This document shows, in pieces, positions 1 to 64,000 of a stretch of DNA of 64,000 nt; within the stretch, counting starts at the first letter, position 1, and each line of letters begins with the position of its first letter. Both the position numbers and the translations under genes were made by a program. The DNA is from Hyphomonadaceae bacterium BRH_c29. GTDB lineage: Bacteria; Pseudomonadota; Alphaproteobacteria; Caulobacterales; Hyphomonadaceae. The stretch is taken from positions 1 to 64,000 of the forward strand of contig LADW01000079.1 in assembly GCA_000961695.1 (NCBI GenBank). Direction: 5' to 3'. The notes under the pieces are model-generated. The model did not search any database. It was not told the DNA's origin and saw only the letters and a program-made list of their open reading frames with translations.

Positions 1-743
1 CGGTCGCCCTGCGCAAAGGCTGCGGCCTGCGCGCAGCGGCAGCGGCCCGCGCCATGAGCGAAGGTGATTTCGAATCCGGTCTCGACACCGGTATCGCCGG
101 CCAGGGGTCGGCGATTGCCTGTTTCGCCCTCGGTGACGGCGAGATCGACGCCATGCTGATCCTGTCGCCGGAACTGGCGAATGCGCTGATCGAGACCGCC
201 TGTGGCGGTAGCCTGCCGGAGGCGTGGACCCCGCGCGAGCTGACCCCGCTCGACGGCGCCCTGCTCGAAGGCCTCGTCCGTCCGCTCGGCCATGCTATCG
301 CACCGGGCCTTGCCTTTGCGGGGGTGGAAACAGAGACAGACTTTGCTGCTGCGCTGGCCCATCCGGGCGCAGCGGAAATCATCGATTTCGACATCCGCGT
401 CGACAGCGCCCGCCATGCCGCGCGCCTGATCGTGGCGATGGATCTTGTGGAAGAAATGGACGGCGAAGCCCTTCCGGCGCCTGAGGCCGCCCCGGTGCGG
501 GAAGCCCAACCGTCCGCACTCACCGTTCTTCTGACGGCGCGCGTTGCATCGCTCAGCGTACCGCTTTCGCGCCTGTCAGACCTGACTGCAGGCTCGACCC
601 TTCTGCTGGGCGTTCCGGCCGACCAGCCCGTGGAATTGCTCTCTGGCGGGCGTGATGGCCCGGTCGTGGCAGAGGCCCAGATCGGGCGAAAAGGCAACAA
701 AATGGCGCTGCGAATCTCGCGCCGCGTCGCGGCCTTCCGTTAA
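1..743 (+). CDS. fliM: Flagellar motor switch protein FliM-like, 3' part
   Basis: The frame is open from the window edge, so this is the C-terminal part of a longer gene; the ATG at 54 is probably internal. About 247 codons are visible, and FliM proteins usually have 320-380 residues. The last 75 residues look like a SpoA/FliN-type surface-presentation domain (SVPLSRLSDLTAGSTLLLG, then an IGRKGNKMALRI end), which in FliM contacts FliN in the C-ring. The middle part (IDAMLILSPELANALIE, then WTPRELTPLDGALLEGLV) fits the CheC-like FliM middle domain. The protein would act in the flagellar switch complex at the cytoplasmic face of the membrane. A stand-alone FliM/FliN-family protein cannot be excluded because the N terminus is missing. 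The gene converges on yceI with a gap of 6 bases. Confidence 0.7.
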   Translation, partial: VALRKGCGLRAAAAARAMSEGDFESGLDTGIAGQGSAIACFALGDGEIDAMLILSPELANALIETACGGSLPEAWTPRELTPLDGALLEGLVRPLGHAIAPGLAFAGVETETDFAAALAHPGAAEIIDFDIRVDSARHAARLIVAMDLVEEMDGEALPAPEAAPVREAQPSALTVLLTARVASLSVPLSRLSDLTAGSTLLLGVPADQPVELLSGGRDGPVVAEAQIGRKGNKMALRISRRVAAFR

Positions 744-749
744 CCCCTC

Positions 750-1373
750 TCACTGCTTCAGCAGCTCTGCCTCGATCTCAATGCGGACCTCGTCGGTCAC
801 CAGACCTGAAAATGCAGAAATCCCGAAATCAGACCGGTTTATCACGGCGCTCGCGCTGAACCCGGCCACATCCCCGCCGCGGATCGCATCAAAGGCCGTG
901 CCGTTGAAGCGCACATCCAGCGTGACGGGCTTTGTCACCCCATGCAGGGTCAGCTCCCCGTCGACCTTGATGGGTGCGCCGTCCGGCCCCGGCTGCACGG
1001 CCAGCGTCCGGAAAGCGGCTTGCGGATAGGTGGCGGCATCAAACCATTTCGGCCCCATCAGCGTGGTGGCGAACTCATCATTCGCCATGTCGAGCGAGGT
1101 CATGTCGATCACGGCCTCCGCCCTGGCACCGGCGGGGTCTGAAGCATCACCGCTCAGCGACACGTCAAAACGCTCAAACCGGCCGATCAGATCGGAATAG
1201 CCCAGATGATTGATCCGGAAGAGCAGGGCGGCATGGGCCGGGTCCAGCTTCCAGTCCCCGGTCTTGATCTGCGTCAGCTCAGTCTTCACGTCCGGCTTCA
1301 GCAAGGGGGCGACCAGTGAGGTACACCCCGTTGCCAGAGCGAGGACGGCGAACAGGCCTGCGACGCGGCGCAT
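750..1373 (-). CDS. YceI-family lipoprotein
   Basis: This 207-residue protein starts at the ATG at 1373, which places a lipoprotein signal (MRRVAGLFAVLALATGC, Cys17) at the N terminus. An ATG 33 bases upstream would bury that signal. The body carries YceI features: WKLDPAHAALLFRINHLGYSDLIGRF near the start, and LTLHGVTKPVTLDV followed by ASAVINRSDFGI in the second half. YceI proteins form a lipocalin-like beta barrel that binds isoprenoid-type lipids; the ligand here is unknown. Its start lies 2 bases after the stop of the DUF885 gene, so the two are almost certainly cotranscribed. Lipid anchoring in the outer membrane or periplasm is inferred from the lipobox. Confidence 0.85.
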   Translation of the reverse strand: MRRVAGLFAVLALATGCTSLVAPLLKPDVKTELTQIKTGDWKLDPAHAALLFRINHLGYSDLIGRFERFDVSLSGDASDPAGARAEAVIDMTSLDMANDEFATTLMGPKWFDAATYPQAAFRTLAVQPGPDGAPIKVDGELTLHGVTKPVTLDVRFNGTAFDAIRGGDVAGFSASAVINRSDFGISAFSGLVTDEVRIEIEAELLKQ

Positions 1374-1375
1374 GA

Positions 1376-3280
1376 TCACTCCGCGCCTTTGGTGTCTGCG
1401 ATCCATGTGTCGACGCTCTCTTCCAGCACGGCCAGCGGCACGGCGCCGTCTTTCAGCACGACATCGTGGAAGTCGCGGATGTCGAACTTCTCGCCCAGTT
1501 CGGCTTTCGCCTTCTCGCGCAGCTCGACGATCTTGTTCATGCCGATCTTGTAGGCCGTCGCCTGGCCCGGCATCACGATATAGCGCTCGATGGCTTTCTT
1601 GCAGTCGCCCTCAGGGTTCGGCGTGTTGTCCATGAGGTACTGGATCGCCTGTTCGCGGGTCCAGTGCTTGTCATGGATGCCGGTGTCGACCACGAGACGT
1701 GCCGCGCGCCAGATCTCCATCGCAAGGCGCCCGAAATCGTCATACGGGTCTTCGTAATAGCCCATCTCCTTGGGCAGCATTTCCGAGTAGAGACCCCAGC
1801 CTTCGACGAAGGCCGTGTAGCCGCCATATTTGCGGAATTCCGGCACGCCGGTCAGCTCCTGCGCGATGGCGATCTGCATATGGTGGCCCGGAATACCTTC
1901 ATGGAAGGCGAGCGCCCGCATCTGATAGGTCGGCATGTCCTGCATGCGGTAGAGGTTCGCGTAATACGTGCCGGGGCGGCTGCCATCCGGGGCGGGCTGG
2001 GAATAGAACGCCTTGCCGGCCGATTTCTCGCGGAAGGGCTCAACCGCTTTCACGATCATGTCGGCCTTGGGGAAGGTCTTGAACACGCTCGGCAGGTCGG
2101 CGCGCATCTGGTCGATCACGGCGGTCGCCTCAGCGAGGTATTCGGCTTTGCCTTCCGGCGTGTTCGGCTTGAAGAATTGCGGGTCGGTGCGCGTGAAGTC
2201 GAAGAACTCTTTCAGCGTGCCCTCAAAGCCGACCTTTTTCATGATCTCGCGCATCTCGCCATGGATCCGGTCCATCTCGGCCAGGCCCAGATTGTGGATC
2301 TCATCGGCCGTCATGTCGGTTGTGGTGATCTCGCGCAGATTGTTGGCGTAATAGGCGGCCCCGTCCGGCAGCTTCCACACGCCGTCATCGGTCGTGGCGG
2401 TTTTGGCCTGCTCGGTCAGCTCCGCGATGGCGGCCTCATAGGCAGGGCCGACGGAGGTCTTCAGCGCCTCTGACGCTTCTGCGATGAGGGCATCGGCCTC
2501 TTCGGGCAGGATCGCGTCGTTTTCGGTCAGCTTCATCACCTTGGCGCGGAAATCGGCCATCAGCGGACTGTCGACGCCGCTCTCATCAAAGGGCGCGCCG
2601 GTGATCACGCCTTTCGCATCGGCCAGCACGTAGGTGTAAACAAAGGCCGGCGGCTGGATGCCCATGCCGAGCGCAATGCGTGAATTTTCAAGGTTCTGCT
2701 CCAGATAGGCCGGGATGCCGTTCAGGCGCGAGATATAGGCCCTGGCGTCAGACGGGGAGCTGATCTGGTGCTGGTTGATCAGGAAGGCCGGGATTTCCGA
2801 CTGCGCCCCGTTCATCTGGTCGAACACATAGTGATGGTGGCGGAACGGGAAGTCGTTCTCGGCCTGCTGGAAGTTCAGCTCCGCCATATGCCAGGACAGC
2901 TGCGCCTGATGGTCCAGCCTGGCCGGGTCGAAGCTCGCCTTCATCTCGGCAAGGTCTGTCCGCTGAATTTCCAGTTCTTTCAGGGCGTTGGCATCCGAGA
3001 CGTCATCCCACTCTCCATAATTGTCCTTGATGCCCAGATAGGTCTGCGAGATCGGGCTACGGGAAACGGTCTCGGCGAATTTCTGGTCGAACCAGGCGTT
3101 CAGCCGCGCAGACTCTGCCGCGATCTCTGCGTCGGTCGGCACAGCGGGGGAGGCGACCGCCTCTAGGGCGGCCGTCTCGGTTCCTGCAGCAGGCGCTACA
3201 GCCGCCTCCTGAAGGGCACAGCCAGCGGTCGCGATGAGCAGCGCAAGCACGGAAGAACGGGCGATCAGTCTGGAATTCAT
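1376..3280 (-). CDS. DUF885 family lipoprotein, putative metallopeptidase
   Basis: This 634-residue protein starts at the ATG at 3280, behind a GGAGG sequence, with a lipobox ending at Cys21 (LLIATAGC). The frame stays open for another 2.1 kb upstream across cckA, but that extension lacks coding sense and the signal peptide fixes the start. The C-terminal half contains HEGIPGHHMQ, the HExxxGHH signature of DUF885 proteins, followed by FVEGWGLYSE, a typical further block of the family. DUF885 proteins resemble zinc-dependent carboxypeptidases; the substrate is not known. The protein is probably periplasmic or attached to the outer membrane. It is cotranscribed with yceI and divergent from cckA. 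Confidence 0.85.
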   Translation of the reverse strand: MNSRLIARSSVLALLIATAGCALQEAAVAPAAGTETAALEAVASPAVPTDAEIAAESARLNAWFDQKFAETVSRSPISQTYLGIKDNYGEWDDVSDANALKELEIQRTDLAEMKASFDPARLDHQAQLSWHMAELNFQQAENDFPFRHHHYVFDQMNGAQSEIPAFLINQHQISSPSDARAYISRLNGIPAYLEQNLENSRIALGMGIQPPAFVYTYVLADAKGVITGAPFDESGVDSPLMADFRAKVMKLTENDAILPEEADALIAEASEALKTSVGPAYEAAIAELTEQAKTATTDDGVWKLPDGAAYYANNLREITTTDMTADEIHNLGLAEMDRIHGEMREIMKKVGFEGTLKEFFDFTRTDPQFFKPNTPEGKAEYLAEATAVIDQMRADLPSVFKTFPKADMIVKAVEPFREKSAGKAFYSQPAPDGSRPGTYYANLYRMQDMPTYQMRALAFHEGIPGHHMQIAIAQELTGVPEFRKYGGYTAFVEGWGLYSEMLPKEMGYYEDPYDDFGRLAMEIWRAARLVVDTGIHDKHWTREQAIQYLMDNTPNPEGDCKKAIERYIVMPGQATAYKIGMNKIVELREKAKAELGEKFDIRDFHDVVLKDGAVPLAVLEESVDTWIADTKGAE

Positions 3281-3299
3281 GGAGGCCTCCGAATAACGG

Positions 3300-3397
3300 G
3301 AATCTGTAATCTTGACGGGCAGTCTTAACGCTTTTTTCGCTTTCGTTAACCTTTGCCGCCTAACTCTTGGTAGACTAGGAATCATATCGACTGAGTC
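3300..3397. promoter_or_regulatory. Cluster of three GANTC (CcrM-type) sites between DUF885 and cckA
   Basis: GAATC at 3300-3304, GAATC at 3379-3383 and GAGTC at 3393-3397 lie within 98 bases of the 186-base divergent intergenic region. GANTC is methylated by CcrM in Caulobacterales, and GcrA acts at promoters containing such sites. The link to cckA regulation is inferred; I did not find a convincing -35/-10 pair. Confidence 0.4.
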
Positions 3398-3466
3398 GGC
3401 ATCGCGACACGGTCGAACAGCATTTGCCCGGCGCGTATCTTTGCCGATGGCGGGAGTGAAAGCAGC

Positions 3467-6052
3467 ATGGACAGCATCAACCGCATGCATGAGAGCCCGT
3501 CTGACGACGTCGAAATGACCGGCGACGAGGCCTTCACCGGCTCCAGCGCCCGGATCGACGTGATGCAGCTCCTGTTCTGGGGCTGCCTGCTGATCTCGAT
3601 TGCCGCTGCCAGTGTTGCGCTTGCCTGGCCGAAAGCCTCCGGCGCACCAGGACCGATCCTGTTGATCGCCATGGGCTCGGGCGGCCTTGTCTTCCTGCTG
3701 TGGACGGTGCGCGGCGCAGGCCGCATGCTGGGCCTGTTCCCGGAAAAAGGCTCTGCCATCCGCGCGGCTCAGGCCAGCCAGCCCCGGTTCGGCTGGATCG
3801 AGGCGCTCGACGAAAGCGTGCTGATCGCCGATCAGGGCGGCGCCCCGGTTGCCGCGAACACCGCCTACATGGATCTCACCAGCATGGCGCTGATGGTCAG
3901 CCAGGGCGACAATGCCCCGGTCACCGTCGACCGCCTGTTCGGCGCCAGCCCCGGCCTCGCCGCGCCGGTCTACCGCCTGTCGAAAGACGCCAAGGCCGGC
4001 CATTCCCGCCGCGAAGTCCTGCCGCCGATCACCATCGGGCCTGAGCAGGTGCCGGCCCAGTACGAGATTTCCGTCTCGCCGCTGCCGCGCGGCAAGGTCC
4101 TCTGGCGCATCCGCCCCATCGCGGGCGAGCGCGAGGCGACCGGCGCCGCCGACCTCAAATCCCTTTACGTCGAAGACGCGCCGATGGGCTTCTTCGCCGC
4201 CCGTCCGGACGGCACGATCACCTATGCCAACTCCTGGCTGCGCGACACGCTGGGCCTGCCTGAGTCTGCCCGCAATGTCCGCATCGACGACATCATGCGC
4301 CCGGAATTCGTCAAGATGCTGGGCCGCGACAAGAAAACCGGCCTGCCGGGCCGGGTCGACATCCAGCTGCGCGGCCGTGACGGAATCGAAATCCCGGTCC
4401 ACGCGATCACCACCTGGTCGGGCCGCGGCGTCGAGGCCGCTGGCCGCACCATTCTCCTGCCAAGCGCGCAGGCGCTGAATGGCGGGGAAGAACGCTTTGC
4501 GCTGACAGGCTCCCGCCCGGCGCGCATTGATGGCGACCCGATGTTCGACGATGCCCCCTTCGGCGCGGTCCGCCTGCAGGGCGACAGTGTTCAGGGTGCG
4601 ATCATTCTGGATGCCAACCGCGCCATGATGGAAATGAGCAGCGGTCAGGCGTCCCCTGGCGGCCAGTTCTCCGCCCTGTTCCAGGCCGAAGAGGGCGACG
4701 ATGCCCTCAGCGCCATTCTGGTCGACGCCATCGACAAGCCGATCGGCCTGAAGCTGGCTGGCAAGGACCCGCGCCACGTCAACGTGTTCGTCACGCTGGA
4801 CGGCAATGGCCGCCCGTCGGTTGCCTACATCATGGACATCACCGACCAGCGCCAGCTGGAAATCCGGCTGGCCCATGGCGAAAAGATGCAGGCCATCGGC
4901 CAGCTCGCGGGCGGCGTTGCGCACGACTTCAACAATGTGCTTCAGGGCATCATCCTGAACAATGAACAGCTGATGGTCCGCCACCCGCTGGGCGATCCGT
5001 CGTACGCAAACCTTCAGTCGATCAACGAATTCGCCATGCGCGCGAAAGAGCTTGTGAAGATGCTGCTCGCCTATGCGCGCCAGCAGACCTTCAAGCGCGA
5101 GATCTTTGCGGTGCCGGACTTCCTCAGCGAGTTCTCGATCCTGCTGCGCCAGCTGCTCGACGAGCGGATCGAGCTGGAAGTCAAGCATGGCCGCGACGTG
5201 CCCTATATCAAGGCCGACAAGAACCAGCTCGAAAATGCCATTCTCAACCTGGCGACCAATGCGCGCGATGCGATGCTCAGCCACAAGAATGGCGGCAAGC
5301 TGACGATCCGCACGTCCCGCGCCACCGGCGCCGACGCTCACGCCAAGGGCTTCAAGTTCGTCGAGGATGGCGAATACATGCTGATGGAAGTGGAAGATTC
5401 CGGCCACGGCATGCCGAAGGATGTGATGGAAAAGATCTTCCAACCCTTCTTCACCACCAAGGAAGCCGGTGTTGGCACGGGGCTTGGCCTCGCCACGGTC
5501 TACGGCATCATCAAACAGTCCGGCGGCTATGTCTGCACCACCTCATCGGTTGGCAAAGGCACGACGTTCCACATCTACCTGCCGGCCCTCAAGGCCGAAG
5601 ATGTTCCGGCCCCGGTCGAAGTCACGGCAGCCGACAAGGTCGCCGCCCGCCCGATGGATATTTCCGGACGCGGCCGCATTCTCCTCATCGAGGACGAAGA
5701 CGGCGTGCGCGGCATCGCGGCCTCGCTGCTGCGCTCACGCGGCTACGAAGTGGAAGAGGCCTGCGATGGCGAGGAAGCCATGGAAATCCTCGAAGACAAT
5801 CCGCACAGCTTTGACCTCGTCATCTCTGACGTCGTCATGCCGGGCAAGGATGGGCCGACGCTGATCCGCGAAGCGAAAGACCTGCTGGGCCATGCCCGCG
5901 TGATCTTCATCTCCGGCTATGCCGAGCGCGACATTGCCCAACAGCTCGACGACGACCGTGCCGTCTCCTTCCTGCCGAAACCCTTCACGGTTCGTCAGCT
6001 GGCGGAACGCGTCAAACAGGAACTCGGCACCCCCAATCAGGAGGCCGCCTGA
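3467..6052 (+). CDS. cckA: Cell-cycle hybrid histidine kinase CckA
   Basis: This 861-residue membrane hybrid kinase matches the CckA architecture. Two membrane segments lie at about residues 33-54 and 63-82. PAS-like regions follow, the clearest around 235-350 ([17 protein letters not shown]). The HisKA domain has the CckA-type block [18 protein letters not shown] with His486 as phosphoacceptor. The ATPase domain has an N box near 594 ([11 protein letters not shown]) and [12 protein letters not shown] near 670. A C-terminal receiver domain begins near 740, with phosphoacceptor Asp788 in [10 protein letters not shown]. In Caulobacter CckA phosphorylates CtrA and CpdR through ChpT, and switches to phosphatase at high c-di-GMP. 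The protein is longer than Caulobacter CckA (about 690), mainly in the PAS region. The upstream region carries three GANTC sites. Confidence 0.93.
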
Positions 6053-6078
6053 AAGGAAGCCGAAAAGGAGAGGGTCAC

Positions 6079-6546
6079 ATGAGCGAAGCGTTCACCCTCC
6101 ACCCGATCGGTTCAGTTTCCTCCACGCGCGACACGCCCATCGATGATGACTGGGATGCCATCCCGGCCCATATCGATCTCGATCCGGAACAGTTTACGCC
6201 TGAGGCCCTGATGGGCCTCGGCGCATTTTCACATTGCGAAATCATCTTCCTGTTTGATCGCGTCCCGGACGAGAAGATCGAAACCGGCGCCCGCCATCCG
6301 CGCGGCCGGGAAGACTGGCCCCGCATCGGCATCTTCGCCCAACGCGGCAAGAACCGCCCGAACCGGCTCAGCGTCACCATCTGCCGCATCGTCTCGGTCG
6401 ATGGCCTGCGCCTGACGGTGGAGGGCCTCGACGCCATCCACGGCACACCCGTACTCGACATCAAACCCGTCATGTCCGGCTTCGCCCCGCGCGGTGAGTT
6501 TTACGAGCCCGACTGGTCCAAGGAAATCATGGCCGGGTATTGGTAG
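6079..6546 (+). CDS. tsaA: TrmO/TsaA-family tRNA methyltransferase
   Basis: This 155-residue protein starts at an ATG behind AAGGAGAGGG and lies 26 bases after cckA. It carries the TsaA-like (UPF0066) fold signature: the N-terminal FTLHPIGSV strand, FSHCEIIFLFDR, the ARHPRG and IGIFAQRGKNRPNRL blocks, and LDAIHGTPVLDIKP. TrmO enzymes N6-methylate t6A37 of tRNA-Thr(GGU) using S-adenosylmethionine. The protein is shorter than E. coli TrmO (about 235) and lacks its C-terminal extension, which is common in other bacteria, so the exact tRNA substrate is unproven. It may be cotranscribed with cckA by proximity only. Confidence 0.85.
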   Translation: MSEAFTLHPIGSVSSTRDTPIDDDWDAIPAHIDLDPEQFTPEALMGLGAFSHCEIIFLFDRVPDEKIETGARHPRGREDWPRIGIFAQRGKNRPNRLSVTICRIVSVDGLRLTVEGLDAIHGTPVLDIKPVMSGFAPRGEFYEPDWSKEIMAGYW

Positions 6547-6572
6547 GGCGCGCGTGTCCTGGTTGTGGGATA

Positions 6573-6741
6573 GAGCCCTCACCTCCCACACAGCTTCGCT
6601 GTGCGGGCCCCGCCTCTCCCAGAGGGAGAGGGGTTTCCCTCAAGCCTCCACGAATCTGTTGCAATGACGAAAGAACAACCCCTCTCCCGCTCGCGGGAGA
6701 GGAGGGACCCGCGCCCGTCAGGGCGTGGGAGGTGAGGGCTC
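6573..6741. repeat. 169-bp intergenic inverted-repeat element
   Basis: The element is bounded by perfect 17-bp inverted arms, GAGCCCTCACCTCCCAC at 6573-6589 and its reverse complement at 6725-6741. Nested inside are further complementary arms built on CCCTCTCCC/GGGAGAGGG, so the RNA could fold into one long branched hairpin. There is no open reading frame. It looks like a non-autonomous intergenic palindromic element; a shorter relative with the same outer arm lies at 53627-53688. Confidence 0.7.
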
Positions 6742-6780
6742 TTATCCTCCCGGACTCACGGCGCCTTTATGCTCCTGCGC

Positions 6781-7386
6781 ATGACCGACAACACCACCTT
6801 CCTCGAACAGGGCATCCGCGCCGCCCTCTACGCACTCGCTGATACGGCCAGCCGCGCGAACCTGCACTTGAAACCGAAGACAATCACCAAAAGTCTCAAA
6901 CGCCGCTGCATGGCTGAGATGAGAGCCATCGCCGTGCTGATCCGCCGTCTGATCATGCTGATGGCGCTCTCGATCCAGCTCGCGCCCCTGAAGCCTCGCG
7001 CCCCGAAACCCGCGTCCAAAATCGAAAGCGCCGAAGACGTCACCGCCAGCTTCGGCCCGCAGCCGTCCGGCTTCAGTCTGGCACCGCCAAAGGCCGGGCC
7101 GCCTATACGGTGTTTAAACGGTGTTTATATGGTCCCTAAACGGTCCGTCGATGCCGCGCCGGTCATCGCGCGCCTCGTGGCGCTGATCAGAATTCTGAAG
7201 AATCCGGAACCGCATGCGAAGCGCCTCGCGCGCACAATCCAGCGCTGGCAGGCGAAGGGTGAAGCCAGGCCGCACGTGGTGCCGATGGCCGCTCGTCATC
7301 GCCTGGACCCGGAACTCGGCCTCGTCGCCAGCCTCCTGCCGCAGCTCCTGAACGAGGCGCTGAAAGGCTGGGCGGACACGAGCTGA
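6781..7386 (+). CDS. Uncharacterised protein containing an 11-bp DNA repeat
   Basis: I do not recognise this 201-residue protein. The ATG at 6781 is preferred; an in-frame ATG four codons upstream (6769) is possible. Neither has a strong ribosome binding site. The N-terminal 70 residues are rich in Arg, Lys, Ala and Leu and look helical, with a hydrophobic stretch AVLIRRLIMLMALSIQL. The centre is Pro/Ala-rich, and the C-terminal third is again helical (PVIARLVALIRILKN, LASLLPQLLNEAL). Four 11-bp units at 7101-7144 are translated within the central part and give an odd Cys-Leu-Asn-Gly block. Coding status is supported by GC-rich codon use and an uninterrupted frame, not by homology. It lies alone between two intergenic repeat elements. 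Confidence 0.5.
   Translation: MTDNTTFLEQGIRAALYALADTASRANLHLKPKTITKSLKRRCMAEMRAIAVLIRRLIMLMALSIQLAPLKPRAPKPASKIESAEDVTASFGPQPSGFSLAPPKAGPPIRCLNGVYMVPKRSVDAAPVIARLVALIRILKNPEPHAKRLARTIQRWQAKGEARPHVVPMAARHRLDPELGLVASLLPQLLNEALKGWADTS
7101..7144 (+). repeat. 11-bp tandem repeat, four units
   Basis: Four consecutive 11-base units start at 7101, 7112, 7123 and 7134. Every unit fits SYYTAWAYGGT (for example GTTTAAACGGT and GTTTATATGGT). The AT-rich core recurs about once per helical turn. A second array of the same type lies at 60598-60641. Confidence 0.8.
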
Positions 7387-7457
7387 GGCCCGCGTAAAAT
7401 CTGGAATATTGCCGGAACGTGGTCGCGTTTCCGGCCGTCTGTACTGGCGCCCGGCCT

Positions 7458-7535
7458 CATGCTTCGACTTCGCTCAGCATGAGCCCTGGAAATCGCCTCA
7501 GGAAACCAACTCATCCTGAGCGAAGTCGAAGGATG
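7458..7535. repeat. Dispersed palindromic element, copy 1
   Basis: Arms CTTCGACTTCGCTCAG (7462-7477) and CTGAGCGAAGTCGAAG (7516-7531) are perfect reverse complements separated by about 38 bases. A second copy in the same orientation is at 56558-56637. Both lie in intergenic regions next to the 3' end of a leftward gene, so the transcript could form a hairpin that acts as a terminator or stabiliser. Confidence 0.8.
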
Positions 7536-7558
7536 GCAAGTGTGGGAATAACCCCCGA

Positions 7559-8293
7559 TCACCCCTTCGCCCACAAGCCCTTCAGCACCCCTGCAAATTC
7601 TTCCGCGCGCTCCGCACACGCCCAATGTCCGGCGCCGTGTTCCACGTGCAGCGGCACATTGTGCTGCTTCGAGAAACGTTCGCCGACAGAAAGCTCAACG
7701 AACGGGTCGGTCTCACCCCAGAAGAGCTGTCCGGGGGAGGGCAGGTTCGCAAGGTCGCTGACCCAGGCGCCGGAAAAGCGAAGGCCAATGGCCGAGCGGT
7801 AGAGTTTCAGGATCGATTGGCGCATCGTCTTGTCGATCAGCGGCACTTCTTCTTTGGCCAGCGCCGCCGGCATGCCGCCCTGGATGAGAGAGGCTTCGAG
7901 GCGCGGCTTGTTGCGCATGTTCAGCATGACGAACTCACCCATCAGAGGCGTCGCCCACATCCGGGCGGTCTGGTGCCCGCGATACTCCGGATCGATCACC
8001 GCATTGGTGACACACCAGGTCCGGATCAGGTCCGGCCGGAGGCTGGCAATGCGCAGCGACAGCAGCGCGCCCCAGTCATGACCCACCAGATCAATCTTCT
8101 CGCCGAGCTTTTCGATCTCGCCGATCAGATGGTCAACATAGGCGTCCTTGGTGCAGGCAAAGCCTTTCGGCACCGGCGTGCCAAAGCCCGGCAGGGCAAG
8201 CGCGCGATACTCTGCTGGCGGAAGGCCAAGCGCCGCCACCAGCGGCTTCCAGAGATGCGGCGTGTCCGGCACGCCATGGATGAAGACCTTCAT
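7559..8293 (-). CDS. Alpha/beta hydrolase with Asp nucleophile
   Basis: This 244-residue alpha/beta-hydrolase-fold protein has an early HGVPDTPHLW oxyanion-hole block. The nucleophile elbow GHDWGA places Asp73 where serine hydrolases have Ser, and the catalytic His is His223 in GAGHW. An Asp nucleophile with GHDWG is typical of epoxide hydrolases and haloalkane dehalogenases, so hydrolysis through an ester intermediate is expected; the substrate cannot be told from sequence. There is no signal peptide, so it is cytoplasmic. Its start lies 3 bases after the stop of the HAD phosphatase gene, indicating cotranscription. Confidence 0.85.
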   Translation of the reverse strand: MKVFIHGVPDTPHLWKPLVAALGLPPAEYRALALPGFGTPVPKGFACTKDAYVDHLIGEIEKLGEKIDLVGHDWGALLSLRIASLRPDLIRTWCVTNAVIDPEYRGHQTARMWATPLMGEFVMLNMRNKPRLEASLIQGGMPAALAKEEVPLIDKTMRQSILKLYRSAIGLRFSGAWVSDLANLPSPGQLFWGETDPFVELSVGERFSKQHNVPLHVEHGAGHWACAERAEEFAGVLKGLWAKG

Positions 8294-8296
8294 CGC

Positions 8297-9208
8297 CTAT
8301 TCCTTTGCGGCGGGTTCCCAATAGGTCTCCGCCGGGAACACTTCGTCCATGGTTCCGGCAATCGACGGCCCATAGACCGGGTTCGGCAGGATGAACCAGC
8401 CATTGCCCCAGAGCGTGTCGAAGCTGGCAGATGCGGTCAGCGCCTTGCGTGCTGGCGGGGTGAGGGTCTTGTCATTGAAGATGTCGGCAATATCGCCCAG
8501 CTGATCCCCGGCCAGGGCGATGACGCAGTAATTATCGGAGATCAGATAACGCCGGCCATCCTTGCCGCTGCCGCCGGGCGCATCGCCGCGCAGGAACAGG
8601 GTCTGCTCATGGGCGAACTCGCCAAGCCCTGCCGCTTTCAGCGTGTCGGCCGTACCGGCATAATTGGCATTGTTCCGGTTCGTGTTGACGATGATCTCAA
8701 CGCCTGCCGCGCGGATGCGGTCAAACGCGTCCTTCACGCCGGGAATGGCGACGGCCTTGCCCGCGCCGGTCTTCTCCCACTGGTCCCAGACCTTCGGATC
8801 GAAACCGGTGCTCATCCGGTCGAACGCGGCCATGGAGCCGAGATTCCAGATCAGCGTCTCGTCGGCATCGAACACAGCGGCCAGGGGTTGATCTGCCCCG
8901 CAGGCGAGAAAGTCAGCGGACTCCGCCGTAGCACCCGGCGCCAGCACGACGCTGGCATTCGGGCGGCTGGCGGCTTTCGCCTCGACGTAAGACGCGATGG
9001 CGTTCCAGTCCTGCACCATGGCGACGCGCGCCTCGGCAGAGCCGAATAGCCATTGCTGGCCTTGCGTCGGCTCGACTGGCGTGGGCGGCGGAACTTCCAC
9101 AGTTTCGACGATGGTAACGGTCGTGGTTTCCGCTGGGACAGGGTCCGAAGGAAAGGTCTGACAAGCGGCAACAAGGGCGAGGGCGGTGAGGGAGATGAGA
9201 TGTTTCAT
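8297..9208 (-). CDS. HAD-type acid phosphatase lipoprotein
   Basis: This 303-residue protein starts at the ATG at 9208, giving a lipoprotein signal that ends at Cys16 (LALVAAC). A longer reading from 9268 would precede the signal with 20 residues. The body matches the HAD acid phosphatase / e(P4) nucleotidase family: AAVFDADETLIWNLG supplies the DxDxT nucleophile motif, IIVNTNRNN corresponds to motif II, and RYLISDNYCV is the motif III/IV region. Such enzymes dephosphorylate nucleotides and other phosphomonoesters at the outer membrane. In motif IV the family usually has GDxxxD, and here the sequence reads AGDQLGDIADIF. It is transcribed with the downstream hydrolase and divergent from the nitronate monooxygenase. 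Confidence 0.87.
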   Translation of the reverse strand: MKHLISLTALALVAACQTFPSDPVPAETTTVTIVETVEVPPPTPVEPTQGQQWLFGSAEARVAMVQDWNAIASYVEAKAASRPNASVVLAPGATAESADFLACGADQPLAAVFDADETLIWNLGSMAAFDRMSTGFDPKVWDQWEKTGAGKAVAIPGVKDAFDRIRAAGVEIIVNTNRNNANYAGTADTLKAAGLGEFAHEQTLFLRGDAPGGSGKDGRRYLISDNYCVIALAGDQLGDIADIFNDKTLTPPARKALTASASFDTLWGNGWFILPNPVYGPSIAGTMDEVFPAETYWEPAAKE

Positions 9209-9350
9209 GCCGCTTTTTTCCGTCAATCCGACGGAGAAGTCTATCGCAGTATCAAGACAAGGGACCAAAAGGGTTCCCTTTCGTCACGCTTGCGGGCGGG
9301 CTACGCTTCCGCCATTGATACGGGCAAACCGGCGACCGGAGGAACACGTC

Positions 9351-10340
9351 ATGAAAACCAAAATCACCGAAATGTTCGGCATCCAGCACCCCATCATTCA
9401 GGGCGGTATGCATTATGTCGGCTTTGCTGAAATGGCGGCCGCCGTTTCCAATGCAGGCGGGCTGGGCATCATCACCGCTCTGACGCAGAAAACCCCGGCA
9501 GACCTGGCGAATGAGATCGCCCGCTGCAAGGACATGACCGACAAGCCGTTCGGCGTGAACATCACCTTCCTGCCGTCCACCACGCCGCCGGACTATCCGG
9601 CCATCGTGGAAGCCGTCATCAAGGGCGGCGTGAAAGTGGTCGAGACCGCTGGCAACAACCCGTCTGCCGTGCTGCCGCACCTGCAAGGCGCCGGCATCAA
9701 GGTGATCCACAAATGTACCGCCGTCCGCCACGCGCTGAAGGCCCAGTCCATCGGCTGTGATGCGGTCTCGGTCGATGGCTTCGAATGCGGCGGTCACCCT
9801 GGTGAAGACGATGTGCCAAACTTCATCCTTCTGCCGCGTGCCGCTGATGAGCTGGACATCCCGTTCGTGTCCTCTGGCGGACAGGCCGATGGCCGCTCGC
9901 TGGTCGCCTCTCTGGCCTTCGGCGCGCAGGGCATGAACATGGGCACGCGCTTCATCGCCACGAAAGAGGCCCCGGTGCACGAGAACGTGAAACAGGCGAT
10001 CCTCGCCGCCTCTGAACTCGACACCCGCCTCGTCATGCGGCCGCTGCGCAACACCGAGCGTGTGCTGAACAACGCTGGCGTTGAGCGCCTGCTGGAAAAA
10101 GAGAAGCGCCTTGGCTCCGACATCAAGTTCGAAGACATCATCAACGAAGTTGCCGGTGTCTATCCGAAGATCATGGTCAATGGTGAAATGGATGCCGGCG
10201 CGTGGAGCTGCGGCATGGTCGCGGGCCTCATCCACGATATCCCGACCTGTAAGGAACTGATCGACCGGATCATGGCTGAAGCCGAAGACATCATCTCCAA
10301 CCAGATGATGGGCATGCTGGCTGGCAAGGTTCCGGCCTGA
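9351..10340 (+). CDS. Nitronate monooxygenase-family flavoprotein
   Basis: This 329-residue protein starts at 9351 behind GGAGGA; upstream in-frame starts lack a comparable site. The N terminus KITEMFGIQHPIIQGGMHYV is typical of the FMN-dependent nitronate monooxygenase / FabK-like TIM-barrel family. Further family blocks are AAVSNAGGLGII, VDGFECGGHPGEDD, PFVSSGGQADGRS and GAQGMNMGTRFIATKEAPVH. These enzymes oxidise alkyl nitronates such as propionate-3-nitronate; related family members act as 2-enoyl-ACP reductases, which cannot be excluded. It is cytoplasmic and is followed 4 bases later by a small lipoprotein gene. Confidence 0.85.
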   Translation: MKTKITEMFGIQHPIIQGGMHYVGFAEMAAAVSNAGGLGIITALTQKTPADLANEIARCKDMTDKPFGVNITFLPSTTPPDYPAIVEAVIKGGVKVVETAGNNPSAVLPHLQGAGIKVIHKCTAVRHALKAQSIGCDAVSVDGFECGGHPGEDDVPNFILLPRAADELDIPFVSSGGQADGRSLVASLAFGAQGMNMGTRFIATKEAPVHENVKQAILAASELDTRLVMRPLRNTERVLNNAGVERLLEKEKRLGSDIKFEDIINEVAGVYPKIMVNGEMDAGAWSCGMVAGLIHDIPTCKELIDRIMAEAEDIISNQMMGMLAGKVPA

Positions 10341-10344
10341 TCGC

Positions 10345-10779
10345 ATGGGGTTGGGAAACCTGAAGCTTTCCGCAGGGCTGCTGGCCGGGCTGATCCTGTC
10401 AGCCTGCGCCAGTGCGCCGGTGGAAGAGGCGGCCTCGCCGCTGGCAATGTGTCAGGTGATGAGCGCAGACGATGCGGGCCTGGCGGAGCGGCTCTCGCCG
10501 AGCGGTGCCACGCTGGACGATTTCTGCGCTTGCTTCGTGACGGTGCAGGCGGGGCTCGATGACACGCAGCGCACCGAGACATTCGCGCTGATGTCAAAAA
10601 TCACCGCACTGCGCGATGGGACAGATCAGACAACGGAAGACATTGCCGAGCTGATGGAAGACGACCGCGATGGCGCGCAATACGGCTTCCCGGAAGAGCG
10701 GTTCAAATACGCGGCCCAGCCCATTGAGGACTCAATGACAAAGGCCCGCCGCGACCGGACGAGCTGCGTCGCGCCCTAG
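10345..10779 (+). CDS. Small uncharacterised lipoprotein
   Basis: This 144-residue protein has a lipoprotein signal ending at Cys21 (LLAGLILSAC) and starts 4 bases after the nitronate monooxygenase stop, so it is probably cotranscribed. The mature part has Cys residues at CQVM, CACF and near the C terminus (TSC), which may form disulphides. I do not recognise a domain. Its stop codon overlaps that of selD on the other strand through a shared CTAG. Confidence 0.65.
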   Translation: MGLGNLKLSAGLLAGLILSACASAPVEEAASPLAMCQVMSADDAGLAERLSPSGATLDDFCACFVTVQAGLDDTQRTETFALMSKITALRDGTDQTTEDIAELMEDDRDGAQYGFPEERFKYAAQPIEDSMTKARRDRTSCVAP

Positions 10780-11834
10780 ACAATTTCGACGCGGGGACCA
10801 CCGGCTTCGATCCGGCCGACAATCGTTGCGCCCGAATGCCCGTGACGTGCGAAGAGGGCGAGAACATCCTCTGCCACGTCCGGACGGCAGGAGACGAGCA
10901 GGCCGCCGCTGGTTTGCGGGTCGCACAGAATGTCCTGCTCGACATCACTCATCTGGCCAGAGACGAGATGGCGGACAGAGTCCCAGTTGCGGCCAGAGGC
11001 ACCGGTCTTCACGCCCGCTTCGGCCAGTTTCCGGGCGCCGTCGAACACAGGCACTTTCGCCTTTTCGATCACCAGCGTGACGCCCGCGCCGCGCGCCATT
11101 TCGCTGCCATGCCCGATCAGGCCGAAGCCGGTAATATCTGTCGCGGCATGCACACCGTCCATGGCAGCAAGGTCCGTGCCCGGCGTATTGAGGCGCGTCG
11201 TGGAGGCGATCATTTCGGCATAGTGCTGGGGCTCAAGGATCTCCCGCTTCAGCGCGGCGGAATAGATGCCGATGCCGAGCGGCTTGCCAAGGATCAGAAC
11301 GTCACCCGGTTTCGCATTGGAGTTCATCAGGATGCGTGCCGGGTCGACCAGGCCCATGGCAACGAGGCCATAGATCGGCTCGGCTGCGTCAATCGAGTGG
11401 CCGCCCGCAATGGGCGCGCCCGCCGCCTCGGCCACAGACTGTCCGCCTGCCAGGATGGCGCGAATCGTCTCCGGCGAAATCCGGCCAATCGGCATGCCGA
11501 CAATAGCGAGCGAGAAAATCGGCTTTGCGCCCATGGCGAAGACATCGGAGAGGGCATTGGTCGCCGCGATGCGCCCGAACGTGTGCGGGTCATCCACGAT
11601 GGGAGTGAAAAAGTCCGTCGTCGCGACAAGGGCGGTCGTGTCGTTGATCTTGTAGACGGCGGCGTCATCGCTGGTGCCGGCATCGACCAGAAGATCCTTC
11701 GAGCCCAGCGAGAGCGGCATTTCCGAGAGAATGTCGGCCAGCACGTTCGGGGCGAGCTTGCAGCCGCAGCCGCCGCCATGGGCAAGGCTGGTCAGGCGCG
11801 GTTCGGCAGGCGTGTCTGTGATCGTGTCGGGCAT
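10776..11834 (-). CDS. selD: Selenide, water dikinase
   Basis: This 352-residue enzyme makes selenophosphate from selenide and ATP. The start at 11834 puts the catalytic glycine-rich loop HGGGCGCK near the N terminus; Cys23 and Lys26 correspond to the essential Cys17 and Lys20 of the E. coli enzyme. Position 23 is Cys, not selenocysteine. Other family blocks are TTDFFTPIVDDP, ATNALSDVFAMGA, IAGGHSID, ATDITGFGLIGHG and CDPQTSGGLL. The gene is divergent from mnmH with 71 bases between the starts. The selenophosphate is therefore probably used for 2-selenouridine in tRNA; no selA, selB or tRNA-Sec is in the window. Confidence 0.95.
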   Translation of the reverse strand: MPDTITDTPAEPRLTSLAHGGGCGCKLAPNVLADILSEMPLSLGSKDLLVDAGTSDDAAVYKINDTTALVATTDFFTPIVDDPHTFGRIAATNALSDVFAMGAKPIFSLAIVGMPIGRISPETIRAILAGGQSVAEAAGAPIAGGHSIDAAEPIYGLVAMGLVDPARILMNSNAKPGDVLILGKPLGIGIYSAALKREILEPQHYAEMIASTTRLNTPGTDLAAMDGVHAATDITGFGLIGHGSEMARGAGVTLVIEKAKVPVFDGARKLAEAGVKTGASGRNWDSVRHLVSGQMSDVEQDILCDPQTSGGLLVSCRPDVAEDVLALFARHGHSGATIVGRIEAGGPRVEIV

Positions 11835-11905
11835 GTGTGGTCTCCGGTTTGGCTGGCACCTTAGCGCTCTGGCGCGCCGGGGAAAACCTGATAGGTCTTT
11901 AGCCG

Positions 11906-12952
11906 ATGCCATACCTTGAAACCGTTACAGATCTCAGCCCGGAAAACCTCGCCCGCTATGACGCCATCATCGATGTGCGGTCTCCGGCGGAGTTTGCTGA
12001 CGATCACCTGCCGGGCGCGATCAGCCTGCCGGTGCTCTCGAATGACGAACGGGCGATTGTTGGCACGATCTACAAGCAGGAGAGCCCCTTTCGCGCCAAT
12101 CGGATCGGCGGCGCCATCGTGGCACGCAACATTGCCGGTCATCTGGAAACGGCGCTTGCCGACAAGCCGAAAAGCTGGCGCCCTCTGGTCTATTGCTGGC
12201 GCGGCGGGATGCGCTCCAATGCCATGGCGACGATCCTGTCCTCCGTTGGCTGGCCGGTTGGCATCGTGAAGGGCGGCTACAAGACATGGCGCCGCGAAGT
12301 CGTCGCCGGGCTGGAACAGGACGAGACGCTGCTGCCGATCCGCCTGATCGACGGCCAGACCGGCACCGGCAAGACGGCGCTGCTGCATGCCATCGCGGAA
12401 CAAGGCGGACAGGTGATTGACCTGGAAGGAATCGCCAATCATCGCGGCTCCGCCTTCGGGGATTTCGGCGAGGACACCCAGCCAGCTCAGCGAATGTTCG
12501 AAACCGACCTCTGGCAGCGCCTGCGCCAGCTCGACCTGTCAAAGCCGATCTATGTCGAGGCCGAGTCCGCCATGGTCGGCCGCCGCCGGGTGCCCCGCCG
12601 CCTGTGGCAGTCCATGCTGGCGGCGCCGCGTATCGAAGTGCACATGCCGGCGAAGGCGCGGGCGGACTATCTGGTCGGCGCGTATGCGGACATTATCTCA
12701 GATGCTGGCCGCCTGGCTGCGGCCATCGGCAAGCTGAAGGGCCTGCAGTCAAAGGAAACGATTGAGGCCTGGCTGGCACTGGCGTCAAAGGGGAATTTCC
12801 CGGAGCTCGCCCGCCAGCTGATGGAGCTGCACTATGATCCGCTCTACGCGCGCAGCCGCAAGCGGCGCGAGGACAAGCCGGAATATGTGATTGAACTGGT
12901 CGGGGCAGGCGAGGAAGACTTCAAGGCCGCCGCAACGGCCTTGCTGGCCTAG
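11906..12952 (+). CDS. mnmH: tRNA 2-selenouridine synthase
   Basis: This 348-residue protein has an N-terminal rhodanese domain with [10 protein letters not shown] and the active-site loop YCWRGGMRS (Cys97, equivalent to Cys97 of E. coli SelU). A P-loop domain follows, with Walker A GQTGTGKT at about 149-156. MnmH replaces sulphur of 2-thiouridine at the wobble position of tRNA-Lys, Glu and Gln with selenium, through a geranylated intermediate, using selenophosphate from SelD. Its divergent placement next to selD supports this role. The TAG stop shares the bases CTAG with the stop of rnhA on the other strand. Confidence 0.95.
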
Positions 12953-13392
12953 CGCCCGCGCGCTTCTTCCGTGCCGAGACGGGCCAACTCATCAGCCCAT
13001 TCGTTGCCGGGGTCGCCATTGTGGCCCTTCACCCATTTCCAGGTGATGTCGTGGCGCTGGCAGGCCTCGTCCATCGCCATCCAGAGGTCCTGATTCTTGA
13101 CCGGCTTTTTCGCGGCGGTCTTCCAGCCATTGCGTTTCCAGCCATGGATCCACTTGGTCAGGCCGTCCTTCACATAGGTGGAGTCGACATTCAGGGTCAC
13201 CTTGGAGGGGCCTTTGAGCGCATTCAGCGCCTCGATCACGGCCAGCATCTCCATCCGGTTATTGGTGGTGGCCTTGTCGCCGCCCCAGAGTTCCTTGCGG
13301 TGGCCGCCCGCGATCAGGAGCGCACCCCAGCCGCCGGGGCCGGGATTGCCACTGCAGGCGCCATCCGTCCAGATTTCAATCGTATCGGTCAT
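12949..13392 (-). CDS. rnhA: Ribonuclease HI
   Basis: This 147-residue protein starts at 13392 ([21 protein letters not shown]). All RNase HI landmarks are visible: Asp in [10 protein letters not shown], Glu in [13 protein letters not shown], Asp in LNVDSTYV, and the last Asp in GNEWADELA, with the handle-region basic stretch [20 protein letters not shown]. It degrades RNA in RNA-DNA hybrids in the cytoplasm. It lies at the end of a leftward run thrB - membrane protein - rnhA, with 38 bases to its upstream neighbour. thrB-rnhA linkage is common in alphaproteobacteria. Confidence 0.96.
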
Positions 13393-13430
13393 GGATCTGA
13401 GGTGCTGAGTTTCGCCGGATGCGTCAAGCG

Positions 13431-14009
13431 TCAGAAGACGTTGACGTCCACATCCGCGATCTGGTTCGCGGGCTTCACGATGGCATGGAAGAGCAGCCCA
13501 CAGCCCGCCCCGGCGAGCGCTCCGATCATACCGCCAGACAGCAGCGCGCCGAGCCCGCTGAGGAAGCCACCCAGAAAGCCGAACCCACCCGTCGTGGTGC
13601 CGACAAGGATCGCGCCCCATATACTGCCCCAGCGGACATAAGGCGGGCGCCGCACAATGCCGCGATAGGGCAGGCGTCCGATGGAGAGGCCAAGCGCCAG
13701 CCAGGCCGCGGGCACGGTGATGAAGAAGAGGAAGAAATTATAGGTCGCCAGCTGTGCCCCGCCATACAGGCCATTCATGAAACCGCCGCCACTACGAAGA
13801 AAACTTGAGTTCGCAGACATGCCCAGCAATCCGTCCACAAGAGCCGCGACGCCAGAGCACACGGCACCCAGCAGCGTCACCCCGAGGCACGCCGCCATGG
13901 ATGCCATCAGCAGGCCCATCTTGATCCGTTTGAACTGGCGGCGTTGTACGGCGCCCGCATAGCTCGGCAGGGCTGGTTCTACTGGCCCGCTGTCTGCCTC
14001 TTCACTCAT
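13431..14009 (-). CDS. Uncharacterised multi-spanning membrane protein
   Basis: This 192-residue protein has about four hydrophobic segments: near 31-60 ([20 protein letters not shown]), about 88-108 ([20 protein letters not shown]), and two glycine-rich ones after residue 125. The last segments contain repeated GG/GxG spacing suited to close helix packing. I do not recognise a family. Its ATG overlaps the thrB stop (TCAT at 14006-14009 on the plus strand), so it is translationally coupled to thrB, with rnhA following. Confidence 0.7.
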
Positions 14010-14983
14010 GCACCATAGCCTTCAGCCGTGTTCACCTTGCGATGAAAGGCCAGGCGTCCGGCATATTCGAGGGGGTTTTTGGGCTTTACGAGGGCACCGG
14101 CGGGCGTTGATGACCAGTCGACCAGCCGTGTGAGGAAGAAACGCAGGGCGGCGCCGCGTGCCAGAACCGGCAAGGCGTTGCGCTCTGCTGTCTCCAGCGG
14201 GCGCACGCTTTCATAGCCCGCAATCAGCGCCGCGCCCTTGGAGAAATTATAGTCCAGCGAGGGCCCGCCGCCATCCTCGAACGCCCAGGCATTCAGGCAG
14301 ATGGCGAGGTCATAGGCCAGCGCATCGGTGCAGGCGAAATAGAAGTCGATGGCGCCGGAGAAATGATCGCCCAGAAAGAACGCATTGTCCGGGAAGAGGT
14401 CTGCGTGGATCGTGCCGCGCGGCAGGCCAAGCGCCTGCGGCTTGGCCGCAGCGATCTCTGACAGGTCCGCGGCGATGGCCTCTGCGAGACCGGGCTGCAG
14501 GCCTTCCGCGTCCGCTTCGCGGCCCGCCCAAAGGCGCGGCCAGCTTGCCGGGCCGAGGCTGTTTTCCCGCACCATGTCAAAGTCGGCGAGCGCCAGATGC
14601 ATCCGCGCCAGACCCGCGCCGAGTTCACGGCACTGGGTCACGTTCGGCTTGCGCGGCGAGAGGCCATCGACGAACGAGACGATCAGGGCCGGACGGCCTT
14701 CCAGCGTCCGCAAGGCCGCTCCGTCGCGCGCCGCAATCGGCGATGGGCAAGGGAAGCCCTTGGCCGCAAGGTGCTGCTTCAGGCCGATGAAGAAAGGCAG
14801 GTCCGCCGCGTTCACCCGTTTCTCGAACAAGGTGAGAATGAACCGGCCCTTTTCGGTCTCAAGGTAATAGTTCGAATTCTCGACGCCCTCGGCAATCCCC
14901 TTGAAGGCAAGGGGCGCGCCGAGGTCGTACTCGCTCAGGAACGCGGCCAGCGCGTCATCGGGAACTTGCGTGTAGACAGCCAT
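14006..14983 (-). CDS. thrB: Homoserine kinase, APH-fold type
   Basis: This 325-residue protein belongs to the ThrB family built on the aminoglycoside-phosphotransferase fold, not the GHMP fold of E. coli ThrB. It starts MAVYTQVPDDALAAFLSEYDLG. The ATP-binding region contains GIAEGVENSNYYLET, the catalytic loop is GTIHADLFPDN, and the metal-binding Asp lies in AIDFYFACTDALAYDLAI. The enzyme phosphorylates homoserine in threonine synthesis. It heads the three-gene run with the membrane protein and rnhA and overlaps the former by 4 bases. Confidence 0.93.
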   Translation of the reverse strand: MAVYTQVPDDALAAFLSEYDLGAPLAFKGIAEGVENSNYYLETEKGRFILTLFEKRVNAADLPFFIGLKQHLAAKGFPCPSPIAARDGAALRTLEGRPALIVSFVDGLSPRKPNVTQCRELGAGLARMHLALADFDMVRENSLGPASWPRLWAGREADAEGLQPGLAEAIAADLSEIAAAKPQALGLPRGTIHADLFPDNAFFLGDHFSGAIDFYFACTDALAYDLAICLNAWAFEDGGGPSLDYNFSKGAALIAGYESVRPLETAERNALPVLARGAALRFFLTRLVDWSSTPAGALVKPKNPLEYAGRLAFHRKVNTAEGYGA

Positions 14984-14992
14984 ACAGCCCGA

Positions 14993-16474
14993 TTAAGCTG
15001 CCTTGCCGATCATGTCACGCTGCAGCGTTTTCCCGGCCCACAGATAATGAAGCGCTGCCCAGCCATACAGCGAGGCGAAAATGATAATCGACCATTGAAG
15101 CCCGCGGGCATTGGCGCTGTTGCAGGCCGCCGCTTGGTCTGCGGCGAGGCCGGTTACATCCTTGCACATGGCGAGTGTCAGGCCGAGATCGGCCCCTCCG
15201 AGCATCATGTTTTTCAGGATGGTCGACAGGATGCCGATCAGGGTGGGGCCGAGGCCGATGCCGATCAGGTTCACGGCAAACAGCGTCAGCGCCACAGCCG
15301 TCGCGCGCATCCGGGAATCGGCGACACCGGTTGAGACTGCATACATTGGCCCAAGATAAAAATAGTGCAGCGTCGCGGCTGCCATCAATGGGGGCAGCAT
15401 AAGCGGCACGGTCGGTGCGAGATAGCCAAGCCAGTAGAGCGGCACAGACAGGCCCATGCCGAGCGCCGGCATCCAGGATAGTGCTTTCGGATGGCGTACG
15501 GACATCTTGTCAGCCAGGAAGCCGGACAGGAACACGCCAATCGCCGCCATAAGCCCGATGACCAGGCTGAAGATCAGCGCTGCTTCGGTCAGGCTGAGGC
15601 CATGGGTGCGCCGCAGGAATGAGGTCGAGAATTGGGCAATGCCATAACCGGCAAAGGAGGCGATGGATGCGCCCGCGACCACATGGACATAGGTCGGCTT
15701 CTTCATCAGCAACTTGAACGACGCGATAAAGCCCATCTTCTCCAGCGGGGTGCCGGTTGCTGTAGGCGGATCTGTATAGCCGCGCGGCGGTTCCTTGATG
15801 GTCATACCGAGGACTGCGGCAATGATTACGCCCGGCAGGCCGACGGCGACAAATGCGATGCGCCAGCCTTCCATGCTCTGCCAGTCAATGGCGTCACGCG
15901 CCCAGGTCCAGCCCCAACCGTCTAGCAAGTTGTGTACATTGTGGCCGGTCACGTAGTCATTGATCGGCCCACCAGCGAGGCCGGCGATCATTCCGCCAAG
16001 CGGAACGCCAAGCGCATAGATCGATGCGGCGGTCGCGCGGCTGGAAGGCTTGAAATAGTCCGCGATGACGGACTGGGCCGGCGGGGTACAGCCCGCCTCA
16101 CCCACACCCACCAGAAGACGAAACATGAAGAGGGAGGCAAAGCCGAGCGCAAAGCCGCACAGGACGGTCATCAGGCTCCAGATGGTCAGCGACACAACGA
16201 TGATGCCGATGCGGCTGCGTCGTTCGGCGAGGCGCGCAATCGGGATGCCCAGTGTCGTGTAGAAGATCGCGAAGGCGAGACCGCCCAGCACGCCCATGTG
16301 CCAGTCTTCCAGCTTCAGCGAGGTCTTCATCGGCTCGGTCAGGATTGCGAAGATCGACCGGTCGATGAAGTTGAAGATGTAAACGACGAGTAGGGCGCTC
16401 AGCACATAGGCGCGGTAAGCGGGCGTGCCAAATCCTGTCTCGTGTCCCGGTCGGGCTGCGGCGGCGTCGGTCAT
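14993..16474 (-). CDS. MFS transporter, copy B of a tandem pair
   Basis: This 493-residue protein is a 12-helix major facilitator of the Spinster-like group that is abundant in Caulobacterales and sphingomonads. The N terminus YVLSALLVVYIFNFIDRSIF is typical. The cytoplasmic A-loop between helices 2 and 3 reads GIPIARLAERRSRIGI, and VGVGEAGCTPPAQSVIADYF lies on helix 5. The central loop after helix 6 has KEPPRGYTDPP. The gene starts behind AGGAGACGCCC. It is a paralogue of the gene at 16507-18015 and lies 32 bases downstream of it, so the two are probably one transcript. Substrate is unknown. Confidence 0.88.
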   Translation of the reverse strand: MTDAAAARPGHETGFGTPAYRAYVLSALLVVYIFNFIDRSIFAILTEPMKTSLKLEDWHMGVLGGLAFAIFYTTLGIPIARLAERRSRIGIIVVSLTIWSLMTVLCGFALGFASLFMFRLLVGVGEAGCTPPAQSVIADYFKPSSRATAASIYALGVPLGGMIAGLAGGPINDYVTGHNVHNLLDGWGWTWARDAIDWQSMEGWRIAFVAVGLPGVIIAAVLGMTIKEPPRGYTDPPTATGTPLEKMGFIASFKLLMKKPTYVHVVAGASIASFAGYGIAQFSTSFLRRTHGLSLTEAALIFSLVIGLMAAIGVFLSGFLADKMSVRHPKALSWMPALGMGLSVPLYWLGYLAPTVPLMLPPLMAAATLHYFYLGPMYAVSTGVADSRMRATAVALTLFAVNLIGIGLGPTLIGILSTILKNMMLGGADLGLTLAMCKDVTGLAADQAAACNSANARGLQWSIIIFASLYGWAALHYLWAGKTLQRDMIGKAA

Positions 16475-16506
16475 GGGCGTCTCCTGTCAGGTGGCCGGGT
16501 TGCACA

Positions 16507-18015
16507 TCATCCTTGTGCGGCGTGTGAGGCCGGGTCGTAGCGGTCGCGCATATAGGTGCGCGCGGCGAGGAAGTAGCAGACCGCTGCGATGAGGAAGAAC
16601 ATCACGGTCGCGATCATGGATTGGCGCAGGCCCTCGGCATAAGCGGTACAGAGAGCCGGGCCATCGGCACCGAGCTCGGCGACATTCACGCCGCAATATT
16701 TCGGTTCGAACGCGCCGAATTGATCGGCCAGACCCTGGCTGGCGAGGCTCGCCTGCATGAAGTGCGTGCTCATCCAGCCGGTGAAGAGGGGGCCGATGCC
16801 GTTGCCGATGAGAGCGATGATCAGCAGCAGAACCGAGATCGTCGTGGCACGCGACCGAGGACTGACAATGGCTGTGCCGACCGTGTACTGGGCGCCGAGA
16901 TAGGCATAGTGCGCGATGCCGGCGACAATCCAGAGGCCGAACGCCATGGAAAGCGACGAGGCAAGGAAGGCGGCGGTGTAGGCCGGGATGGCGATCAGCA
17001 GGCCAACGCCAGGCAGCCAGGCGGCCACGGCCGGGAACCGACCCGACAGCTTCTCTGACAGGAACCCGCCCATGAACGTGCCGAACGCGGCGACGGCGGC
17101 CAGCGGCGCGCCATAGTTCACGGCAGCTTCATGCACGCTGACCCCATGTACGCGCATCAGGAACGGCGCCTGGAAGGTGATCAGGCCATAGCCGACAAAG
17201 GCCACGAAGGCGGCGCCGAGGGACAGGGTCCAAAAGGTCGGCTTGGCGGAAAACTCTTTGAAGGCCTCGAAGAAGCCAGCCTTGTCCGTGCGTCCATCTG
17301 GTGGATCGGAATAGCCGCGCGGGGGTTCCTTGGCGGTGAGCCAGAGCACAATGGCGAGCACGATTCCGGGCAAGCCAATCGCGACAAACGCGATGCGCCA
17401 GCCTTCGACATTGTCCCATTGGATATGATCGAACAGGAAGCCGAGGCCGAGCGAATGCAGCCACGCGCCCATGTCCGGGCCCTTGATAGAGGCGATCGTG
17501 CCACCGAACAGCTGGGCAAGAACACCGCCCAGCGTCACGCCCATGGAATAGATGCCGAGCGCATTTGCCCGGCTCTTGGGTGGATAATAATCGGTGATCA
17601 GGGAGTTGGCCGGCGGGGTGCAACCGGCTTCACCGATTGCCACGCCGACGCGGAACAGGAGCAGCCAGAGGAAGCCGGCGGCCAGACCGCACAGCGCCGT
17701 CATGACTGACCAGATGATGATGCAGAGACCGATGATAAAGACGCGGTTGCCGCGGTCGGCCCACATCGCAATCGGAATCCCCATCAGGGCATAGAACAGC
17801 GCAAAGGGCGGGCCGTTGAGCAGGCCCCATTGGGCGTCGTCGAGACCAAAGCTGTTGATGATCGGCTGAGCGACCACGGTCAGAACCGTCCGGTCGATGA
17901 AGTTCAGCGTGTAGACCAGCATCAGGGAGATCAGGACATAGGACCTGTACCCGCGAGAGCCAAAACCGGTAATGTAGCCAGGCTGGGCCGCCTGGCCAGT
18001 CGTTGTATCGGTCAT
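16507..18015 (-). CDS. MFS transporter, copy A of a tandem pair
   Basis: This 502-residue major facilitator closely resembles its downstream neighbour: YVLISLMLVYTLNFIDRTVL at the N terminus, GIPIAMWADRGNRVFI in the loop after helix 2, VAIGEAGCTPPANSLITDYY on helix 5, and KEPPRGYSDPPDG in the central loop. The shared blocks in the same order show a tandem duplication followed by divergence. It is an inner-membrane transporter, probably driven by the proton gradient. There is no adjacent enzyme gene that points to the substrate. The 107 bases upstream to radC contain its likely promoter, but I see no clear site. Confidence 0.88.
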   Translation of the reverse strand: MTDTTTGQAAQPGYITGFGSRGYRSYVLISLMLVYTLNFIDRTVLTVVAQPIINSFGLDDAQWGLLNGPPFALFYALMGIPIAMWADRGNRVFIIGLCIIIWSVMTALCGLAAGFLWLLLFRVGVAIGEAGCTPPANSLITDYYPPKSRANALGIYSMGVTLGGVLAQLFGGTIASIKGPDMGAWLHSLGLGFLFDHIQWDNVEGWRIAFVAIGLPGIVLAIVLWLTAKEPPRGYSDPPDGRTDKAGFFEAFKEFSAKPTFWTLSLGAAFVAFVGYGLITFQAPFLMRVHGVSVHEAAVNYGAPLAAVAAFGTFMGGFLSEKLSGRFPAVAAWLPGVGLLIAIPAYTAAFLASSLSMAFGLWIVAGIAHYAYLGAQYTVGTAIVSPRSRATTISVLLLIIALIGNGIGPLFTGWMSTHFMQASLASQGLADQFGAFEPKYCGVNVAELGADGPALCTAYAEGLRQSMIATVMFFLIAAVCYFLAARTYMRDRYDPASHAAQG

Positions 18016-18122
18016 GCCGTCTCCTCTGTTGCAGGGTGCGCGCTTCTCGCCGGGCGCTTGCTGCCGTTGGTGCTACGGTACCGGCCCCGGCGCCCGCTGC
18101 AAGTCTTATCGTCACGTAATGA

Positions 18123-18812
18123 TCAGATCAGTCCTGCGGCCCGGAAGCTGGTGACCCCGCCCGTGCCAGCGATCAGGTGATCGTGGACTTCGATTTCGAA
18201 GGGGGTAAGCGCGTCGATAATTTCCCGCGTCATGTCGATATCGGCGCGCGAGGGCGTGGTGTCACCCGAAGGGTGGTTGTGTACCAAGATCAGGCTGGAA
18301 GCGGCCAGCTCCAGCGCCCGCCGGGCAATCTCGCGCGGATAGACCGGGGCATGATCCACTGTGCCCTGGCCCATCACCTCGTCGGCGATCAGCTGATTCT
18401 TGCGGTCCAGGAAAAGCACGCGGAACTGCTCGCGCGTTTCGTGCTGCATTTCGCGGCGGACATAGTCCAGCAGGGCAGACCAGGACGAGATCACTTCGCG
18501 CTTGCGGATTTCCTGAAGGCTCGCCCGGCTCTGCAATTCGGCGACGGCTTTGAGATAGGCGGCAACCGTTTCGCCCACACCGTCCACTTTCACGAGATCG
18601 GCCGCCGGGGCGGCGAGCACGGCGGAGAGGCCGCCAAACTTTGCTTCAAGCGCTTTCGCAATCGGCTTCACATCCCGGCGCGGGATGAAGGCCATCAGCA
18701 GGACTTCGAGGATTTCGTAGTCATCCAGCGCCGAGGCGCCGCGCGCCAGCAGCTTGCCGCGCAGCCGCTCGCGATGACCTTGCCAGTGAGGTTTATCGGT
18801 GTCCGGTTTCAT
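18123..18812 (-). CDS. radC: RadC-family JAB domain protein
   Basis: This 229-residue protein has an N-terminal helix-hairpin-helix-like region (DDYEILEVLLMAFIPRRDVKPIA, then VKVDGVGETVAAYL). The C-terminal MPN/JAB domain shows the metal motif HNHPSGDTTPSRADID and the upstream Glu of the family. Despite the name, RadC is no longer considered a recombination-dependent repair protein; its function is unsettled, with a DNA-related or deubiquitinase-like hydrolase fold. It sits 42 bases downstream of map in the same direction. The usual full length (about 225-230) indicates an intact gene. Confidence 0.92.
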   Translation of the reverse strand: MKPDTDKPHWQGHRERLRGKLLARGASALDDYEILEVLLMAFIPRRDVKPIAKALEAKFGGLSAVLAAPAADLVKVDGVGETVAAYLKAVAELQSRASLQEIRKREVISSWSALLDYVRREMQHETREQFRVLFLDRKNQLIADEVMGQGTVDHAPVYPREIARRALELAASSLILVHNHPSGDTTPSRADIDMTREIIDALTPFEIEVHDHLIAGTGGVTSFRAAGLI

Positions 18813-18854
18813 CCCTGCGGAGAAACCACGAAATCGCGCTGCGAAAAAGAGGCG

Positions 18855-19682
18855 TCAGGCCCTGGTGTCGACCTTGTAGGGCTGGTGCCAGCCTTTGGGG
18901 GAGGTGGTGAAGATCTCAAACCCGGTTTCCGTGACGCCGACAGAATGCTCGAACTGGGCCGAGAGCTGGCGGTCGCGGGTCACCGCGGTCCAGCCGTCCT
19001 GCAGAATGGCAGCGTCCCGGCGGCCAAGGTTCAGCATCGGCTCGACCGTGAAGAACATGCCTGGCTTCAGTTCCGGGCCGGTATTGTAGTTCGAAGAGTG
19101 GACGACGTTCGGCTCGTCATGGAACAGGCGGCCGAGGCCGTGACCGCAGAAATCCTCAACCACGGACAGACGGTTCGCGCGGGCGATCTCGCTGATCGCA
19201 CCCCCAATGTCGCCAAACCGGGCGCCGGGCTTAACCTGGGCGATACCAGCCATCATGGCCTCATAGGTGAGGTCCATCAGCCGTTCGGCCTTCCGCTTCA
19301 CTTCGCCGACGCCGTACATGCGCGAATGGTCACCATGCCAGCCATCGATGATGAGCGTCACGTCGATATTGGCGATGTCGCCATCTTTCAGCGGTTTTGC
19401 CCCCGGAATGCCATGGCAGATCACGTGGTTCACCGAGATGCAGGAGGCATGGCGATAGCCGCGATAGCCGATCGTCGCGGAGACCGCGCCATGGTCCATC
19501 ACGAACTCGCGGACCAGATTGTCCAGGTGTTCGGTGGTCACGCCCGGCTTCACTTCCGGCACCAGCATGTCGAGGCACTCAGCCACCAGCCGCCCGGCCT
19601 TGCGCATGCCTTCGAAGCCTTCGGCATCGTGGGTGCGGATTTCGCCTGTGCGCATGGGCAGGAGGAGGTTGGTGTCGGTCAT
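18855..19682 (-). CDS. map: Methionine aminopeptidase type I
   Basis: This 275-residue enzyme removes the initiator Met from new proteins. The start at 19682 (MTDTNLLLPMRTGEIRTHD) fits the family; an ATG 13 codons upstream is possible but less likely. Metal ligands can be placed in IANIDVTLIIDGWHGDHSRMY (two Asp), GHGLGRLFHDEP (His), FFTVEPML (Glu) and QFEHSVGVTETG (Glu). It is cytoplasmic. The gene is followed by radC and is divergent from the beta-lactamase-like lipoprotein, with 212 intergenic bases in which I see no recognisable operator. Confidence 0.95.
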   Translation of the reverse strand: MTDTNLLLPMRTGEIRTHDAEGFEGMRKAGRLVAECLDMLVPEVKPGVTTEHLDNLVREFVMDHGAVSATIGYRGYRHASCISVNHVICHGIPGAKPLKDGDIANIDVTLIIDGWHGDHSRMYGVGEVKRKAERLMDLTYEAMMAGIAQVKPGARFGDIGGAISEIARANRLSVVEDFCGHGLGRLFHDEPNVVHSSNYNTGPELKPGMFFTVEPMLNLGRRDAAILQDGWTAVTRDRQLSAQFEHSVGVTETGFEIFTTSPKGWHQPYKVDTRA

Positions 19683-19894
19683 TTTTATGCCTTTGAAGGG
19701 CCTGTGATCAGAAACAGGCATCTTTTCAGGACAGATAACAGTTTGCGGCCCGAAATTCCACTGTGCGGAGTGCGAATGACCTGCGCTGCAAGACTTGCCG
19801 CGAGGTTCACCTTGGCGTCGGGCGCATGATCTCTTTAATGTGGAAGCCAGGGTGCAAGCGACACCTGCTGTATATGTCCGGCAAGGGGAGCCTC

Positions 19895-21211
19895 ATGAAG
19901 CGTCAGATCAGTCCTATCCTTTCAGCATTGGCCCTGTTCAGCATGGCCTCCTGCGCAACCGCGCCAACTGTTGAGCCGGCCGCCACCCCGTTCGAGCATC
20001 TTGCGGATGCGGAAATGCCAGCCGGATTTTCAGCAAATGGACTGGCCGCGCTGGACGCTGCGATGCGGAATTCGGTGGATGAGGGAACGGTGAGAGGAGT
20101 TTCCACGCTGCTGGTGAAGGACGGCAAGGTCATCAATTATGACCAGTACGGCATCCGCCGGGCGGCCGACCAGGCGCCCATCACTGAAGACACCATTTTC
20201 CGTATCTATTCCATGTCGAAGCCGATTACGGGCGTCGCCCTGATGACGCTTTATGAGGACGGAGCGTTCAGTCTGGACGACCCGATCACGAAATTCGCAC
20301 CGGAACTGGCCAACCTGAAAGTATTCCAGGGCCTCAATGAGGCAGGGGAGCCAATCCTGGTTAATGTCGACCGGCCCGCCACGATGCGGGAATTGATGAG
20401 CCATACTGCGGGCTTCGCCTATGGCCTGTTCAGTGACGATCCGGTCAACAAGATGTTCGCTGAGGCTGAAGTGCTGCGTTCACCTGACCTTGATACCTAC
20501 ATTTCGCGGCTCGCGACCGTGCCGCTGCTCTACCAGCCGGGCACCAATTGGGCCTACAGCACGGCGGTCGATGTTCAGGGCTACATCGTCCAGAAGCTGA
20601 GCGGAAAGCCGCTCGGTCAATACCTGCAGGATGAACTCTTCTCCCCGCTCGGCATGACGGACACCGGCTTCTTCGTGCCGGATGACCAACGCGACAGATT
20701 TTCAGACGTCTTCACCCCGAACGCCGAGACGGGCGAGTTGGAAGTGCTGAGCGCGCCCGGCTTCGAATTCCGCGAAGGCGAGATCGGAATGGAGGCGGGC
20801 GGTCACGGCCTCGTCTCGACCATCGGGGATTATGCCCGGTTCTGTCAGATGCTGGTCAGTGGGGGGGAACTGAACGGTGTTCGTATCCTGAAACCTGAGA
20901 CGGTGAAACTGATGCGGACCAATGTGCTGCCCGAAGGCGTGAGCCTGTTTTCTGACGGGATCAGCCCCAACCCGCAAATGGCCGGGCAAGGGTTCGGGTT
21001 GGACTTTGCGGTCTATGTCGATCCTTCCGCGACCGGATCCAGCCAGCCTGAAGGCTCTTACTATTGGGGCGGCGCGGCCGGCACATGGTTCTGGATCGAT
21101 CCAAAAAACGACCTGTTCTTCATCGGCATGATCCAGCGCTTTCCGGGCAGCACGGACAGGGCCATGCGCAAGGAATCCGCCAATCTCGTCTACCGCGCGC
21201 TTGCAGAGTGA
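19895..21211 (+). CDS. Beta-lactamase-family serine hydrolase, lipoprotein
   Basis: This 438-residue protein starts at 19895, where an ATG follows a purine-rich stretch and opens a lipoprotein signal ending at Cys20 (ALALFSMASC). The class C beta-lactamase/transpeptidase fold is shown by IYSMSKPITG, with the SxxK pair, by NWAYSTAVDVQGYIV with the YxN-like Tyr, and by a late GGAAGTWFWIDP block in place of KTG. Such proteins are usually esterases or D-amino-acid peptidases and seldom give beta-lactam resistance. It is likely anchored at the outer membrane, facing the periplasm. cinA follows 24 bases later in the same direction. Confidence 0.87.
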   Translation: MKRQISPILSALALFSMASCATAPTVEPAATPFEHLADAEMPAGFSANGLAALDAAMRNSVDEGTVRGVSTLLVKDGKVINYDQYGIRRAADQAPITEDTIFRIYSMSKPITGVALMTLYEDGAFSLDDPITKFAPELANLKVFQGLNEAGEPILVNVDRPATMRELMSHTAGFAYGLFSDDPVNKMFAEAEVLRSPDLDTYISRLATVPLLYQPGTNWAYSTAVDVQGYIVQKLSGKPLGQYLQDELFSPLGMTDTGFFVPDDQRDRFSDVFTPNAETGELEVLSAPGFEFREGEIGMEAGGHGLVSTIGDYARFCQMLVSGGELNGVRILKPETVKLMRTNVLPEGVSLFSDGISPNPQMAGQGFGLDFAVYVDPSATGSSQPEGSYYWGGAAGTWFWIDPKNDLFFIGMIQRFPGSTDRAMRKESANLVYRALAE

Positions 21212-21235
21212 CGCTGCTTGGAGGATGGAACTGGA

Positions 21236-22012
21236 ATGACAGATCGCACCCAGCCCACCGCAGCCGTCCTGCTGATCGGAGACGAGATCCTCTCCGGCCG
21301 CACGCGCGACATCAATCTGCAACAGATCGCGACCTATCTGGCGCCGCTCGGCATTCCCGTCCGGGAGAGCCGCACCGTGCCGGATATCGAGGATGAGATC
21401 GTCGCCGCAGTGAACGAGCTGAGGGCGAAATACACCTATGTCTTCACGACAGGCGGCATCGGCCCGACGCATGATGACATCACTGCCGATGCTATCGCCA
21501 AAGCGTTCGGCGTCGGCATTTCGGAACATCCGGAAGTGACCGCCATGCTGGCTGAGCGCTATGCCGCGATGGGCACCGAGTACACGCCGGCCCGGCGCCG
21601 CATGGCGCGCATTCCGCACGGGGCGAGCGTGGTGGCCAATCCGGTCTCCGGCGCGCCGGGCTTCCAGACCGGGAATGTGTTCACCCTGGCCGGCGTACCT
21701 CAGGTTGCCCGCGCCATGCTGGAAGACATCGGTCCAAGGCTGGAAACCGGTGCTGTGGTGCACAAGATCACGATCCGGGGCATTGGACTCCGGGAAGGGG
21801 ACATCGCAGAGCCGCTGGGCGCGCTGGCGAAAGAGATGCCGCTCGTTTCGTTCGGCTCGTATCCCTGGTTTCGTTCGTTGGGCGACAATGGGGTTCACCT
21901 CGTCGCCTCCACACTTCATGAAGAGCTGACGGATGAGATCGTCGCGAAACTCTCGGCGATCATCGAAGCAACGGGCGTAAGACCCGAACGGCTGGAGGAC
22001 GCCAATTCATGA
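21236..22012 (+). CDS. CinA N-terminal domain protein (molybdopterin-binding fold)
   Basis: This 258-residue protein has the MoCF-biosynthesis fold seen in the N-terminal half of CinA: AAVLLIGDEILSGRTRDIN, YTYVFTTGGIGPTHDDIT and NPVSGAPGFQTGNVFTLAGVP. The C-terminal nicotinamide-nucleotide amidase (PncC) domain of full CinA (about 415 residues) is absent, so this is the short form widespread in alphaproteobacteria. Full CinA hydrolyses ADP-ribose and NMN; the short form is not well characterised. An upstream TTG at 21218 is open in frame but the ATG at 21236 has GGAGG about 11 bases before it. The stop overlaps the next start (ATGA, 22009-22012). Confidence 0.87.
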   Translation: MTDRTQPTAAVLLIGDEILSGRTRDINLQQIATYLAPLGIPVRESRTVPDIEDEIVAAVNELRAKYTYVFTTGGIGPTHDDITADAIAKAFGVGISEHPEVTAMLAERYAAMGTEYTPARRRMARIPHGASVVANPVSGAPGFQTGNVFTLAGVPQVARAMLEDIGPRLETGAVVHKITIRGIGLREGDIAEPLGALAKEMPLVSFGSYPWFRSLGDNGVHLVASTLHEELTDEIVAKLSAIIEATGVRPERLEDANS

Positions 22013-22497
22013 CAACATTTCTGACGCGAACACCCGTAATCTGGGCGCTGTTTGCTGCCTCGATCCTGATCACGGTGGGCTTTGGCCTGATGGCCCCGGC
22101 CGTCGGCGGGCAATATCTCGACAGTATCCTGACGGGCGCTGGCGCGCAGAAACACCTTGCGGCAATGACCGGACCGCAGCGCTCGGCGCATTTCTGGATC
22201 ACGGCCCTGCTCGATACGACCTACCCGCTCGCCTATGGTGGCTTCTTCGCGGCCATGGCGCTGCGTTTCTTCGGTCGCTTCGGCAAGCTCGCCGCTCTGC
22301 CGGCTTTTGCGACCATTGTCGTAGACCTGACCGAGAACACCGTCCAGGCGCTGGCGCTCTCCGGCGCGGCCAACGTGCTCGACGCCAAGAGCTGGCTGAC
22401 GCCGCTGAAATTCTACCTGTTCGAAATCGCTGGGGTTATCGCGGTCATCGCGCTTGTTATCGCCATCGTGAACATGTTCCGCAAGAAAACCGCCTGA
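22009..22497 (+). CDS. Uncharacterised four-helix membrane protein
   Basis: This 162-residue protein has four predicted membrane segments: about 10-32 (VIWALFAASILITVGFGLMA), 63-85 (FWITALLDTTYPLAYGGFFAAM), 90-118 and 133-155 (FYLFEIAGVIAVIALVIAIV). It ends in a basic tail. I do not recognise a family. The start codon overlaps the cinA stop, so translation is coupled to cinA; a gap of 33 bases separates it from the crotonase gene. Confidence 0.7.
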   Translation: MTTFLTRTPVIWALFAASILITVGFGLMAPAVGGQYLDSILTGAGAQKHLAAMTGPQRSAHFWITALLDTTYPLAYGGFFAAMALRFFGRFGKLAALPAFATIVVDLTENTVQALALSGAANVLDAKSWLTPLKFYLFEIAGVIAVIALVIAIVNMFRKKTA

Positions 22498-22530
22498 TCA
22501 TCTTTGGGCAGATAAAACAGGGAGGCTGTA

Positions 22531-23313
22531 ATGGCTGACGACATCATATTGGTAGAACGCGACGGTCCTGTCGCGCTCGTGACGCTGAACCGTCCGGACG
22601 CGCTGAATGCGCTCAGCCGTGCGCTGCGCTCAGAGATCGTGCGCGTGTTCACTGAACTGAAGGACGATGCGGACATCCGCGCCGTCGTGCTGACCGGAGC
22701 AGGGCGTGCTTTCACGGCGGGCGTTGATCTCAAAGAGGCAGGCCAGACAGGATTTGCCCTCGGCGCTGACGAGGATTCAAAAGCCATCAACATCCTCGCC
22801 GCAATGGACGCGTATCCGTGGCCCATTATCGGCGCGATCAATGGCTTCGCGATCACGGGCGGCTTTGAGCTGGCGCTGATGTGTGATGTGCTGCTGGCTT
22901 CCGAGAACGCGCGCTTCGCCGATACCCATGCCCGCGTCGGCATCGTGCCGGGCTGGGGCCTGTCGCAGAAACTCTCGCGCCTCATCGGTATCAGCCGCGC
23001 CAAGGAACTTTCCTTCACCGGCAATTTCATCGACGCCGAAACCTCTGAGCGTTGGGGCCTTGTAAACCGTGTCTACAAGGCGGACGAGCTTGTGCCCGCC
23101 GCGATGAAGATGGCGCATGAGATGTGCGGCTCTCAGCCGGTGCTGCTGAAGAAATACAAGGCGCTGATCGATGACGGTTTCGGCATGTCCTTCAAGGATG
23201 CGATGAAGGAAGAAGTCCGCCGCTCGATTGAGCACGCAAATTCCGTGACGGCCGACGCCGTCGAAGAGGCCCGCAAGCAGGTGACTGCGCGCGGCCGCGA
23301 CCAGCAGGGATAA
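22531..23313 (+). CDS. Enoyl-CoA hydratase/isomerase family protein
   Basis: This 260-residue crotonase-fold protein starts behind GGGAGG. It has NRPDALNALSRALRSEI at the N terminus, the acyl-CoA oxyanion-hole block GRAFTAGVDLKEA, GFAITGGFELALMCDVLLA, and FADTHARVGIVPGWGLSQKL. In classical hydratases two Glu residues (rat Glu144 and Glu164) are catalytic. Here the first is kept (GGFELA) but the second position reads His in DTHARVG. Similar sequences are widespread in actinobacterial and alphaproteobacterial EchA-like proteins, so the reaction may be isomerisation or a related step. It is followed after 5 bases by a thiolase, which suggests a beta-oxidation-type module. Confidence 0.85.
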   Translation: MADDIILVERDGPVALVTLNRPDALNALSRALRSEIVRVFTELKDDADIRAVVLTGAGRAFTAGVDLKEAGQTGFALGADEDSKAINILAAMDAYPWPIIGAINGFAITGGFELALMCDVLLASENARFADTHARVGIVPGWGLSQKLSRLIGISRAKELSFTGNFIDAETSERWGLVNRVYKADELVPAAMKMAHEMCGSQPVLLKKYKALIDDGFGMSFKDAMKEEVRRSIEHANSVTADAVEEARKQVTARGRDQQG

Positions 23314-23318
23314 GCCCG

Positions 23319-24530
23319 ATGAGAGACGTAGTCATCTGTGAACCCGTCCGCACCGCCGTGGGTGGTTTTGGCGGCAGCTTCAAAACCGTGCACGCGCATG
23401 AAATGGCGAGCCATGTCATCAGCGAGCTGATGAAGCGCACCGGCCTGCCGCCCGAAGTGGTGGAAGACTGTATCTTTGCGCAATGCTATCCGACCATGGA
23501 AGCCCCGGCCTTCGGACGCATGGTGGCACTGGATGCGGGCCTGACCACCACGACCGGCGGCTATCAGATCGACCGGCGCTGCGGTTCCGGCCTTCAGGCG
23601 GTGATCAATGCGGTCATGCAGGTCGGCTCCGGCGCGAACGATCTTGTCATCGCAGGCGGTGCCGAAAGCATGTCGAACGCGCCTTTCTTTTCGATTGACA
23701 TGCGTTGGGACATCAAGGGCGATGGCCTGATGCTGCATGACGGCCTTTCGCGCGGGCGCTACACTGCTGGCGGCAAGTTCCATCCGGTGCCGGGCGGCAT
23801 GATTGAGACGGCGGAAAACCTTCGCCGGGACTATCAGATCACCCGCGAAGCGCAGGATGAATTCGCGTACAATTCCCACAAGAAGGCCGCTGCGGCTCAG
23901 GCTGCTGGCAAGTTCGACGAAGAGATCATTCCGTTCACGGTCAAGGGCCGCAAAGGCGACACCGTGGTCGACAAGGATGAGCATATCCGTGCGGACTCGA
24001 CCATCGAGAAACTCTCCACATTGCGCGCCATTCGCGGCAAGGTGGATGCTGAGTCCACCGTCACGGCAGGCAATGCCTCCGGCCAGAATGATGGCGCGGC
24101 GGCCTGTATCGTCTGTACGCGCGAAATGGCCGACAAGTATGGCCTGAAGCCGCTTGGCCGGCTGGTCTCCTGGTCGGTCGCTGGTGTTGGGCCAGATGTC
24201 ATGGGCATCGGCCCAGTGCCGTCGTCAGAGAAGGCGATGAAGCGTGCGGGGCTTGAGCTGAAGGACATCGACCTGTTCGAGCTGAACGAAGCCTTCGCTT
24301 CGCAGGTTCTCGCCTGCACCAAGGCGCTCGGCTTTGGCGACGACGACATGCAGCGGCTGAACGTCAACGGTTCGGGCATCTCGCTCGGCCACCCGGTCGG
24401 CTGTACGGGCGTGCGCATCCTGACCACACTGCTGCGCGAAATGGACCGCCGCGAGGCGCGCTATGGCGTCGAGACCATGTGCATTGGCGGCGGGCAGGGC
24501 CTCGCCGCCGTGTTCGAACGCGTCAGCTAG
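23319..24530 (+). CDS. Thiolase (acetyl-CoA acyltransferase)
   Basis: This 403-residue protein has the full thiolase layout. The nucleophile is Cys88 in RRCGSGLQAVINAV, IAGGAESMSNAPFF follows, the NEAFASQVL block is present, and NVNGSGISLGHPVGCTG carries the active-site His. A second Cys is in METMCIGGGQGLA-like context near the C terminus. It would cleave or condense beta-ketoacyl-CoA in the cytoplasm; chain-length preference cannot be read. The gene is 5 bases after the crotonase gene, so both are cotranscribed. Its TAG stop shares CTAG with the convergent membrane-protein gene. Confidence 0.92.
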   Translation: MRDVVICEPVRTAVGGFGGSFKTVHAHEMASHVISELMKRTGLPPEVVEDCIFAQCYPTMEAPAFGRMVALDAGLTTTTGGYQIDRRCGSGLQAVINAVMQVGSGANDLVIAGGAESMSNAPFFSIDMRWDIKGDGLMLHDGLSRGRYTAGGKFHPVPGGMIETAENLRRDYQITREAQDEFAYNSHKKAAAAQAAGKFDEEIIPFTVKGRKGDTVVDKDEHIRADSTIEKLSTLRAIRGKVDAESTVTAGNASGQNDGAAACIVCTREMADKYGLKPLGRLVSWSVAGVGPDVMGIGPVPSSEKAMKRAGLELKDIDLFELNEAFASQVLACTKALGFGDDDMQRLNVNGSGISLGHPVGCTGVRILTTLLREMDRREARYGVETMCIGGGQGLAAVFERVS

Positions 24531-24970
24531 AACACATCCTCCGGCCTGACGTGGTGCGTGTTCAGCGCCACGATCAGGGCGAGGATGAACACGATACCGC
24601 CAAGGATGCTGGCTAAGGCGCTGGCTGAGTCGGCAAATCCCATTGCGGCCAGGTCGGTCGAGGCCGGGTTGGACATATGGCGGGCGCGCTCCATCGTACC
24701 GAAAGCCTGTCCGACATAGGCGGCACTCGCCAAGAATAAATGACTATACCCGATGATTGCCACGCCGGGCGATGGCCGGGTGCGCAGGATCAACATATAG
24801 ACCAGCGCGATGCCGATAATGTGGACCGTGGAAAACAGGGCAGTGAATCCCGCTGTCGTGAGCGCTGCGGGGAGGTATGTTGAGGAAGCCGTCGTCATGG
24901 CGAGGACGATATGGGCTGCGACACCCACCGCCGCCAGCAGGAACCATAGGAAGGGCAGGGCTTTCAGCAT
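24527..24970 (-). CDS. Uncharacterised four-helix membrane protein
   Basis: This 147-residue protein has hydrophobic segments at about 5-25, 35-62 (AALTTAGFTALFSTVHIIGIALVYMLIL is two merged turns), 74-88 and 117-137. No charged catalytic motif or known domain is visible. It is alone in its direction, converges with the thiolase gene by a 4-base CTAG overlap, and its promoter region borders tRNA-Leu(UAA). Confidence 0.65.
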   Translation of the reverse strand: MLKALPFLWFLLAAVGVAAHIVLAMTTASSTYLPAALTTAGFTALFSTVHIIGIALVYMLILRTRPSPGVAIIGYSHLFLASAAYVGQAFGTMERARHMSNPASTDLAAMGFADSASALASILGGIVFILALIVALNTHHVRPEDVF

Positions 24971-25049
24971 GGGATCCTACTCTCAGGGCGCCGAGGCGCG
25001 GTTCCCCGATAGCATCTCCCGGCAAAACCGGTTATGTCCACCCCCGGAT

Positions 25050-25136
25050 GCGGGCGTGGCGGAATTGGTAGACGCAAGGGACTTAAAATCCCTCGGCCGT
25101 ATGGTCATGCCGGTTCGAGTCCGGCCGCCCGCACCA
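25050..25136 (+). tRNA. tRNA-Leu (anticodon UAA)
   Basis: An 87-nt class II tRNA has acceptor arms GCGGGCG/CGCCCGC, a D-loop region GGCGGAATTGGTAGAC typical of tRNA-Leu, anticodon stem AGGGA/TCCCT with loop CTTAAAA (anticodon TAA), a long variable arm, the T-loop GGTTCGAGTCC, and an encoded CCA at 25134-25136. Confidence 0.97.
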
Positions 25137-25138
25137 TT

Positions 25139-25197
25139 CGATTGCAGTTGGCGCAAAGCGCTGAAAAATCGATCCAAAGGGTCGATTTTCGCAATCG
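25139..25197 (+). terminator. Extended hairpin after tRNA-Leu(UAA)
   Basis: Outer arms CGATTGC (25139-25145) and GCAATCG (25191-25197) enclose an inner AT-rich hairpin with arms AAATCGATCC and GGGTCGATTT around 25167-25189, with one G-T pair. The structure starts 3 bases after the CCA and may serve as terminator or processing signal; there is no pure T-run. Confidence 0.5.
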
Positions 25198-25580
25198 AGT
25201 GATTCTTTTGAAGGTCCCCGCTTCGCTGTGGTGCGCAATGAAACAGGCTCAGGGCTGCTCGACCGCTATGCCGCTGCTTGTCACAAATCGATCCAGCGGG
25301 AGCGTCATTCAACGAATGGGTAAATGAATTTATGCCCCCCTCCTGTTTACATGATTTGCAGTGAAATGCGCTTAGAACGGCTGACGTTCGACTGCCAACG
25401 TTCCAGCCCGAAACACTTGCGTCCCGATGTGGCACAGAAGCCGCGCCTCAGCAGAAATCGGCTTCATCTTCGCGTCAAACTCATGCCGAAAATGTATGAT
25501 TGATATAGAGTAAATCGGGGAACCAATCGGGGTGGCACGCCATATGTAGGCGTGACGTAAAACCTGAAGGTCTGTGTCCC
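25198..25580. other. Gene-free stretch between tRNA-Leu and mlaC
   Basis: I see no convincing gene here. A 29-codon frame from the ATG at 25238 has no ribosome binding site. An AAATCGATCCA word recurs from the tRNA hairpin, near 25284. Close to mlaC the arms CACGCC (25536-25541) and GGCGTG (25549-25554) can form a small hairpin in the leader. Confidence 0.5.
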
Positions 25581-26114
25581 ATGTTCCGCACCCTCCTTGC
25601 ATCCGCCGTCGTCGCCCTGATGCCGCTGTCGGCGTTCGCTGGCCCCGAGGCCGAGGCACTCATCGCTGGCGCTGCCAATGATATTGCAGATCCGGTCAAA
25701 GGTGAGGAAGCCTTCACACGCTCCATCGACGTGGTTGCCGTGGCCCGTTTTGCCCTCGGCAAGCACGTCCGCCGCGTCACTGAGGACGAGCAGACCCGCT
25801 TTACGGCGGCCCTCAGCAACTTTCTGTCTGAAACGTTCCGGGACAATTCCGACAAGTTCCGCGATGCGGAAATCAAGGTGATTGGCTCTAAAGACCTCAA
25901 GCCGACCGACTCGATTGTCGAGACGCGGGTCACGCAGAAAGGTCAGGACCCGATGACGGTTCGTTGGCGCGTGATTTCCCGTGGCGGGGAATGGCGCGTG
26001 GTGGATGTCGAAGTGCTGGGCCTGTGGCTGGCCATCGAACAGCGCGCCCAGATCGGCGCCATCCTCGACCGGCCCCGCGCCACGATCGACGATGCAATCG
26101 CTGCGCTGTCCTGA
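25581..26114 (+). CDS. mlaC: MlaC-type phospholipid-binding periplasmic protein
   Basis: This 177-residue protein has a Sec signal peptide (MFRTLLASAVVALMPLSAFA, cleavage before GPEAEA) and the MlaC/Ttg2D body: RSIDVVAVARFALGKHVRRVTEDEQTRFTAAL, then VIGSKDLKPTDSIVETRVT and VRWRVISRGGEWRVVDVEVLGLWLA. MlaC proteins carry phospholipids between the outer-membrane MlaA and the inner-membrane MlaFEDB complex. None of the other mla genes are adjacent, so partner genes must lie elsewhere. A strong hairpin follows 20 bases after the stop. Confidence 0.87.
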   Translation: MFRTLLASAVVALMPLSAFAGPEAEALIAGAANDIADPVKGEEAFTRSIDVVAVARFALGKHVRRVTEDEQTRFTAALSNFLSETFRDNSDKFRDAEIKVIGSKDLKPTDSIVETRVTQKGQDPMTVRWRVISRGGEWRVVDVEVLGLWLAIEQRAQIGAILDRPRATIDDAIAALS

Positions 26115-26133
26115 TCTGATCGAGACAAACAAA

Positions 26134-26164
26134 AAGCCGTCCGGTGTGCCCCACCGGACGGCTT
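26134..26164. terminator. Bidirectional terminator between mlaC and ald
   Basis: Perfect 13-bp arms AAGCCGTCCGGTG (26134-26146) and their complement (26152-26164) enclose a 5-base loop. The stem is preceded by an A-run and followed by TTATTT, so it can end transcription from both convergent genes. Confidence 0.88.
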
Positions 26165-26183
26165 TATTTCGTTCGCTTTTGTG

Positions 26184-27299
26184 TCAGTTCTTCAGCCAGG
26201 CCGGACGCACATAGTCTTCGCCGAGGTCATGCGCGACGGCTTCATGCGCGATCTTGCCGGCATCCACGGTCAGGCCGTTGGCGAGGTGCGGGTTGGCATT
26301 GATCGCCTCGCGCGCGCCAAGGTTCGCAATCTGCATCACGAAGGGCAGGGTGGCATTGTTGAGCGCATAGGTAGACGTGCGTGGCACGGCGCCCGGCATG
26401 TTCGCGACGCAATAGTGCAGCACGCCGTCGACGTCATAGATCGGGTCTTCGTGCGTGGTGGCGTGGCTGGTCTCGAAACAACCGCCCTGGTCAATGGCGA
26501 TGTCGACCAGAACCGCTCCGGGCTTCATCGTCTTCAGCTGGTCACGGCTGATCAGTTTTGGCGCGGCGGCACCAGGGATCAGCACGGCGCCGATCACGAG
26601 GTCTGCGTCCTTGATGGCTTCGGCCAGCGAATGGGCAGTCGAATACATGGTCTTCAAGCCGCCGCGGAACTGTTCATCGAGTTCTGCCAAACGGTTATTG
26701 TTGCGGTCGAACACCGTCACGTCCGCGCGCATGCCGACCGCGATCTCGGCCGCATGGGTGCCGGAGACGCCGCCGCCAATGATGACGACCTTTGACGGGG
26801 CAACACCCGGTACGCCGCCGAGAAGAATGCCGCGGCCGCGCTTGGTGCGCATCAGGGCCCAGGCGGCGACCTGCATCGACATCCGGCCGGCAACCTGGCT
26901 CATCGGACGCAGCAGCGGCAAGCCGCCTTGCGCGTCGGTGACGGTCTCATAGGCAATCGCGAGGCAGCCCGATTTCTTGAGGCCTTCGGCCTGAACTGGA
27001 TCGGGCGCCAGGTGGAGATAGGTGAACAGCGTGTGCGCCGGGGTCAGACGCGCGGTCTCGGTCGGCTGGGGCTCTTTCACTTTCACGATCAGTTCGGAGG
27101 CGCTGAAGACCGCATCGGCGTCCGGCAGGATTTTCGCGCCAACAATGGTGTAGGCTTCATTTGCAAAGCCGGAGCCGAGTCCCGCACCGTCCTGAATGTT
27201 GACCACATGGCCAGCGCGTACCAGTTCGCCGACGCTTTCCGGCGTCAGGCCGACACGAGATTCCTGTTTCTTGATTTCGGTTGGAACACCAATGCGCAT
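26184..27299 (-). CDS. ald: Alanine dehydrogenase
   Basis: This 371-residue enzyme interconverts L-alanine and pyruvate with NAD and ammonia. The N-terminal signature MRIGVPTEIKKQESRVGLTP is diagnostic. Catalytic Lys and His lie in ELIVKVKEPQPTE and LFTYLHLAPD. The Rossmann motif is KVVIIGGGVSGTHAAEIAVG, and the C-terminal block NMPGAVPRTSTYALNNATLP is conserved. It is cytoplasmic and is an ordinary full-length copy. No Lrp/AsnC regulator, which often adjoins ald, is found here. Confidence 0.96.
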   Translation of the reverse strand: MRIGVPTEIKKQESRVGLTPESVGELVRAGHVVNIQDGAGLGSGFANEAYTIVGAKILPDADAVFSASELIVKVKEPQPTETARLTPAHTLFTYLHLAPDPVQAEGLKKSGCLAIAYETVTDAQGGLPLLRPMSQVAGRMSMQVAAWALMRTKRGRGILLGGVPGVAPSKVVIIGGGVSGTHAAEIAVGMRADVTVFDRNNNRLAELDEQFRGGLKTMYSTAHSLAEAIKDADLVIGAVLIPGAAAPKLISRDQLKTMKPGAVLVDIAIDQGGCFETSHATTHEDPIYDVDGVLHYCVANMPGAVPRTSTYALNNATLPFVMQIANLGAREAINANPHLANGLTVDAGKIAHEAVAHDLGEDYVRPAWLKN

Positions 27300-27383
27300 A
27301 ATTGCCTCCTTGGAGAATGAGGGTGCCTATAAACCTCATTTTGCGCAATTTCCACCCCATGTCTTTGCGGGGCAAAGTCTGGG

Positions 27384-29210
27384 TCAGGCGGCCTGTTCAA
27401 TATCCGGCTCGAGCGGGTCCAGATCATCATCGTCGTCTTCGTCCGACTTGGCTTCGCCAATGGCAAAGCGCTCGGTCTCGTGGCTAAGCCAGGCGCTGAC
27501 CTTGTCTTCCGGCACGTCGAGCGCGTTCAGCATGTCGATGACCATCTCGATGCCGCGCGGATCGCCCATGTTGAAGTGCGTCCGGATCCCAAGCCCGGCA
27601 AAACGCACCATGTCTTCCGGTGTGTCGACCGAGACAAAGCGCTTCAGACCCGGAAACCGCCGCTCCACCACCGGCGTCACGTCGTGTGACACTTCATAAC
27701 GCGGCGAGCCGATCACCAGGGCGCGGGCATTCGTGCCGCCGATAGCCTCGATCAGTTTCATGTTCGATGCATCGCCGAACGAGACCCGGTAGCCGTCAGC
27801 CACAGCCGAGAGCATCCGGTCGGGGTCGAATTCGGTGGCGAGATAAGGGATGCCATGATCCTCCAGCGCGTCGACGGCGAGACGGCCGGTCTGTGTCATG
27901 CCGACGACGATCACAGGACGGTCAAGCAGCGGCGCGGTGGCTGGCGCGGATTCCATTTTGATCTGGGTCTGGCGGACGATGTGGCGGGAGAGGCGGGCGC
28001 CGAGGCCTGCCCAGGCCGGAGCGAGCGCCAGCGATAGGGCGACGGCTGCGACGACGCTACTCATCAGCGCGCCCGGCATGCCGGTAACGATGGCGCCCAG
28101 CGACAGAACGACGAGCGTAAACTCGGACCCCTGCGCCAACAGAAACGCCATCTGGGTTGCGCCCGGAACGCTCCAGCCATTTAGGCGCGCCGCGATAAAG
28201 CCGAGCACGGTTTTCATGCCGATCATTCCACCCGCTGCCAGCAGGACCAGCGGCAAGTTGCGCAGCAGGGCCGTGACGTCGATCGACAGGCCGACGCTGA
28301 TGAAGAAGAAAGACAGGAGCAGGCTGCGGAAGGGGGCCATTTCCGTCTGCACTTCGTGGCGGAAGGGCGTGCCGGACACGGCAAGGCCTGCGAGGAAGGC
28401 GCCGAGTGTCAGCGACAGGCCAACCATCGCCGTGGCGCAGGCGGCGCCCAGAACGAAGAGAAGGGTAAAGGCGGTAAACGCCTCTTCATTGCGGATCACG
28501 GCCAGTGTGCGGAAGACCGGGTTGATCAGGTATTTGCCAGCCAGCAGGGCGGCGGCAAAAGCGAGGCCTGCCTGAACCACCGAGAGGGCAAGGGAGGCGG
28601 CAAGCGGCAGATCTGCGCCGCTCAGCAATTGCGTCGAGATCAGGCCGGCAAGGCCGGATGCGCCGGTCTCTGCCCCGCCGAGCGATGTCGCATAGATCAT
28701 CAGGAAGATGGCCACCATGTCCTGGAAGATCAGTACATGCGTAGCGGTTCTGCCAATGGGACAGGAATTCTGTTCACGCTCTGTCAGGATGCGGGCGACG
28801 ACCGCCGTGGAGGAAAGGCCAAGGCTGAGACCCACGGCCAGCGCGATGGGCCAGGCGATGCCTGCCATCCACAGCGCGCCGGCGCTCATCAGGCCGGTCA
28901 GCATGAGATGCGCGGGCGCAAGACCCAGCAGGTCTCGCCGGCTCTCGCGCAGCTCTCGCATGGAGACGTGCATGCCGATGTCAAAAAGGAGGAAGACAAC
29001 GCCCAGCTCCGCCAGCAAATGTGTGGCCTGGCTTTCATGGATCAGCCCAAGGGCGTGCGGACCGATCAGTATACCGACGATCAGGTAACCCACGATGGGG
29101 CTGAGGCGGGCGGCCTTGCAAAGGAGAGCCGAGGCTGCGCCGAACCCGAGAAGCGTGATCGCTGGGACGAGCGCATCAACCGCTTGCACAGGGGTAAACT
29201 CGGCTGCCAC
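27384..29210 (-). CDS. Kef-type monovalent cation:proton antiporter (CPA2)
   Basis: This 608-residue membrane protein starts at a GTG (29210) 8 bases after AAGGAGA. Its first 390 residues are a CPA2 antiporter domain with about 12 helices (SPIVGYLIVGILIGPHALGLI, LLFDIGMHVSMREL, GLSLGLSSTAVVARIL). A C-terminal RCK/TrkA-N domain begins near residue 420. The nucleotide-binding loop reads VVGMTQTGR, with Thr where KefB/KefC-type domains have the second Gly of GxGxxG, so NAD(H) binding may be altered. An acidic tail (DEDDDDDLDPLEPD) ends the protein. Potassium or sodium efflux coupled to proton entry is expected. Confidence 0.88.
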   Translation of the reverse strand: MAAEFTPVQAVDALVPAITLLGFGAASALLCKAARLSPIVGYLIVGILIGPHALGLIHESQATHLLAELGVVFLLFDIGMHVSMRELRESRRDLLGLAPAHLMLTGLMSAGALWMAGIAWPIALAVGLSLGLSSTAVVARILTEREQNSCPIGRTATHVLIFQDMVAIFLMIYATSLGGAETGASGLAGLISTQLLSGADLPLAASLALSVVQAGLAFAAALLAGKYLINPVFRTLAVIRNEEAFTAFTLLFVLGAACATAMVGLSLTLGAFLAGLAVSGTPFRHEVQTEMAPFRSLLLSFFFISVGLSIDVTALLRNLPLVLLAAGGMIGMKTVLGFIAARLNGWSVPGATQMAFLLAQGSEFTLVVLSLGAIVTGMPGALMSSVVAAVALSLALAPAWAGLGARLSRHIVRQTQIKMESAPATAPLLDRPVIVVGMTQTGRLAVDALEDHGIPYLATEFDPDRMLSAVADGYRVSFGDASNMKLIEAIGGTNARALVIGSPRYEVSHDVTPVVERRFPGLKRFVSVDTPEDMVRFAGLGIRTHFNMGDPRGIEMVIDMLNALDVPEDKVSAWLSHETERFAIGEAKSDEDDDDDLDPLEPDIEQAA

Positions 29211-29287
29211 GCAATCGTCTCCTTAGGTTCAAAATGTGATTGGGCGTCCCGCCTGCATTATAGATAGGGATGGATTGGGGTAAAACA

Positions 29288-29321
29288 AAGGCCGCTGATT
29301 CCGGCGGGAACCAGCGGCCTT
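29288..29321 (-). terminator. Terminator of the TorF-like gene
   Basis: Perfect 10-bp arms AAGGCCGCTG (29288-29297) and CAGCGGCCTT (29312-29321) lie downstream of the outer-membrane protein gene. On the minus strand the hairpin is followed by TTTGTTTTA, a good T-rich tract. It separates this gene from the Kef gene. Confidence 0.85.
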
Positions 29322-29380
29322 CACCTTGCTGCGCGTGGAGGAGGGCATTGATCCCCGCGCAGTTGGGAGCAGTTGGAAGA

Positions 29381-30058
29381 CTAGAGCGCCTTCGAGATCG
29401 TGAAGACGACGCGGTCTTCCGCAATCGAGGTTGCGTCGATATCGGTATCCCAGTAGCGAACGCCGAGGTCGATGCCGACCGGCAGGGTGTAGGTCGCGCC
29501 GAGTGACCAGTTGGTGTAGTCACCGCCAGCGTCGTAGCTGTAATTACCGACCGTTGCGTCCACCGAGAATTCGTCCGTGAAGGAATAACCGGCCGACCCT
29601 TCGACGTAGACGTTCTTGTTGTCCGGATCCCAGAACATGGAGCCGCCGACCGACACGCCGCTCGTGAAGGTGTAGCCGAGCGCACCCTTCAGTTCGACGA
29701 AGTCATAGTCTGCGTCTTCTGCGTCTGGGTAAGCGTAGTAGATGAACCCGACGTCCCAGCTGATGCCGCTTTCGGTTTCGCCAGCGATGCCGCCGTAGAG
29801 GTCGAGTTCGACGTTGCTGTCTTCCGGCTCATCGCTGAAGTCGACGTTCGACGCCCAAGTGCCAGCATAAAACAGGCCGTTAGCGTAGTCGAAGCCGCCA
29901 GAGATCGCCATGTCTTCGTTCGACTGTGAAACGCCGCGCCAGACATAGTCTGTCGTCATTGCGACGTTGCCCGACCATTCGCCTTCAGCAAGGGCTCCGC
30001 CAGCGGCGGATGCGAGTACTGCGAGGGCGACCCCCGCCCGTGTAACCTTGGATACCAT
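29381..30058 (-). CDS. TorF-family putative outer-membrane porin
   Basis: This 225-residue protein starts at 30058, giving a signal peptide (VALAVLASAAGGALA) and mature start EGEWSGNVAMTTDYVWRGVSQSNED. That WRGxSQ block is the mark of the TIGR02001/TorF family. The rest alternates hydrophobic and polar residues in about ten strands rich in Tyr, Trp, Gly and Asp and ends with a hydrophobic/aromatic-type strand RVVFTISKAL, as expected for an outer-membrane beta barrel. The acidic composition is striking and suits a marine organism. The transported solute is unknown. The gene is monocistronic, with its own terminator. Confidence 0.82.
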   Translation of the reverse strand: MVSKVTRAGVALAVLASAAGGALAEGEWSGNVAMTTDYVWRGVSQSNEDMAISGGFDYANGLFYAGTWASNVDFSDEPEDSNVELDLYGGIAGETESGISWDVGFIYYAYPDAEDADYDFVELKGALGYTFTSGVSVGGSMFWDPDNKNVYVEGSAGYSFTDEFSVDATVGNYSYDAGGDYTNWSLGATYTLPVGIDLGVRYWDTDIDATSIAEDRVVFTISKAL

Positions 30059-30232
30059 TTTGAACTTCCCCGTTCTTGATATGCGCGCTTCGTTGAGCGC
30101 CATGACCAGATTGACGCGCCTCGGGGCGGCGGCGGACCTAAAAAAAATTTATCAGGGTACCGAAATAAGGAACGCCGCTGAATTGAGCAGACTTAAGGCA
30201 TGCCTGCCTCAAATTCGGGCGTCACCAAAAGG

Positions 30233-31039
30233 TCAGCGCGCCACCAGAGGGGCATAGCCAAGGTGCATTCCGGCATCGACGAGAAGGGTTTCTCCCGTCA
30301 CATGGCGGCTTGCATCACTGCAGAAGAAAAGGGCCGAATCTGCAATGTCGTCGGGGCCACTGGCTACGTTCAGCGGGACTGACGCTGCGACACCTGCTTC
30401 CATTTTTCTGTATTGCTCCTCGCCCATCTGGTCCTTGAACCAGCGCGTGCCGATGAAGCCCGGACAGATGGCGTTAACTCTGATGGAGGGGGCCAAGGCG
30501 CGGGCAAGCGAGAGGGTCATCGTGTTGAAAGCGCCCTTTGAGGCAGCATAGGCGACCGAAGACCCGACGCCTGTAACGCCTGCAATTGATGAGACATTCA
30601 GGACCGCCGCAGCGCGTCCGGTCTCTTCGTGGGACTTTACCAAGAGGTGCTTGCAGGCCTGCATCATGAGGAACGGACCGGCGACATTCACAGCGTAGAT
30701 GTCGAGGAAGTCCTGCCGCGAGAGGGCGTCGAGGTCTGCATGGTCGCGCGCATGGCGGGTGATTCCCGCATTGTTGACCAGAATATCCAGCCGGCCCCAG
30801 AGACCGGCCGCGTCGGCGAGGGCCTTGCAGCCTTCCTCGGTGGAGACATCCGCCTGGACCAGACGAGCCTGCGCGCCGAGAGCCTGGCAATCGGAAACCG
30901 TCTGTTCGGCGTCAGCGAGGGATTTGGTGCAGTTGATGATCACATCGGCGCCGCGTTCAGCCAGCCTGAGCGCAATCGACCGCCCGAGACCCGTGGCCGA
31001 GCCCGTCACAATTGCTTTGCGTCCTGCCAGATCCTTCAT
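30233..31039 (-). CDS. SDR-family oxidoreductase
   Basis: This 268-residue classical short-chain dehydrogenase starts at 31039 (MKDLAGRKAIVTG); an ATG 24 codons upstream would add a non-homologous lead. The cofactor motif is TGSATGLGR, NNAG follows in ILVNNAGIT, and the catalytic Ser-Tyr-Lys are in LNVSSIAG and VAYAASKGAF. The C-terminal block PGFIGTRWF and VTGETLLVDAGMHLG are typical. It resembles 3-oxoacyl-ACP or hydroxysteroid-type reductases; the substrate is not defined. It is cytoplasmic, and divergent from the K+ channel gene. Confidence 0.88.
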   Translation of the reverse strand: MKDLAGRKAIVTGSATGLGRSIALRLAERGADVIINCTKSLADAEQTVSDCQALGAQARLVQADVSTEEGCKALADAAGLWGRLDILVNNAGITRHARDHADLDALSRQDFLDIYAVNVAGPFLMMQACKHLLVKSHEETGRAAAVLNVSSIAGVTGVGSSVAYAASKGAFNTMTLSLARALAPSIRVNAICPGFIGTRWFKDQMGEEQYRKMEAGVAASVPLNVASGPDDIADSALFFCSDASRHVTGETLLVDAGMHLGYAPLVAR

Positions 31040-31165
31040 GTCCGCCACGATGGGGCTCCCTGTCTTTTGTACTGTTGCAGCGCTTGTGAAGGCAGATTTT
31101 GACTGCGTCAACGAAAGCTCAATGGCTGTGGAATATACAGGCGGTTACAATTGGAGACGCAGGAT

Positions 31166-31615
31166 ATGGTTCTGCTCCTGAATCTGGCCGTGGCAACGGT
31201 CATGGTCGCGGTGACCTTCTCGATCCATTTCGCAGGGCTGGTTGGCCTGACAGCGCTGCTGCGGCATCAGGGCAACCGTCTGCGGGGCCGTCTTTCGACG
31301 ATTGGGCAGGGGGTCGGCATCCTGGTTGTCGTTTTCAGCCTGTTTGCGCTGCACTCGCTGCAGATATGGCTCTATGCGTTCGCCTATTTGTTCGTTGGGG
31401 AGCTCCACCAGATCGAGACGGCGGTTTATTTTTCGACATCGACCTTCACGACAGTCGGCTTTGGCGATGTGATCTTGTCGCATAACTGGCGGATGTTGGG
31501 GGTTGCGGAGTCCATGAATGGTTTCCTCCTGATCAGCTGGTCGACGGCCTTCCTCGTTTCGCTTACGGGCCGGGTGCGCGCCTTCGAAGCCACAATCGAA
31601 GGCCTGGAAGACTAG
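31166..31615 (+). CDS. Small two-helix potassium channel protein
   Basis: This 149-residue protein starts at the ATG at 31166, about 9 bases after GGAG; a TTG at 31151 is also open. It has helices at about 5-28 and 45-75, then a pore loop with the selectivity filter TFTTVGFGDV, and a final helix (MNGFLLISWSTAFLVSLTG). That is an Ion_trans_2-type pore with one extra N-terminal helix and no RCK or cyclic-nucleotide domain. A tetramer in the inner membrane conducting K+ is expected. Confidence 0.87.
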   Translation: MVLLLNLAVATVMVAVTFSIHFAGLVGLTALLRHQGNRLRGRLSTIGQGVGILVVVFSLFALHSLQIWLYAFAYLFVGELHQIETAVYFSTSTFTTVGFGDVILSHNWRMLGVAESMNGFLLISWSTAFLVSLTGRVRAFEATIEGLED

Positions 31616-31779
31616 GCATTTGCCGGCAGTTTCCCATCAGAAACGCGTACGCACTCACACATGACGTTGGCTTTTTACGAGCCTTTTGTCGCTCCGTCAT
31701 ATGTGGACAAGTCCGGATGGCCAGCGTAACTCCGGCGGGCTGAATTAAAATTGTTACTTGCGGGGCTACCAGCGTACCG

Positions 31780-33783
31780 ATGTTCAAAAAAATCCTGATC
31801 GCAAACCGGGGCGAAATCGCCGTTCGAGTCATCAAGACCTGCCGCCGTATGGGCGTGCAGACCGTGGTGGTCTATTCCGACGCCGATGCTGGCTCGATGG
31901 CTGTCGAGATGGCCGACGAGGCTGTGTATATTGGCGGTTCGCCTGCATCAGAGTCCTATCTCGTTGCCGACAAGATCATTGCGGCGGTAAAGCAGACCGG
32001 CGCGGAAGCCATCCATCCGGGCTTCGGCTTCCTGTCCGAGAACCCGGCCTTCGCCAAACGGCTTGAAGAAGAGGGCATCGGCTGGATCGGTCCGAACGCT
32101 TTCGCCATTGATGCGATGGGTGACAAGATCAGCTCCAAGAAGCTCGCCGCCGAAGCGGGCGTGAACACGGTGCCGGGCCATATGGGCCTGATTGAGGACA
32201 CCAAGGAAGCCGTGAAGATATCCAAAGAGATCGGCTATCCGGTGATGATCAAGGCGTCGGCCGGCGGCGGCGGCAAGGGCATCCGCGTCGCCTATAATGA
32301 CAAGGACGTCGAAGAGGGCTTCCCGGCCGTGAAGGCCGAAGCGAAAAGCTCCTTTGGCGACGACCGCGTCTTCATTGAGAAATTCATTCTTGAGCCGCGC
32401 CACATCGAGATCCAGGTGCTAGGCGACAAGCACGGCAACTGCATCTATCTGAATGAGCGCGAGTGCTCGATCCAGCGCCGCAACCAGAAAGTCATCGAGG
32501 AAGCGCCTTCGCCGCTGCTCGATCCGGAAACGCGCAAGAAAATGGGCGAACAGGCCGTCGCGTTGGCCAAAGCTGTCAACTATGACAGCGCCGGCACGGT
32601 TGAATTCGTCGTGTCCGGCAAGGACAAGGGCTTCTACTTCCTCGAAATGAACACCCGTCTGCAGGTGGAGCACCCGGTGACCGAGATGATCACCGGTGTC
32701 GACCTGGTGGAACAGATGCTGCGCGTCGCCGCCGGCGAGAAGCTGAAGATCAAGCAGTCCGACATCGGCATCAATGGCTGGGCCGTGGAAAGCCGTGTCT
32801 ACGCAGAAGACCCCTACCGCAACTTCCTGCCGTCCATCGGCCGCCTGAAGCGCTTCCATCCACCCGGTGAAGGCAAGCTCGGCAAGGGTGAAGTGCGCAT
32901 GGACAGCGGGGTCCGCGAGGGCGACGAGATTTCCATGTTCTACGACCCGATGATCGCCAAGCTGATCACCCACGGCAAGGACCGCGACACCGCGCTCGAC
33001 GTGCATGGCGAGGCGCTGGACCGGTTCCACATCGAGGGCATCCAGGACAACATCCCCTTCATCGCTGCAGTGATGGACGAGAAGCGTTTTCGCTCTGGCA
33101 ATATCACCACGGCCTATATCAAGGATGAGTTCCCGGACGGCTTTGATGGCGTGCCGCCGACCAAGACCCAGGAAACCCAGCTGATCTGCGCTGCTGCCTA
33201 TGTGCATGGCTTCTTCTCGCGCCGCGCCGCACTGACCAGCGGTCGCATGGCGCCGGTGCCGGAAGCCCGCCGTGACTGGGTCGTGATCCTCGGTGACAAC
33301 CAGTACCCGGTCACGCTGGATCTGGGCGGAGAAGGGGATGCGGAGATCACCATCAATGGCGGCAAGCCGCATTCGCTGGTGACCAACTGGCACCCCGGTC
33401 TGCACCTCGTCGAAGGTTCGCTGGACGGCAATCCGTTCGCGGTGAAGTTCGCCAACCGGACTGAAGGCTATCTTTTCCGCCACCGCGGTGTCGCCCTGCG
33501 CGCGCTGGTCTGCACCCCGCAGATCGCAGAGCTGCATGCCCGCCTGCCAGAGAAACCGAAGCCCGACACGTCGAAGTTGATTATGTCTCCTATGCCCGGA
33601 CTGGTTGTGTCCGTGGACGTGGTGCCCGGTCAGGAAGTGCAGGAAGGCGAAGCCGTCTGCGTCGTTGAGGCCATGAAAATGCAGAACATTATCAGGGCGG
33701 ACGCAACCGGAACGGTCAAGACGATCAACGTCAGCGCGGGTGACAGTGTCGCCGCCGACGAAATTATGGTTGAGTTCGCCTGA
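31780..33783 (+). CDS. pccA: Propionyl-CoA carboxylase alpha subunit
   Basis: This 667-residue biotin-dependent carboxylase subunit begins MFKKILIANRGEIAVRVIKTC. The biotin carboxylase domain fills about residues 1-450, with the ATP-grasp loop KASAGGGGKGIRVA and FLEMNTRLQVEHPVTE. A linker (BT) region follows, then a C-terminal biotin domain with VEAMKMQN, where Lys633 is biotinylated. The block VESRVYAEDPYRNFLPSIGRL and the C terminus MSPMPGLVVSVDVVPGQEVQEGEAVCVVEAM-type sequence favour propionyl-CoA over methylcrotonyl-CoA carboxylase. It converts propionyl-CoA to methylmalonyl-CoA with PccB. pccB and the mutase genes are not adjacent, and the gene stands alone between intergenic regions of 164 and 145 bases. 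Confidence 0.93.
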   Translation: MFKKILIANRGEIAVRVIKTCRRMGVQTVVVYSDADAGSMAVEMADEAVYIGGSPASESYLVADKIIAAVKQTGAEAIHPGFGFLSENPAFAKRLEEEGIGWIGPNAFAIDAMGDKISSKKLAAEAGVNTVPGHMGLIEDTKEAVKISKEIGYPVMIKASAGGGGKGIRVAYNDKDVEEGFPAVKAEAKSSFGDDRVFIEKFILEPRHIEIQVLGDKHGNCIYLNERECSIQRRNQKVIEEAPSPLLDPETRKKMGEQAVALAKAVNYDSAGTVEFVVSGKDKGFYFLEMNTRLQVEHPVTEMITGVDLVEQMLRVAAGEKLKIKQSDIGINGWAVESRVYAEDPYRNFLPSIGRLKRFHPPGEGKLGKGEVRMDSGVREGDEISMFYDPMIAKLITHGKDRDTALDVHGEALDRFHIEGIQDNIPFIAAVMDEKRFRSGNITTAYIKDEFPDGFDGVPPTKTQETQLICAAAYVHGFFSRRAALTSGRMAPVPEARRDWVVILGDNQYPVTLDLGGEGDAEITINGGKPHSLVTNWHPGLHLVEGSLDGNPFAVKFANRTEGYLFRHRGVALRALVCTPQIAELHARLPEKPKPDTSKLIMSPMPGLVVSVDVVPGQEVQEGEAVCVVEAMKMQNIIRADATGTVKTINVSAGDSVAADEIMVEFA

Positions 33784-33928
33784 TCCGGGGATGAATTAAC
33801 CTCCCAATAATGAAATTGCCGCGCTATCCTGTCGCATCTGAGGCAGGTGGCGGGTCGCGTTCCGCCATTGCGTTCTTGGACTATGGGGCGAGGCAGAGGG
33901 CGCTCGCCACAAAATAGGGGACCGATCC

Positions 33929-34375
33929 ATGGTCAGCTTTTCTGACGCAGTAAAAATGTTCTTCTCCCGCTACACCGACTTCCAGGGCCGGTCGCGCCGT
34001 TCGGAATACTGGTGGGTGGCTTTGTTTAACTTCCTCGTCTTTGCTGTGATTGGCGGACTGGCGTTCGCGCTGGGCGGCGATTTCGAGAGCGGCCAAATGA
34101 ACCCCATCGGCATGCTCTTGTTCGGTGTGCTCGGGCTCTATGGCCTTGGCATCGTGATCCCGAGCATCGCGCTTTACGTTCGCCGACTTCATGACATTAA
34201 CCAGACCGGCTGGATCTATCTCGGCATCATCGTGGCCAGCATGATTCCGCTGATCGGCCTGATCGCTTCGATTGCTTCAATCGTGATCGCATGTCTTCCC
34301 GGCACGGTTGGCCCGAACAAGTATGGTGACGATCCGAAAAACCCGACGCTTGGCGCGGCGGACACGTTCATCTGA
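33929..34375 (+). CDS. DUF805 membrane protein 1
   Basis: This 148-residue inner-membrane protein has the DUF805 signature: SRYTDFQGRSRRSEYWWVALFNFL at the N terminus and VRRLHDINQTGWIYLGIIV in the centre, with about four membrane helices. The function of DUF805 (YhaH-like) proteins is unknown. It is the first of three consecutive related genes in the same direction, but a terminator after it suggests separate transcription. A weak CtrA-like arrangement (TTAA, 7 bases, ATAA) lies at 33796-33810 upstream. Confidence 0.88.
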   Translation: MVSFSDAVKMFFSRYTDFQGRSRRSEYWWVALFNFLVFAVIGGLAFALGGDFESGQMNPIGMLLFGVLGLYGLGIVIPSIALYVRRLHDINQTGWIYLGIIVASMIPLIGLIASIASIVIACLPGTVGPNKYGDDPKNPTLGAADTFI

Positions 34376-34410
34376 GCCTGTTCCGGCCTCGACCGGCACG
34401 TATCATGAGG

Positions 34411-34439
34411 GCCGGGCCCAGCAGGGTCCGGCTCTTTTT
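34411..34439 (+). terminator. Intrinsic terminator after DUF805 gene 1
   Basis: GC-rich arms at 34411-34419 and 34424-34432 pair with one wobble, and a T5 run follows at 34435-34439. It separates the first DUF805 gene from the next two. Confidence 0.85.
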
Positions 34440-34526
34440 GTTGCAGGTTTCGCTTGCGTGGATTTATCGTTTATTGATAAGACCGCTGCAGACTGACTTA
34501 TCAGATCACCGGAGACACAATCCTTC

Positions 34527-35051
34527 ATGGACATCAGCCACGTCCTGCTCAGCCCGAAAGGCCGCATTGGTTCGCGCGACTTCCTTCGCGGCCTGATCCT
34601 GCTCACCGGCGCCTCTCTGGTCGTGCAGGTTCTCACCAGCAGTGTCTCTATTGGCGCATCGGTGCTGCAATATCCCTTGCTGTGGGGCTATCTCTGCGTG
34701 CTGGGCAAGCGCCTGCATGATGCTGGGCAGACTGCCTGGCTCAGCCTGATCTTCCTGCTCGGCTTTGTGATCCTGTCGTCGATTCTGGATACGGTTCTGA
34801 TACCGCTTCTGTCGCCGCAAATGGTGCCGCTCATCCAGCAGATTCAGGAAGTGGCCAAGACGGAAGGCCTGTCCGGAGCGTTCAATGCCCAGCAGGAGCA
34901 TGTGCTCGAGCTTTCCCGCGGCCTGGCGCTGACGACGCTCGCCAGCTTCCTCATCTCCAGCACGGCCCTGGCTTTCATCGGTGCGCGCCTGCCGTCCGAT
35001 CCGAAATCGAATTCCCACGGGCCGGCGACCGGCTCCTCCAACGCGTCCTGA
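34527..35051 (+). CDS. DUF805 membrane protein 2
   Basis: This 174-residue membrane protein starts at 34527 after GGAGACACAATCCTTC. It shares with its neighbour the N-terminal GRIGSRDFLRGLILL region and the central LGKRLHDAGQTAWLSLIF, so it belongs to the DUF805 family. About four helices are predicted, with a longer loop between the third and fourth. The function is unknown. The leader contains TTATC and GATAA arms 7 bases apart at 34464-34480, a possible operator. The third related gene follows 29 bases later. Confidence 0.82.
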   Translation: MDISHVLLSPKGRIGSRDFLRGLILLTGASLVVQVLTSSVSIGASVLQYPLLWGYLCVLGKRLHDAGQTAWLSLIFLLGFVILSSILDTVLIPLLSPQMVPLIQQIQEVAKTEGLSGAFNAQQEHVLELSRGLALTTLASFLISSTALAFIGARLPSDPKSNSHGPATGSSNAS

Positions 35052-35080
35052 CTTCTCCCTCGCCAAGGATCATTGTCCAC

Positions 35081-35866
35081 ATGAAACCCCTCGACCCCAC
35101 CGCGATCGACCCGCACCGGCCCTGGATCAAGGATGCGCGCGACAATCCGCACGAGATGAACTGGGTGCAGACCTTCTTCAACCCGCTTGGTGCCAGCTCC
35201 AAGCTGCACTTCAGCCGGGCCTGGACCTTCATGTTCCTCGGCCGGATCCTTCTCTTCATCGTGCCGGTTTTTGCTGTGTCCATCGCTTCACTGGCGGGCG
35301 CGGATCTCAGCGCGGCCTGGAAGCCGATCGAGGCGATCGTCCTGCCGGTCCCGGCGCTTCTGGTGCCGTTCTTTGCGTTTACCCTCCTGACGGAAATGAC
35401 GTCATGGGTGGCGCACGTCCGCCGCTTCCATGAAACGCACAAGTCCACTCTGTGGGCGATGATCGTACTGATCCCGTTGATTCTGGGCCTGGTTGGCTTC
35501 TCCATCGGCGCTCAGGGCGGCATCAAAGAGTACGAGTCCATGCACGCACCGAAGCCAGCGGCCGAATCCGTGGCAACGGATGGGCCTGAGGCGGCAGCCA
35601 CGGACACCGAAGCCGCTGCGAAGCCGAAACAGGGCCAACATGGGCCACAGCGCAATGGCCCGCCGCAGAGCGAACTCGCCATGGCAGCCGGGGCGGGCTT
35701 CGGTCTTGCCATGATGATCTGGGCCGTATGCTCATTCTTCGTGATGTTCTGGACGCTGCTCTATGTCGCGCGCATGCCGAATGGCGGCGTCGGCCGGTTC
35801 AAGACCGGCAGCGACATCGCGCAGGGCGAAGAGAAAGACCTGCCGGCCAGTTACGCCGCGGGCTGA
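35081..35866 (+). CDS. Divergent DUF805-like membrane protein 3
   Basis: This 261-residue protein starts with a soluble stretch of about 45 residues, then has membrane segments near 50-70 ([22 protein letters not shown]), 86-107, 124-144 and 210-230. The block [11 protein letters not shown] and the central [18 protein letters not shown] mirror the GRxxR...W and RRLHDxxxxGW motifs of the two genes before it, so I read it as a diverged DUF805 relative. An Ala/Pro/Glu-rich hydrophilic linker (about 155-200) is inserted before the last helix. The 3' end overlaps lipB on the opposite strand by 16 bases. Function is unknown. Confidence 0.7.
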
Positions 35867-36561
35867 AGCGGGCAGGGGACGGGTGTCAGCGCGCTGCCGA
35901 ACACGGTTTTGAACGCATCGCGCAAGGCAATGTCTGCATCCGCCATGGTCGCCGGAATGCCGAGATCGGCAAGGCTGGTGACGCCATAGCGCGGATCAGC
36001 GATGCCGCACGGCGTGATGCCGGTAAAGTGCTCCAGGTCCGGCTCCACGTTCAGGCTGATTCCGTGGAAGCTGACCCAGCGCTTGAGGCGCACCCCGATG
36101 GCGGCGATCTTGTCCTCACGCAGCGGGCCACCTGCCGCCGTCCGGTCGACCCAGACGCCGACCCGGCCATCGCGTGGCCCTGCATCGATATTGAAGCTCT
36201 GCAGTGCGGTGATGATCCAGCGTTCCAGATTCTGCACGAAGGCGCGCACATCTTTTCCGCGGGCGCCGACATCCAGCATCACATAGGCCACCCTCTGGCC
36301 AGGGCCGTGATAGGTGTATTGCCCGCCGCGTCCGGCATCGAAAACGGGGAAGCGGGACGGGTCGCGCAGGTCGTCCAGCTTGGATGACGTGCCTGCGGTG
36401 TAGAGCGGCGGATGCTCCAGAAACCAGACAAGCTCGGGGGCGCCGTCCTCACGGATGGCACGGGCGCGCGCCTCCATGAAGGCGAGGGCGTCTTCATACG
36501 GAACCGGGCTATCCGACACGGCCCATTCGACAGGAGGAAAATTGTTCATCACAGCCCGCAT
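35851..36561 (-). CDS. lipB: Octanoyltransferase LipB
   Basis: This 236-residue enzyme transfers octanoyl groups from ACP to lipoyl domains. Family blocks are [60 protein letters not shown] with the catalytic Lys, and FTGITPCGI with the acyl-accepting Cys. The ATG at 36561 is used here; the next Met at 36549 ([11 protein letters not shown]) is nearly as good, as neither has a strong ribosome binding site. The gene overlaps the 3' end of the preceding convergent gene by 16 bases. LipA is not in the window. Confidence 0.95.
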
Positions 36562-36636
36562 ATAGGATGTATTCGGGGCTTCACAAAGCGCCAGTCGGGC
36601 CTTATACGGCGCCTCTGCCTCGAATGAGACCAGTGT

Positions 36637-36721
36637 GCGGTCATGGCGGAATTGGTAGACGCGCAGCGTTGAGGTCGCTGTGGGGCAACCCGTGGAGGTT
36701 CGAGTCCTCTTGACCGCACCA
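36637..36721 (+). tRNA. tRNA-Leu (anticodon GAG)
   Basis: An 85-nt class II tRNA has acceptor arms GCGGTCA/TGACCGC, the tRNA-Leu D-loop TGGCGGAATTGGTAGAC, anticodon stem CAGCG/CGCTG with loop TTGAGGT (anticodon GAG), a long variable arm, T-loop GGTTCGAGTCC and encoded CCA ending at 36721. Confidence 0.97.
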
Positions 36722-36743
36722 TTTCACCGGCCTGCGGTGAAAT
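36721..36743 (+). terminator. Hairpin directly after tRNA-Leu(GAG)
   Basis: Perfect 9-bp arms ATTTCACCG (36721-36729) and CGGTGAAAT (36735-36743) form a hairpin that begins at the last base of the tRNA; GGCTTTAATG follows. It probably ends or stabilises the tRNA precursor. Confidence 0.65.
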
Positions 36744-36786
36744 GGCTTTAATGCAGATCCTGTTTTCCTGACAATCTTTCAAGCCG

Positions 36787-37368
36787 TCAGGCCCTTGGCG
36801 CTTTGCCAAAGGCACGGTCGATCTCGTCCAGCAATGCGGTGGCGGCGGCATAATCCGGTTTCAGCCGCAGCGCTTCTTCAAGGTCGGCATGGGCAGGCCC
36901 CGGCGCATCGAGCGCGAGGCTCGCCATGGCGCGGTTGTAGAGGGCGTAGGCGCGCCGGTCCGGGCTGATCTTGCCGGGTTGGTGCAGCACGTCGATCGCC
37001 TCCTCATAGCGGCCAAGCCGGATCAGGGCGGCCGACTGGCTTATGGAAATGTCTTCAAGTTCCGGCGCCAGTTCACGCGCTTCCTCGAAACGCTCGACGG
37101 CGGCGTCCAGTTCACCGAGCCGGAGACGCGCTGTGCCGGCATTGGCCAGCGCTGCGGCACGGTCGCGGTCTGTCAGGCCCGCCTGAGTGATTGCTTCGTC
37201 GCACAGCCGTTTCAGGCGCGGACTGTCCGAATCGGTTGTGGCAATCTCATTGGCGCAGGCCTCGGCCGGGCTAGGGCCTGCTGCAAGGACGAGCGGGGCT
37301 GCCAGCGCAGGATCGACGGCGGCGGCCATTATCAGGGCGGTGAAGGTGAAGGCACGGGGGAGTTGCAT
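36787..37368 (-). CDS. Exported TPR protein, divergent from marR
   Basis: This 193-residue protein starts at 37368 with a signal peptide (MQLPRAFTFTALIMAAAVDPALA, cut before APLVLA). Three or four tetratricopeptide repeats follow, the clearest being AAALANAGTARLRLGELDAAVERFEEA, AALIRLGRYEEAIDVLHQ and AYALYNRAMASLALDAPGPAHADLEEALRL. A periplasmic protein-interaction role is inferred. The gene is divergent from marR, and one palindrome of the TGYATATRCA type lies 20 bases before its start, so repression by the neighbouring MarR protein is likely. Confidence 0.8.
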   Translation of the reverse strand: MQLPRAFTFTALIMAAAVDPALAAPLVLAAGPSPAEACANEIATTDSDSPRLKRLCDEAITQAGLTDRDRAAALANAGTARLRLGELDAAVERFEEARELAPELEDISISQSAALIRLGRYEEAIDVLHQPGKISPDRRAYALYNRAMASLALDAPGPAHADLEEALRLKPDYAAATALLDEIDRAFGKAPRA

Positions 37369-37387
37369 GATGCAGGTCTCTATATGT

Positions 37388-37397
37388 TGTATATGCA
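37388..37397. promoter_or_regulatory. MarR-type operator candidate 1
   Basis: TGTATATGCA, an 8-of-10 palindrome, lies 20 bases upstream of the TPR start. It is the exact reverse complement of site 3 next to marR. Confidence 0.5.
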
Positions 37398-37426
37398 CGA
37401 TAGGTGGTGCGTGGGCACCGCGAAAG

Positions 37427-37457
37427 CCCCGTCCGGCCGAGGAGAAGCCGGACGGGG
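37427..37457. other. Strong hairpin in the TPR/marR intergenic region
   Basis: Perfect 11-bp arms CCCCGTCCGGC (37427-37437) and GCCGGACGGGG (37447-37457) enclose a 9-base loop. On the minus strand GCTTTCG follows, so it could act as an attenuator or early terminator in the TPR leader. Confidence 0.5.
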
Positions 37458-37514
37458 AAGTGAGGCACCAGCATGCGGAGTTGAGACAGAACCATGCCGG
37501 GCCCTCAGCTCTAA

Positions 37515-37530
37515 TAGTGTATATACACTA
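37515..37530. promoter_or_regulatory. MarR-type operator candidate 2, perfect palindrome
   Basis: TAGTGTATATACACTA is a perfect 16-bp palindrome in the middle of the divergent region, with core TGTATATACA that matches the other two sites. MarR dimers typically bind palindromes of this size. Confidence 0.65.
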
Positions 37531-37607
37531 ATATTGCTTATCCATACACGATCGCTAAACCGTGACCGCAATAAAAATGGGTATTATTGGACATTAACGT
37601 CCGTTGC

Positions 37608-37617
37608 TGCATATACA
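37608..37617. promoter_or_regulatory. MarR-type operator candidate 3
   Basis: TGCATATACA lies 7 bases before the marR ATG, where bound repressor would block transcription or initiation of marR itself. It is the reverse complement of site 1. Confidence 0.5.
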
Positions 37618-37624
37618 CATAGTG

Positions 37625-38083
37625 ATGACAACGCTGACGACAAAAGACGAGATCCTGTTCGAAGTGACGGGCCATTGTGTTGCGGGCCGGGTGCTGCGCG
37701 CCGCCCGTCTGATTACTCGCCATTATGATGATGCGCTGCGGCCCACGGGCCTGACCATCACGCAGTTCGGCCTGCTGCATGTGATTGGCCGGTATGAGCC
37801 GGAGTCGATCTCCCGGGTGGCCGAGCTGATGAACCTCGACCGCACCTCGCTGTCGCGAAACCTGAAGCCGCTGGAAAAAGCTGGTTTCGTCCATCGTGGA
37901 AATGAAGGCAGCCAGCGCAAGCGCCGGGTTTTGCTCACCACGCTAGGCCTGAAAAAGCTGGAAGAAGCACGGCCCTATTGGAAGGCCGCCCAGGCCCGGA
38001 TGGAAGACGTTCTGGGCGAGCCCCATCTCGAAAATCTCACATTGGCCCTGCGCGAAGTGCGTCCGGACGCACTGAACCCCTGA
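37625..38083 (+). CDS. MarR-family transcriptional regulator
   Basis: This 152-residue protein starts at 37625 (MTTLTTKDEIL). It has a MarR winged helix: LTITQFGLLHVIGRYEPESISRVAELMNLDRTSLSRNLKPLEKAGFV gives the recognition helix (DRTSLSRNLKPL) and the wing is HRGNEGSQRKRRVLLTTLG. Four Cys/His residues near the N terminus (GHC) might sense a ligand or oxidant, but this is speculative. It is divergent from the TPR gene; three matching palindromes in 230 bases suggest it represses itself and the TPR gene. mgtE follows 54 bases downstream. Confidence 0.9.
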   Translation: MTTLTTKDEILFEVTGHCVAGRVLRAARLITRHYDDALRPTGLTITQFGLLHVIGRYEPESISRVAELMNLDRTSLSRNLKPLEKAGFVHRGNEGSQRKRRVLLTTLGLKKLEEARPYWKAAQARMEDVLGEPHLENLTLALREVRPDALNP

Positions 38084-38137
38084 GTTCCCGTCGGACGGGC
38101 CTTGCCGCGGCGCAGCAACAGCGGCAAGACAAGCGCC

Positions 38138-39520
38138 ATGACGGACGTGTCCACGCCTCCTAATCCGGCGCCAGAACCGCCGAATGTCGATCCGGATCTG
38201 CTGGACGACCTCGTCGATGCTGTCGAAGAGGATGATTCCCGCTGGCTGGCGCGTACGCTGCAGCGCATGCACCCGGCGGACGCGGCCGACCTGCTGGAAG
38301 CGCTGCCCTTCGACACCTTCTCCGAGGCGGTTGAACTGCTGGGCGGGGAGCTGCCGTCCGACATCCTGATCGAGCTGCGCGACTCCTATCGCGAAGAAGC
38401 CGTCGACGTCATGCCCGACAGGGCCGTCGCCAACGCGCTTGATGAACTCGACTCCGATGACGCGACCGTCATCCTCGAAGACCTTGAAGATGACCGGCGC
38501 GAGCGCATCCTGGACGAACTGGCACCGTTCGACCGGGCCCAGCTGGAACGCGGCCTCGCCTATGAAGAGGAATCGGCCGGCCGTCTCATGCAGACGGAAT
38601 TTGTGGCCGTACCGGAATACTGGACCGTCGGCCACGCCATCGACCATGCCCGGGAGATTGGCGAAGAGCTGCCGGAAGTTTTCTACGAGATTTATGTTGT
38701 CGACCCGGCCCACAGGCTGCTCGGCATCGTCCAGCTGGCCTCGCTGATGCGCACGCCGCGCGATGTCCTGCTGTCTGACCTGATGACCGACCCGCTCTCG
38801 GACATCCAGACCAATATGGACCAGGAAGAGGTGGCCTTCCAGTTTCAGAAATATTCGCTGGCCTCGGCGCCGGTAAAGGATTCCGGTGGGCGCCTCGTTG
38901 GCATGATCACGGTCGATGACATGGTCGACGTCATGCAGGAAGAGGCTGCTGAAGACCTGTTCTCGCTGCTCAACGTCAGCTCGGCGGATGGGTCCGACTC
39001 TGTGTTCGACACGGTCCGCGCGCGGGCGCCATGGCTGGCGGTAAATCTCGTGACGGCCTTTGTCGCGTCGGGCATCATTTCCCTCTTTGAAGGCACGATC
39101 AATCAGGTCGTCCAGCTGGCCGTGCTGATGCCGGTTGTGGCGGCGCTGGGTGGCAATGCCGGCAGCCAGGGCCTGGTGGTCGCCGTGCGCGGCATCGCAG
39201 ACCGCCAGCTGGAAGGGGACGCCGTGCGCCGCGCCATCATGCGCGAAGCGCTCAGCGGGCTCGTGAATGGCATCCTGTTCGCCATCGGCGTCGGCCTTGT
39301 CGCGCTGGTCTGGTTCCATGATGTGAAACTGTCGCTGGTGCTCGCCACTGCGATGCTGGCGACGTTCCTGTGGGCGGGCTTTTCGGGCATCCTGGTGCCG
39401 CTGGGGCTGAAGAAACTGGGCGCTGACCCGGCAGTTGCCTCATCCGTTTTCGTGTTGACGCTCACGGATGTGATGGCATTTTTCTCGTTTCTCGGATTGG
39501 CCACACTGGTCCTGCTTTGA
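38138..39520 (+). CDS. mgtE: Magnesium transporter MgtE
   Basis: This 460-residue protein starts at 38138 (MTDVSTPPNP); an upstream TTG in frame is less likely. It has the full MgtE order: an N-terminal superhelical domain (about 20-140), two CBS domains (about 140-270, with TPRDVLLSDLMTDPLSDIQTN and GMITVDDMVDVMQEEAAEDL), then a connecting helix and five membrane helices. The pore region shows AVLMPVVAALGGNAGSQGL, and the gating acidic residues are plentiful in the CBS part. It is a Mg2+-selective channel closed by high cytoplasmic Mg2+. A hairpin with arms CTTGCCGC/GCGGCAAG lies at 38101-38128 in its leader. Confidence 0.95.
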   Translation: MTDVSTPPNPAPEPPNVDPDLLDDLVDAVEEDDSRWLARTLQRMHPADAADLLEALPFDTFSEAVELLGGELPSDILIELRDSYREEAVDVMPDRAVANALDELDSDDATVILEDLEDDRRERILDELAPFDRAQLERGLAYEEESAGRLMQTEFVAVPEYWTVGHAIDHAREIGEELPEVFYEIYVVDPAHRLLGIVQLASLMRTPRDVLLSDLMTDPLSDIQTNMDQEEVAFQFQKYSLASAPVKDSGGRLVGMITVDDMVDVMQEEAAEDLFSLLNVSSADGSDSVFDTVRARAPWLAVNLVTAFVASGIISLFEGTINQVVQLAVLMPVVAALGGNAGSQGLVVAVRGIADRQLEGDAVRRAIMREALSGLVNGILFAIGVGLVALVWFHDVKLSLVLATAMLATFLWAGFSGILVPLGLKKLGADPAVASSVFVLTLTDVMAFFSFLGLATLVLL

Positions 39521-39623
39521 AGCGGGCAGCAGTGCTGGACTCCCTCATCAGGGGAAAAGGCGCGCCATTTGCAGGCGTGCCACATAGAAAAAGCCAACTG
39601 TTTCAATACGGGAGCCATTCCGC

Positions 39624-40763
39624 ATGGCCCTGCCTATGCGCACGTCGGGAGCCGGGGTCGAGCTTATCAAGAGCTTCGAAGGCTTTCGTGCGCGCGCAAC
39701 TGAGCTTCCCGATGGCAAATGGATCGTCGGTTTCGGTCACACGGAAAGCGCCCGGGAGGGCCTGAGGGTTACCCGCGAGGACGCTGAACTGGTGCTGCGC
39801 CACCACGATCTCAAGCCCATCGAAGACCTGATCCGCGACCGGGTGCTGACCCCACTCAGCCACAACGAGTTCGATGCGCTGGTCTCCTTCGTGTTCAATA
39901 TCGGGCCAGAGGCCTTTCTCGAATCGAATGTTCTGGCGCTACTGAACAGTGGCGAGCGCCTCCAGGCCGCCGAGGGCATGTCTGCCTGGCGCAAGGGCAG
40001 GGTGGATGGCGAGGTCCGTGTCGTCGATGCGCTGGTCCGCCGACGCGCCGCTGAGAAGGCCCTGTTCCTGGAACATCCCGCTGGCCGCATCCCGGTGCCG
40101 GGCGCCTTGCTGCGTCCGCAATTCGATCCGGGCGCCGCCCTCGTCCTGTCACGGGAACGGGCGGTCGTGATCGAGGCCCGCACCGAAGGTGGCCGCACAT
40201 CTGCAAAGCCAGCCGATTCAGCGCCACAGGCAGCCGCCCGCGCGGTGGCTGAGCGGATGTCGAAATTGCTGGGCGACCAGGACAGAAATACCGCTCCTGA
40301 GAGCGAGCCCCTGCCGGGCGTGCCGACCGCCGACGAGATCAAACGGGCCGTCTCCGCGCTTGCCGAGCCGGATGGCCCCGGTGAAGACCGCGCGTCTGAT
40401 ACGGTCATCGAAGCTGTGCCAGACCGTCTCCCTGAGTCTACGTTGGTCACCCCTGAGCCCGCGCCTGTGTCACCTCCGGTCTCCGGTCTGCGCGATGCGC
40501 TGCGCCCGCCGGTCGTTCCGCCCGTCCGTCAGGCCTTTGGCGGCGAGATGAGCCTGATGCGCTGGCTGCCCTATGCGCTTTTGTCGGGCCTCGGCATTTT
40601 TGGCGTCTTCGCGGGTATCCGCCGGATTGCCAGCTCGCCGGTCTCACCCCTGCCGGCCAGCCCGAGCGAGATCTATGTTGGCCCGCTGCTGGCCTTTGGC
40701 TCGGCCATGCTGTGCATTCTGGCCGTCTATTATCTCTACCGGGCGATCACGCGTCAGGATTGA
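39624..40763 (+). CDS. spmX: SpmX-type polar muramidase-fold protein
   Basis: This 379-residue protein has an N-terminal GH24 lysozyme fold (about 8-150: GVELIKSFEGFRARATELPDG, VGFGHTES, FDALVSFVFNIGPEAFLESNVL, VDALVRRRAAEKALFL). A Pro/Glu/Asp-rich middle (about 165-305) and two C-terminal membrane helices (about 314-333 and 350-370) follow. This order is that of Caulobacter SpmX, which marks the stalked pole and recruits the kinase DivJ. Glu19 matches the catalytic Glu of T4 lysozyme, but the position of catalytic Thr26 reads Ile34 and that of Asp20 probably Glu27, in keeping with a repurposed domain. There is no signal peptide. A phage lysozyme is unlikely given the two C-terminal helices and no phage genes nearby. 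Confidence 0.88.
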   Translation: MALPMRTSGAGVELIKSFEGFRARATELPDGKWIVGFGHTESAREGLRVTREDAELVLRHHDLKPIEDLIRDRVLTPLSHNEFDALVSFVFNIGPEAFLESNVLALLNSGERLQAAEGMSAWRKGRVDGEVRVVDALVRRRAAEKALFLEHPAGRIPVPGALLRPQFDPGAALVLSRERAVVIEARTEGGRTSAKPADSAPQAAARAVAERMSKLLGDQDRNTAPESEPLPGVPTADEIKRAVSALAEPDGPGEDRASDTVIEAVPDRLPESTLVTPEPAPVSPPVSGLRDALRPPVVPPVRQAFGGEMSLMRWLPYALLSGLGIFGVFAGIRRIASSPVSPLPASPSEIYVGPLLAFGSAMLCILAVYYLYRAITRQD

Positions 40764-40802
40764 CCTGCTGACAGGCGGGAAATGGCCTGCTAGTCAGACG
40801 CC

Positions 40803-41975
40803 ATGATTCCGAACGCATATCCCACACTGAACTTCGATCTCGGCGAAACCGCCGACATGATCCGTGAAACCGTGGCAAGTTTTGCCCAGAACGAGATTGC
40901 GCCGCGCGCGGCGGAAATCGACCGGACGGACAAATTCCCCCGCGACCTGTTGCCGAAGATGGGCGAGCTTGGCTTGCTTGGCATCACGGTCGAAGAGGAA
41001 TGGGGCGGTACCGGCCTTGGCTATCTCGAACATGTCGTGGCGATGGAGGAAATCTCCCGCGCGTCGGCTTCTGTGGGCCTCTCCTATGGTGCCCATTCGA
41101 ACCTCTGCGTGAACCAGATCCGCCGCTGGGCCAGCGATGCCCAGAAGGCGCGCTACCTGCCCAAGCTGATCAGCGGCGAACATCTCGGTTCCCTCGCCAT
41201 GAGCGAGAGCGGGGCAGGCTCAGACGTCGTCTCGATGAAGCTGCGCGCCGAGAAGAAGGGCGACCGCTACGTCCTTAACGGCACCAAGATGTGGATCACC
41301 AATGCGCCGGATGCCGACGTGCTGGTCGTCTATGCCAAGACAGAGCCTGACGCCGGATCGAAAGGCATCACGGCTTTCCTGATCGAGCGCGGCATGAAGG
41401 GCTTCTCCGTCGCCCAAAAGCTCGACAAGCTCGGCATGCGCGGCTCGGAAACGGGTGAGCTTGTTTTCGAGGATTGCGAAGTTCCGGAAGAGAATGTCAT
41501 GGGGCCACTGAATGGCGGTGTCCGTATCCTGATGAGCGGGCTCGACTATGAGCGCGCCGTTCTGTCTGCCGGGCCGACCGGCATCATGCAGGCCTGCATG
41601 GATGTCGTGATCCCTTACATCCACGACCGTAAACAGTTCGGCCAGTCCATCGGCGAGTTCCAGCTGATCCAGGGCAAGCTTGCGGACATGTATGTCCAGA
41701 TGAATGCGGCCAAGGCCTATGTTTATGCTGTCGCCAAATCCTGCGACCGGGGCGAGACGACCCGCAAGGATGCCGCCGGCGCGATCCTCTATGCGGCCGA
41801 AACGGCGACAAAGCTGGCGCTCGACGCGATCCAGATTCTCGGTGGTAACGGTTATATCAACGAATACCCGACCGGGCGCCTGCTGCGCGATGCCAAGCTC
41901 TACGAGATCGGGGCAGGCACCTCCGAAATCCGCCGCTGGCTGATCGGCCGGGAGCTGTTCGGCGAGACGGCGTAG
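40803..41975 (+). CDS. ivd: Isovaleryl-CoA dehydrogenase
   Basis: This 390-residue acyl-CoA dehydrogenase oxidises isovaleryl-CoA to 3-methylcrotonyl-CoA in leucine breakdown. Family blocks are [53 protein letters not shown] and [32 protein letters not shown]. The catalytic Glu is Glu250 in [12 protein letters not shown], which is the isovaleryl-CoA dehydrogenase position on helix G, not the usual site near the C terminus. The enzyme passes electrons to ETF. It lies 39 bases after spmX and about 5 kb before mccB, with two signalling genes between. Confidence 0.95.
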
Positions 41976-42034
41976 AGGGCTGGCCAAGCGTGCACCGGTA
42001 AGTAATGTTGTCCCTCAATTTATGGGGGATTGTC

Positions 42035-42676
42035 ATGCGTCGCGGTATTTATCTGTTCTGGGCTTTTGCCTCGCTCGCAGCCTGCGCGACAGCGCCGTCG
42101 CTGCCACCTGAACCTCTCGCGGATGATGGCACGCCATGTATCGCCGACCGCGACGCCCTTATGGCAATGGACTACTGGACATTCGACCAGGACCCGGCGG
42201 GCTCGCAGGCTGTCTATGGCAAGCCCGGTTGTGAACTCATCGGAGCGGACCTGATCCGCGACTATCACGCCGCCTTGCGCGAAAAGGGAGAGCCGGTCAC
42301 GCACACGTTCCCACAAGGGACGATAACTTTTGGTGAGACGGGCGAGATTACGGGGCTCTACTGGCATGAAGGCCAGATCCGTGCGTTCGAGGGGCAGACC
42401 GAGAATGCCAAGTCCTTGTTCCGCAAGTTCATCGACGCGGATAGGAACAGCATCGCAAGCAACCGGCATTATGCGCTCGCGACGATTGCATTTCTCGATA
42501 GTGACAAGGATGCACTCCTCATGAAGCGCGCCGCGCTGGCTGCCGTCGTGCCAGAGGACAACATTAATCTCGGCGTTGTGGACGGGCTGATCGCCTGCTT
42601 CGACAGGCCCTACAAGGATGCTTATGGTGCGGTGGAGTGCGATCGGCGACCAGGGCGCCAGTCCGTAACGCCTTAG
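42035..42676 (+). CDS. Uncharacterised lipoprotein
   Basis: This 213-residue protein starts at 42035, giving a lipobox ending at Cys17 (WAFASLAAC). The mature part has paired Cys residues (TPCIADRD, PGCELIG, IACFDRP, VECDRRP) that could form two disulphides. The second half looks weakly TPR-like (HYALATIAFLDSDKDALLMKRAALAAV). I do not recognise a family. Its stop overlaps the stop of the convergent hybrid kinase gene in TTAG (42673-42676). Confidence 0.65.
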   Translation: MRRGIYLFWAFASLAACATAPSLPPEPLADDGTPCIADRDALMAMDYWTFDQDPAGSQAVYGKPGCELIGADLIRDYHAALREKGEPVTHTFPQGTITFGETGEITGLYWHEGQIRAFEGQTENAKSLFRKFIDADRNSIASNRHYALATIAFLDSDKDALLMKRAALAAVVPEDNINLGVVDGLIACFDRPYKDAYGAVECDRRPGRQSVTP

Positions 42677-44640
42677 GCGCTTATCCGCCGTTCCTCGAAA
42701 TCCGTTGGCAGGCTAAGCACTTTTCCGATCACCGCGACGAGCGAGCGCTCGTCGATTGGTTTGGCGACATAGCCGTCAAAGCCCTTGGCGAGGTATTTCT
42801 CGCGGTCACCGCGCATGGAATCTGCGGTCAATGCAATCACAGGCGCGACCCGGTTCAGGCTCGCCGAATTGCGCAGGCGTTTGAACGCTTCCGCACCGTC
42901 GAGGCCCGGCATGTGGATGTCCATCAGCACGATATCGAACGGTTCAAGATCCAGGATTTCCAGCGCCTCATTGCCGTCAGCCGCTTCGCTGACCACGAGG
43001 CCGTAATGCTCCAGGAAAGTCCGGGCGACGCGGCGGTTGATGCCATTGTCGTCGACCACAAGCGCGCGGCGCCCGCCAAGACCTTCGCGGCGCGCAGCCG
43101 GGGAGGCGGGCTTGGGCAGCACGGCGTCCTGAACGTGGATAACGTCGCTCGATTCGGCGAGGAATTTCAGGGTGAAGACGGAGCCGCGCCCAGGCTCGCT
43201 GACAACGGAGACATCGCCGCCCATCATCCGCGCCAGTTTGCGCGTGATCGGCAGGCCAAGGCCGGTGCCGCCGAACCGGCGCGTGGTCGATCCATCGGCC
43301 TGTGAGAAGCTTTCGAACACGCGCTCAATCTTGTCGGCTGGAATGCCGCAACCGGAATCCGTGACGTGCACGATCACGCGTGAGTCGCCTGTCTCCGTCG
43401 GCTCGCAGGTGACGACAACCATGACGTCGCCATGTTCGGTGAACTTGATGGCGTTCGAGACGAGGTTGCCGACGCACTGGCGCACGCGCACCGGGTCGAA
43501 TGTCAGGCGCGAGGGCACGCTCGGGTCGATGAAGAGCTGAACTTTCAGCCCTTTCTCTTCGGCGGTCGCGGCATGAAGCTTGATCATGCGGCTGAGCTTG
43601 TGGCGGAGGTCGCCAGAGACAGGCGTCACTTCCAGCTTGCCGGCTTCGATCTTGGACAGGTCCAGAATATCGTTCAGGATCGACATCAGCGTCTTTCCGG
43701 AATCGAGAATGGTGGCGACCTGTTCTTTCTGGTCAGGTGTCAGATTCGTGTGAGCCAGAACCTGCGTCATGCCCAGAACACCGTTCAGCGGTGTGCGGAT
43801 CTCATGGCTCATGTTTGCCAGGAATTCGGACTTCAGTCGTGTTGCCTGTTCGGCCTGGTGCAGCGCGTTGCGCAGGTCGTGGACCTTCTGGCGTTCTTCG
43901 CGCACATCGCGGACATAGGTGATGAAAATGCGCTCGCCCGTTGCTTCCCATTTGGCGCTAGACAGGGACAGCTCGACCCGGTTCGTCTTGCCCGACTTGG
44001 TTGGGGTCTCAGCTTCGGTCACATGGCGCAGGACTTCGCCGCTCAACAGCTTCTTTGCAAGCTCCGGTTCGGGCCGGTAGGTTCCCTGGCCGGTCAATAT
44101 GCCGACATCCTGGCCGAGCAGCTCTGCCTCGGAATATTCCGACATGTCGCAGAGGGCCCGGTTCACATAGATGACCTTGCCTTTGGAATCGCTGAGCACG
44201 ATGCCGTGCAGGGCGTGGTCGCAGGCGGCCTTCGCCAACTCGTAAAGGCTCAGCGCTTCGTCGCGTTCCTGGGCGATCTCGGTGATTTCATGGGAGACAG
44301 ACAGGGCTCGGCGCTCGCCATCGCGCTCAACGGGGATGAGCATGGTCTTCATCACTTTGCCGAGCATCTTCGCGGCCCGGCCTTGTGAAGTGATCATCGT
44401 GACCGGTTCGCCGGTCTCAATGACTTTGATCACCGCGCGGACCATGTCTGAGTTCTTGTACTTTTCGTCGAACTCGAAAATCCGCATCCCGACGACGCTC
44501 GCGCCATCCTTGCGGATCGATTCGTTCATCAGCCGGTTGGACGCGGTCCATTCCAGGTCGACAATCTGGCCGGACTCATCACGGATCGCCGCAGTCTCGC
44601 AGACCACAACGGGCAGCATGTCCAAAAGGCTCATATCCAT
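42673..44640 (-). CDS. Soluble PAS hybrid histidine kinase
   Basis: This 655-residue protein is cytoplasmic, without membrane segments. The ATG at 44640 is preferred because GGGAG lies 9 bases before it; the ATG at 44649 directly abuts that site. Two PAS-like regions (about 5-120 and 130-250, the second with HGIVLSDSKGKVIYVNRALCDM) precede a HisKA domain with His279 in NMSHEIRTPLNGVLGMTQ. The ATPase domain has VGNLVSNAIKFTEHG and RFGGTGLGLPITRKL. A receiver domain with Asp574 in LMDIHMPGLDG ends the protein. It has no adjacent response regulator, so it probably works through a phosphotransferase. A CtrA-like box lies 55 bases before its start. Confidence 0.9.
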   Translation of the reverse strand: MDMSLLDMLPVVVCETAAIRDESGQIVDLEWTASNRLMNESIRKDGASVVGMRIFEFDEKYKNSDMVRAVIKVIETGEPVTMITSQGRAAKMLGKVMKTMLIPVERDGERRALSVSHEITEIAQERDEALSLYELAKAACDHALHGIVLSDSKGKVIYVNRALCDMSEYSEAELLGQDVGILTGQGTYRPEPELAKKLLSGEVLRHVTEAETPTKSGKTNRVELSLSSAKWEATGERIFITYVRDVREERQKVHDLRNALHQAEQATRLKSEFLANMSHEIRTPLNGVLGMTQVLAHTNLTPDQKEQVATILDSGKTLMSILNDILDLSKIEAGKLEVTPVSGDLRHKLSRMIKLHAATAEEKGLKVQLFIDPSVPSRLTFDPVRVRQCVGNLVSNAIKFTEHGDVMVVVTCEPTETGDSRVIVHVTDSGCGIPADKIERVFESFSQADGSTTRRFGGTGLGLPITRKLARMMGGDVSVVSEPGRGSVFTLKFLAESSDVIHVQDAVLPKPASPAARREGLGGRRALVVDDNGINRRVARTFLEHYGLVVSEAADGNEALEILDLEPFDIVLMDIHMPGLDGAEAFKRLRNSASLNRVAPVIALTADSMRGDREKYLAKGFDGYVAKPIDERSLVAVIGKVLSLPTDFEERRISA

Positions 44641-44694
44641 GCGCAGCATCTCCCAGCCAACCCCGACACCCGAGGGAAAGCTGCCCGAATATGC

Positions 44695-44709
44695 TTAACA
44701 CTGTATTGA
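44695..44709. promoter_or_regulatory. CtrA-like box upstream of the hybrid kinase
   Basis: TTAA at 44695-44698, a 7-base spacer and TTGA at 44706-44709 differ by one base from the CtrA consensus TTAA-N7-TTAA. The position, about 55 bases before the kinase start, is suitable for a promoter. Confidence 0.4.
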
Positions 44710-44726
44710 AGATTACGGTTTCGACA

Positions 44727-46529
44727 TCATCCGCGCTGCGGATGAGTTGGTAATACAAGCCCAGATTGATCGAGCGCCAGAAGGGTGGCCCGGTAGCCAG
44801 CCTCGACGGTTTCTTCATAGGCTTCCCAGTCGCGCAACTGGGTGGAGACCAGTTCCGGCAGGATCAGCACATCGGTGATGTCCCGGCCGAATTCGGTATT
44901 CGCGCGGATCGTCGCGGCTCGCATCAACACGCCGGCAATCGGGGGTGGGCTGGAGAAGCCGTGCCGCAAGACCCAGCGCACGAAGCCTGCAGGTTTCTCG
45001 AATTCTGCGATGTCGAGGCCTTCCGGCTGGCGTGTCACATCCGATCCGACGACGAAGCCGCGATGCATGTCGCGCATCACATCGACCGGGAAATTGTTCA
45101 GCACGGCGCCGTCGACCAGAAGGTCATTGCCATCGACCACCGGCGGCAGGATGCCGGGCAGGGAGATCGTCGCCCTCAGGGCATCCGCCAGCCTGCCGGT
45201 GCGATGAATGCGCTGGGTGCCGGTCATCAGATTGGTCGAAGTGGAGAAAAAGGGGATGTCGAGGTCGCCGATTTCTGCCTCGCCGAAATGTTCTTTCAGG
45301 CGGGCATTGACGCGCAGGCCCTTCACCATGCCGACCACCGGCAGGGTGTAGTCGCCAAGCGGATTGCTTTCCACGAAGGCCTTGCGGATGCGCTGGTCGA
45401 TTTCTGCATCGTTCCAGCCCATGGCGACACAAGCGGCGACGACCGCGCCCATCGAGGCCCCACCGATAAAGTCGATCGGAATGCCTCGTTCGCGCATCGC
45501 CTTGACCACGCCGATATGGGAATAGGCCCGGGCTCCGCCGCCGGAAAAGACCAGTCCGACCGACCGGCCCCCGATGACCCGCGCCAGCCGGTCGCAAGGT
45601 ACACCCTCCATGCCCTGCCAGTGGAACAGGCGGCTTGCTCCGGCTGCGTTCAGCCATTCCACCGGGCGGCAGGCCCGCCGGTTGTCGCCGGGGTGCAGCA
45701 GCACGACATCGACCAGTTTCAGCGTCCGGGCGGGAGAATCGTCCTCGGGCATCAGCGGGTTGGACGGTTTCGCGTCAGCCCGGCCAAACACCCAGATCCG
45801 GTCTGCCTGGCGCACGGACAGCTTGTACCAGGGCGTATCGCCAATCGTGGTCACCAGGATCACTATGTCATGGCGCAGTTCCAGATCGTCGAAGAAGGCG
45901 GTCGGCTTGTCCTCTCCGGTGGTTTCGTTGACGACGATGGCAGACAGGCCAAGCCGTTCGATGCTGGCCTTCAGCGCCTTGGCGCGCAGCATCAGGTCGA
46001 TCGTGGGGGAGGTGGCCACAAGGGTGAACACTTTCGGCGCCGCGCTGACATTGCGCTGACCCTGACGGCCAACGCGGCGCAGGATGATCCGGATCATTTG
46101 CTCCAGCAGTTCCGGCTCGGACTTGACCAGCTTGCGCCAGCCCTCGCGGGAAAAGCCGACGATTTCAGAATCGCGCAGGGCATAGATCGAACTGGTGTGC
46201 GGGGCGTCTTCCGCGACGCCGTCGCCATCCTCATCAATCCCGCCAAGAAAGAGGGACATTTCGCCGACAGGCTCACCCGGCCGGATGTGGCCGACGAACT
46301 CGCCCCGTCCATCGGGCGTCTCCCGGAATGCGCCGAGGGCCCCGGACAGGACGAAATAGATCTTGTCGGCGGGCTCGTTCCGCAGAAACAGGGTTCCCCC
46401 GGCCGGCACACAAAACCATGACGCCTCACGCCCTGCAGCCTTCATGGCTTTGGCGGGCACGCCTTTGAGAAACGCGATGGTTTGCAGGGAGGGGGTAATG
46501 TCCAGCTTCATGGTTCTGAACATGCGCAT
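44727..46529 (-). CDS. Patatin-like phospholipase with cyclic nucleotide-binding domain
   Basis: This 600-residue protein resembles neuropathy target esterase. A cyclic nucleotide-binding domain fills about residues 10-140 (PAGGTLFLRNEPADKIYFVLSGAL, GEPVGEMSLFLGG). A middle region of about 170-300 has a Rossmann-like pattern without known motif. The patatin domain starts near 325: SGGGARAYSHIG forms the oxyanion hole, Ser359 lies in GGASMGAVV, and Asp473 in LVDGAVLNN completes the dyad. Lysophospholipase activity at the membrane, modulated by a nucleotide or only using a degenerate fold, is expected. There is no membrane helix. It is monocistronic and divergent from mccB. Confidence 0.9.
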   Translation of the reverse strand: MRMFRTMKLDITPSLQTIAFLKGVPAKAMKAAGREASWFCVPAGGTLFLRNEPADKIYFVLSGALGAFRETPDGRGEFVGHIRPGEPVGEMSLFLGGIDEDGDGVAEDAPHTSSIYALRDSEIVGFSREGWRKLVKSEPELLEQMIRIILRRVGRQGQRNVSAAPKVFTLVATSPTIDLMLRAKALKASIERLGLSAIVVNETTGEDKPTAFFDDLELRHDIVILVTTIGDTPWYKLSVRQADRIWVFGRADAKPSNPLMPEDDSPARTLKLVDVVLLHPGDNRRACRPVEWLNAAGASRLFHWQGMEGVPCDRLARVIGGRSVGLVFSGGGARAYSHIGVVKAMRERGIPIDFIGGASMGAVVAACVAMGWNDAEIDQRIRKAFVESNPLGDYTLPVVGMVKGLRVNARLKEHFGEAEIGDLDIPFFSTSTNLMTGTQRIHRTGRLADALRATISLPGILPPVVDGNDLLVDGAVLNNFPVDVMRDMHRGFVVGSDVTRQPEGLDIAEFEKPAGFVRWVLRHGFSSPPPIAGVLMRAATIRANTEFGRDITDVLILPELVSTQLRDWEAYEETVEAGYRATLLALDQSGLVLPTHPQRG

Positions 46530-46645
46530 GGCTCGCAGCCTTTCCTAGAGGGTCCAGGTGCCAGTCTGGTAAATTCCGGTGACGTACGCGTGACACCCGC
46601 CTCGCACCCAGCTAAGCCTGCCCAAAACGTGTAAAGGGAGGCTGA

Positions 46646-48253
46646 ATGCCCGTCCTGAAATCCAGTCTCGATGTGGCAGGCCCGCGCTTTGCGGCGAACA
46701 AGGCCGCCATGGGGCGCCTGCTCGATGAGCTGCAGGCGCACACCGCCGCTGCGGCTATGGGCGGCCCGGAAGCCTCTCGAACGCGCCATGTGGAGCGCGG
46801 CAAGCTGTTGCCGCGCGAGCGGGTTGAGCGCCTGCTGGACCCCGGCACGCCGTTCCTTGAGATCGGGGCGCTGGCCGCCCACGGTATGTATGACGATGAG
46901 GCGCCGGGCGCTGGCATTATCACGGGCGTGGGCCGCGTCGAGGGCCGCGAATGCCTGATCGTGTGCAACGATCCGACGGTCAAAGGCGGCGCCTACTTCC
47001 CCATGACGGTGAAGAAGCATCTCCGGGCCCAGGAAGTCGCGCTCGAGAACCATCTGCCCTGTATTTACCTTGTCGATAGCGGCGGGGCAAACTTGCCCCA
47101 CCAATCGGAAGTCTTTCCGGACCGGGAGCATTTCGGCCGCATCTTCTACAATCAGGCTCAGATGAGCGCGAAGGGTATTCCCCAGATCGCCTCGGTCATG
47201 GGCAGCTGCACGGCGGGCGGCGCCTATGTGCCGGCCATGTCGGACGAGACGGTCATCGTGCGAAAGCAGGGGACGATCTTCCTCGGCGGGCCGCCACTGG
47301 TGAAAGCCGCAACGGGGGAAGTAATCTCCGCAGAAGACCTTGGCGGCGCCGATGTGCATGCCCGCCGTTCTGGCGTCGCAGACCACTACGCCGCGCATGA
47401 TTCCCATGCGCTCGCGATTGTCCGCTCCATCGTCCGTACGTTGGCCAAACCAAAGCCGCAGCCTTTCGAACTGACCGAACCGGCGGAGCCGCTTTACGAT
47501 CCGGCCGAACTCCACGGCCTTGTGCCGCAGGACGTGCGTGAGCCCTATGACGCGCGTGAAGTCATCGCCCGTCTGGTCGACGGATCGGAATTCCATGAGT
47601 TCAAGAAGCTCTATGGCGAGACGCTCGTCTGCGGCTTCGCGCGGCTCTACGGCATGCCGGTGGCGATCCTCGCCAACAATGGCATTCTCTTTTCGGAGAG
47701 CGCGCAGAAGGCGGCCCACTTCATCGAGCTGGCAGACCAGCGCCGCATTCCGCTCGTCTTCCTGCAGAACATTACCGGCTTCATGGTCGGCTCGAAATAC
47801 GAGGCGGGCGGTATCGCCAAGGACGGCGCCAAGATGGTGACCGCCGTTGCCACGGCCAGCGTGCCGAAATTCACCGTCGTCACCGGCGGCAGCTTCGGGG
47901 CAGGGAATTACGGCATGTGCGGCCGGGCCTATTCCCCACGCTTCCTGTTCATGTGGCCGAACGCCCGCATCTCTGTCATGGGCGGCGAGCAGGCAGCCAG
48001 CGTGCTGGCAACGGTCAAGCGTGATGGCATCGAACGCAAGGGCGGTGACTGGGCGGCAGAGGACGAGGAAGCCTTCAAGCAGCCGATCCGCGACCTCTAC
48101 GAGGCCGAAGGCTCGCCTTACTTCTCCACCGCGCGCCTCTGGGACGACGGCATCATCGACCCGGCAGACACGCGCCGTGTCCTCGGCCTCGCCATGTCCG
48201 CCAGCCTCAATGCGCCCTTCGGCGAGCGTGGCTTCGGCGTGTTCAGAATGTAA
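46646..48253 (+). CDS. mccB: Methylcrotonoyl-CoA carboxylase beta subunit
   Basis: This 535-residue carboxyltransferase starts behind GGGAGGCTGA. Characteristic blocks are [91 protein letters not shown] and [24 protein letters not shown]. The sequence fits MccB/LiuB better than PccB. The subunit moves carboxylate from biotin on MccA to 3-methylcrotonyl-CoA, giving 3-methylglutaconyl-CoA in leucine degradation. mccA is 3.5 kb downstream, with five genes between. Confidence 0.95.
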
Positions 48254-48329
48254 GGATATTTGCGGATTGCTGATGCCCGCAGATATCCCATCTTTTCGGT
48301 GAGACCCACCGGAAGAGGGACGTCTGTCC

Positions 48330-48914
48330 ATGACCAAGACAATCTGCATCATTGATGGCCATCCGGACCCGGCTCCGGGTCTGGTCCATGCGCTTTGCTG
48401 CGCCTACGCAGACGGGGCCTCTTCGGCGGGCCATAAGGTCACCCGGATCCATATCAGTGATATTGACGTGCCGTTCCTGAATACATCGGAAGACTTCATG
48501 ACCCCGCCCGCTGAGCCCGTGCTGTCCGAGCGGGAGAAGATCGCCGCTGCGGATCACGTCCTCGTCGCCTTTCCGCTCTGGCTGGGAAATATGCCGGCCA
48601 AGCTGAAGGCGTTTTTCGAACAGGCGGCCCGGGCCGATTTCTTCCTTGCCCAGAGCACCAAGAACAAGGGCTGGCCCGCTCAGATGATGAAGGGCAAGTC
48701 CGCCCGCGTTCTGGTCACCATGGGTATGCCAGGCCTGATCTATCGCTTCGGCATGGATGAAGGCGCATTGAAGGCACTTGAGCGCGGCCTGCTCGGCATC
48801 TCGGGCTTTCACCCGATGCATCACACGATCATCGGCGGCGCGGGCGATCTCAGCGAGGAAGACTACCGCAGCTGGGAGACCTTCTTCCGCAAATGCGGTG
48901 CAGACGGCACGTGA
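48330..48914 (+). CDS. Flavodoxin-fold NAD(P)H-dependent oxidoreductase
   Basis: This 194-residue protein belongs to the NQO1/MdaB-like flavodoxin-fold family: the N-terminal ICIIDGHPDP loop binds the FMN/FAD phosphate, and ADHVLVAFPLWLGNMPAKLKAFFEQ is the typical flavin block, followed by GKSARVLVTMGMPG. It may reduce quinones; the electron acceptor is unknown. It sits 76 bases after mccB, and its inclusion in the leucine-degradation transcript is possible but not shown. Confidence 0.82.
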   Translation: MTKTICIIDGHPDPAPGLVHALCCAYADGASSAGHKVTRIHISDIDVPFLNTSEDFMTPPAEPVLSEREKIAAADHVLVAFPLWLGNMPAKLKAFFEQAARADFFLAQSTKNKGWPAQMMKGKSARVLVTMGMPGLIYRFGMDEGALKALERGLLGISGFHPMHHTIIGGAGDLSEEDYRSWETFFRKCGADGT

Positions 48915-49028
48915 TCCGGGATTATTAAAAGCCTGTCGTGAACCCGTTTTCACGCAACATGAATGCGCCGTTGGCGTACTCTTTTCCTGTCGCAGCCAAG
49001 CGCGGCACAGCACAGGAGGAAAGACGTC

Positions 49029-49343
49029 ATGCAACGCACCCCATTCCTTGTCGCCGCCGCCTTCGCAACGGCCCTGATGGGCCACGCGGGCGAAATGCCT
49101 GACTTTGCCGGCCTCGACACGGACGCTGACGGCAAGGTCAGCGAAGCGGAATTTGTTTCCTGGAAAACCTCGGATGGACGCACGCAGGAGGCCGAGGCGG
49201 TGTCGAAGTTCACCAGGTTCGACAGCAATGGTGACGGCTGGATTCTTGAAGCCGAATACAACGCTGCCATCGACGCCTGGCGAACTGGCCCCGCCCACCG
49301 CGTGCAGGATGTGAACTCAGATACGGACGGCAATACGAACTAG
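49029..49343 (+). CDS. Small exported EF-hand protein
   Basis: This 104-residue protein starts at 49029 behind a strong GGAGGA. An upstream ATG at 48963 has no such site. A signal peptide (MQRTPFLVAAAFATALMGHAG) precedes two EF-hand loops, DTDADGKVSEAEF and DSNGDGWILEAEY, each with acidic residues at positions 1, 3, 5 and 12. It is probably a periplasmic Ca2+-binding protein. A third short DxDxN-like stretch (NSDTDGNTN) ends the chain. A hairpin follows at 49363. Confidence 0.8.
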   Translation: MQRTPFLVAAAFATALMGHAGEMPDFAGLDTDADGKVSEAEFVSWKTSDGRTQEAEAVSKFTRFDSNGDGWILEAEYNAAIDAWRTGPAHRVQDVNSDTDGNTN

Positions 49344-49362
49344 GTTCGAGCGCCGCCCGAAG

Positions 49363-49391
49363 ACGGCCCTCCGCGCGAGGCGGGGGGCCGT
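49363..49391 (+). terminator. GC-rich hairpin after the EF-hand gene
   Basis: The 12-base arms at 49363-49374 and 49380-49391 pair with one wobble around a short loop, 20 bases after the stop. No T-run follows, so an intrinsic terminator is uncertain. Confidence 0.45.
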
Positions 49392-49533
49392 TGGTCGACA
49401 GTGGATCGATGCCCCCGAGAAGGCCCGTAGCGCAAGCGGAGGGCTGGCCAGTGCGCACCTTGCGGCGGAACGCCGGTTGCGGTCAGCGGCCTCCGGGTCC
49501 AAAACATTCCCAACAATTCAACGCGAGGGCCCT

Positions 49534-50334
49534 ATGCGCGATTCCGATTATGATCTCATCAAACTCGAAGCCACCCAGGAAGGCCTCGCCGTCGTCGTCA
49601 TAAACCGGCCCGATGTGCACAATGCCTTCAATATGGAGCTGATTGCGGAGCTGACCGACGCGTTCAAGACGATCGCCGCCGAGACCACGATCCGGATGAT
49701 GATCCTGCGCGGCAATGGCCCGACCTTCAGCGCCGGGGCCGATCTCAACTGGATGAAGCGCGCCGCTGAGCATACCAGAGATGACAATATCCGCGACGCC
49801 GAGAACCTCGCCGAGATGCTGCAGTCGCTCTATGAGATGCCGCAGATGACACTGGCCATGGTTCAGGGCGCGGCCATGGGCGGCGGAGCAGGTCTGGTGG
49901 CCGCGTGTGACGTCGCTGTCGCGCTGGCTGGCACCAAGTTCCGCTTCTCCGAAGTACGCCTCGGCCTGACGCCGGCCACGATCAGCCCCTATGTGATCGA
50001 TGCCATTGGCCCGCGCTGGGCCCGTGCGCTGTTCACGACTGCTGAGAGTTTCGACGCCGAATTCGCCGAGAAGATCGGCCTCGTTCAATATGTCGTGCCT
50101 GACATGGCAGAAATGACGAAGATGGAAGAGCATCTCGCCAATCTCGTCTTCTCCGCCGCGCCGGGCGCTGTGGCCGATGCCAAGAAGCTCGTCGCTGACG
50201 TGACCGGACAGGTGATCGACCGTGACCTCGGGCACGAGACAGCGAAGCGCATTGCTGCGCGGCGTGTGTCTGATGAGGGCAAGGAAGGGATCGCCGCCTT
50301 CCTCGAAAAGCGGCGCCCCGATTGGGTGAAGTAA
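49534..50334 (+). CDS. liuC: Methylglutaconyl-CoA hydratase, LiuC-type crotonase
   Basis: This 266-residue crotonase starts at 49534 (MRDSDYDLIKLEATQEG). The block TFSAGADLNWMKRAAEHT is characteristic of 3-methylglutaconyl-CoA hydratases, and GAAMGGGAGLVAACDVAVA plus FRFSEVRLGLTPATISPYV match the bacterial LiuC form, in which the first hydratase Glu is replaced by Gly and the second is kept (Glu in SEVRLG). It hydrates 3-methylglutaconyl-CoA to HMG-CoA. Its placement between mccB and mccA supports the role. It converges on the next gene with a 3-base gap. Confidence 0.9.
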   Translation: MRDSDYDLIKLEATQEGLAVVVINRPDVHNAFNMELIAELTDAFKTIAAETTIRMMILRGNGPTFSAGADLNWMKRAAEHTRDDNIRDAENLAEMLQSLYEMPQMTLAMVQGAAMGGGAGLVAACDVAVALAGTKFRFSEVRLGLTPATISPYVIDAIGPRWARALFTTAESFDAEFAEKIGLVQYVVPDMAEMTKMEEHLANLVFSAAPGAVADAKKLVADVTGQVIDRDLGHETAKRIAARRVSDEGKEGIAAFLEKRRPDWVK

Positions 50335-50337
50335 GGC

Positions 50338-50685
50338 TTACTCGGCGCGTTTGTCGATGAGGCCGCCGACTGGGAGGCCGATATCAGACAACAGGCTGAG
50401 CGTGGCATCGACCGGGTTTATCCCGGTCAGTTGCTCGATCTGGTGCTGGAACACATAGGCCAGCACGCCGAACATGATCAGGTAGATGATGAATTGCATC
50501 ACTGATTTCAGCAGGAACGCACCGGCACTGCCGACAACCATTCCGATGCCGCCCAGGATCAGTGCGCCCGCCACAGGGGCCAGCTCGCTGACATTTGCCG
50601 CCTGCGTGTAGCCGATATAGCCGCCGACGGCTGCGCCAACCAGGCCGGCCAGGCCGCTGAGTTTCGTGCCAGATGCATAGGCCAT
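50338..50685 (-). CDS. Small glycine-rich membrane protein
   Basis: This 115-residue protein starts at 50685 after GGAGGGAGAACAC. It has hydrophobic segments at about 10-25, 35-58 (APVAGALILGGIGMVVGSAGAFLL) and 62-82 (VMQFIIYLIMFGVLAYVF), with Gly-zipper spacing. I do not recognise a family. It is the only leftward gene inside the leucine-degradation cluster and divides it into two parts. Confidence 0.68.
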   Translation of the reverse strand: MAYASGTKLSGLAGLVGAAVGGYIGYTQAANVSELAPVAGALILGGIGMVVGSAGAFLLKSVMQFIIYLIMFGVLAYVFQHQIEQLTGINPVDATLSLLSDIGLPVGGLIDKRAE

Positions 50686-50835
50686 GTGTTCTCCCTCCGA
50701 GTTCAGGCCATTAACCCTTACAAGCGGTTCGTGACCGTGCAAGGCCGGAAATGCGGAGCAGATTTCGGCAGAAACCAGCACGCCCGGTCACGAACCAGCC
50801 TGAAACCTGCCGCGAAGCTCTGTAAGACAGGCTGC

Positions 50836-51753
50836 ATGAGCCCTGAGACACCGTTTTCCCCGAAGCCGCCCAATGCCGTCCAGCGCTGGCTGCACGTCCG
50901 CCGCGAGGCCCTGAGGGTCAGCTGGGTAAAGGGCCCGTGGAGCCTTGCGGCCTTCGAATTTGTCAGTTTTGGCATCAAGCAAGGCTGGGCCTGTCTGTTC
51001 GGCGGCGCGATGCTGGGCCTCTTGCTGGCAACCTTCCTCTGGTATCCGGACGGCGCGGCGCTCTCACGCTACGATTTCCTCGTGCTCGGCGCAGTGATGA
51101 TCCAGATCATGATGCTGTGGACCGGGCTGGAGACGCTGGAGGAGGCCAAGGTGATCCTTGTCTTCCATATCGTCGGCACGATCATGGAATTGTTCAAGAC
51201 GGCCCATGGCAGCTGGCTTTATCCGGAGCACAGTTTCCTGCGCATCGGCGCCGTGCCGCTGTTCTCGGGCTTCATGTATGCCGCCGTCGGCTCATACCTC
51301 GCGCGGGTCTGGCGGATCTTCGAGTTCCGGTTTGACCGGTTTCCGCCGCTCTGGCTGCAAGGCGGACTCGCGGCGCTGATCTATGTGAATTTCTTTGCCC
51401 ATCATTGGCTGCCGGACATCCGCCTCGCTTTGTTTGCGGGTACGTTGATGGTTTATGGGCGATGCGTCGTCTGGTTCCGGCCGGACCGGCATCACCGGCC
51501 GATGCCGCTGGTGATCGGCTTCCTTCTCGTGGCCCTGTTCATCTGGTTTGCGGAAAATCTCGGCACCTTCGCCAAGGCCTGGGCCTATCCGGGGCAGGAA
51601 AATGGCTGGCACCCGGTCTCTTTATCAAAGCTCGGATCATGGTATCTGCTGATGATCATCAGTTTCGTCCTGGTCGCTGCCGTTCATCGGGGCGGGCGCC
51701 GGGGCACGGAAGGGCCGGGCCATGAACATCAGCAAGCTGCTCGTCGCGAATAG
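50836..51753 (+). CDS. DUF817 membrane protein
   Basis: This 305-residue protein starts at 50836 (MSPETPFSPKPP); a longer open frame upstream begins with non-ATG codons and antisense the previous gene's leader. It has about eight membrane helices and the DUF817 pattern: FVSFGIKQGWACLFGGAMLGLLL, HIVGTIMELFKTAHGSWLYPE, RIGAVPLFSGFMYAAVGSYLARVWR and WFAENLGTFAKAWAYPGQ. Function is unknown. Its last 32 bases overlap the start of mccA in another frame, so the two are probably coupled. Confidence 0.85.
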   Translation: MSPETPFSPKPPNAVQRWLHVRREALRVSWVKGPWSLAAFEFVSFGIKQGWACLFGGAMLGLLLATFLWYPDGAALSRYDFLVLGAVMIQIMMLWTGLETLEEAKVILVFHIVGTIMELFKTAHGSWLYPEHSFLRIGAVPLFSGFMYAAVGSYLARVWRIFEFRFDRFPPLWLQGGLAALIYVNFFAHHWLPDIRLALFAGTLMVYGRCVVWFRPDRHHRPMPLVIGFLLVALFIWFAENLGTFAKAWAYPGQENGWHPVSLSKLGSWYLLMIISFVLVAAVHRGGRRGTEGPGHEHQQAARRE

Positions 51754-53626
51754 GGGCGAGATCGCCTGTCGCATCTTCGGCACCTGCCGGGAGCTCGGCA
51801 TCACTACCGTTGCGGTCTATTCCGACGCCGATGCCCGCGCCAAGCATGTGCGCGAGGCCGACGAGGCCGTGCATATCGGCCCGGCGGCTGCGCCCGAGAG
51901 CTATCTTAACGTCGACGCCATCCTCGCCGCCGCCAAAGCGACCGGCGCGGACGCGATCCATCCGGGCTATGGCTTCCTGTCGGAGAATGCGGACTTTGCA
52001 GAGGCCGTGACCAAAGCTGGCCTCATCTGGGTCGGCCCGGCGGCCTCCGCCATTCGGTCCATGGGGCCGAAAGATGAGGCCAAGCGGATCGCGGAAGAGG
52101 CTGGCGTGCCCGTGCTGCCCGGCTATCGTGGTGAGGCGCAGGACGCAAAAACGCTGACCGAGGCGGCGAAAAAGATCGGCTTCCCGCTGCTGATCAAGGC
52201 CGTCTCCGGCGGCGGGGGACGGGGTATCCGCCTTGTCACCAAGGCATCCGAACTTGCAGGAGAGCTGGAAAGCGCCGTGCGTGAGGCGACCAGCAGTTTC
52301 GGCGATGGCCGCGTGATGCTGGAAAAGCTGGTCGAACAGCCGCGCCACATCGAAGTGCAGGTGTTTGGCGATTCCCATGGCAATGTCGTCCACCTCTATG
52401 AGCGCGATTGCTCGCTGCAGCGCCGCCGTCAGAAAGTGCTGGAAGAAGCGCCCGCGCCCGGCATGCCGGAAAACGTGCGCAAGGCGATGACCGACGCTGC
52501 CGTGGCTCTGGCCAGGGCCGTGAAATACGAAGGCGCCGGCACGGTGGAATTCATCGTGGACGGATCAAAACCGCTCTCGCTCGAGACTTTCTGGTTCCTC
52601 GAAATGAACACCCGTCTGCAGGTGGAACACCCGGTGACCGAGATGATCACCGGGCAAGACCTTGTCGAATGGCAGCTTCTGGTCGCGAGCGGCGAAGAAC
52701 TGCCGCTGGCGCAGGACGAGATCCCGCTGCACGGTCACGCCATCGAGGCGCGCATCTGCGCCGAAGATCCTGCGCAGGGCTTCATGCCGGGCGCCGGCCT
52801 GATCCTCGAATTCGGCATGATGGAACCGGCGGACGGCGAGATCGTGCGCTGGGATGCGGGCTTCGAGACTGGCGACCGCGTGCCCTCGAACTACGACTCC
52901 ATGATCGCCAAGCTGATCGTGCATGAGGGCAATCGTCACGCCGCGTGCGAGCGCCTGATCGACACGCTGTCGCACCTGCAGCTGGCCGGTGTGCCATCGA
53001 ATGCGGGCTTTCTCAGCCGGTGCGCCGCCTCTGAGGCCTTCCTCACGCACACCCATCATGTGAACTGGATTGCGGAGCAGGGCGATGCCCTGACCGATCC
53101 GCCTTCGGATCATGCGCTGGCTGCTGTGCTGGCTGTCGCCGATGTGCGCATGAGCGAGCAGGAGAGCGCGGCGCCCTGGGATATCCGTGACGGGTGGCGC
53201 ATGAATTCCGCGCCTGTGCGCAAGGCGATGATCGGGATGGGCGCCGAAGCCGACTGGGTCGACCCGGATGCCTGGGATCTGGACCCCGAAACGCCGACGC
53301 CGCTGGTGACTGACATCTCGCCCCGCCGCTATGCCGTCACCACGGGGGGCGACACGGTTCTGGTCGAAGTGCCCGAATTCGACGCCGACGTCGAAGCCGT
53401 GCTCGGCGGCGACACGGTCAGCGCGCCGATGCCGGGCAAGTTGCTGTCAGTCCATGTCGAGGCGGGCGCTGAAGTGAAGCGCGGCGACACGGTTGCGGTC
53501 ATGGAAGCGATGAAGATGGAACACGCCCTGACTGCCCCGCGCGATGGCGTTGTGGAAACGGTCACCGGAAAAGTTGGCGACCAGGTCTCCGAAGGGGACG
53601 TGCTGGTCCAGCTGGTGGGGGAGTAG
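51722..53626 (+). CDS. mccA: Methylcrotonoyl-CoA carboxylase alpha subunit
   Basis: This 634-residue biotin carboxylase subunit starts MNISKLLVANRGEIACRIFGTC. The ATP-grasp domain shows KAVSGGGGRGIRLV and FLEMNTRLQVEHPVTEMI. The block EARICAEDPAQGFMPGAGLI is MccA-like, unlike the PNRNFLPSIGR-type block of PccA. The C-terminal biotin domain has VMEAMKMEHAL with Lys598 as the biotinylated residue. With MccB it carboxylates 3-methylcrotonyl-CoA. It is shorter and clearly different from the pccA product at 31780. A palindromic element follows right after the stop. Confidence 0.94.
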   Translation: MNISKLLVANRGEIACRIFGTCRELGITTVAVYSDADARAKHVREADEAVHIGPAAAPESYLNVDAILAAAKATGADAIHPGYGFLSENADFAEAVTKAGLIWVGPAASAIRSMGPKDEAKRIAEEAGVPVLPGYRGEAQDAKTLTEAAKKIGFPLLIKAVSGGGGRGIRLVTKASELAGELESAVREATSSFGDGRVMLEKLVEQPRHIEVQVFGDSHGNVVHLYERDCSLQRRRQKVLEEAPAPGMPENVRKAMTDAAVALARAVKYEGAGTVEFIVDGSKPLSLETFWFLEMNTRLQVEHPVTEMITGQDLVEWQLLVASGEELPLAQDEIPLHGHAIEARICAEDPAQGFMPGAGLILEFGMMEPADGEIVRWDAGFETGDRVPSNYDSMIAKLIVHEGNRHAACERLIDTLSHLQLAGVPSNAGFLSRCAASEAFLTHTHHVNWIAEQGDALTDPPSDHALAAVLAVADVRMSEQESAAPWDIRDGWRMNSAPVRKAMIGMGAEADWVDPDAWDLDPETPTPLVTDISPRRYAVTTGGDTVLVEVPEFDADVEAVLGGDTVSAPMPGKLLSVHVEAGAEVKRGDTVAVMEAMKMEHALTAPRDGVVETVTGKVGDQVSEGDVLVQLVGE

Positions 53627-53688
53627 CCCTCACCTCCCGCATGCAGGGGGTGGCTGCGCCGTTCTGGCGCTGGCGGAAGGCGAGGGCC
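53627..53688. repeat. Short palindromic element related to 6573-6741
   Basis: Arms GCCCTCACCTCCCGC and GCGGAAGGCGAGGGC pair at 13 of 15 positions, and the outer CCCTCACCTCCC word is shared with the 169-bp element at 6573. It directly follows the mccA stop and could serve as a terminator or mRNA stabiliser. Confidence 0.55.
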
Positions 53689-53699
53689 GCTGCGTAACT

Positions 53700-54029
53700 C
53701 TAAGCTGCGATGGCGTAGGCCGGGCTCATGCGGGAGGAGACATGCGCTTCGGCGCGGTAGGGGCGGCGCACGACCGGTGGGGCGACGATCTCGCCCAGAT
53801 GGTTTGCGGCCCAGGCGTTCGGCTCTGTTTGCAGGATGCGTTCGCCATATTCGTTCTGGCCGAGGGTGACGCGCGCCATGATGCCGTCCGGCCCGGCGGC
53901 CCAGAATTCCACGCCGGCACTTGCCAGCTCCATCGCCTTGTCGAGTTCCATCCGGAAGCTGTCGCCGAAGACGACATCCTTCACTTGTGCCGGATCAAAC
54001 TCACATCCCTTGATGACCAAACGTACCAT
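53700..54029 (-). CDS. Uncharacterised protein with upstream SOS-type boxes
   Basis: I do not recognise this 109-residue protein. It starts at 54029 (MVRLVIKGCEFDPAQVKD); an earlier ATG at 54080 would add 17 basic residues and has a poorer context. The chain has mixed alpha/beta character, with a central MELDKAMELASAGVEFWAAGPDGIMARVTLG and a Pro/Arg-rich tail (APPVVRRPYRAE). There is no signal peptide or membrane segment. The two GTTC/GAAC direct repeats 106-140 bases upstream suggest LexA control. The gene lies alone between mccA (convergent) and gltX (same strand, upstream). Confidence 0.65.
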   Translation of the reverse strand: MVRLVIKGCEFDPAQVKDVVFGDSFRMELDKAMELASAGVEFWAAGPDGIMARVTLGQNEYGERILQTEPNAWAANHLGEIVAPPVVRRPYRAEAHVSSRMSPAYAIAA

Positions 54030-54134
54030 CACGCAACTCCCAGCTACTCGTCTTGAACCCAGATCTCGCGGGCGTTTCATTCGCCCTTCGATATGAGAAC
54101 ATAAGCAGAATATTCACGTTTTGGAAAGGAAAAA

Positions 54135-54169
54135 GTTCCATTTTTGTTCACGGCGAACCAAAACGGAAC
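54135..54169. promoter_or_regulatory. Mirrored pair of alphaproteobacterial LexA-type boxes
   Basis: GTTC at 54135-54138 and 54146-54149 are spaced by exactly 7 bases. GAAC at 54155-54158 and 54166-54169 are spaced by exactly 7 bases as well. Each is a perfect GTTC-N7-GTTC SOS box, read on opposite strands, and together they form a near-palindrome of 35 bp. They lie between gltX and the uncharacterised gene at 53700-54029. Confidence 0.65.
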
Positions 54170-54198
54170 AAAATCAAAGAATTGCAGTTTTCTGCCGT

Positions 54199-55539
54199 TC
54201 AGCCGCCGAGACGTTTCAGCGCGCGTTCCCGTCCGATCAGCGGCAACAGCGTGCCCATGTCGGGGCCGTGTTCCTGGCCGGTGAGGGCTTTGCGCAGCGT
54301 CATGAACAGGCCGCGGCCCTTGCGGCCGGTCTTGTCCTTGACGGCGTTTGCCCAGGTCATCCAGGTCTCGCCCGTCAGCTCACCTTCCGGCAGCAGCGTG
54401 GCAGCTTCAGCCACGAACTCCTTGTCTTCGGCATCGACCATGGGCGTGATGTCGCCGAACACGGTGTCGACCCATTCGGCGACGTCCGGCAGGAGGGCGC
54501 AGTTCGCGCGCACGGCCAGCCAGAAGGCTTCATTCGCGGCGCGGGGGTCCACGGCGGCGAGGCGGTCTTTTACCGCATCAAACGCCAGCCCATGCAGAAT
54601 AGACGCGTTGAGGTTCTTCAGATCTGCCTCGTCAAACCGGGCCGGCGAGCGGCCGATCTTGCCGAAATCAAACTCTGCGGCCAGCTGGTCGAGGGTTTCG
54701 CGCGCTTCGACATTGTCAGACGTGCCGATCTTCGCCAGCAGCGAGCAGATCGACATCGGCTCGTAGCCCTGCGCACGCAGTTCGCCCATGGAGAGCGAGC
54801 CGAGGCGCTTGGACAGGCCCTGGCCATCGGCGCCGATCAGCAGCGGCGTGTGCGCCATGTCTGGCGCTTTGCCGCCAAGCGCGTGGAAGATCTCGATCTG
54901 GGCACCGGAATTGGTCACGTGGTCTTCGCCGCGCACGACATGCGTGATGCCAGCCTCGATATCATCCACCACGGAGGGGAGGGTATAGAGGAACGAGCCG
55001 TCCTCACGGATGAGGATCGGGTCTGACAGGCTCGACGTGTCGATGCTTTGCGGTCCGCGCACGAGGTCGTTCCACTCGACGCGTTCGCCGGACAGTTTGA
55101 AACGCCAGTGCGGCTTTACGCCGTCGGCTTCGAACTTGGCTTTCTCGTCGTCCGTCAGGTTCAGCGCGGCCCGGTCATAGACCGGCGGGCGCCCGCGCGA
55201 GAGGGCGATCTTGCGCTTGCGGTCCAGCTCGTCGGCCGTCTCGTAGCATGGATACAGCAGGCCCATCTCGCGCAGCTTCGCGGCAGCGGCCTCATACTGG
55301 TCAAAGCGGTGCGACTGGCTGAACGTGTCGGCCCAGACCAGGCCCAGCCAGGTCAGGTCAGCGCGCAGGCCATCCTCGTATTCCTGGGTCGAGCGCTCAA
55401 GGTCTGTGTCATCAATGCGCAGGATGAACTTGCCGCCCGCCGAGTGGGCGAACAGCCAGTTGATCAGCGCGGTGCGCACATTGCCGACATGAAGGCGGCC
55501 GGTGGGCGATGGGGCGAAACGTACGATTGGAGAAGTCAT
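54199..55539 (-). CDS. gltX: Glutamyl-tRNA synthetase
   Basis: This 446-residue class I synthetase starts at 55539 (MTSPIVRFAPSPTG). The HIGH motif reads GRLHVGNVRTALINWLFA and the KMSKS motif is GLSKRLGS. VVRGEDHVTNSGAQIEIF and RGRPPVYDRA are typical further blocks. It charges tRNA-Glu; many alphaproteobacteria carry two such genes, of which one also charges tRNA-Gln, so strict specificity cannot be assumed. The length is slightly below the usual 460-480. It is cytoplasmic. The divergent lipoprotein gene starts 136 bases away. Confidence 0.95.
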   Translation of the reverse strand: MTSPIVRFAPSPTGRLHVGNVRTALINWLFAHSAGGKFILRIDDTDLERSTQEYEDGLRADLTWLGLVWADTFSQSHRFDQYEAAAAKLREMGLLYPCYETADELDRKRKIALSRGRPPVYDRAALNLTDDEKAKFEADGVKPHWRFKLSGERVEWNDLVRGPQSIDTSSLSDPILIREDGSFLYTLPSVVDDIEAGITHVVRGEDHVTNSGAQIEIFHALGGKAPDMAHTPLLIGADGQGLSKRLGSLSMGELRAQGYEPMSICSLLAKIGTSDNVEARETLDQLAAEFDFGKIGRSPARFDEADLKNLNASILHGLAFDAVKDRLAAVDPRAANEAFWLAVRANCALLPDVAEWVDTVFGDITPMVDAEDKEFVAEAATLLPEGELTGETWMTWANAVKDKTGRKGRGLFMTLRKALTGQEHGPDMGTLLPLIGRERALKRLGG

Positions 55540-55674
55540 GTGACCATATATCAGGGGAAGGTGTGCCGCTTTCGACACCAAATCGCAGAAAAAGCCAAGC
55601 GATGCATGCCACATTGTTGCTATTCTGTGTGCTAGTGTGGCACCGCAAGTGAGTCGCAATCCCAGGAGGGGGTC

Positions 55675-56526
55675 ATGAAAAGAGCTTGGATTCTTGCTCT
55701 CGCTGGAGGTCTTGCGGCGTGCGGACAGCCAGCGGACAAACCAGCAGATATCGCCAATCCCTCTCAAGCAGAGATTGAAGGCGATGCCATGCCCGTCGAG
55801 GCGCAGGGGTCAGAGCCGATCACCTCGCCCTATGAGGTTGCTGAAACCGCTCCGGACGACCGGGACTTTGCCGCGCTGGCAGGCTATCCGGACAATTGGT
55901 ACGTCTCGTACGGCTGGCCGGGCGAGTATCCGGCCGGGTTCGTGGTGCTCGAACAGGGCGTGAAGGTGAACGGCCGTGCGCGGCCAAACCCTGACGCGCC
56001 GGCGAATGTCTCCTGCACCCTGCCGCAATACGCCAATTACCAGATCTGGAACCGCACGCGGGTTGACCGGGACCATCTGGAATTCATCGTCGCGACGCAG
56101 ATCCAGCCGGTCACCATGCTGGTTGATGCCGATGTCGAGACGCCCAGCGAAACCGGCATGCAGATGCTGAACCTGAAGGCCGGCGATGTGATCTCCTACC
56201 TTCGCTATCTCGGCGAAGGCTTCGCGATCTTCAATGTCGACGGGCAGGAATACACGATCAACGAAGCCGAGCTTCGCGACATCTCCAGCATGAACGCCGT
56301 GGGCCTGGAAGAAGACCAGTGGGTCGAGGTCGCCTGCATCGGTGGCACACGCGCCTGGTTGCTGTATGACGATGTCATCGCCGAAGACGCCATCGTGCCG
56401 TCTCCGATTGTCGGCTTCGGGGAGTCCGCCGACATCTTCCCCGACGAGGTTGACCGCGTCCGCGCCGAAGGCCTCGACATGGAAGCCTACCAGAGCGCCC
56501 CGGTGGACGGCGACACGGGGGAGTAA
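55675..56526 (+). CDS. Uncharacterised lipoprotein
   Basis: This 283-residue protein has a lipobox ending at Cys16 (ILALAGGLAAC), behind an AGGAGGGGGTC ribosome binding site. The mature protein starts acidic (about 20-55), then has a globular part beginning GYPDNWYVSYGWPGEYPAGF and a beta-rich core (FVVLEQGVKVNGRARPNP reads like an SH3-type strand pair; DVISYLRYLGEGFAIFNVDGQEY like another). Two Cys residues (VSCTLP, EVACIGG) may pair. No family is recognised. A dispersed palindromic element follows it. Confidence 0.7.
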   Translation: MKRAWILALAGGLAACGQPADKPADIANPSQAEIEGDAMPVEAQGSEPITSPYEVAETAPDDRDFAALAGYPDNWYVSYGWPGEYPAGFVVLEQGVKVNGRARPNPDAPANVSCTLPQYANYQIWNRTRVDRDHLEFIVATQIQPVTMLVDADVETPSETGMQMLNLKAGDVISYLRYLGEGFAIFNVDGQEYTINEAELRDISSMNAVGLEEDQWVEVACIGGTRAWLLYDDVIAEDAIVPSPIVGFGESADIFPDEVDRVRAEGLDMEAYQSAPVDGDTGE

Positions 56527-56557
56527 GCCTCTCTGTTTGGTGGTCACTGCCCGCGCG

Positions 56558-56637
56558 CATGCTTCGACTTCGCTTAGCATGAGCGCTTAGGGCGTGCGTT
56601 TCCGTACCAGACTCATCCTGAGCGAAGTCGAAGGATG
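56558..56637. repeat. Dispersed palindromic element, copy 2
   Basis: Arms CTTCGACTTCGCTTAG (56562-56577) and CTGAGCGAAGTCGAAG (56618-56633) pair with one G-T type mismatch. The arms and the flanks CATG and GGATG are the same as in copy 1 (7458-7535), in the same orientation; the loop differs. Confidence 0.8.
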
Positions 56638-56670
56638 ACGCGCGAGCCCGTTTTCCGAAGACGCGTCGCC

Positions 56671-58323
56671 TCAATCGTCCCGGAACCGGTTCGTGATCGG
56701 ATAGCGCCGGTCTCGGCCGAAATTCTTGCCGCCGATCTTGACGCCCGGCGGGGCCTGGCGGCGCTTGTATTCGGCGATGTAGAGCAGGTGCTCGATCCGG
56801 CGAACGGTGGCCGCGTCATGGCCGCGGGCGAGGATGTCGTCCACGTCTTCTTCGCCCTCCACCAGGCCGCGCAGGATATCGTCCAGCACGTCATAGGGAG
56901 GCAGGGAGTCCTGATCCGTCTGGTCTTCGCGCAGCTCTGCACTTGGCGGCTTGGTGATGATCCGCACCGGGATCACTTCGCCGCCCGGCCCCAGCGCCGC
57001 CTTCGGCACGCCCGTGTTGCGCCACTTCGCCAGCTCGAACACTTCGGTCTTCCAGAAATCCTTTAGCGCATTATAGCCGCCGCACATGTCGCCATACAGC
57101 GTGGCATAGCCGACGGCCATCTCGCTCTTGTTGCCGGTCGTTACCACCATGTGGCCGAATTTGTTCGACAGCGCCATCAGCGTCACCGCGCGCAGGCGCG
57201 ACTGGATGTTCTCTTCCGTCGTGTCGGGCGTCGTGTCCTTGAACGCGTTCCCCAGCATCTCGTCCAGTGCGCCGACACCCGGCGCGATATTGATGATGTC
57301 ATAGCGACAGCCGAGGGCCTCGGCGCAGGCCTTGGCGTCTTCCAGACTGTCTGAGGACGTATATTTCGACGGCAGCATCACACACCAGACGCGCTCCGGT
57401 CCCAGCGCGTCCACCGCAATGGCTGCCGTCAACGCCGAGTCGATCCCGCCGCTCATGCCCAACACGACGCCGGGGAAGCGGTTCTTGTTGACGTAATCGC
57501 CGAGCGCCAGCATCGCCGCGCGGTATTCCGCTTCCCAGCCGGAGGTCAGGTCTACGTTAGGCCCGGCGGGCGTGAAGCGGTGCGTTTCGCCATCATAGTC
57601 TACCAGTGCCGTGCCGGTAACGAAGTCACCCAGCAGCTGGTGCTCAGTGCCATCAAAATCCACGGCATAGCTCGCCCCGTCAAAGACCAGCTCGTCCTGC
57701 CCGCCCACCTGGTTCACGAACAGGTAGGGCACGCCGGTCTTGGTCCAGGCGGAGAAGGTCGTGTGCCGCTCCACCTGCACGGTGCGCCGCCAGGGCGACC
57801 CGTTCGGCACGATCAGCATTTCGGCGCCCGCCTCGGCCAGTGCAGACGGCACGCGCGGGTACCAGATGTCCTCACAGATCGCGATGCCGACCGGAATGCC
57901 GTTCAGCTCGAATACGGGCAGGGGGCCGTCGCCGGCATCGAAGATGCGTTTTTCGTCGAACACGCCGTAATTGGGCAGCTCGCGCTTGTCATAGCGCCCG
58001 GCGACTTCGCCATCGGCCAGCAGCACGGCGGAATTGTGCCGCTTGTCGCCGTCCATCCAGGGGCTGCCAATGATCACGGCTGGGCCGCCGGCAGTCTCCC
58101 GCGCCAGCTCGCGCACCGCCCGCATGGACAGCTCCACCGCTGCCGGCTTCAGCACGAGGTCTTCCGCCGGATAGCCCAGAATGAACAGCTCGGAGAGGAC
58201 CAGCAGGTCCGCGCCTTTGGCCTTCGCCTCGGCATAGGCCCCGCGCGCCAGCTCAAGGTTTCCCTTGATGTCCCCCACCACAGGATTGAGCTGCGCGACC
58301 AGAATTCGAAGATTTTTGCTCAT
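56671..58323 (-). CDS. nadE: Glutamine-dependent NAD+ synthetase
   Basis: This 550-residue protein starts at 58323 (MSKNLRILVAQLNPVVGD). The N-terminal nitrilase-type glutaminase domain (about 1-260) has the Glu in LVLSELFILGYP, the Lys in YDKRELPNYGVFDE and the nucleophile Cys in IAICEDIWYP. The C-terminal synthetase domain shows the ATP loop VLGMSGGIDSALTAAI and TTGNKSEMAVGYATLYGD. It makes NAD+ from deamido-NAD, ATP and glutamine. A 51-base gap separates it from the upstream diguanylate cyclase gene on the same strand. Confidence 0.96.
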   Translation of the reverse strand: MSKNLRILVAQLNPVVGDIKGNLELARGAYAEAKAKGADLLVLSELFILGYPAEDLVLKPAAVELSMRAVRELARETAGGPAVIIGSPWMDGDKRHNSAVLLADGEVAGRYDKRELPNYGVFDEKRIFDAGDGPLPVFELNGIPVGIAICEDIWYPRVPSALAEAGAEMLIVPNGSPWRRTVQVERHTTFSAWTKTGVPYLFVNQVGGQDELVFDGASYAVDFDGTEHQLLGDFVTGTALVDYDGETHRFTPAGPNVDLTSGWEAEYRAAMLALGDYVNKNRFPGVVLGMSGGIDSALTAAIAVDALGPERVWCVMLPSKYTSSDSLEDAKACAEALGCRYDIINIAPGVGALDEMLGNAFKDTTPDTTEENIQSRLRAVTLMALSNKFGHMVVTTGNKSEMAVGYATLYGDMCGGYNALKDFWKTEVFELAKWRNTGVPKAALGPGGEVIPVRIITKPPSAELREDQTDQDSLPPYDVLDDILRGLVEGEEDVDDILARGHDAATVRRIEHLLYIAEYKRRQAPPGVKIGGKNFGRDRRYPITNRFRDD

Positions 58324-58374
58324 GAAGAGCATTTAGGATGCTGCGAAGGGATACGCAAACCCCAACTGCGCGTT

Positions 58375-59973
58375 TCAGGAGGCGAGGGCGTCCTGCGTAT
58401 GCGGTGTCAGATCGCCGAAGAAACAGGCCCGGTTCCGTCCGCCCCGCTTGGCGGCGTAAAGCGCGATGTCTGCTGCATGGGCGAGCGTCTTCAGATCGAG
58501 TCCGTCAGATGGCGCGCAGGCCACGCCGATGGAGGCGCTGACGCGGGCTTTCCGGCCGATCGACAACACCAGAGGCGCGCTCAGCTGCTGGTTCAGCCGC
58601 CGGGCCAGTTGCTCGACCACTTCGCGGCATGGCGCATTCCTGAAGACGATCAGGAATTCGTCTCCGCCGCTCCGCACGGCCAGATCGTCTTCCCGGATGA
58701 TGGATTTCATCTGTGCTGCGACAAATTTCAGCACTTCGTCACCTGCGCCATGCCCATAGGTGTCGTTCACGGCCTTGAACCCGTCCAGATCCAGAGCCAT
58801 CAGGTAAGCTGGCATCTCCGGGCTGGCGCCAGCGAGGATCTCAGGCATGTTGCTTTCGAGGCGGCGCATGTTCCCAAGCCCGGTCAGCGGATCGGTATTG
58901 GCCAGTTTGAGGGCCTTCTGGCGCTCCTTCGTGACGGCGGTGACATCTTTCACCACGCCCAGATAGCCGGCAAATGCTCCGGATGCGTCATAGCGCGGCA
59001 TGCCGGAAATCTCGATATTGTATGTCTGTCCATCCGGGTCGGTGAACAAGGCGTGCGAGCTGGTATAAGCGGTCGTGCTTTCGTGGGCCTGCTGCATCCG
59101 CGCGAGGTGTTCCTCATCCATCTGGATGATGTCGAGAGACCGGCATCCAATGAGGCTGTCGCGGCCGCCTTTCAACTGTTTGAGGAATTTGCCTTCGGCA
59201 TAGATGATGTGCCCGTCCGTATCGGTTTCCCAGAACAGGTCGGCGGCGAGCCCGGCAAAGTTTGACAGGCGCGTGAGGGCGGCTTCGGTTGCTTCCTGCT
59301 TGTCACGCAGCTGGGTGAAAGCGCTGGAAATCGTCTTGTGAGCAGGCCAGAAGATGAACAGAACTTCTCCGATAACCGTCAGGAAGGCGATCAGAAGGGA
59401 AAATTCCTGGATTTTCTGGAGCTGTACGGAGCGCGTGCGCGTGGCTGTTTCAAACGCGTTTACGGTATTGTCCAGTCTGGCCGCCAGTGTGCCGTTGGCC
59501 GCTGTTTCGATCTGCATCAGCGCGTCATCGGCGTCTTGCGGCGCCGCCAGCACCAGGCGCGCATTCGAGGTCAGGCTCAACACCAGTTGGTTCAGTGAGG
59601 GTGACCCATCCGTATAGAGACCGGTCAGCATGGCATCATGCGCGCTGATCCGCGTCAGTTGCTGGTGCAGTGTCTCGAATTGCGAGAGGGACTCTTTCAG
59701 TTCGGCTTTGTGATCGGCGCCGGAATATTCGACATAGTCGTGCGCGGCATGCGAAATTCGCTGCAGCAAGGCGCTCTGCTGGCCGCTCAGACTGATCGCG
59801 GAGCCGTCACGAGAGGTGCGCCGAAGCTCGGTCTCCGCCAGGATATGACTGACAAGCAGGACGCTGAGAATCAGCCCGAGGGCAATGATATAACGCCGCC
59901 ACAGCACTTTCAGCTGCAACGGTCTCGCCGGTTCTTTTGCTGCATCCTGCAGCGTGAAGAGACGTTTGGACAT
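58375..59973 (-). CDS. Membrane PAS-GGDEF diguanylate cyclase
   Basis: This 532-residue protein has a membrane helix at about 26-46 (YIIALGLILSVLLVSHIL), a periplasmic helical sensor region to about 195, and a second helix near 200-220 (LLIAFLTVIGEVLFIFW). A PAS domain (about 235-355, with LFWETDTDGHIIYAEGKFL and YNIEISGMPRYDASGAFAGYLGVVKDVT) precedes the GGDEF domain. The active site is GGDEF at 436-440 and the product-inhibition site RxxD is Arg427-Asp430 (REDD), so an active, feedback-inhibited cyclase is expected. c-di-GMP acts on CckA in Caulobacter, but a link here is not shown. Confidence 0.92.
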   Translation of the reverse strand: MSKRLFTLQDAAKEPARPLQLKVLWRRYIIALGLILSVLLVSHILAETELRRTSRDGSAISLSGQQSALLQRISHAAHDYVEYSGADHKAELKESLSQFETLHQQLTRISAHDAMLTGLYTDGSPSLNQLVLSLTSNARLVLAAPQDADDALMQIETAANGTLAARLDNTVNAFETATRTRSVQLQKIQEFSLLIAFLTVIGEVLFIFWPAHKTISSAFTQLRDKQEATEAALTRLSNFAGLAADLFWETDTDGHIIYAEGKFLKQLKGGRDSLIGCRSLDIIQMDEEHLARMQQAHESTTAYTSSHALFTDPDGQTYNIEISGMPRYDASGAFAGYLGVVKDVTAVTKERQKALKLANTDPLTGLGNMRRLESNMPEILAGASPEMPAYLMALDLDGFKAVNDTYGHGAGDEVLKFVAAQMKSIIREDDLAVRSGGDEFLIVFRNAPCREVVEQLARRLNQQLSAPLVLSIGRKARVSASIGVACAPSDGLDLKTLAHAADIALYAAKRGGRNRACFFGDLTPHTQDALAS

Positions 59974-60335
59974 GCCGCTTGTATCGCATCGTTCTGGTTA
60001 GAACCGCGTATCGCCCGCACGATAGGTTTTCCGACCTCAGAAGGGATTTGTTTACGTGTTGGCGTGGGCGCAGGCAGGTGAGCCTGCGCCGGTATACGCC
60101 CCGCTAGGTGCGGATTTTTCTGTCAGAGCTAAGCCACGTCGCGCGCGTGCTACCTCAGCTGATCCGTGATGGGCTGGAGCCGTGGAGAGACGCGAGCTGA
60201 ACTCACCCCCAAGCTGATACGTATTGCCGGAGCGCCGGAGGCGTTGCCGGGCAATGATACAGGTCCGGATGTTTACAGGCTGTCCGGTTCCATTGCACCC
60301 AGTGGCCTCACTGCAGACAAGGGGGAGAGGCCATC
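59974..60335. other. 362-base gene-free stretch with strong RNA structure
   Basis: No open frame of note is present between the cyclase and YrhK genes. At 60067-60090 perfect arms GGCGCAGGC and GCCTGCGCC form a hairpin, extended by GGCGT/ACGCC at 60061 and 60096. The rest (60120-60335) shows nothing I can name except the purine-rich ribosome binding region before 60336. Confidence 0.5.
60061..60119 (+). ncRNA. Candidate small RNA 3' end or leader structure
   Basis: The strong hairpin at 60061-60100 is followed directly by a small CCGC/GCGG hairpin (60101-60113) and a T5 run (60115-60119), which together look like the end of a short transcript. It could start anywhere after 59974. This is a structural prediction only; no known RNA family is recognised. 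Confidence 0.25.
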
Positions 60336-62680
<2,345 letters not shown>

Positions 62681-62733
62681 TTATGGTCTCCCTTATGGGC
62701 GGTACGCTTGAGTGTCGATATGGGGGAACATCA

Positions 62734-64000
62734 GTGGCTGACACGATTAACACAGCATTAACCTTGGCCAGCGGGCTGACATTCCCGAACCGCTTGGTGA
62801 AAGCGGCCATGACAGAGGGATTGGCTGATTCGCGCAACCGGGTCACTGAGGCGCATGTCACGCTCTACCGGCGCTGGGCCGAAGGGGGTCTTGGCGGCAT
62901 CATTACCGGCAATGTCCAGATCGACCGCGATCATCTCGAACAGGTCGGCAATGTCTGGATCGGGCCGAAGGTCTCGAACGAGGAACTGGACGGCTTCGCC
63001 CGCTGGGCTGACGCGGCCAAATCCCATGGCGCGGCGCTGATCATGCAGGTCAGCCATGCTGGCCGGCAGACGCCGAAACTTGTGAATCCCCGGCCCGCTG
63101 CGCCCAGCCCCATTGCGCTTGGCCTGCCGGGTGACCAGTTCGGATCGCCCCGCGCCATGACGGCGGACGAGATCCAGGCCGTCATCGAAGGCTTTGGCCG
63201 GGCTGCGAAAGTGGCAAAACAGACCGGCTTTGACGGCATTCAGGTCCATGCCGCCCATGGCTATTTGCTTTCCGCATTCCTGTCGCCGTTGGCCAACCAG
63301 CGTGAGGATGACTGGGGCGGCCCGCTCGAAAACCGGGCGCGGCTGCTCGTCGCCTGCGTAAAGGAGGCGAAAGTCGCCGGCGGGCCGGGTTTTTCTGTCT
63401 CGGTGAAACTGAACTCGGCGGACTTCCAGAAGGGCGGCTTCAGTTTCGAGGACTGCCTCGCCGTGATCGATATCCTGAACACGCTGGGTGTTGATTTCGT
63501 GGAGATTTCCGGCGGCAATTATGAGCAGCCAAAGATGATGGACCAGGAAGGCCTGCAGCCCGTTTTCGAAGCCCCGGTCGGTGCCTCTACCCGGGCGCGG
63601 GAAGCCTATTTCCTCAAATATTCCCGGGCTGTGCAGGACCGGGCGAAGATGCCGCTGATGGTCACGGGCGGCTTCCGCTCTGTTCTGGCAATGAATGAAG
63701 CCATCGACGCCGGGGAAGCGGACCTGATTGGCGTCGGTCGGCCGCTCTGTGTCGATCCGGCTGCGCCGGGCAAACTGCTGTCCGGGCAACAGGACGCGTT
63801 CGACAGCTGGGAGAAGCGCCTGCGCATTGGCCCCGGCATTCTCGGACCAAACTCCCCGATCAAACTTGTGAAAGCGCTTAACGGTTTCGGCGCAATGGGC
63901 TGGTATTATGAACAGCTGAAACGGCTCGGTGCGGGAGGGGAGCCAGATGAAAAGCTTGGTGTCTTCTCGGCATTCCGGGCCAATCAGCGCTCTGAAGCGG
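62734..64000 (+). CDS. Old-yellow-enzyme family NADH:flavin oxidoreductase, 3' truncated
   Basis: The gene starts at a GTG (62734) 7 bases after GGGGGA and stays open for 422 codons to the window edge. The N-terminal SGLTFPNRLVKAAMTEGL is the family opening. IIMQVSHAG-type sequence (ALIMQVSHAGRQ), GFDGIQVHAAHGYLLSAFLSPLANQREDDWGG and LENRARLL form the FMN/substrate site, with the His-x-x-His pair of the family. LMVTGGFRS and ADLIGVGRPLCVDP bind the phosphate. It is an FMN enzyme that reduces enones or similar compounds with NAD(P)H. Usual length (about 420) suggests only a few codons are missing. Confidence 0.88.
   Translation, partial: MADTINTALTLASGLTFPNRLVKAAMTEGLADSRNRVTEAHVTLYRRWAEGGLGGIITGNVQIDRDHLEQVGNVWIGPKVSNEELDGFARWADAAKSHGAALIMQVSHAGRQTPKLVNPRPAAPSPIALGLPGDQFGSPRAMTADEIQAVIEGFGRAAKVAKQTGFDGIQVHAAHGYLLSAFLSPLANQREDDWGGPLENRARLLVACVKEAKVAGGPGFSVSVKLNSADFQKGGFSFEDCLAVIDILNTLGVDFVEISGGNYEQPKMMDQEGLQPVFEAPVGASTRAREAYFLKYSRAVQDRAKMPLMVTGGFRSVLAMNEAIDAGEADLIGVGRPLCVDPAAPGKLLSGQQDAFDSWEKRLRIGPGILGPNSPIKLVKALNGFGAMGWYYEQLKRLGAGGEPDEKLGVFSAFRANQRSEA
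62747..62761. promoter_or_regulatory. Perfect CtrA-type box between parE and the OYE gene
   Basis: TTAA at 62747-62750 and TTAA at 62758-62761 are separated by 7 bases and followed by CC, an exact match to TTAA-N7-TTAAC apart from the flank. It lies 67 bases before parE and within the first codons of the opposite gene. Confidence 0.5.

Follow-up and report, generated by a model that had tools for sequence, protein, structure and literature searches.

A probable multi-site LexA operator-promoter in front of a small gene for a putative remote DUF3892 relative in Hyphomonadaceae bacterium BRH_c29

The window analyzed here is a stretch of 64,000 nucleotides from contig LADW01000079.1 of Hyphomonadaceae bacterium BRH_c29, and all coordinates refer to it unless stated otherwise. 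Two genes on the minus strand, gltX and a gene for a 109-residue protein, enclose a short region with three LexA-type boxes and a likely promoter. The features of the locus, in the direction of transcription, are:

54199-55539, minus strand: gltX (glutamyl-tRNA synthetase), upstream and on the same strand as the small gene; Pfam tRNA-synt_1c and Anticodon_2, start set by eye, N-terminus conserved
54155-54169, minus strand: outer (distal) LexA-type box, GTTC-N7-GTTC, a perfect copy; rank 2 with the six-box matrix and 3 with the ten-box matrix
54135-54149, plus strand: gene-proximal LexA-type box facing the outer box, a perfect copy; best site of the window with both matrices
54098-54127, minus strand: likely promoter assigned by eye, with a -35-like element at 54127-54122 and a -10-like element at about 54103-54098
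54097-54111, minus strand: third LexA-type box, with a single core mismatch; it overlaps the likely -10 element; rank 3 with the six-box matrix and 2 with the ten-box matrix
54037-54041, minus strand: GGGAG, resembling a ribosome-binding site, assigned by eye
53700-54029, minus strand: gene for the 109-residue protein, a putative remote DUF3892 relative; its relatives were found by protein search and by the promoter block
53703-53717, minus strand: codons for the ssrA-like C-terminal tail YAIAA ([YF]A[VI]AA in 18 of 18 orthologues)

A promoter scan of the region returned no consensus promoter. The two facing boxes lie 106-140 bases ahead of the start codon of the small gene, as had been noted in the first-pass annotation.

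The same annotation had described two perfect repeats facing each other across 5 bases. A pattern scan located both at these positions (on the plus strand at 54135-54149, on the minus strand at 54155-54169) and gave no further perfect GTTC-N7-GTTC copy in the 64-kb window. Their description as a double box was incomplete, since the third box at 54097-54111 had been missed. Copy number per window was uninformative because shuffled windows contained about as many perfect copies (mean 1.57, with at least two in 52 of 100 shuffles), so adjacency and quality of the boxes are what counts. Likewise, most of the 95 perfect copies in the whole genome (48 and 47 on the two strands) are ascribed to chance, since the pattern read backward occurred 70 times. 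The quality of the sites was scored with a matrix of ten boxes, which gave 21.4 for the site at 54135, 16.0 for 54097 and 15.5 for 54155, the three best scores of the window; the leave-one-out scores of the ten boxes themselves ranged from 12.9 to 23.8, and the 54135 box ranked seventh among the 95 perfect copies of the genome. Because the ten boxes had been picked by hand, mostly for A+T-rich centres, the scoring was repeated with a six-box matrix, drawn from the same hand-picked list and made of the boxes at lexA, uvrA/ssb (two), recN, comM and dinB. The three sites again led the window (54135, 20.2; 54155, 15.9; 54097, 15.7), followed by a fourth at 59350 with 14.4. At a threshold of 14, fixed after the scores were known, none of 400 simulated windows with the dinucleotide frequencies of the real one had two sites scoring at least 14 within 80 bases, whereas the real window had three. 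This agrees with the earlier claim that such close pairing is improbable by chance.

The surroundings of 25 of the 95 perfect boxes (24 loci), mostly chosen for A+T-rich centres, were inspected with NCBIfam and Pfam. Beside them were genes for lexA, uvrA, ssb, recN, a YifB/ComM-type ATPase and DNA polymerase IV, and also for a photolyase-domain protein, a PA0069-type radical SAM protein and two glyoxalase-fold proteins. Three of these genes (uvrA, recN and that of the photolyase) are truncated at the end of the locus and stay below the NCBIfam cut-off. LexA is encoded in this genome (TIGR00498 above cut-off at L093) and has its own box in front. The window boxes match those of lexA, uvrA/ssb, recN, comM and dinB in their own genome, which supports the reading of GTTC-N7-GTTC as the LexA box. 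We take the order of the source organism to be the Caulobacterales, and Caulobacter to be the model of that order. The GTTC-N7-GTTC sequence is shared with the Caulobacter LexA (SOS) regulon, and the boxes of the window genome broadly agree with the Caulobacter consensus (T/A)TGTTC-N6-TGTTC given in PMC13384398. The layout differs: PMC12700426 puts the share of single-box promoters in the Caulobacter SOS regulon at about 97%, whereas two perfect facing boxes and a third one are present here. Fourteen other box loci were rescanned, 13 of which could be judged (L089 was out of range). A single box was found in 11 of them; the uvrA/ssb locus had two boxes 80 bases apart, and L083 had an overlapping weak register. 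The L083 box, at 66854-66868 just past the window, is a strong perfect copy with a matrix score of 20 (rank 10 of 95). At L089 and L096 of this genome, glyoxalase-fold genes lie behind near-consensus LexA boxes, and the box at L089 has exactly the sequence that PMC12700426 gives for two SOS genes of Caulobacter.

Relatives of the 109-residue protein were found by protein search in 16 of 61 genomes (the source genome included), all of the same genus. This search took in 37 of the 42 genomes of the genus; a separate search of G061 gave no match, the promoter block led to G063 and G064, and G062 and G065 were scanned for the block only. The exact sequence GAACTTTTTCCTTTCC occurred once each in 18 of the 42 genus genomes, always before the 109-residue gene, and these included all 16 genomes found by protein search. 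The gene-proximal box, GAAC-N7-GAAC in the direction of the gene, and its spacing were kept in 18 of 18 orthologues, with invariant GAAC, AAA and GAAC and four variable positions inside N7. The third box was also kept in all 18, with one variable inner base. The outer box was identical in 10 orthologues (clade A) and absent in 8, and in the recA tree the ten genomes form one side of a branch with a support of 0.978. Conservation of the boxes before orthologues, which had been proposed as the test of the SOS reading, thus held for the proximal box throughout and for the outer box in one clade only. The 62-base block that spans the proximal box and the likely -10 element has 49 invariant columns and a mean pairwise identity of 0.92, compared with 0.64 for the third codon positions of the gene. 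Its alignment was built around a 16-base exact match, the anchor through which 2 of the 18 orthologues had themselves been found.

The element is kept with the 109-residue gene and not with gltX. In four genomes (G019, G017, G020 and G032) it lies about 190 bases or more from gltX and is still at the small gene, and in G032 a whole paralogous gene stands between gltX and the element. Hence, as judged from this conservation, the element is the promoter of 53700-54029 and not that of gltX, in line with the original choice of the gene served by the boxes. Of the 30 Hyphomonas genomes in the recA tree, 12 do not have the gene. Two of these 12 (G029 and G005) adjoin the gene-bearing group with a support of 0.938, and therefore the gene was probably lost from both and is probably dispensable.

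Facing perfect boxes 2-10 bases apart were searched for in 299 genomes of the order and found in 12, compared with one genome for the reversed control pattern. Eight of the 12 cases were at the promoter of the small gene, three (in another family) were just before recA, and one was in an open frame that resembles tilS, as recognised by eye. In the source genome, the recA locus (L181) carries a facing pair with 4 bases between and one core mismatch per box. A second, terminal recA fragment lies at a contig end of this genome (G000:C48:2-106) and is perhaps an assembly duplicate. In Hyphomonas, the facing pair was present upstream of recA in 30 of 30 loci (L181 and L183-L211, from 30 of the 42 genus genomes), always with a 4-base spacer and with both boxes above 12 by the ten-box matrix; since these genomes are relatives and not independent trials, the 30 loci count as one conserved case. 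Two boxes above 9 with 4-5 bases between them were found in none of 3000 shuffled recA regions, the shuffles here and below preserving base composition only. The Hyphomonas recA boxes are imperfect, with GTTT and GTAC halves, so we regard them as putative LexA sites. Outside the genus, a draw of 60 genomes gave 23 new recA loci; anchoring succeeded for 18 and failed for 5. When each box had to have six or more of the eight core bases, the facing pair was found in 14 of the 18 anchored loci, compared with 56 of 2000 shuffled regions, and was lacking in the other four. The spacer was 3-4 bases in 13 of the 14 pairs, the 7-base spacer of G055 being doubtful, and several of the second boxes scored low (6.7-11.9).

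The two operators share the arrangement of two facing boxes, with a spacer of 5 bases in the window and 4 bases both in the paralogue described below and in Hyphomonas recA; they differ in that the recA boxes of Hyphomonas are imperfect whereas both are perfect here, and the genes are unrelated. The mirrored double box pointed out in the first-pass annotation is therefore real, but it is a recA-type arrangement and not a unique one, and for the small gene it is limited to one clade. Since the same mirrored layout stands before recA, we conclude that the 109-residue gene carries a predicted recA-type LexA operator with unusually good boxes. In E. coli, multi-box LexA operators (lexA, colicin genes) are thought to result in tighter repression and later or sharper induction. 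The present operator resembles these in having more than one LexA site and differs in that each E. coli box is an inverted repeat, whereas the boxes described here are direct repeats that mirror one another as a pair. A partial literature search found no published account of the 109-residue gene or of a mirrored LexA pair at recA.

The first reading could not assign the protein to a family. Pfam indeed gave no match for the window protein or the orthologues tested, but profile comparison and a paralogue point to a remote relationship with DUF3892 (PF13031). Among eight family members scanned against Pfam, the sole match was the paralogue at L139, which passes the DUF3892 cut-off (25.1 vs 22.3 bits) and is 44% identical to the window protein; the window protein itself has no match above the gathering score. 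An hhalign comparison of 16 members with 13 DUF3892 proteins gave an E-value of 8e-4 over 53 columns, with a probability of only 24%. The likeness lies in the stretch around the helix and in the V-...-[LI]-x-T-...-N-L region. DUF3892 proteins end in the motif NNLxxLP, whereas the window protein has AN-x-x-GEI-x-APP and a long added tail. These comparisons suggest that it is a remote relative of DUF3892 and not a member. The paralogue (L139/L047, G032) is a DUF3892 gene between gltX and the main gene and is without an AVAA-type tail; in G032 it has facing LexA-type boxes of its own, 4 bases apart, one of them with a mismatch.

An AlphaFold2 model built with eight sequences had a pLDDT of 79.1. 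Residues 1-80 were well predicted as strands, one helix and strands, and residues 88-109 had a pLDDT below 50. Adding DUF3892 rows made a second model worse (64.3 vs 79.1). No convincing match to the protein model was found among solved structures, and the HPF and dsRBD folds were not among the rows of the structure comparison, which excludes nothing. Searching the PDB with the DUF3892 profile gave matches of about 25-33 residues to designed beta-trefoils (best E-value 8e-4), a proteasome subunit (0.035) and, weakly, ribosome-associated protein Y (0.49), all of which were discarded. What has been published on the DUF3892 fold allows a weak guess, namely that the protein may bind nucleic acid or the ribosome.

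In other Alphaproteobacteria, the DUF3892 family was present in 13 of 289 genomes, and two of the 14 such loci (L118 and L128) have a perfect box at most 170 bases upstream of the match. This is suggestive of DUF3892 genes being SOS genes more generally in these bacteria. A weak homologue in G462 (L138) was dropped, as it contains a stop and runs antisense to a frame that looks by eye like an EAL-domain gene. No relatives of the 109-residue protein were found in phages or plasmids, none of 12 pattern matches in IMG/VR was confirmed, and PADLOC gave no match among the 16 members. In PHROGs, one unnamed family was matched by 13 of the 16 members (best E-value 0.0058) and another by 7 of the 16 (best 0.035).

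All 18 proteins terminate in [YF]A[VI]AA, preceded by a stretch of variable length. Among 480 long open frames (250 codons or more, from the window and the fetched loci, some from related genomes and not all of them real genes), none ended in A[VIL]AA, and 10 ended in AA. The ssrA/ClpX signal is a hydrophobic residue followed by Ala-Ala at a free end; in this genome the tmRNA tag reads ANDNFAEGELLAA, and each of the 19 tmRNA tag peptides that were read across the genus ends in LAA or MAA. ClpXP substrates of the ssrA type carry a C-terminal hydrophobic-Ala-Ala on a flexible tail. The end motif was present in 18 of 18 proteins, and the tail is predicted to be disordered in the model, with a pLDDT below 50 for residues 88-109. 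From these five tail residues we infer rapid turnover by ClpXP. SulA and SidA are short-lived SOS effectors. The window protein would resemble them as a small protein under LexA control with fast turnover, and differs in that its tail is of the ssrA type.

The mirrored repeat might instead be the intrinsic terminator of gltX, forming a minus-strand hairpin with UUUUUCC after it. The minus strand does fold (-15.8 kcal/mol, 14 pairs with one mismatch, z of -2.2 for 71 bases and -2.6 for 58) while the plus strand does not (z of -0.57), a run of five T follows directly, and the hairpin starts about 30 bases past the gltX stop. However, the 8 orthologues without the outer arm have no such hairpin and retain the proximal box together with the T run all the same, the element stays with the small gene in the four genomes where it lies apart from gltX, recA has the same mirror at a different location, and a terminator scan reported nothing at the hairpin. 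Since the outer arm is absent from the other clade, a terminator hairpin cannot explain the conservation there, and we rejected termination of gltX as the main role, considering it improbable. The hairpin could help to end gltX transcripts in clade A, with both roles coexisting. An even less probable reading has another repressor with twofold symmetry, for example of the XRE or TetR type, bound to the central GTTC-N5-GAAC palindrome. In its favor, the centre forms a good palindrome, and GTTCACGTGAAC occupies this place in the paralogue L139, but orthologues without the palindrome keep precisely the GAAC-N7-GAAC half with fixed spacing, the halves match the boxes of lexA, uvrA and recN, and the facing recA boxes form the same kind of centre.

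The distance to the start codon had been taken to demand either a leader of some 80 bases or a small RNA; the small RNA need not be assumed. A leader of about 60-70 bases is inferred, and it is partly alike within clades, which speaks for the reading that the boxes act but the product that counts is a small RNA and not the protein. Yet the reading frame is open in all 18 orthologues, and the 14 aligned ones are 58-88% identical to the window protein, while the leader from the -10 element to the start codon differs by eye between the clades. Rfam gave four matches, all far below cut-off, and a small RNA as the relevant product appears very improbable indeed. Stress promoters of the EcfG type have a motif of the GGAAC-N16-CGTT type. 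This assignment was rejected because clade B does not retain GGAAC or CGT in all of its members.

The reading that we favor, with good though not full confidence, is that the stretch is a multi-site LexA operator-promoter of 53700-54029, whose product, a DUF3892-like alpha+beta domain with a disordered tail, would be switched on by damage and cleared by ClpXP. The conservation of the boxes, their match to the SOS boxes of the genome and the recA-like mirror support the original suggestion of an undescribed DNA-damage response gene, and very probably the gene is a component of that response that had not been described before. In the undamaged cell, LexA dimers would occupy the two facing sites above the -35 element and the one over the -10 element and so block the promoter; the facing sites would be on one face of the DNA, since they are 20 bp apart from centre to centre, about two helical turns. 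Upon damage, RecA filaments would bring about LexA cleavage, and the gene would be turned on together with recA. During recovery LexA would return and ClpXP would quickly clear the protein, which would limit its action to the time of damage. On this sequence evidence, the product is best read as a tightly repressed, damage-induced and short-lived SOS protein. It is conceivable, but rather doubtful, that the protein is a transient brake on translation or the cell cycle acting only while RecA is active, through an RNA- or ribosome-binding DUF3892-type domain and the ssrA-like tail, that a DUF3892-type protein thus has a role in the damage response, and that the mirrored pair is a distinct, ancient class of recA operator in this order.

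If the favored reading is true, the SOS response would gain an uncharacterised, apparently genus-restricted gene with good comparative support. The analysis also exposed a mirrored two-box operator, putatively of LexA, in all Hyphomonas recA loci covered and in most of those anchored outside the genus. As the LexA of this group reads a direct repeat, the way in which two dimers sit on a mirrored pair, and their possible cooperation, can now be tested directly. Should the tail act as predicted, the protein would be a natural case of a damage protein with a built-in ClpXP degron.
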